Origin: Eubacterium sp.
GTDB lineage: Bacteria; Bacillota_A; Clostridia; Lachnospirales; Lachnospiraceae
DNA: 18,218 nt
Assembly (NCBI GenBank): GCA_017475785.1
Contig: JAFVEX010000178.1
Span: forward strand, 1-18,218
Reading direction: 5' to 3'
Both the position numbers and the translations under genes were made by a program. The notes under the pieces were generated by a model. That model was not told where the DNA came from and ran no database searches. It saw only the letters and a program-made list of their open reading frames with translations. The first letter of the stretch is position 1; each line of letters opens with the position of its first letter. Below, piece after piece: positions 1 to 18,218 of this stretch.

Positions 1-504
1 CGGCACAGGGCGATTGTCTGGTCTGTACCGGCCCACTACTACGCAAATTTCTCCAACTGGCTCGCAAACTGCTGGGGCATCAATGTCCTGGTGGAGATGG
101 AGTCGCTGTACTTCACAAAGCCGCTGGAAACAGAGGCTAAAGAAGTATCGCTCCGGGACATGGCACGCCTCTACGAGCGCCTGGTCATGCGCCGGCACAC
201 AAATGGAGGCTATGACCACGTTCTGACCGAGCTCTGGCGCCAGGTCGAGGCGTGGAAGCCGGATATCGTCATTATGTATCAGCACGTTTCCTGCAAAAAC
301 ATGGCGACTCTGAATGGCCTTTTTGAGGATCAGGCGCGCGAGCGCGGCGTCCGCCTGATCTGGATTGAGCACGATCTGATGGATCCCCGCACAGTCTCAC
401 GAAAGGATATGCGCGCAAAGGTGAATGAGTATATGCGCACCGTCATGCGTGAGGAGCCGCTGGATCCGTCACTCGTCGATTTTGAAGACGACGCGTCCTG
501 GTAA
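1..504 (+). CDS. 2-hydroxyacyl-CoA dehydratase subunit, C-terminal part (5' end outside window)
   Basis: The open frame runs in from the left edge and ends at TAA 502-504, giving the last 167 residues. It resembles the C-terminal half of 2-hydroxyacyl-CoA dehydratase D-component subunits (HgdA/HgdB, BcrB/BcrC family). The key stretch reads VSCKN, followed about 25 residues later by IWIEHDLMDPR and a Met-Arg/Asn-rich helix. In this family the Cys of the CK motif (fragment residue 98) is a likely Fe-S cluster ligand. Such enzymes remove water from 2-hydroxyacyl-CoA through a ketyl radical after one-electron activation by an ATP-driven activase, which is encoded directly downstream here. The substrate cannot be read from a C-terminal fragment. 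A double-cubane cluster protein is the alternative, since those share the fold and also use an activase-like partner. The family assignment is fairly safe; the exact reaction is not. Confidence 0.8.
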   Translation, partial: RHRAIVWSVPAHYYANFSNWLANCWGINVLVEMESLYFTKPLETEAKEVSLRDMARLYERLVMRRHTNGGYDHVLTELWRQVEAWKPDIVIMYQHVSCKNMATLNGLFEDQARERGVRLIWIEHDLMDPRTVSRKDMRAKVNEYMRTVMREEPLDPSLVDFEDDASW

Positions 505-556
505 TTTACACACCGTATCCAATGCCTGCAGATTGCAGCCGGCACTCAGGAAATGC

Positions 557-609
557 GCGCGTAATCAGTGATTTGGTGGCTGGTAACTGTGCGCATAATC
601 AGTGATTTG
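557..609 (+). repeat. Duplicated palindrome upstream of the activase gene (operator candidate)
   Basis: A 19-bp sequence at 557-575 recurs at 591-609 with one mismatch, an offset of 34 bp. Each copy contains the 11-bp perfect dyad AATCAGTGATT (563-573 and 597-607). The second dyad abuts the extended -10 element at 608-616, so a bound dimer would cover the promoter. The arrangement is what a repressor or activator site pair looks like, but no cognate regulator is visible. Confidence 0.5.
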
Positions 610-616
610 ATATAAA
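608..616 (+). promoter_or_regulatory. Extended -10 promoter candidate for the activase gene
   Basis: TGATATAAA matches an extended -10 (TGn followed by TATAAA), and no good -35 lies 16-18 bp upstream. Transcription would start near 623 and leave a leader of about 65 nt with a short hairpin (GATCCT 634-639, AGGATC 643-648) before the GGAGGAG ribosome binding site at about 675. If real, the activase and downstream genes can be transcribed separately from the dehydratase. Confidence 0.4.
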
Positions 617-687
617 ATTACAGCGTTCGTGCGGATCCTGAAAGGATCTGAATCGGTATCAGAGTTCACAACACGGAGGAGAAGAAC

Positions 688-1485
688 ATGAAATATTTTG
701 GCGGATGCGACGTTGGTTCCACCTATACAAAGGCGGTCATTCTGGATGAAACCGGAAAAATGGTCGCCGACACCACACTGAAAAGCAAAATCATCGCGCA
801 GGAATCGGCCGAGATGGCGATGCAGGAGGTAATCTCCCAGGTTCCCGACCTGAAAAGCGCCACAGACCTCGCCTATCTGATCGGCACAGGTTACGGACGC
901 AACAAGGTTCCGTTTGCTGACGAGAACGTCTCGGAGATTTCCTGTCACGCGATGGGCGTCCACATCACAAACCCGTCCGTAAAAGCCATCATCGATATCG
1001 GCGGACAGGATGTCAAGGGCATCGCGATTGATTCCGACGGTACAGTGAAAAACTTCGCCATGAACGACAAATGCGCCGCCGGCACGGGCAGGTTTTATGA
1101 GGCGATGGCGCGGTCCTTTGAGATGACTCTGCCGGAATTCTCAAAGCTGTCCCTGACGGCAAAAAATGTCATCCCGATCACGGCACAGTGCACTGTGTTC
1201 GCGGAATCCGAGGTAATCACGCTGGTCGGCGAGGGCAAGCCGATGAATGAGATCGCGGCGGGCATCCAGATGGCAGTCGCCAAACGCTGCTTCGTCATGG
1301 CAAAAAAAGCAGGCGCGACGGACTCCATTACACTGACAGGCGGCTGCGCGAAAAACGACGGCCTCAAGGCGGCGATCGAACACGTTCTGAAGCTCAAGGT
1401 GGTCGAACTGTCCACTGATCCGCAGCTCATGGGCGCGCTCGGCGCGGCGGAATTCGCGCGGCAGAAAGGATTGGCGAAAAAATGA
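688..1485 (+). CDS. 2-hydroxyacyl-CoA dehydratase activase (BadF/BadG/BcrA/HgdC ATPase family)
   Basis: The 265-residue protein matches the usual length of these dimeric [4Fe-4S] ATPases. The actin/hexokinase-fold nucleotide motifs are in order: DVGSTYTK (8-15), IGTGYGR (65-71), DIGGQD (103-108) and LTGGCAKN (216-223). C129 (in NDKCAAGTGRF) and C168 (in ITAQCTVFAE) match the two Cys that, from both subunits, hold the single [4Fe-4S] cluster at the dimer interface. Known activases use ATP hydrolysis to push one electron of very low potential into the dehydratase, which is encoded just upstream. The ribosome binding site GGAGGAG precedes ATG 688. The stop codon overlaps the start of the next small gene, which suggests translational coupling. 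The specificity of the partner enzyme is unknown. Confidence 0.92.
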   Translation: MKYFGGCDVGSTYTKAVILDETGKMVADTTLKSKIIAQESAEMAMQEVISQVPDLKSATDLAYLIGTGYGRNKVPFADENVSEISCHAMGVHITNPSVKAIIDIGGQDVKGIAIDSDGTVKNFAMNDKCAAGTGRFYEAMARSFEMTLPEFSKLSLTAKNVIPITAQCTVFAESEVITLVGEGKPMNEIAAGIQMAVAKRCFVMAKKAGATDSITLTGGCAKNDGLKAAIEHVLKLKVVELSTDPQLMGALGAAEFARQKGLAKK

Positions 1486-1637
1486 AAATAATCTGGAAAA
1501 TCATAAAGCTCCTGCTGCTACTGCTCTGCATTCTGTTCGTCATCTATTTCTGGAATCTGGATCAGAAGCTGATGGCGTGGGCATACAAGCTGGTCAACAA
1601 GATTTTTGACCGCAAGAAACAGGATCTGAATTTTTAA
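1482..1637 (+). CDS. Small single-pass membrane protein, 51 aa, overlapping the activase gene
   Basis: This short frame starts in the ATGA overlap (1482-1485) with the activase stop codon and ends at TAA 1635-1637. It encodes a basic N-terminus (MKIIWKIIK), a hydrophobic segment at about residues 10-24 rich in Leu, Ile and Phe, and a charged C-terminal tail ending DRKKQDLNF. It reads as one membrane helix with a cytoplasmic basic end. The four-base overlap, the clean coding pattern and the short gap to the following gene support a real gene. I do not recognise a family; it could anchor the activase/dehydratase or an electron donor at the membrane, but that is a guess from position alone. Confidence 0.55.
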   Translation: MKIIWKIIKLLLLLLCILFVIYFWNLDQKLMAWAYKLVNKIFDRKKQDLNF

Positions 1638-1672
1638 AAAAGCACATATCGTCTCAGAGGGTTGGATCAGCT

Positions 1673-2386
1673 ATGAAACTGTACGACGCGATAATCAGAC
1701 AAACAGAAGAATGCCTCTCTGGTGCTTCTCTCATCCGGTATCCGTATGACCGGAAGCACATCTGGAAGAACCGCGAGACCAGCGAACTGATCATGCTGCG
1801 GGACGCCGCCTTTGAGCTGGGCGGCTCCGGGCTTCCTTCGGTTAATTATACCTGCGTGACCACTTCCGGCCTCATCAACGAGGACGAAGTAGTTGTCTGC
1901 GGGCCGGATCTCCCGGAAATCCGCAAAGATGTACCTTTCGCGAAAATCGTTCTGCTGGAGGTAAATGATCTGGGTGAACTGACCGACGAAGAAAAAGCCT
2001 ACCAGTCCATCCGCGGCATCGAGTTCGTCCGGTACCACGTCTTTCCGGCAGGCTATATGGTCAGGGTATCCTCTGTCAGTCACGAGGAGCAGGTACGCGT
2101 CAGCAGAAAGGTCATCAGCGCAGGCATCCGCTTTTCCTATGTGGGCGCCGCCTATATCCGAAAATACAAGGCGCTGCCTGAGGTAAAGCATGTCCGCGTC
2201 ATCTTCGTGACGGATCCGGAAATTGTCGGCAGGCTTCAGCCCTTTGCGGGAAAGGTCGATGGCATTACGAAGACCCTCACCCACATCCTCGACGGACTGC
2301 CGACCGACTGCGGACACTGCAAGATGAAGGCTGTCTGTGACGAGGTAGAAGGCATGCGGGAGATGCATCTGGGAAGCCGGAAGTAA
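1673..2386 (+). CDS. Acetyl-CoA synthase (CdhC/AcsB)-like domain protein with reduced Cys cluster
   Basis: The 237-residue protein resembles the central part of acetyl-CoA synthase beta subunits. AFELGG (46-51) is followed by VVVCGPDLPEI (73-83), PFAKIVLLEV (88-97), GIEFVRYHVFPAGYMVRVS (115-133) and VRVIFVTDPEIV (174-185), then C213-x2-C216-x5-C222. From memory, ACS enzymes show the same order (VELGG, GPD-x-E, PFA-IV-EV, an RISK-like segment, a VTI-TDEE-like segment, then CTLCQ) and use the Cys residues for the A-cluster. Here the protein ends shortly after the CxxC, so the rest of the A-cluster ligands and the C-terminal domain are absent. Acetyl-CoA synthase activity is therefore unlikely; metal or Fe-S binding is plausible. 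A convergent CooT-like nickel protein lies just downstream. Similarity was judged by eye. Confidence 0.55.
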   Translation: MKLYDAIIRQTEECLSGASLIRYPYDRKHIWKNRETSELIMLRDAAFELGGSGLPSVNYTCVTTSGLINEDEVVVCGPDLPEIRKDVPFAKIVLLEVNDLGELTDEEKAYQSIRGIEFVRYHVFPAGYMVRVSSVSHEEQVRVSRKVISAGIRFSYVGAAYIRKYKALPEVKHVRVIFVTDPEIVGRLQPFAGKVDGITKTLTHILDGLPTDCGHCKMKAVCDEVEGMREMHLGSRK

Positions 2387-2420
2387 TTTGATGCAGGGTT
2401 CTCTCTGCGGCCAATGTACG

Positions 2421-2440
2421 GCATGGATTTGATGCCATGC
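2421..2440. other. Short hairpin between convergent genes
   Basis: GCATGG (2421-2426) and CCATGC (2435-2440) form a 6-bp stem with an 8-nt loop between two convergent genes. A TTTTT run follows about 10 nt later on the plus strand, too far away for a canonical intrinsic terminator. It may still be a weak terminator or 3'-end stabiliser. Confidence 0.3.
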
Positions 2441-2479
2441 AGAAGTCACTTTTTGCAGATGTTGTCCTGCGGATTACGC

Positions 2480-2665
2480 TTAGTCGTCGCAGCGGATCAC
2501 GATCTCATTCCGCTCCAGATCTGTGGATACGAGGCTTCCCCGGATCTCAAGGACGTCGCCAAACAGATCGCGGAGACGGATCAGATCTCCGTCGATATCG
2601 ATCCTGCTGGTGTTGTCCATCAGAAGCTTGTGATCGCGCTCACGATAAGTGTTTGATAAGCACAT
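2480..2665 (-). CDS. cooT: CooT-family nickel-binding protein, 61 aa
   Basis: The protein begins MCLSNTY and continues with RIDIDGDLIRLRDLFGDVLE and a final IVIRC segment. This is the CooT pattern: Met-Cys at the N-terminus, an acidic-hydrophobic beta segment, then R/L-x-DLFG. Known CooT is a small dimer that binds one Ni(II) through Cys2 and is linked to nickel supply for carbon monoxide dehydrogenase; many homologues occur outside CODH loci. The start at 2665 is fixed by the MC motif and by AAGGAGG just upstream. The frame remains open far upstream, but that extension is not coding. The gene lies 13 nt downstream of the His-rich gene, in the same operon. A further Cys (C59) sits near the C-terminus. 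Confidence 0.75.
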   Translation of the reverse strand: MCLSNTYRERDHKLLMDNTSRIDIDGDLIRLRDLFGDVLEIRGSLVSTDLERNEIVIRCDD

Positions 2666-2678
2666 ATTGATTCCTCCT

Positions 2679-2927
2679 TCATTTCCGGTAGCTGTGAATC
2701 GCCTCGCGCAGCAGCGCATTTCCCCTGCGGAATGCCTCCTGCGCCTGCTCGACCAGCTCTGCCGTCTCCAGTTTGCCGGCTTCCCGGAGTTTTCCGGCCA
2801 GCGCGTCCAGCTCGGCGGCATGGTGGTCATTGTGATCATACGTGTACTGCAAAAGCATGAGGTTTTTGTCTTTTTCATCTGCGCCTGTCTGCGCGTGTGT
2901 GTGGCTGTGATGTGTTCCGTGTTCCAT
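2679..2927 (-). CDS. Small His-rich, probable metal-binding protein, 82 aa
   Basis: The N-terminus carries a His cluster (MEHGTHHSHTHAQ, residues 1-13), and a second cluster DHNDHH lies at 31-36. The remaining half is helical and charged, with an L-x2-L-Ala/Glu heptad-like pattern ending AIHSYRK. The His pattern suggests binding of a transition metal such as nickel, cobalt or zinc. The start has a GGAGGT ribosome binding site and is the first gene of the unit read from the promoter at 3006-3034. Its pairing with a CooT-like gene suggests a joint role in metal storage or delivery. I believe similar short proteins occur next to CooT genes in other Firmicutes, but I cannot name a characterised member. 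Confidence 0.65.
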   Translation of the reverse strand: MEHGTHHSHTHAQTGADEKDKNLMLLQYTYDHNDHHAAELDALAGKLREAGKLETAELVEQAQEAFRRGNALLREAIHSYRK

Positions 2928-3005
2928 GCGGCACCTCCAGATAAAGCAGCAAATAAATTATTCGAAAAAGCAACCAGATGAAGTAATCGCAAGTAGTTGT
3001 AATTC

Positions 3006-3034
3006 ATTATACCAATTGATCCACCTGCGGGCAA
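3006..3034 (-). promoter_or_regulatory. Sigma-A-type promoter for the His-rich/CooT operon
   Basis: On the minus strand TTGCCC (3029-3034) and TATAAT (3006-3011) are separated by 17 bp, and the -10 is preceded by TGG, giving an extended -10. The start would fall near 2999, leaving a leader of about 70 nt. The -35 lies inside the first unit of the tandem repeat, so anything bound to the array could affect this promoter. Confidence 0.6.
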
Positions 3035-3192
3035 CAAGCCACAGCCGTATTTGCAAGAGTTGATTTTTGATTCATCCGCAGGCAGCGAGCCACTGTCGTA
3101 TTTGCAGGAGTTGATTCTTGATTCATCCGCAGGCAACGAGCCAGAGCTGTATTTGCAAAGAGTTGATTTTTGATTCATCCGCAGGCAGCGAG
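3015..3192. repeat. Tandem array of about 52-bp units (3.4 copies)
   Basis: Units start at 3015, 3070, 3121 and 3173, giving unit lengths of 55, 51 and 52 bp plus a final partial copy of about 20 bp. The common parts are ATTCATCCGCAGGCA, then CGAGCC, a variable 5-nt stretch, GTATTTGCA and AGTTGATTTTTG. The first unit differs most, reading CACCTGCGGGC where others have CATCCGCAGGC. The whole unit is repeated without unique spacers. The period is close to five helical turns. The array fills most of the 338-bp gap (2928-3265) between the His-rich/CooT operon and the ene-reductase gene. The rest of the gap holds the CooT operon leader and the ene-reductase 5' region, where no convincing promoter was found. 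Confidence 0.85.
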
Positions 3193-3265
3193 TCTGGATC
3201 AAAATTACGCGAAACTGAGAGTCAGATATTAGCCAGGAAATCACGCAGTATAAAGGAGAACGCCC

Positions 3266-5329
3266 ATGAACCAGCAATATGAAGCACTTTTTACGCCATG
3301 GAAAATCAGAGATCTGGAAATCAAAAACCGGATAGTCCTCGCGCCGATGGGCGGAACCTGCATCTTTGGATGGATGGAGCCGCTTGGAAGCCATTTTGAC
3401 AAGGAAGCAGCGCGGCTTCTCCTGAACGTCGCAAAAAACAACTGCGGCCTGGTCATCCCGGGCATCGCGCCTGTCAAGGACATGCTCGGAGGTAAATGGC
3501 TGTATCAGAACAAGCGGAAATTCAAAGAACTGAAATCATTCATGGATGAATTTCATAAAACCGGCGCGAAATTTTTCGTCCAGATGACGGCAGGATTCGG
3601 CCGTTCCATGGCCCTGACCGCGCCGCTCGCGATGCTTGCGAAGAACAAAATTCTGAACAAGATCGCCAGTCCTATTATCGACGCGGAATACCTGACCGCC
3701 GCGCCCAGCGTACTGCCGAACCGGTGGGCCGATGATGTCACAACACGCGCCATTACCCAGAAGGAAATCCACGACATCGTATATGCCTTCGGCGAGACAG
3801 CGCGGCTCTGCAAGGAAGCCGGCGTGGATGGCGTAGAGGTGCACGCCGTGCATGAAGGCTATCTTCTGGACCAGTTTACACTGAAATACTCCAACCAGCG
3901 GACCGATGAATACGGCGGTTCTTTTGAAAATCGCTACCGCTTCGCGGTTGAAATCGTTCAGGAAATCAAAGACCGCTGCGGAGAAGATTTCCCGGTCTCC
4001 CTGCGGTACTCAGTCCGCTCCATGACAAAGGATTTCCAGTACGGCGCCATGCCGGGCGAAGAATTTACGGAAATCGGCCGCGACATGGAAGAATCAGAAA
4101 AAGCAGTCAAATATCTGCAGGACGCAGGGTACGACATGCTGAACTGTGATAACGGCACCTATGACGCCTGGTACTGGGCACATCCGCCGCAATATATGCC
4201 CCTTAACTGCAACCTGGAGGATGTCTCTCACATCCGGCAGTTCGTAGACATCCCGGTTGTCTGCGCCGGCCGCATGCAGCCGGCTGACGGCGCAAAGGCC
4301 ATTCTGGACGGCGGGATCGACGCGATGGCCGTCGGACGCCAATTTCTGGCTGATCCCCGCTGGGTCACGAAGCTGATGCATGACCGCGAGGAGGACATCC
4401 GCCCGTGTATCTGCTGTCACACCGCCTGCTTCAACCTGACGAAGCACAACGGAACGGCGAATGACCAGGATCTCTCCGAATCCGCAGGCATGTGCCGCTG
4501 CGCAGTCAACCCGATCTCCATGCAGTCCACGAAATACTATGTCCGCCCGGCGAAAAAGCCGAAAACCGTAGCTGTCATCGGCGGCGGCATCGGCGGCATG
4601 GAGGCAGCGCGCATCCTGACGCTGCGCGGCCATAAGGTAACTCTCTACGAGAAAAGCGGCGAGCTGGGCGGCATCTTTATTGCGGCAGCCGCGCCGGATT
4701 TCAAGGAAAAAGACAAACAGCTGATCGAGTGGCTCAAGCGCCAGCTTGACCGCCTTGGCGTCGAAATCCACCTGAATACCGAGATTTCTGCAGCCAACCG
4801 GCCGCAGACTGACGAAATCATCATCGCGACCGGTGCGGAAGCAAACAGGATTCCGATCCCCGGCGCAGATGAATTCGCCATGGACGCGACCGATTATCTG
4901 CTCGGAAAGCAGGAAGCCGGCGACAATGTCGTCATCATCGGCGGCGGCCTGACCGGCTGCGAGATCGCGCTGGATCTGTTCCGCAAGGGAAAACACCCAG
5001 CCATTGTAGAGATGAAGGACGATCTGATCGCCGTCAAGAACATGTGCCTTGCGAACTCCAGTTACCTGCGCGACTGTTTTAAGACAAACGAAGTGCCGGT
5101 CTATCTCAATGCCGGCGTCAAGGGTATCACGGAAAATGAAGTCACAGTCGAGACACAGGACAAAAGCGTCGTGACGCTCCCGGCAGACAGTGTGATCATG
5201 TCCGTCGGATACCACCCGGTGCCGCTGTTTGAGGAAGACCAGAATGTGCACCTCCTTGGCGACTGCAAGAAGGTCGGAAATGTCCGCTCCGCGATCTGGG
5301 GCGCATGGGATATCGCGATGAAGATCTGA
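3266..5329 (+). CDS. Enoate reductase / 2,4-dienoyl-CoA reductase-like FMN-[4Fe-4S]-FAD oxidoreductase
   Basis: The 687 residues have the full old-yellow-enzyme plus flavin-reductase layout. An FMN TIM barrel runs from about 5 to 375, with LAPMGG (25-30), an active-site HAVHEGYLLDQF (193-204) and the ending ADPRW. The [4Fe-4S] site is C381-x2-C384-x3-C388 plus C412 (in RCAVNP). An FAD Rossmann motif GGGIGG lies at 439-444 and an NAD(P)H motif GGGLTG at 559-564. Known members reduce 2-enoates, 2,4-dienoyl-CoA or bile-acid intermediates, using NAD(P)H with electrons passed through FAD and the Fe-S cluster. The HAVHEGYL variant and nearby dehydratase genes favour a 2-enoate reductase-like role, as with FldZ in aromatic amino acid fermentation, but a bile-acid (BaiCD-like) or other enone substrate is possible. 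AAGGAG precedes the ATG by a normal spacing. Confidence 0.85.
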   Translation: MNQQYEALFTPWKIRDLEIKNRIVLAPMGGTCIFGWMEPLGSHFDKEAARLLLNVAKNNCGLVIPGIAPVKDMLGGKWLYQNKRKFKELKSFMDEFHKTGAKFFVQMTAGFGRSMALTAPLAMLAKNKILNKIASPIIDAEYLTAAPSVLPNRWADDVTTRAITQKEIHDIVYAFGETARLCKEAGVDGVEVHAVHEGYLLDQFTLKYSNQRTDEYGGSFENRYRFAVEIVQEIKDRCGEDFPVSLRYSVRSMTKDFQYGAMPGEEFTEIGRDMEESEKAVKYLQDAGYDMLNCDNGTYDAWYWAHPPQYMPLNCNLEDVSHIRQFVDIPVVCAGRMQPADGAKAILDGGIDAMAVGRQFLADPRWVTKLMHDREEDIRPCICCHTACFNLTKHNGTANDQDLSESAGMCRCAVNPISMQSTKYYVRPAKKPKTVAVIGGGIGGMEAARILTLRGHKVTLYEKSGELGGIFIAAAAPDFKEKDKQLIEWLKRQLDRLGVEIHLNTEISAANRPQTDEIIIATGAEANRIPIPGADEFAMDATDYLLGKQEAGDNVVIIGGGLTGCEIALDLFRKGKHPAIVEMKDDLIAVKNMCLANSSYLRDCFKTNEVPVYLNAGVKGITENEVTVETQDKSVVTLPADSVIMSVGYHPVPLFEEDQNVHLLGDCKKVGNVRSAIWGAWDIAMKI

Positions 5330-5334
5330 AAAGG

Positions 5335-5373
5335 GATCAGCCGTATCCCCTGGCAGGCGGAATACGGCTGATC
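5335..5373. terminator. Strong 12-bp inverted repeat after the ene-reductase gene
   Basis: GATCAGCCGTAT (5335-5346) pairs perfectly with ATACGGCTGATC (5362-5373) around a 15-nt loop, starting five bases after the ene-reductase stop codon. No clean T-run follows on either strand, so it may stall polymerase or protect the 3' end rather than act alone as a terminator. Confidence 0.55.
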
Positions 5374-5398
5374 AAGAAAGAAGGTAGTTATTATATTG

Positions 5399-5428
5399 GA
5401 AAACGCGGCTGTAATCAGCTGCGTTTTC
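5399..5428. terminator. Bidirectional intrinsic terminator between convergent genes
   Basis: GAAAACGC (5399-5406) pairs with GCGTTTTC (5421-5428), and the inner GCTG/CAGC pairs across a TAAT loop. With one G-T pair this gives a 13-bp stem. The A-run and T-run inside the arms and the following TTTCTC suit termination of the plus-strand gene. In reverse, GCGTTTTCC serves the minus-strand permease gene, whose stop codon (5415-5417) lies inside the hairpin. Confidence 0.65.
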
Positions 5429-6407
5429 TTTCTCTGAAGTTATCAAACGCGACCGCCGCGACAATGATAAATCCCTTAATAATCTGCTGCAGATAAGGTG
5501 ATACGCCCAGCAGCAGGAACCCATTATTGAGAATTCCCAGCAGCAGTACACCTACGATTATACCAGGAACAGTTCCGACACCCCCCGTCGTAGATACACC
5601 TCCGACTACGGCTGCCGCAATGGCGTCCAGTTCATATCCGTCTGCCATAGAAGGACTTCCCGCGCCGCTCCGTGCCGCTAGAAAGACTCCTACAAAACCT
5701 GCAAGTACACCCGACCAGATATAGGCCAGCAGCGTATTTTTTCTGACATTTATGCCAGACACAATTGCCGCATTGACATTACCACCGATCGCATACAGAC
5801 ACTTTCCGAATTTCATCTTATTGACCAACACCCAGGCCACCGCAAAAATAATCACCAGGTAAATGACCAGTATCGGTACAGGGCCGAACATCGTCTGTCC
5901 AAGTTTTTTAAAAGAATCGCTGACCATCGGAACCGTATGCGCATTTGTGTATGTCAGCGCAAAGCCGGTTGCGATCGTCGTCCCGCCTAGTGTCGCAATG
6001 AACGGCGGCACGTTGAAAAACACGATAACGGCTCCATTAAACGCTCCAATCACCAGGCCTACGAGAAGACCTGCCAGAAGTCCGACAACCGCAGGAGCAC
6101 ACTTTACATTCGGCAAAATCTTCTGCGCGTAATCAGATGCCTGAACCAAACTGGCAGACACACAGCTTGCGCACGCAGCAATTGACGCCACGGACAAATC
6201 AATTCCTCCCGTAATAATAACCAAGCCAACTGCCAGCGCGAGCACGCCTCTTCCAGATTCTGATACAAGTACATTCATCAGGTTGGTTGTGGACAGGAAC
6301 ACTGGGGAAAGAACCGACATGACGATGACCAGCAGAATCAGCACGATATAAATCGGATTCTTGCCGATAAAGCCGATAATATTATTTTGTGCTGCCTGCT
6401 TTTTCAT
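5415..6407 (-). CDS. Sugar ABC transporter permease (RbsC/YtfT family)
   Basis: The 330-residue, strongly hydrophobic protein has the BPD_transp_2 layout of monosaccharide importers, with about eight to ten membrane helices. Family hallmarks include LVIITGGIDLSV (about residue 60), the PPFIATLGG segment, YAIGGN followed by SGINV in the cytoplasmic coupling region, and AAAVVGGVSTTGGVGT. It would form the membrane pore with the ATPase encoded just upstream. The ATG overlaps the ATPase stop by four bases (ATGA, 6404-6407), which indicates tight translational coupling. It is the last gene of the operon and ends within the bidirectional terminator. The substrate is unknown. It is also the candidate membrane partner of the pseudo-ATPase encoded at 13101-14606. 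Confidence 0.9.
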   Translation of the reverse strand: MKKQAAQNNIIGFIGKNPIYIVLILLVIVMSVLSPVFLSTTNLMNVLVSESGRGVLALAVGLVIITGGIDLSVASIAACASCVSASLVQASDYAQKILPNVKCAPAVVGLLAGLLVGLVIGAFNGAVIVFFNVPPFIATLGGTTIATGFALTYTNAHTVPMVSDSFKKLGQTMFGPVPILVIYLVIIFAVAWVLVNKMKFGKCLYAIGGNVNAAIVSGINVRKNTLLAYIWSGVLAGFVGVFLAARSGAGSPSMADGYELDAIAAAVVGGVSTTGGVGTVPGIIVGVLLLGILNNGFLLLGVSPYLQQIIKGFIIVAAVAFDNFRERKRS

Positions 6408-7918
6408 ATCTTCGTTTCCTCCTTTTCTACGGTTTTTTTCGAAGCGAGTGTCATGATTGACACCTGATTCATCTCATTACGCTTCAATTCTCCGGCGACG
6501 CTCCCCTCACTCATAACTACGACGCGGTCACAGATTTTGATGAGTTCAGGCATTTCAGAAGAAACCACAATGACGCTTTTTCCTTCTGAAGAAAGCTGAC
6601 TGATGATCTGATAAATCTCTGTTTTGGCACCGACATCAATTCCTCTTGTAGGTTCGTCCAGAAGCAGAATATCCGGCTGAAGGAGCAGCCATCTGGAAAA
6701 CAAAACCTTCTGCTGATTTCCTCCTGAAAGATTTTCGATTTTTGTGCGCCATGAAGGTGTCTTGATCCGCAGCTTCCTGATATACGTTTCTGTCTGCTCC
6801 AGTCCGTTCCGGTTGGCAAAGAAGCCGAATCGGTTTGTCAGCTTATCATAATTTGCTGCCAGCATATTTTCCATAATATTCAAGCATCCGAAAATTCCAT
6901 CTTTTCGCCGCTCCTCGGTAACCAGTGCAAGGCCGGCAGCCTTTGCCTGACTGGAACTGCGGATATCTCTCACAATTCCCCCTATCTCCACTTCACCGGC
7001 CGTGCGCCTGCGAAGCCCGAATATCGTTTCGAGAACTTCACTTCTGCCGGCACCGACGAGACCACCCAGTCCCAATACTTCTCCGCGGTGCAGCTCAAAA
7101 CTGACATGATTAAATTTTTTACCATCTGACAGGTCTTTTACCCGCATGACGACCTCATCCGTCATTTTATTATTTGCCCGGACATCCTCGTCGTCGATTT
7201 TTCTGCCGACCATCTCACTGATCACGGAGGCTTCTGTAATTTCATTGATTGCGTGGCTGGCAATCCACTTGCCGTCACGGAATACTGTCACTTCATCGGC
7301 AATCCGAAAAATCTCGTCCATCTTGTGCGAGACATAGATGATGCTTACTCCACCTTTTTTCAGCTGCCCGATAATTTCAAACAACTGCTCCGTCTCTCTG
7401 TTGGTCAGTGTTGAGGTCGGCTCATCCATCATGACGACTCTGCTGTTAAAAGACACAGCCTTAACAATTTCTATCATCTGATTCTGTGCCACTGAAAGGT
7501 CTGCCATGATATCTGTCGGACGAATATCAAGGTGAAAGGAATTCAGCAGCGCAACCGTGTCATGATACATCTTTTTGTGATCCACAAAGATTCCCTTCAT
7601 CGGCTCACGTCCCAGCCAGATATTCTCCATGACACTTCTCTGATAGACTGGGGAGAGTTCCTGCTGGATAACGCTCAGGCCAAGCTCGTGCATCTGCCGC
7701 ACATTTCTTGGAATGACACGCTCACCGTCCAGATAGATTTCGCCTTCATCCATATGATAGATACCCAGAAGGCATTTTATCAGCGTAGATTTCCCCGCAC
7801 CGTTTTCTCCAAGAAGCGCATGTACTGTACCCGGACGAAGCTTCATATGCACCTTATCAAGTGCTTTGGTGCCAGGAAACTGCTTTGAGATATTTTTAAA
7901 TTCAAGCGCATATTCCAT
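6404..7918 (-). CDS. Sugar ABC transporter tandem ATPase (RbsA/MglA/XylG type)
   Basis: The 504 residues contain two nucleotide-binding halves. In the first, Walker A is GENGAGKST (37-45), the signature-like segment is LSVAQNQ (141-147), Walker B is VVMMDEP (161-167) and the H-loop is VSHKMDE (196-202). In the second, the Walker A position reads GGLVGAGRSE (285-294), the signature is LSGGNQQK (397-404) and Walker B with D-loop is LLLDEPTRGID (418-428). The degenerate second Walker A (GAGRSE) is usual in this family. The protein would power uptake through the downstream permease, using substrate captured by the lipoprotein encoded first in the operon. The ATG at 7918 has a GAGGTGA ribosome binding site. 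It is the intact counterpart of the motif-less protein at 13101-14606. Confidence 0.92.
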   Translation of the reverse strand: MEYALEFKNISKQFPGTKALDKVHMKLRPGTVHALLGENGAGKSTLIKCLLGIYHMDEGEIYLDGERVIPRNVRQMHELGLSVIQQELSPVYQRSVMENIWLGREPMKGIFVDHKKMYHDTVALLNSFHLDIRPTDIMADLSVAQNQMIEIVKAVSFNSRVVMMDEPTSTLTNRETEQLFEIIGQLKKGGVSIIYVSHKMDEIFRIADEVTVFRDGKWIASHAINEITEASVISEMVGRKIDDEDVRANNKMTDEVVMRVKDLSDGKKFNHVSFELHRGEVLGLGGLVGAGRSEVLETIFGLRRRTAGEVEIGGIVRDIRSSSQAKAAGLALVTEERRKDGIFGCLNIMENMLAANYDKLTNRFGFFANRNGLEQTETYIRKLRIKTPSWRTKIENLSGGNQQKVLFSRWLLLQPDILLLDEPTRGIDVGAKTEIYQIISQLSSEGKSVIVVSSEMPELIKICDRVVVMSEGSVAGELKRNEMNQVSIMTLASKKTVEKEETKI

Positions 7919-7933
7919 CAGCTAGTCACCTCT

Positions 7934-7987
7934 CTGTTTTTCAGAAACAGCGTCTGAGTCCGGCGCTGACTGCAAGAATCAGCGCCG
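7934..7987 (-). other. Two intercistronic stem-loops between the hydrolase and ATPase genes
   Basis: CGGCGCTGA (7961-7969) and TCAGCGCCG (7979-7987) form a perfect 9-bp stem with a 9-nt loop. Nearer the ATPase start, CTGTTT (7934-7939) and AAACAG (7945-7950) form a 6-bp stem with a 5-nt loop. Neither is followed by a proper T-run. They fit an RNA processing or stability element that could keep the binding-protein/hydrolase part of the message more abundant than the membrane-complex part. Confidence 0.5.
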
Positions 7988-7994
7988 CCTGGAA

Positions 7995-9119
7995 TCAGAC
8001 AATCGTCAGGACACTCTGCGGATTGCTGACAGAGAAACCTTCTATTGTCTTCTCATCAATTCCTTCTTCCAGCATTGTCCTGCGGAATTCTGTCAGCACA
8101 TGTGCCCAGCCCCATCCACCGTATTCTCGCAGATAGTACTTGTGGCCGGTATCGTGCGACAGCAGAATCTTGTCCGCAAAACCATGTCTGCAAAGCTCAT
8201 GAATACCTTTTGCCCGCTCTCTGTCAGACGGAAGCCACCAGTGTGCCTCGTCTGTTCTGAAATACGAACTGTTCCCGCACAGGTCAAACTCAATATACGC
8301 ACCCCTCTCCAGCAGCGACAGCAGGTAATCAATTCCCTGCTCGTATGTTCTTCCTGTCTGGCAAAGAAGTGAGTCACTGTGCCCCATCACGACACGCTCG
8401 GGATTGCCCCCGTTGCTGCTGATCAGATCCAGCGCCTCATGTCCGTTTCTGGCCGGCAGATGCATGTGAAGTGTAATCGCGAGACCTGTCTCTTTTTGCG
8501 CCGCTCCTGCCGCGCGGAGTACTTTTGCCTCTGAGGCCTCGATGATACTGCCGGTACCAAGTTCTCCGATAATACCTGGTCTGACGCCTGTGTCGCCGAA
8601 TCCGTCTTCCACGGCTCTGATATAGAGATCCGCGACCTGGTCATCTGTCATTTCCGCAAGCGCAGGGTCCCGGACACCCATTGTAATGGGGCTTTCCCCT
8701 CCTGTTTTTGAAGAAGCAAGGTAGTGACCAAATCCGGCTACAACCTGAATACCGGATGATTTCGACAGATCAACCAGCATCGGCATATACGCAGCCATCA
8801 CCCCTTCATGGACGCCGCCCGGCGTGACATCAACAATCGTCTGCCCGCCTGCAATTTTAAAATAAGACATTTCACGGAGCGTCAGCTCACGATCCATATT
8901 TATACAGTTATCACGATTGCTGTAGGGGTCATTTGCGATCCTGTGAAGATTTTTCAGCGTCATCGGCTCGTAGAAAAACGCTGTCTGTTCTGGTGTCTCA
9001 TGTTCAGACCGGTATGCCGTCAGATCAAAATACAGGTGTTCATGCATCAGTGTCCTGCCAAGCTGCTCCGGCTCAATCGATCCGAGCACAGACATGACCT
9101 TCCCTTTGTTGTCTCCCAT
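7995..9119 (-). CDS. Phosphotriesterase-family metal-dependent hydrolase (PTE-like lactonase/esterase)
   Basis: The 374-residue protein has the amidohydrolase binuclear-metal pattern of the phosphotriesterase family: LMHEHLYFD with H26 and H28, GIIGELG with E186, LHMHLP with H218/H220, VMGHSD with H247 and LLSHDTG with D323. A Glu at the bridging position, instead of the carboxylated Lys of classical phosphotriesterases, is seen in PTE-homology subgroup members. Characterised relatives include lactonases acting on sugar lactones or their phosphates, so hydrolysis of an imported sugar lactone or ester is a reasonable inference. There is no signal peptide, so it acts in the cytoplasm. The gene lies between the binding-protein and ATPase genes, which ties its substrate to the transporter. 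GGGAGGAAT precedes the ATG. Confidence 0.85.
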   Translation of the reverse strand: MGDNKGKVMSVLGSIEPEQLGRTLMHEHLYFDLTAYRSEHETPEQTAFFYEPMTLKNLHRIANDPYSNRDNCINMDRELTLREMSYFKIAGGQTIVDVTPGGVHEGVMAAYMPMLVDLSKSSGIQVVAGFGHYLASSKTGGESPITMGVRDPALAEMTDDQVADLYIRAVEDGFGDTGVRPGIIGELGTGSIIEASEAKVLRAAGAAQKETGLAITLHMHLPARNGHEALDLISSNGGNPERVVMGHSDSLLCQTGRTYEQGIDYLLSLLERGAYIEFDLCGNSSYFRTDEAHWWLPSDRERAKGIHELCRHGFADKILLSHDTGHKYYLREYGGWGWAHVLTEFRRTMLEEGIDEKTIEGFSVSNPQSVLTIV

Positions 9120-9149
9120 TATTCCTCCCTGTTGTCTGTTAAATCCGGA

Positions 9150-10217
9150 TCACATGTAATCTGCAATATTATCTTTTGTGACCAGCTCCGGAGAAATCTC
9201 AAAGAGTGACTCCGTAAGGTTTCCATCCAGAATCTTCATAGCTGCGTCAAGCGCGATGTCCGCCTGGTCATAGGCAATCTGAATTGCAGTGCAGTCCATT
9301 TCATTTTTGCTGATAGAATCAAACGCCGCGGCAATTCCATCTACACCACCAACAGCAACCTGATCCATATCTACACCTGCTGCTTTCAGTGCCTCGACAG
9401 AACCTAGCGCGATCTCATCACATCCGGCAATGACACAATTAACATTTTTGCCGGAGCCAAGCACCTGCTGCGTTTTCTGCAGACCTTCCGTGCGGTCCCA
9501 GCTGCAGTTGTCCTCAAGCTGACAGTTTGTCGGCAGTCCAGATTCCTCGAGTGCCTGAATTGCCCCTTCATACCGCTGAATCGCGTTCTGCGCGGTCAAT
9601 TCTCCGATCAGATTCAGATAGTTAATCTCCTCAGCTCCAGACTCTTTGACCTGCTCCGCCAGATATTGTCCCATTATATAACCCATATCTGTCTCATTTG
9701 TTCCGACGTAACAGCTCTTTCCTTCCGGAAGTACACTCATATCAGTCGGCTGTCTGTTTGTAAAGACAACAGGAATGTCTCCGGCCGCCGCCAGAATTTC
9801 CGGCGCGCCGTTAAAGTCAGAAAGGCTGATAATGATCAGATCGGCGCCCTGAGATTTGAAAACCGCTACATTATCCAGATCTTTCTGTGCGTCCAGATTC
9901 GCGTCAAGCGGCCCAAGGATCTCAACATTCGGATATTTCTCCTTTGCGATTTTGTCAAAATAAGAAAGCTGTTCTGAGAAAAACTCGTTCTGCATCAGAC
10001 AACATGAAATGCCGATCTTAATTTCGTCACCTGATGCAGCTTTCGAATCAGATGTGTCCGCTGCAGAAGATCCTGATGGCGCTTCCGCTGCTGCGCTGCT
10101 TCTGGATGAAGAAGTTCCCGTTGATGATGCTGAACTGCCGGTATTCCCACCGCACGCCGCAAGACTCATAACCATACATGCCGCAAAAAAGCCTGTCAAA
10201 ATTTTTTTCAGTTTCAT
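9150..10217 (-). CDS. Sugar-type ABC transporter substrate-binding lipoprotein
   Basis: The 355 residues begin with a lipoprotein signal: basic MKLKK, a hydrophobic core and the lipobox LAAC with lipidated C22. A long Ser/Ala/Thr-rich linker follows (about 26-63). The mature domain is a periplasmic-binding-protein type I (Peripla_BP_4) fold: IKIGISC (about 66-72), ADLIIISLSD, IPVVFTNR, YVGTNETDMGY, CVIAGCDEIALG and VAVGGVDGI. It would be anchored outside the membrane, capture the solute and deliver it to the RbsC-like permease. It is the first gene of the operon, with AAAGGAG before ATG 10217, and is read away from the divergent two-component operon. The ligand cannot be read from the sequence. 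It may also be the extracellular sensing element for that system. Confidence 0.92.
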   Translation of the reverse strand: MKLKKILTGFFAACMVMSLAACGGNTGSSASSTGTSSSRSSAAAEAPSGSSAADTSDSKAASGDEIKIGISCCLMQNEFFSEQLSYFDKIAKEKYPNVEILGPLDANLDAQKDLDNVAVFKSQGADLIIISLSDFNGAPEILAAAGDIPVVFTNRQPTDMSVLPEGKSCYVGTNETDMGYIMGQYLAEQVKESGAEEINYLNLIGELTAQNAIQRYEGAIQALEESGLPTNCQLEDNCSWDRTEGLQKTQQVLGSGKNVNCVIAGCDEIALGSVEALKAAGVDMDQVAVGGVDGIAAAFDSISKNEMDCTAIQIAYDQADIALDAAMKILDGNLTESLFEISPELVTKDNIADYM

Positions 10218-10530
10218 ATCGAACTCCTTTCAAGTTAAGTTCAAAGATCGTTTCCTGTGAATCCGGGCGCCTGGATGTCAACTCGTAAAAATCTTCCAGA
10301 GAATCTTTATCCTTGCTTTATCTTAACGGCTCTCAAGGTCTGAGAAAACTGCACATCTTCGGAAAAAGTGTGTTTTTTTCAGGTATTTAAAATAATCATT
10401 TCTTCAAGAATGATCATACTACTCATAAATTAGATTGTTTCATTCAAATATCCGTGACATTTGCGCGCTTATGATCTATACTGTGATTGTAATTGTCATT
10501 CTGTTCAAAAAAACAATTTCGGAGTATTTT
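10218..10530. promoter_or_regulatory. 313-bp divergent control region with dyad at 10395-10414
   Basis: This gap separates the transporter operon (minus) from the response-regulator operon (plus). It contains an imperfect dyad, ATCATT (10395-10400) and AATGAT (10409-10414), with the inner CTT/AAG also symmetric, and a smaller one, TCTCA (10331-10335) with TGAGA (10341-10345). Either could be a site for the AraC-type regulator encoded next door. A plus-strand promoter is listed separately. For the minus operon I found only weak boxes, the best being TTGAGA with a poor AGGATA 17 bp on, which is consistent with an activator-dependent promoter. Confidence 0.45.
10454..10482 (+). promoter_or_regulatory. 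Sigma-A-type promoter for the two-component operon
   Basis: GTGACA (10454-10459) and TATACT (10477-10482) are spaced by 17 bp and each differs from consensus at one position. Transcription would start near 10489, leaving a leader of about 42 nt before the ATG at 10531 with its GGAG ribosome binding site. This argues against the earlier in-frame ATG at 10435. Confidence 0.6.
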
Positions 10531-12135
10531 ATGTTGAAGGTGATCATTGTAGACGATGAACCGCGCATCTGCCAGATGATAACGGTTCTAATAGACTGGC
10601 AGTCACTGGGTTACCAGATCATCGGAACTGCCAGCAACGGTAATGACGCTCTGCGCCTGGTTGATGAACTGCATCCGGATGTGATGATTACAGATATCCG
10701 GATACCAGGTATTAATGGAATCGAGTTAATTGAGCAGGCCAAAATTACGCATCCTGAACTTGACTTTATTATTATCAGCGGATTCCGCCATTTTGACTAT
10801 GCCTACAGTGCGATTCAGAGTGGTGTAGAATATTATCTTCTTAAACCCATCGAGGAGGAAGATCTGATACATGCCCTGAAGAAAATCCGTGAAAAACGAG
10901 AAAAGTCTGAACAATCCCGTCTATACCAGAAGCAGGCAGAGGTGGCACTGCATGAGACGAAGCAAAACCGGCGTATCACATTAGTTCACTCCTTGTACAA
11001 AGGGGAGGAAGCAATCACTGATATAGATACTCTGAATAAGGCTTACAGCTGTTCTTTTGCAGCTGGCATCTTCCAGAGTGTCATACTGCATCTGGACAGC
11101 ACCAGGAATAATCCCTCAGAGAAGCATCTGCTCTCTGTCAAATTTCAGGAGTCTGTCACGATGTCTTATGCTTCTGTGACTGGCTTGTACGATCTGGTAA
11201 CCGGTGACACGCCATATGGGATATGCATCATCTTAAATTATCCAGAGGAACTTTCTGAACAGATCCTGTCCTGCCATTCCCAGCTGTTTGAGTACTGCCG
11301 CCGCCACGCAGATACCTTCAATGGATATCATGTAACGCTTGGCATCAGCTCTGAGCGGAAGGACATTTCATGTCTTGGTGAACTCATCCGGCAATCGCGC
11401 GCTGCCATCCGAAGCCGTATTATTTCCGGAACAGACCGGATGATCTATGCGTCTGACTGCAGTTCTTCCGGTAATAAGAAAAGCTATTTTACTGCGCGTC
11501 ATGAAACAGAACTGCGTCTGCTGATTGAAAATAACAGACAAGAAGATCTGGAGCGCTGGTTTCACGCATTCTGCTCTGAACTGTCTGGTCTCAGCACCCT
11601 GTCTGCGGACTCACTTTATCAGACATGCCGCGATCTGCTGGAGGCAGTTTCATTTATCCTGCACAAGCTTCCCGACAGCGTATTTTCACGCTCCGGTTTT
11701 GACCAGGAATCCTCGCAATTGATCAATGAACCTTCCATGCGGCAGTTGTTCAGCGGAATCTGCAATCTGATACAAAAGCACATGCAGCAGTATTTCTCCC
11801 AAAAGTCCCAGGAGACTTCCCACATGGTGCGTGCGGCGCGGGAATATATCAAGAACCACTATGCAGAGCCAATCAGGCTGGAAGACGCAGCCCGCGCGGC
11901 AACTTATCATCCGAACTATTTTTCCGGTGTTTTCAAACAGGAAACCGGGATGAATTTTTCTGAATATCTGACGGAAGTCCGGATCGATGCCGCGAAGGAA
12001 CTTCTCCGGAACACCCGCATGAGCATACGCGCAGTAGCTGAACAAGTCGGATACAAGGATGAAAAACATTTTTCAAAATCTTTCAAAAAAACAGTCGGTG
12101 TGAGTCCAAAGGATTATCGCAAACTCTATGCATGA
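10531..12135 (+). CDS. YesN-type response regulator with AraC-family DNA-binding domain
   Basis: The protein (534 residues from ATG 10531) has an N-terminal receiver domain: acidic VDDE (8-10), phospho-acceptor D55 in VMITDIRIPG, and the conserved Lys of LLKP (K105). A long middle region of about 300 residues with no recognised motif follows. An AraC-type double helix-turn-helix occupies the last 99 residues, with IRLEDAARAATYHPNYFS and IRAVAEQVGYKDEKHFSKSFK. Such regulators normally activate carbohydrate uptake operons after phosphorylation by a YesM-type kinase. The first Met of the longer frame (10435) is rejected, because it would place the promoter inside the gene and MLKVIIVDDEP is the normal receiver start. 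The divergent sugar transporter operon is the obvious target. Confidence 0.9.
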   Translation: MLKVIIVDDEPRICQMITVLIDWQSLGYQIIGTASNGNDALRLVDELHPDVMITDIRIPGINGIELIEQAKITHPELDFIIISGFRHFDYAYSAIQSGVEYYLLKPIEEEDLIHALKKIREKREKSEQSRLYQKQAEVALHETKQNRRITLVHSLYKGEEAITDIDTLNKAYSCSFAAGIFQSVILHLDSTRNNPSEKHLLSVKFQESVTMSYASVTGLYDLVTGDTPYGICIILNYPEELSEQILSCHSQLFEYCRRHADTFNGYHVTLGISSERKDISCLGELIRQSRAAIRSRIISGTDRMIYASDCSSSGNKKSYFTARHETELRLLIENNRQEDLERWFHAFCSELSGLSTLSADSLYQTCRDLLEAVSFILHKLPDSVFSRSGFDQESSQLINEPSMRQLFSGICNLIQKHMQQYFSQKSQETSHMVRAAREYIKNHYAEPIRLEDAARAATYHPNYFSGVFKQETGMNFSEYLTEVRIDAAKELLRNTRMSIRAVAEQVGYKDEKHFSKSFKKTVGVSPKDYRKLYA

Positions 12136-12162
12136 TATGCTGCCGACAGAAAGGACGGGCAA

Positions 12163-13101
12163 TTGACTGACCGAAAAAGGTGGAACTTGATTTGTATCCT
12201 ATTTGATCTGACGCTTCTAACCGCAGGGATCAGGTCTGGAATTCATCTGTTCTGGATTCTTTGTGTCATCCGTCTGACTGCTGACATGATGGCGCTCTGG
12301 TATGATTCTGAAGGATCCAATCCTTCTATATCAGATGTCACTGAAACAGATGACCCGGTTATGGCAGCGCAGTTATTCCCTGATGATGATTCGGATCTGG
12401 AAAAAAACCTGCTGAATCGTCAAGTCGAATTTCAGAATCTGCAGAGTCAGATTAACCCGCATTTTTTATACAATACCCTGGAGTCAATCCGTGGGCAGGC
12501 ACTGATTGACGGCGCTCCGGAAATCGCCAATATGACAAAGGCACTCTCTGCGTATTTCCGGTACAGCGTCAGTACATCCGCTGATCTGGTTCGTCTCGAA
12601 GATGAACTCCGCAATATTCGCAATTATTTCGTCATTCAACAATACCGGTTCGGCAGCAAACTGACGATGGATATTACCTTCGAAGATCCCGAAGCTATCT
12701 GCAATGACATTCTTTTACCCAAACTTACACTGCAACCAATTCTGGAAAACGCTATTTTTCATGGACTGGAGCCAGGTACTAAGCCTGGACATCTGCAAAT
12801 TACTGTCACCACAACGCAGTCCCGATTGCTGATCATGGTCTCGGACAATGGTGTCGGCATCGATTCAGAAACACTGGCTGCTCTGAATGATAAACTGGAA
12901 CATGGAGGCATTGAGGCTGACAGTCATTCCGCATCAAAGCATTCAGGAATTGCACTGATTAATGTCAACAAACGAATTCAACTATGTTTCGGACAAGCCT
13001 ACGGGCTACATGTAAGGAGTATTCCGGACATCGGAACAGATGTTGAAATTATCACGCCGATCGTGCGGAAAACAGAACCGGGAAAGGATCGCATATTCTG
13101 A
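12163..13101 (+). CDS. YesM-type histidine kinase without extracytoplasmic sensor domain (TTG start)
   Basis: The 312-residue protein contains the His_kinase H-box QSQINPHFLYNTLESIRG (H100), N-box LQPILENAIFHG (190-201), G1 box SDNGVGID (227-234) and G2 segment HSGIALINVNKR (260-271). The N-terminus has just two hydrophobic stretches (about 7-24 and 27-45) joined by a few residues, then a linker at 46-85. YesM kinases usually have a large extracellular sensor and a HAMP domain; both are missing. The TTG at 12163 is preceded by GAAAGGA, and earlier ATGs in this frame are closed by stops. It lies 27 bp after the response regulator and overlaps the pseudo-ATPase start by one base (TGATG), so the three genes form one operon. 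Its signal must come from another protein. Confidence 0.85.
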   Translation: MTDRKRWNLICILFDLTLLTAGIRSGIHLFWILCVIRLTADMMALWYDSEGSNPSISDVTETDDPVMAAQLFPDDDSDLEKNLLNRQVEFQNLQSQINPHFLYNTLESIRGQALIDGAPEIANMTKALSAYFRYSVSTSADLVRLEDELRNIRNYFVIQQYRFGSKLTMDITFEDPEAICNDILLPKLTLQPILENAIFHGLEPGTKPGHLQITVTTTQSRLLIMVSDNGVGIDSETLAALNDKLEHGGIEADSHSASKHSGIALINVNKRIQLCFGQAYGLHVRSIPDIGTDVEIITPIVRKTEPGKDRIF

Positions 13102-14606
13102 TGAGACGTGAACTGCTCCGTATTGAACAGCTATATAAGCAGTACCATGGACTTCCGATTCTCCGGGGTCTGACCATGAATGTCTATGAAGGAGAAGTAC
13201 TCGGCCTTCTCTCTTCATCTCAGGATGAAAAATTTGTTTTGGGAAAGATCCTGTCCGGCTCCGAGCCGGCAGACAGAGGACGTCTTTTTTTCATGGATCG
13301 CCTGCTTACTTTTAAAAACAATATTCTCCGCAGTGCAGCAGTCTACATTGGACCAGAGCCAGGTGTCGCGCCGAATATGACAATTGCGGAGAACTTTTAT
13401 CTGGCCGACTCTGAGAGCAGTCTGTTTTTTTCAAAGAGAAAAGCTCTGACGGTTACACAGGACTGTCTGGATGAGCTGAGTCTTTCTTTTGACGCATCAT
13501 GGAAAGTTGATCGACTAAATCATTTTGAACAGCGACTGGTAGAAATTGCAATCGCGTATTATACAGGAAAAAAGCTGATCCTTATTGACCAGCTTGTCGA
13601 CGAGCCTCTGACTTCACCAAATTACCGGGAGGCGTTTTATACTTTGATGTCTCACTTAAAGCAGAGAGGAATTTCTGTTATCCTCATGACTGCGTCTGTG
13701 CCGGATATCATGTATTTCTGCAGCAGAGCTACAGTTCTCCGTGACGGAACAGACGTCAAAACATTTTCTGAACACCAGTTTGATACACAATTGTTCAATC
13801 AGGTATTCCTTGGCACCTATTATTATTCAGAAGCCGACCGTCATCATCAGCCGGATGATTCTGACGACCATGCAGTCATCCTGCATTTTCAGACAAGGGT
13901 TTCTTTCCCGGATCAGCAGGCTGCCACACTCTCCTGCAAGATACGCCGTGGTGAAATTGTCGGTATCATTGACTATGGAAATCTTTATGTCTCTGAACTG
14001 ATGTTGTTTGCCGACCCAAAGGCTTCACCTCTTTCTGTGCGCGGTATCATCAATGACACAACATTCAAATTCACGAACCTGCACACTGCACTGCAAAAAG
14101 GCATCGGTTTTCTGTATGGAGGCACATCGCCTGACCAGATTTATCATAAGCAGGACGCACGTTTCAACCTGGACATCACTCTCAATCAAAAGCCTTCTCT
14201 GAATCCCTTTTCCATAAAAGAAAAACAGCTTACTGTGCTGCTGGATGACTTTCACCTCAGGGAACTGGCCGAATCCTGTCCAGACCCGGAAGCAATTAAT
14301 CAGCTGTCTGTCATAGACCGTCAGCAGATGATTTTGGGGCGCTGGCTGATCGCCCGGCCGCGTGTGCTCATCTGTGTAAATCCTTATGCACATTTTCAGC
14401 CGGATCTGATCCGTCTGACCAACCAGTATTTTGACCGCCTTGCCACAAACGGCACTAGCGTCCTGATATTTCACAATTATCTTCCGATTATTACCCCGCT
14501 GTATGACCGCCTGATTTTCGCGGAACGCGGAGAGAAACGTGTGGAACTATGGGGACATGAACTTCAGGAGCCTTATCTCTTTCTGAAGGAGAATACGGAT
14601 CAGTAA
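13101..14606 (+). CDS. Catalytically dead tandem ABC-ATPase paralogue in the two-component operon
   Basis: The 501-residue protein keeps the layout and length of RbsA-type tandem ATPases (504 for the neighbour at 6404-7918), but the nucleotide motifs are lost in both halves. At the first Walker A, LLGENGAGKSTL is replaced by LLSSSQDEKFVL (36-47), keeping only K44. The signature is RLNHFEQR (138-145). Walker B reads LILIDQ (159-164), with Gln for the catalytic Glu, and the H-loop His is A198. In the second half Walker A is replaced by IIDYGNLYVSEL (289-300), LSGGNQQK by LSVIDRQQ (402-409) and LLLDEPTRGID by LICVNPYAHFQ (423-433). The frame is intact, so this is not a recent pseudogene. Retained features such as GEVLGLL, TVLRDG and GRWL show the ancestry. 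Conservation of the docking fold without ATPase residues suggests a regulatory or scaffolding role. Confidence 0.85.
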   Translation: MRRELLRIEQLYKQYHGLPILRGLTMNVYEGEVLGLLSSSQDEKFVLGKILSGSEPADRGRLFFMDRLLTFKNNILRSAAVYIGPEPGVAPNMTIAENFYLADSESSLFFSKRKALTVTQDCLDELSLSFDASWKVDRLNHFEQRLVEIAIAYYTGKKLILIDQLVDEPLTSPNYREAFYTLMSHLKQRGISVILMTASVPDIMYFCSRATVLRDGTDVKTFSEHQFDTQLFNQVFLGTYYYSEADRHHQPDDSDDHAVILHFQTRVSFPDQQAATLSCKIRRGEIVGIIDYGNLYVSELMLFADPKASPLSVRGIINDTTFKFTNLHTALQKGIGFLYGGTSPDQIYHKQDARFNLDITLNQKPSLNPFSIKEKQLTVLLDDFHLRELAESCPDPEAINQLSVIDRQQMILGRWLIARPRVLICVNPYAHFQPDLIRLTNQYFDRLATNGTSVLIFHNYLPIITPLYDRLIFAERGEKRVELWGHELQEPYLFLKENTDQ

Positions 14607-15788
14607 TTACGCGGCAGCCTGTTTTCCAAAAACATGCTTCCACAATATGTTGGCGAGCACCAGCGCAGTCAGTCCGCCGGCAAATTTCGCCGCCATCATC
14701 GGCACGATCAGCTGCTGATTAATGCCGGCCACAAAGCCCAGGTGATCGCCCAGGACAAAGCAGGCAGATACTGTGAATGCGCAGTTGAGAACCTTCCCTT
14801 TTGGCTTCATATCTTTCATCATTCCGAACATCATAATGTTGTTCGCAAGATTTGCGATCATTCCGCCGACACTGTTTTCATCCAGATCAAACTTCCCGCC
14901 AAGCTTCTGCAGCGGACTGCTGAATTTCTTTGTGATAAAAGCGACCATCGGAAACGCGCCCAGCAGCACGATCGCAATTTCACCGATGACGAGAAAGCCG
15001 TCCTCCAGCGGCACAACGCCCTCTGCGTTTGCCTCAACCATCACATGAAACAGAGGCAGGCGGATACCGGTCAGATACTGTGCAACCGCGATGACTGTTC
15101 CAGCCGTCACGACAGCCGTGACGCCCTTGCCAAACGCGATAAATCCCTTCAGCATCTTTTCCTGCGCGAGAATCAGTCCAAGGATGATCAGAACGGCCAC
15201 TGCCACCACCGGAATGGTGTTCATAATGATGTCTTTGACCGTCAAAGCAAAGCCAGACGCCTTCATCACAAAGCCGCCTGCCAGACAGCCGATCGGAACT
15301 GTTGCGAATCCTACAAGCATGCCGGTCGCCAGATATTTGCGGTCTGCTTCCCTGATAATCCCCATTCCAACAGGAATGTTGAAAACAATGTTGATTCCCA
15401 TGATTGAGGCAATGATCATTCCTGTGAAGCTGCCGACGGCTTCCGACTCTGCCAGTTCCATGGCGAGCGGGTAGCCTCCCAGGTCACATCCCAGCAGAAT
15501 TCCCGCAAACAGGGAGGGATCTGCACCGATCGCCCTGAAAAAGGCACCCAGAACGCCGCCCAGTACAATCTTGATCACCGGTACGAGCGCGATCATTCCG
15601 ATCATGGCCAGTGCGAGAGAGCCCAGCGCCTGAAAGCCCTCCTCAAATTTTTCTCCGTAACCCAGTCTGTTTCCGCGGATCCTGTCGATACCGCCGACAA
15701 ACAGGAAGACCACCATGATCAACATGATTGCCTTGTTCAGTGAGAAAGACGCAAGATACGTCTGCAGAGAATCTGTAAAAATCGTCAT
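14607..15788 (-). CDS. eutH: EutH-type ethanolamine permease
   Basis: The 393-residue protein is very hydrophobic with about ten to eleven membrane segments. It resembles EutH along its length: GGIDRIRGNRLGYGEKFEEG (33-52), the LLGCDLGGYPLA segment, NIPVGMGII, VVPLEDGFLVIGEIAIVLLG, and FVLGDHLGFVAG near the C-terminus. EutH passes ethanolamine across the inner membrane, mainly when external concentrations are low. No other eut gene lies in this window, so it is an orphan locally; another amine substrate is possible. The gene ends directly against the stop of the plus-strand pseudo-ATPase with no spacer. Upstream GAGGGG lies about 13 bp before the ATG, a longer spacing than its neighbours have. 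Confidence 0.88.
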   Translation of the reverse strand: MTIFTDSLQTYLASFSLNKAIMLIMVVFLFVGGIDRIRGNRLGYGEKFEEGFQALGSLALAMIGMIALVPVIKIVLGGVLGAFFRAIGADPSLFAGILLGCDLGGYPLAMELAESEAVGSFTGMIIASIMGINIVFNIPVGMGIIREADRKYLATGMLVGFATVPIGCLAGGFVMKASGFALTVKDIIMNTIPVVAVAVLIILGLILAQEKMLKGFIAFGKGVTAVVTAGTVIAVAQYLTGIRLPLFHVMVEANAEGVVPLEDGFLVIGEIAIVLLGAFPMVAFITKKFSSPLQKLGGKFDLDENSVGGMIANLANNIMMFGMMKDMKPKGKVLNCAFTVSACFVLGDHLGFVAGINQQLIVPMMAAKFAGGLTALVLANILWKHVFGKQAAA

Positions 15789-15813
15789 AACAAAAGTATC
15801 CCCTCAGAAGTCT

Positions 15814-15875
15814 GTGTAAAATGCCTGCCGCAGCACTCTGACATGCAACTGCTCACTAACAGAAACATTTTACAC
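15814..15875. repeat. Pair of 10-bp inverted sequences upstream of eutH
   Basis: GTGTAAAATG (15814-15823) and CATTTTACAC (15866-15875) are perfect inverted copies 52 bp apart centre to centre, about five helical turns. They lie in the 249-bp gap 15789-16037, in the eutH leader or promoter. They could be paired operator half-sites for looping. The rest of the gap holds weak stem-forming sequences such as GTCGG/CCGAC near 15980, and no gene I can support. Confidence 0.5.
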
Positions 15876-16037
15876 ATTCTTTTTCGGAGATACCGTTCTT
15901 CCACAAGTATTTTCTTTGCAGAATTTCAGGTATTATCAAAGGATTGTTCGTGGGCGTGAAGCGAGTGGATTGTCGGCGGACGTTCTGCCCCGACATAGAA
16001 AATGGGAGACGTTTTCGCTTCCCGGATCAGATACGAT

Positions 16038-16445
16038 TTACTGCGCGATCTGTAGCCGTTCCTTCAATGCGTCCTGCAATACCTGCGAGAAATTGACGTT
16101 TCTCTCGGCCGCGGCTGCATTTAACCACGCCGGCAACGTAACGGTCCGGTTAACCGATCGGTTAATATTGGCCATTCTGATGGACGGCATATAAACGTCA
16201 ACCAGGACGACTCTCTCGTTCGCTTCAGCCTTAACGTCTTTCAACTTTGAGGGAACCGGAATATCGTCGCCATCTTCTTCGATGCCAAACATTGTAATTC
16301 CGAGACACTCGCGCGCAGAAATCAGGGCGTCATCGTCATCAATGCCGCTGGTTGCCACGTCGAGATCCGGGAAGAATACCGCGATCTCCTGATCTTCTTC
16401 ATAGCTGAAGACAGCCGGGTAAAAATAACGTTCCGCTTTTTTCAT
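16038..16445 (-). CDS. hicB: HicB-type antitoxin
   Basis: The 135-residue protein starts MKKAERYFYPAVFSYEEDQE, the HicB degenerate RNase-H-like fold that binds HicA, with VFFPDLDVATSG (24-34) and DDDALISARECLG as family marks. The C-terminal part (about 99-131) looks like a ribbon-helix-helix DNA-binding domain: NRTVTLPAWLNAAAAERNVN, then FSQVLQDALKERL. HicB neutralises HicA and, with this domain, represses the hicAB promoter. The start at 16445 is preferred because AGGAGG lies 9 bp upstream; the earlier in-frame ATG (16466) would place that ribosome binding site inside the gene. It lies 34 nt downstream of hicA. Confidence 0.88.
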   Translation of the reverse strand: MKKAERYFYPAVFSYEEDQEIAVFFPDLDVATSGIDDDDALISARECLGITMFGIEEDGDDIPVPSKLKDVKAEANERVVLVDVYMPSIRMANINRSVNRTVTLPAWLNAAAAERNVNFSQVLQDALKERLQIAQ

Positions 16446-16473
16446 TGTGATAATCCTCCTATGCATGGAGGGT

Positions 16474-16500
16474 TCGGGGCTATCTGAACCGCAGCCCCGA
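16474..16500 (-). other. Hairpin overlapping the hicA stop codon
   Basis: TCGGGGCT (16474-16481) and AGCCCCGA (16493-16500) form a perfect 8-bp stem with an 11-nt loop. It spans the last hicA codons and the TAG stop at 16480-16482, and lies just before the hicB ribosome binding site. It could modulate the ratio of toxin to antitoxin translation or protect the message. Confidence 0.45.
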
Positions 16501-16677
16501 TTGGCGTTCGATACTATCCAGCGTTTTTCTCGGAATGTCCTTGTCAGGATGTTTTACTGTGACTCTTCCAAGTTTTGTCGGATGCTTGTACTGGTGGTGG
16601 CTTCCGACCACATTCACTTCGTACCATCCGTCCGCCAGCAGTTCTCTAATAACCTCCCTCGATGAATATGACTTCAT
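16480..16677 (-). CDS. hicA: HicA-type mRNA interferase toxin
   Basis: The 65-residue protein has the double-stranded RNA-binding-like HicA fold. MKSYSSREVIRELLADGWYE is followed by VGSHHQYKHP (24-33), with the catalytic His expected at H27. VTVKHPDKDIPRKTLDSI then matches the family's third strand and C-terminal helix. HicA cleaves mRNA and stops growth when HicB is lost. The gene precedes hicB in one operon, with AGGAGGG before its ATG and the promoter at 16701-16729. Confidence 0.9.
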   Translation of the reverse strand: MKSYSSREVIRELLADGWYEVNVVGSHHQYKHPTKLGRVTVKHPDKDIPRKTLDSIERQSGLRFR

Positions 16678-16700
16678 GTCATTTCCCTCCTGACGCCTTC

Positions 16701-16729
16701 ATCTTAACAAATATAATTGTATGTGTCAA
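16701..16729 (-). promoter_or_regulatory. hicAB promoter with internal dyad
   Basis: On the minus strand TTGACA (16724-16729) and TAAGAT (16701-16706) are separated by exactly 17 bp, a near-consensus sigma-A promoter. The spacer contains ACAAATATAATTGT (16707-16720, plus strand), symmetric at 12 of 14 positions, which is a reasonable operator for autoregulation by the HicB ribbon-helix-helix domain. Confidence 0.65.
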
Positions 16730-16797
16730 CATTACGGGCGGCATAAAGACAAATGTTGGCAGGCGCCGGGTCGTGCCAATTTATACAAAGATCCGAG

Positions 16798-16826
16798 GGC
16801 TACCTGCTGGCTACCTGCTGGCTACC
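16798..16826. repeat. 11-bp tandem repeat, 2.6 copies
   Basis: GGCTACCTGCT occurs at 16798-16808 and 16809-16819, followed by GGCTACC at 16820-16826. It lies between the hicAB promoter and the GGGtGRT gene terminator, in a 214-bp stretch with no gene. It is probably slippage-generated sequence with no clear role. Confidence 0.7.
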
Positions 16827-16837
16827 GATGACAGCAA

Positions 16838-16874
16838 AGGGCTCGCCACCGCATCTCTGCAAATGGCGAGCCCT
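16838..16874 (-). terminator. Intrinsic terminator of the GGGtGRT operon
   Basis: AGGGCTCGCCA (16838-16848) and TGGCGAGCCCT (16864-16874) form a perfect 11-bp GC-rich stem with a 15-nt loop, 17 bases after the stop codon of the minus-strand gene. The tail on that strand is TTTGCTGT, a modest T-run. Confidence 0.65.
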
Positions 16875-16891
16875 TGATTTTACTGGATTTT

Positions 16892-17911
16892 TCAGAATTT
16901 GCCTTCGTCTGCTGCCTGCTGTACCGCTACCGCAACTGCCACGGTCATTCCGACCATCGGGTTGTTGCCGGCGCCGATCAGACCCATCATCTCGACGTGC
17001 GCCGGCACGGATGAGGATCCTGCGAACTGCGCGTCGGAATGCATACGGCCGAGTGTATCGGTCATGCCGTAGGAAGCCGGTCCTGCCGCCATGTTGTCGG
17101 GATGGAGGGTACGGCCTGTGCCGCCGCCGGACGCGACAGAGAAGTACTTCTTGCCTGCCTCAATACGCTCTTTCTTGTAGGTGCCTGCTACCGGGTGCTG
17201 GAAGCGGGTCGGGTTTGTGGAGTTTCCGGTGATAGAAACGTCTACATTCTCTTTCCAGAGGATCGCGACGCCTTCCTGCACGTCGTTTGCTCCGTAGCAG
17301 TTAACCTTTGCGCGCGGGCTCTCCGGATCTTTGGAATAGCACTTGCGGAAAACTTCCTTCAGTTCGCCGGTGTGGTAGTCATACTCTGTCTCAACATGTG
17401 TGAATCCGTTGATGCGGGAAATGATCTGCGCGGCGTCCTTTCCAAGACCATTCAGAATGACGCGGAGTGGTTTCTGGCGGACTTTGTTAGCTTTCTCGGC
17501 GATGCCGATTGCGCCCTCTGCCGCCGCAAAAGATTCATGTCCTGCCAGGAACGCGAAGCACTCTGTGTCCTCTTCCAGAAGCATCTTGCCGAGGTTGCCG
17601 TGTCCGAGGCCGACCTTACGTCTGTCAGCGACAGATCCCGGAATGCAGAAGGACTGCAGTCCTTCGCCGATCGCCGCTGCCGCGTCTGCAGCCTTGCGGC
17701 AGTTTTTCTTAATCGCGATCGCGGCACCGACGGTGTACGCCCATTTTGCGTTCTCGAAGCAGATCGGCTGAATATTCTCTACCTGGTGATAGACGTCCAG
17801 GCCTGCCGCCTTCGTGATCTCTGCAGCTTCTTCGATTGAGTTGATTCCGTACTCAGCGAGCTTTGCCAGAATCTGTTTTTCTCTTCTTTCATATGATTCA
17901 AATAAAGCCAT
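16892..17911 (-). CDS. GGGtGRT-family protein
   Basis: The 339-residue protein carries the family's name motif GGGTGRT (262-268) in ASGGGTGRTLHPDNMAAG, followed by GRMHSDAQFAGSSSVPAHVE and GLIGAGNNPMVGMTVAVAVA. Earlier conserved-looking parts include GLGHGNLGKMLLEEDTECFA (101-120) and LAGHESFAAAEGAIGIAEKA. Cys residues lie at 51, 71, 89, 118, 191 and 205. The family is widespread in anaerobic Firmicutes and has no established function that I know. GAGGAGG precedes the ATG at 17911, 16 nt after the stop of the upstream gene, so the two are co-transcribed. No signal peptide or membrane segment is visible, so it should be cytoplasmic. Confidence 0.88.
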   Translation of the reverse strand: MALFESYERREKQILAKLAEYGINSIEEAAEITKAAGLDVYHQVENIQPICFENAKWAYTVGAAIAIKKNCRKAADAAAAIGEGLQSFCIPGSVADRRKVGLGHGNLGKMLLEEDTECFAFLAGHESFAAAEGAIGIAEKANKVRQKPLRVILNGLGKDAAQIISRINGFTHVETEYDYHTGELKEVFRKCYSKDPESPRAKVNCYGANDVQEGVAILWKENVDVSITGNSTNPTRFQHPVAGTYKKERIEAGKKYFSVASGGGTGRTLHPDNMAAGPASYGMTDTLGRMHSDAQFAGSSSVPAHVEMMGLIGAGNNPMVGMTVAVAVAVQQAADEGKF

Positions 17912-17927
17912 CTTTTACGTCCTCCTC

Positions 17928-18218
17928 TCAGTCTTTCCTCGGGTCAATCAGTCTGGCAGCATCCGCGACGCGTCCGTACTGGCCCTTTGCCTTCTCATAT
18001 GCTGTGTTCGCGTCATCGCCTGCTTTAATGAAATCCATCATTCTTCCGAAGTTGATGAATTTGTAGCCGATGATCTCGTCATCTTCGTCGAGCGCGATAT
18101 CTGTGACATAGCCCTCTGCCATCTCGAGATAACGCGGACCCTTTGCAAGTGTTCCGTACATTGTGCCGACCTGAGAGCGGTTGCCTTTTCCGAGATCCTC
18201 GAGACCGGCGCCGATGAC
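17928..18218 (-). CDS. C-terminal 96 residues of a protein encoded upstream of GGGtGRT (5' end outside window)
   Basis: The frame is open from the right edge (VIGAGLEDLGKGNRSQVGTM) to TGA at 17928-17930. It continues MYGTLAKGPRYLEMAEGYVT, an acidic DIALDEDDE, then GYKFINFGRMMDFIKAGDDA and a basic C-terminus. From memory, the gene before GGGtGRT is often annotated as an iron-sulfur cluster assembly scaffold (NifU-like) protein. The segment seen here lacks the N-terminal cluster-binding Cys that would prove this, so the family is uncertain. The ATG at 18161 is internal, not a start: the reading continues upstream without a stop, and no ribosome binding site precedes that Met. Confidence 0.6.
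   Translation of the reverse strand, partial: VIGAGLEDLGKGNRSQVGTMYGTLAKGPRYLEMAEGYVTDIALDEDDEIIGYKFINFGRMMDFIKAGDDANTAYEKAKGQYGRVADAARLIDPRKD

Follow-up and report, generated by a model that had tools for sequence, protein, structure and literature searches.

A motif-depleted RbsA-like tandem protein in a YesM/YesN operon beside a sugar ABC importer: a candidate adaptor between transport and signalling

What would a relative of a sugar-transporter ATPase that has lost its catalytic motifs do in the operon of a histidine kinase with no apparent sensor domain? The question is raised by an 18,218-nucleotide stretch of DNA from Eubacterium sp. (contig JAFVEX010000178.1 of assembly GCA_017475785.1), here called the window, in which a response regulator, a short kinase and a tandem ATPase relative follow one another and diverge from a sugar importer. 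To our knowledge, the signals perceived by short YesM kinases of this sensorless kind are not known, and a dead transporter motor in a kinase operon suggests a concrete candidate, namely the importer itself as receptor. The genes and sites concerned are as follows.

5415..6407, minus strand: RbsC/MglC-type permease (PF02653; MglC the best model)
6404..7918, minus strand: RbsA/MglA-type ATPase with intact motifs (MglA the best model)
7995..9119, minus strand: phosphotriesterase-family hydrolase within the importer operon (PF02126)
9150..10217, minus strand: the divergent importer's binding protein, MglB/RbsB-like (PF13407; MglB the best model)
10218..10530, no strand: divergent intergenic region of 313 bases (repeat and promoter scans)
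10531..12135, plus strand: YesN-type response regulator, receiver plus AraC-type HTH, 534 aa (ORF, sequence, PF00072, PF12833)
12163..13101, plus strand: short YesM-type histidine kinase, 312 aa, TTG start (PF06580, PF02518, structure model, hydropathy)
13099..13103, plus strand: TGATG, holding the kinase stop and the pseudo-ATPase start in a one-base overlap (sequence)
13101..14606, plus strand: RbsA-like tandem pseudo-ATPase, 501 aa (full-length matches to the AraG, YtfR and RbsA models; fold model)

The layout described in the first-pass annotation, three co-encoded genes in this order facing an importer with its own intact RbsA, is borne out by the open reading frames, the sequence, the Pfam matches and the motif reading, and the one-base overlap of the last two genes is plain from the TGATG itself. 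By Pfam, the kinase combines PF06580 with HATPase_c and the regulator a receiver with an AraC-type HTH, as expected of a YesM/YesN pair. No direct repeats were found in the intergenic region (10218-10530), and promoter-like matches over 10150-14700 stood near chance level (10 found versus 6.9 expected). Within the importer operon, the phosphotriesterase-family gene between the binding protein and the ATPase could point to a lactone or a phosphoester as the substrate. On the other flank, a EutH family gene (14607-15788) is convergent with the pseudo-ATPase gene, with 0 bases between the two stop codons. The window further contains a HicB-like antitoxin match slightly below the Pfam cut-off (16038-16466; 25.4 versus 27 bits) and a strongly matching GGGtGRT family protein (16892-17911; 617 bits).

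The kinase had been described as sensorless, a description that the predicted structure supports. In the model, helices 3-21 and 24-50, joined by a two-residue turn, form a membrane hairpin that is followed by a low-confidence linker and then by the dimerisation and ATPase domains; there is no extracytoplasmic or sensor domain. The window kinase also carries the columns found invariant in an alignment of 33 kinases (LQxQIxPHFLYNT, QPxxEN and others). Sensorless short YesM kinases are numerous among the kinase matches listed, whose 120 members, including that of the window, range from 229 to 389 aa; since the search admitted only proteins of 0.55-1.75 times the query length, long YesM kinases could not appear among them. 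A hydropathy-based hairpin count gave two segments in 44 of 60 kinases, the H-box pattern having missed the other 60 of the 120. Named relatives belong to the Oscillospiraceae, Lachnospiraceae and Christensenellales or to unclassed Bacillota or Clostridia.

The third gene is intact as a reading frame, as had been noted earlier: all 501 codons are open, for which base composition alone gives a chance of 6e-12. With the importer's own intact RbsA it shares 19-21% identity. Pfam yields a single ABC_tran match in the first half (42.5 bits; cut-off 25), and nine tandem sugar-ATPase models of NCBIfam align with it nearly end to end, scoring 79-126 bits where their cut-offs lie at 586-850. The best of these, AraG, scores 126 bits versus 689, so that no curated family cut-off is reached; such a score is weak evidence by itself, because the importer's intact RbsA also falls below the curated cut-offs (615 bits versus 828 for MglA, its best model). 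Together, the full-length match and a confident predicted tandem fold (pLDDT 84.7) point to two fused nucleotide-binding domains (NBDs). No RbsA entry was among the PDB matches listed, an absence that carries no weight.

Catalytic motifs were compared with those of 179 relatives, that is, the 182 listed proteins minus the pseudo-ATPase itself (P0001), P0002 and the truncated P0059, which was also left out of the conservation counts below. The altered sites are these.

13212..13238, plus strand: first Walker A, residues 38-46, SSSQDEKFV for GENGAGKST, Lys44 kept (alignment)
13587..13592, plus strand: end of first Walker B, residues 163-164, Asp-Gln for Asp-Glu on the strand-based reading (model strand 159-163; placed at 167-168 by the alignment)
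13692..13694, plus strand: switch His replaced by Ala198 (alignment)
14304..14327, plus strand: second signature, residues 402-409, LSVIDRQQ for LSGGNQQK (alignment)
14376..14381, plus strand: second Walker B, Val426-Asn427 for Asp-Glu (alignment)

In the alignment, the P-loop glycines and the P-loop Ser/Thr are gone, and Lys44 stands opposite the invariant Walker A lysine. The first Walker B can be read in two ways: the predicted strand 159-163 (LILID) would end on the Walker B aspartate, Asp163, followed by Gln164 where the catalytic glutamate is expected, while the aligners place DEP 167-169 at the Walker B site. The consensus ATP site, composed of the first Walker A, the first Walker B glutamate, the switch histidine and the LSGG of the second half, is thus not preserved, Walker B alone being ambiguous. 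At the second site, most ordinary relatives of RbsA are also without the Walker A lysine, and PMC11466899 describes the same for Bacillus subtilis RbsA and NupO. The unusual feature is the loss of the sole consensus site. The first-pass claim that all catalytic positions of both halves are altered needs correcting to this extent: most motifs are indeed lost in both halves, but Lys44 is kept, as is Asp163 on one reading. A further correction is that the second site is degenerate in ordinary RbsA too.

These remnants leave room for a quite improbable alternative, in which ATP is still bound through Lys44 and Asp163 and acts as a binding-only switch in a complex with the kinase. On one reading, Lys44, Asp163 and a glutamine in place of the catalytic glutamate do remain, and P0002, the other motif-depleted protein discussed below, keeps most of Walker A; the P-loop glycines, the Ser/Thr for Mg and the partner signature, however, are all missing.

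A separate, half-altered RbsA variant was observed consistently in eight relatives (P0013, P0021, P0022, P0025, P0036, P0069, P0075 and P0105), one of them from Erysipelothrix larvae. Their first Walker A and switch histidine are intact, with DET in the first Walker B, and their second Walker A and second Walker B read GLSxCGMH and DCP.

The first-pass annotation had suggested a search for further motif-less RbsA-like proteins. Searches with the pseudo-ATPase and with a two-member alignment (A2) each scored 7997 candidates and returned 4792 and 4931 matches, of which the best 120 each were listed. Among the resulting 182 proteins, only the query's own cluster and P0002 lack both the switch histidine and the second signature; as this concerns the best 120 of 4792 and 4931 matches, remote dead relatives may be hidden further down. 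P0002, from the JGI collection, has 494 aa and is 26-27% identical to the pseudo-ATPase. The two have in common 13 residues that are rare in other relatives, Asp406 (second signature) and Val426 (second Walker B) among them; the 181 others average 2.8 such residues, and none has more than 10. In a 47-row tree with the motif columns removed, they are joined with support of 96/89, the bootstrap not having settled, and this join may be false, given that both are long branches (the program issued a long-branch warning): the end branches measure 4.36 for the pseudo-ATPase and 1.78 for P0002, with a median of 1.03.

P0002 also appears to have a kinase partner. Among the listed kinases, P0199 is a 323-aa YesM protein, 50% identical to the window kinase over 241 residues, and its JGI contig and that of P0002 are both exactly 10771 bases long. 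From the density of kinase contig sizes, 0.003 such matches would be expected, a figure that holds because the choice of P0002 as the second dead protein had preceded the comparison. Both proteins have the amino-acid make-up of the GC-rich type (GARP/FYMINK ratio 1.56 for P0002 and 1.19 for P0199, the latter exceeded by only 5 of the 120 kinases). Identical contig size and matching make-up place the two genes, very probably, on one contig, so that the pairing of a pseudo-ATPase with a short kinase very probably recurs, which argues against a one-off accident. Two cases of a dead ATPase are thus known, the pairing of the second being deduced from equal contig size. For the remaining 118 kinases listed, no contig equals in size one that bears a protein without the site; a single one matches the contig of an intact protein, which was judged to be chance. 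Another candidate pair, P0111 and P0293 (both on 2935 bases), was rejected, since the ATPase list as a whole would give about 0.87 matches by chance and the make-ups disagree.

Could the third gene simply be a relic, a former RbsA gene under relaxed selection and on its way out? Its very fast evolution also fits relaxed constraint and, with the broad motif loss, speaks for decay, a process exemplified by an rbsA-like gene in Rodentibacter myodis (L001, 9808-11019) that is broken over two frames. Against this, the frame has stayed open at about 20% identity to RbsA, core positions are retained, and conservation is unevenly distributed: 49 of 76 conserved positions are kept outside the motifs versus 12 of 48 inside them. 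A better preserved first half was considered as well and rejected, the non-motif counts (32 of 47 versus 17 of 29) showing no clear difference. Plain decay is unlikely in view of the open frame, these counts and the confident predicted fold, to which a probable second lineage may be added, and the relic reading is accordingly held to be improbable. The earlier suggestion that selection maintains the fold and not hydrolysis is supported by the same contrast between the predicted tandem fold with its kept non-motif positions and the lost motifs.

Six Bacillota loci were taken from the plasmid collection through kinase or regulator matches (including the kinase relative P0205), and hence not at random. 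Four of them carry a binding-protein-like gene beside the kinase-regulator pair, with a sugar ABC operon next to that gene: Agathobacter (L005), Enterococcus raffinosus (L006) and E. faecium (L007), the last two with the divergent layout of the window, and Acetoanaerobium (L012), which is unannotated and whose genes were read by eye. The kinase operons of Subdoligranulum (L003) and Butyrivibrio (L004) lack a gene of this kind. A dead ATPase occurs in none of the six, RbsA being intact in L005, L006, L007 and L012 and no RbsA relative being present in L003 and L004. A search of genome contigs with the pseudo-ATPase gave two loci, neither with a close relative: the broken Rodentibacter gene and a single NBD of another kind (L002). 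Among viral contigs, neither A2 nor the window kinase had a match, and the four loci (L008-L011) found with the kinase alignment A4 contained no RbsA relative. In the plasmid collection, no relative of the pseudo-ATPase exceeded 26.7% identity among the best 20 of 1847 records, P0002 reached 36.4% at the top of the best 15 of 2847 records, all 15 annotated as ABC ATP-binding proteins, and no DNA match to the window was found. Among open-licence papers screened by title or the start of the abstract, none was about a two-component operon containing a dead sugar ATPase.

Taken together, the observation made in the first-pass annotation stands with the corrections given above, and the mechanism attached to it is a sound, unproven hypothesis. 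The reading put forward here, tentatively and as somewhat less than an even prospect, is a transporter-linked three-component system of regulator, sensorless YesM kinase and pseudoenzyme, in which the state of the importer would be reported to the kinase. The dead RbsA-like protein would serve as a cytoplasmic adaptor that docks both on the RbsC-type permease, by itself or as a competitor of the real RbsA, and on the hairpin or linker of the kinase; kinase activity would then be set by how the importer is occupied or by its conformational state. Judging from family knowledge, the kinase would then phosphorylate the regulator, which may act on the divergent promoter region and adjust importer expression. 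The broader version, in which the importer is the receptor, bridged to the kinase by the dead tandem ATPase and defining a pseudoenzyme three-component class in clostridia, is more doubtful.

Two other arrangements compete with the adaptor. The pseudo-ATPase may have the kinase as its sole partner, acting on it as a scaffold or an inhibitor, with the importer as a mere regulated target; its remodelled sites might then sense a cytoplasmic nucleotide, sugar phosphate or other metabolite. The one-base overlap with a kinase predicted to lack a sensor domain, the remodelled ATP sites and the apparent recurrence of the pair in P0002/P0199 are consistent with such an arrangement, but the retained RbsA architecture, including the AEN residues after the first Q-loop (Ala96-Glu97-Asn98), would also allow a surface turned towards the permease, which is a weak argument, and no ligand is known; it is rather unlikely, if the most serious of the rivals. 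Alternatively, the protein could be a brake or dominant-negative subunit that displaces the real RbsA from the permease and limits uptake, without taking a direct part in signalling. Its homology to the importer's real ATPase and the lost catalytic motifs would suit a brake, yet the gene is co-encoded with the kinase and not with the importer, and this explanation is improbable, hardly less so than the relic. Should the adaptor reading be correct, the importer may act as the cell's sugar sensor.

Known systems help to place the locus. In XylFII-LytS-YesN, a kinase and a regulator are co-encoded with a transporter-derived accessory protein near a sugar ABC operon. In MalK-MalT and PstB-PhoU-PhoR, the ATPase subunit of an ABC transporter has a second role in gene regulation; the ATPases there are active, whereas here a dead relative is found. 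CuaD-CuaS-CuaR of Ruminiclostridium cellulolyticum resembles XylFII-LytS-YesN in gene content and setting and is a characterised example with a binding protein; PMC10384115 describes CuaD as binding the outer domain of its kinase, for a proposed detection of very low cellobiose. In both systems, the accessory is an extracellular binding protein that meets an extracellular domain of the kinase; in the window, by contrast, the third gene encodes a dead ABC-ATPase relative and the kinase is predicted to have a hairpin in place of an extracytoplasmic domain. BceAB-BceS offers a different likeness: as predicted for the window kinase, its intramembrane-sensing kinase has no sensor domain. An ABC transporter is the proposed sensor of BceS, whose activation, according to PMC10314905, requires functional BceAB. 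The Bce module differs in having a working ATPase and a BceB-type permease, as opposed to a BPD_transp_2 permease and a dead ATPase relative. For flux to be read out in the Bce manner, hydrolysis would have to come from the real RbsA, since the Bce module needs functional BceAB. The tandem NBD proteins RbsA, MglA and NupO, with two fused NBDs, already have one degenerate site, according to PMC11466899. The pseudo-ATPase goes further, its consensus site being lost too and its gene lying within a signalling operon. If the proposed mechanism holds, the dead ATPase would take the role that the binding protein plays in XylFII/LytS and CuaD/CuaS, from the cytoplasmic side, and a whole tandem ABC pseudoenzyme would join the binding proteins and active ATPases among transporter parts reused in signalling.
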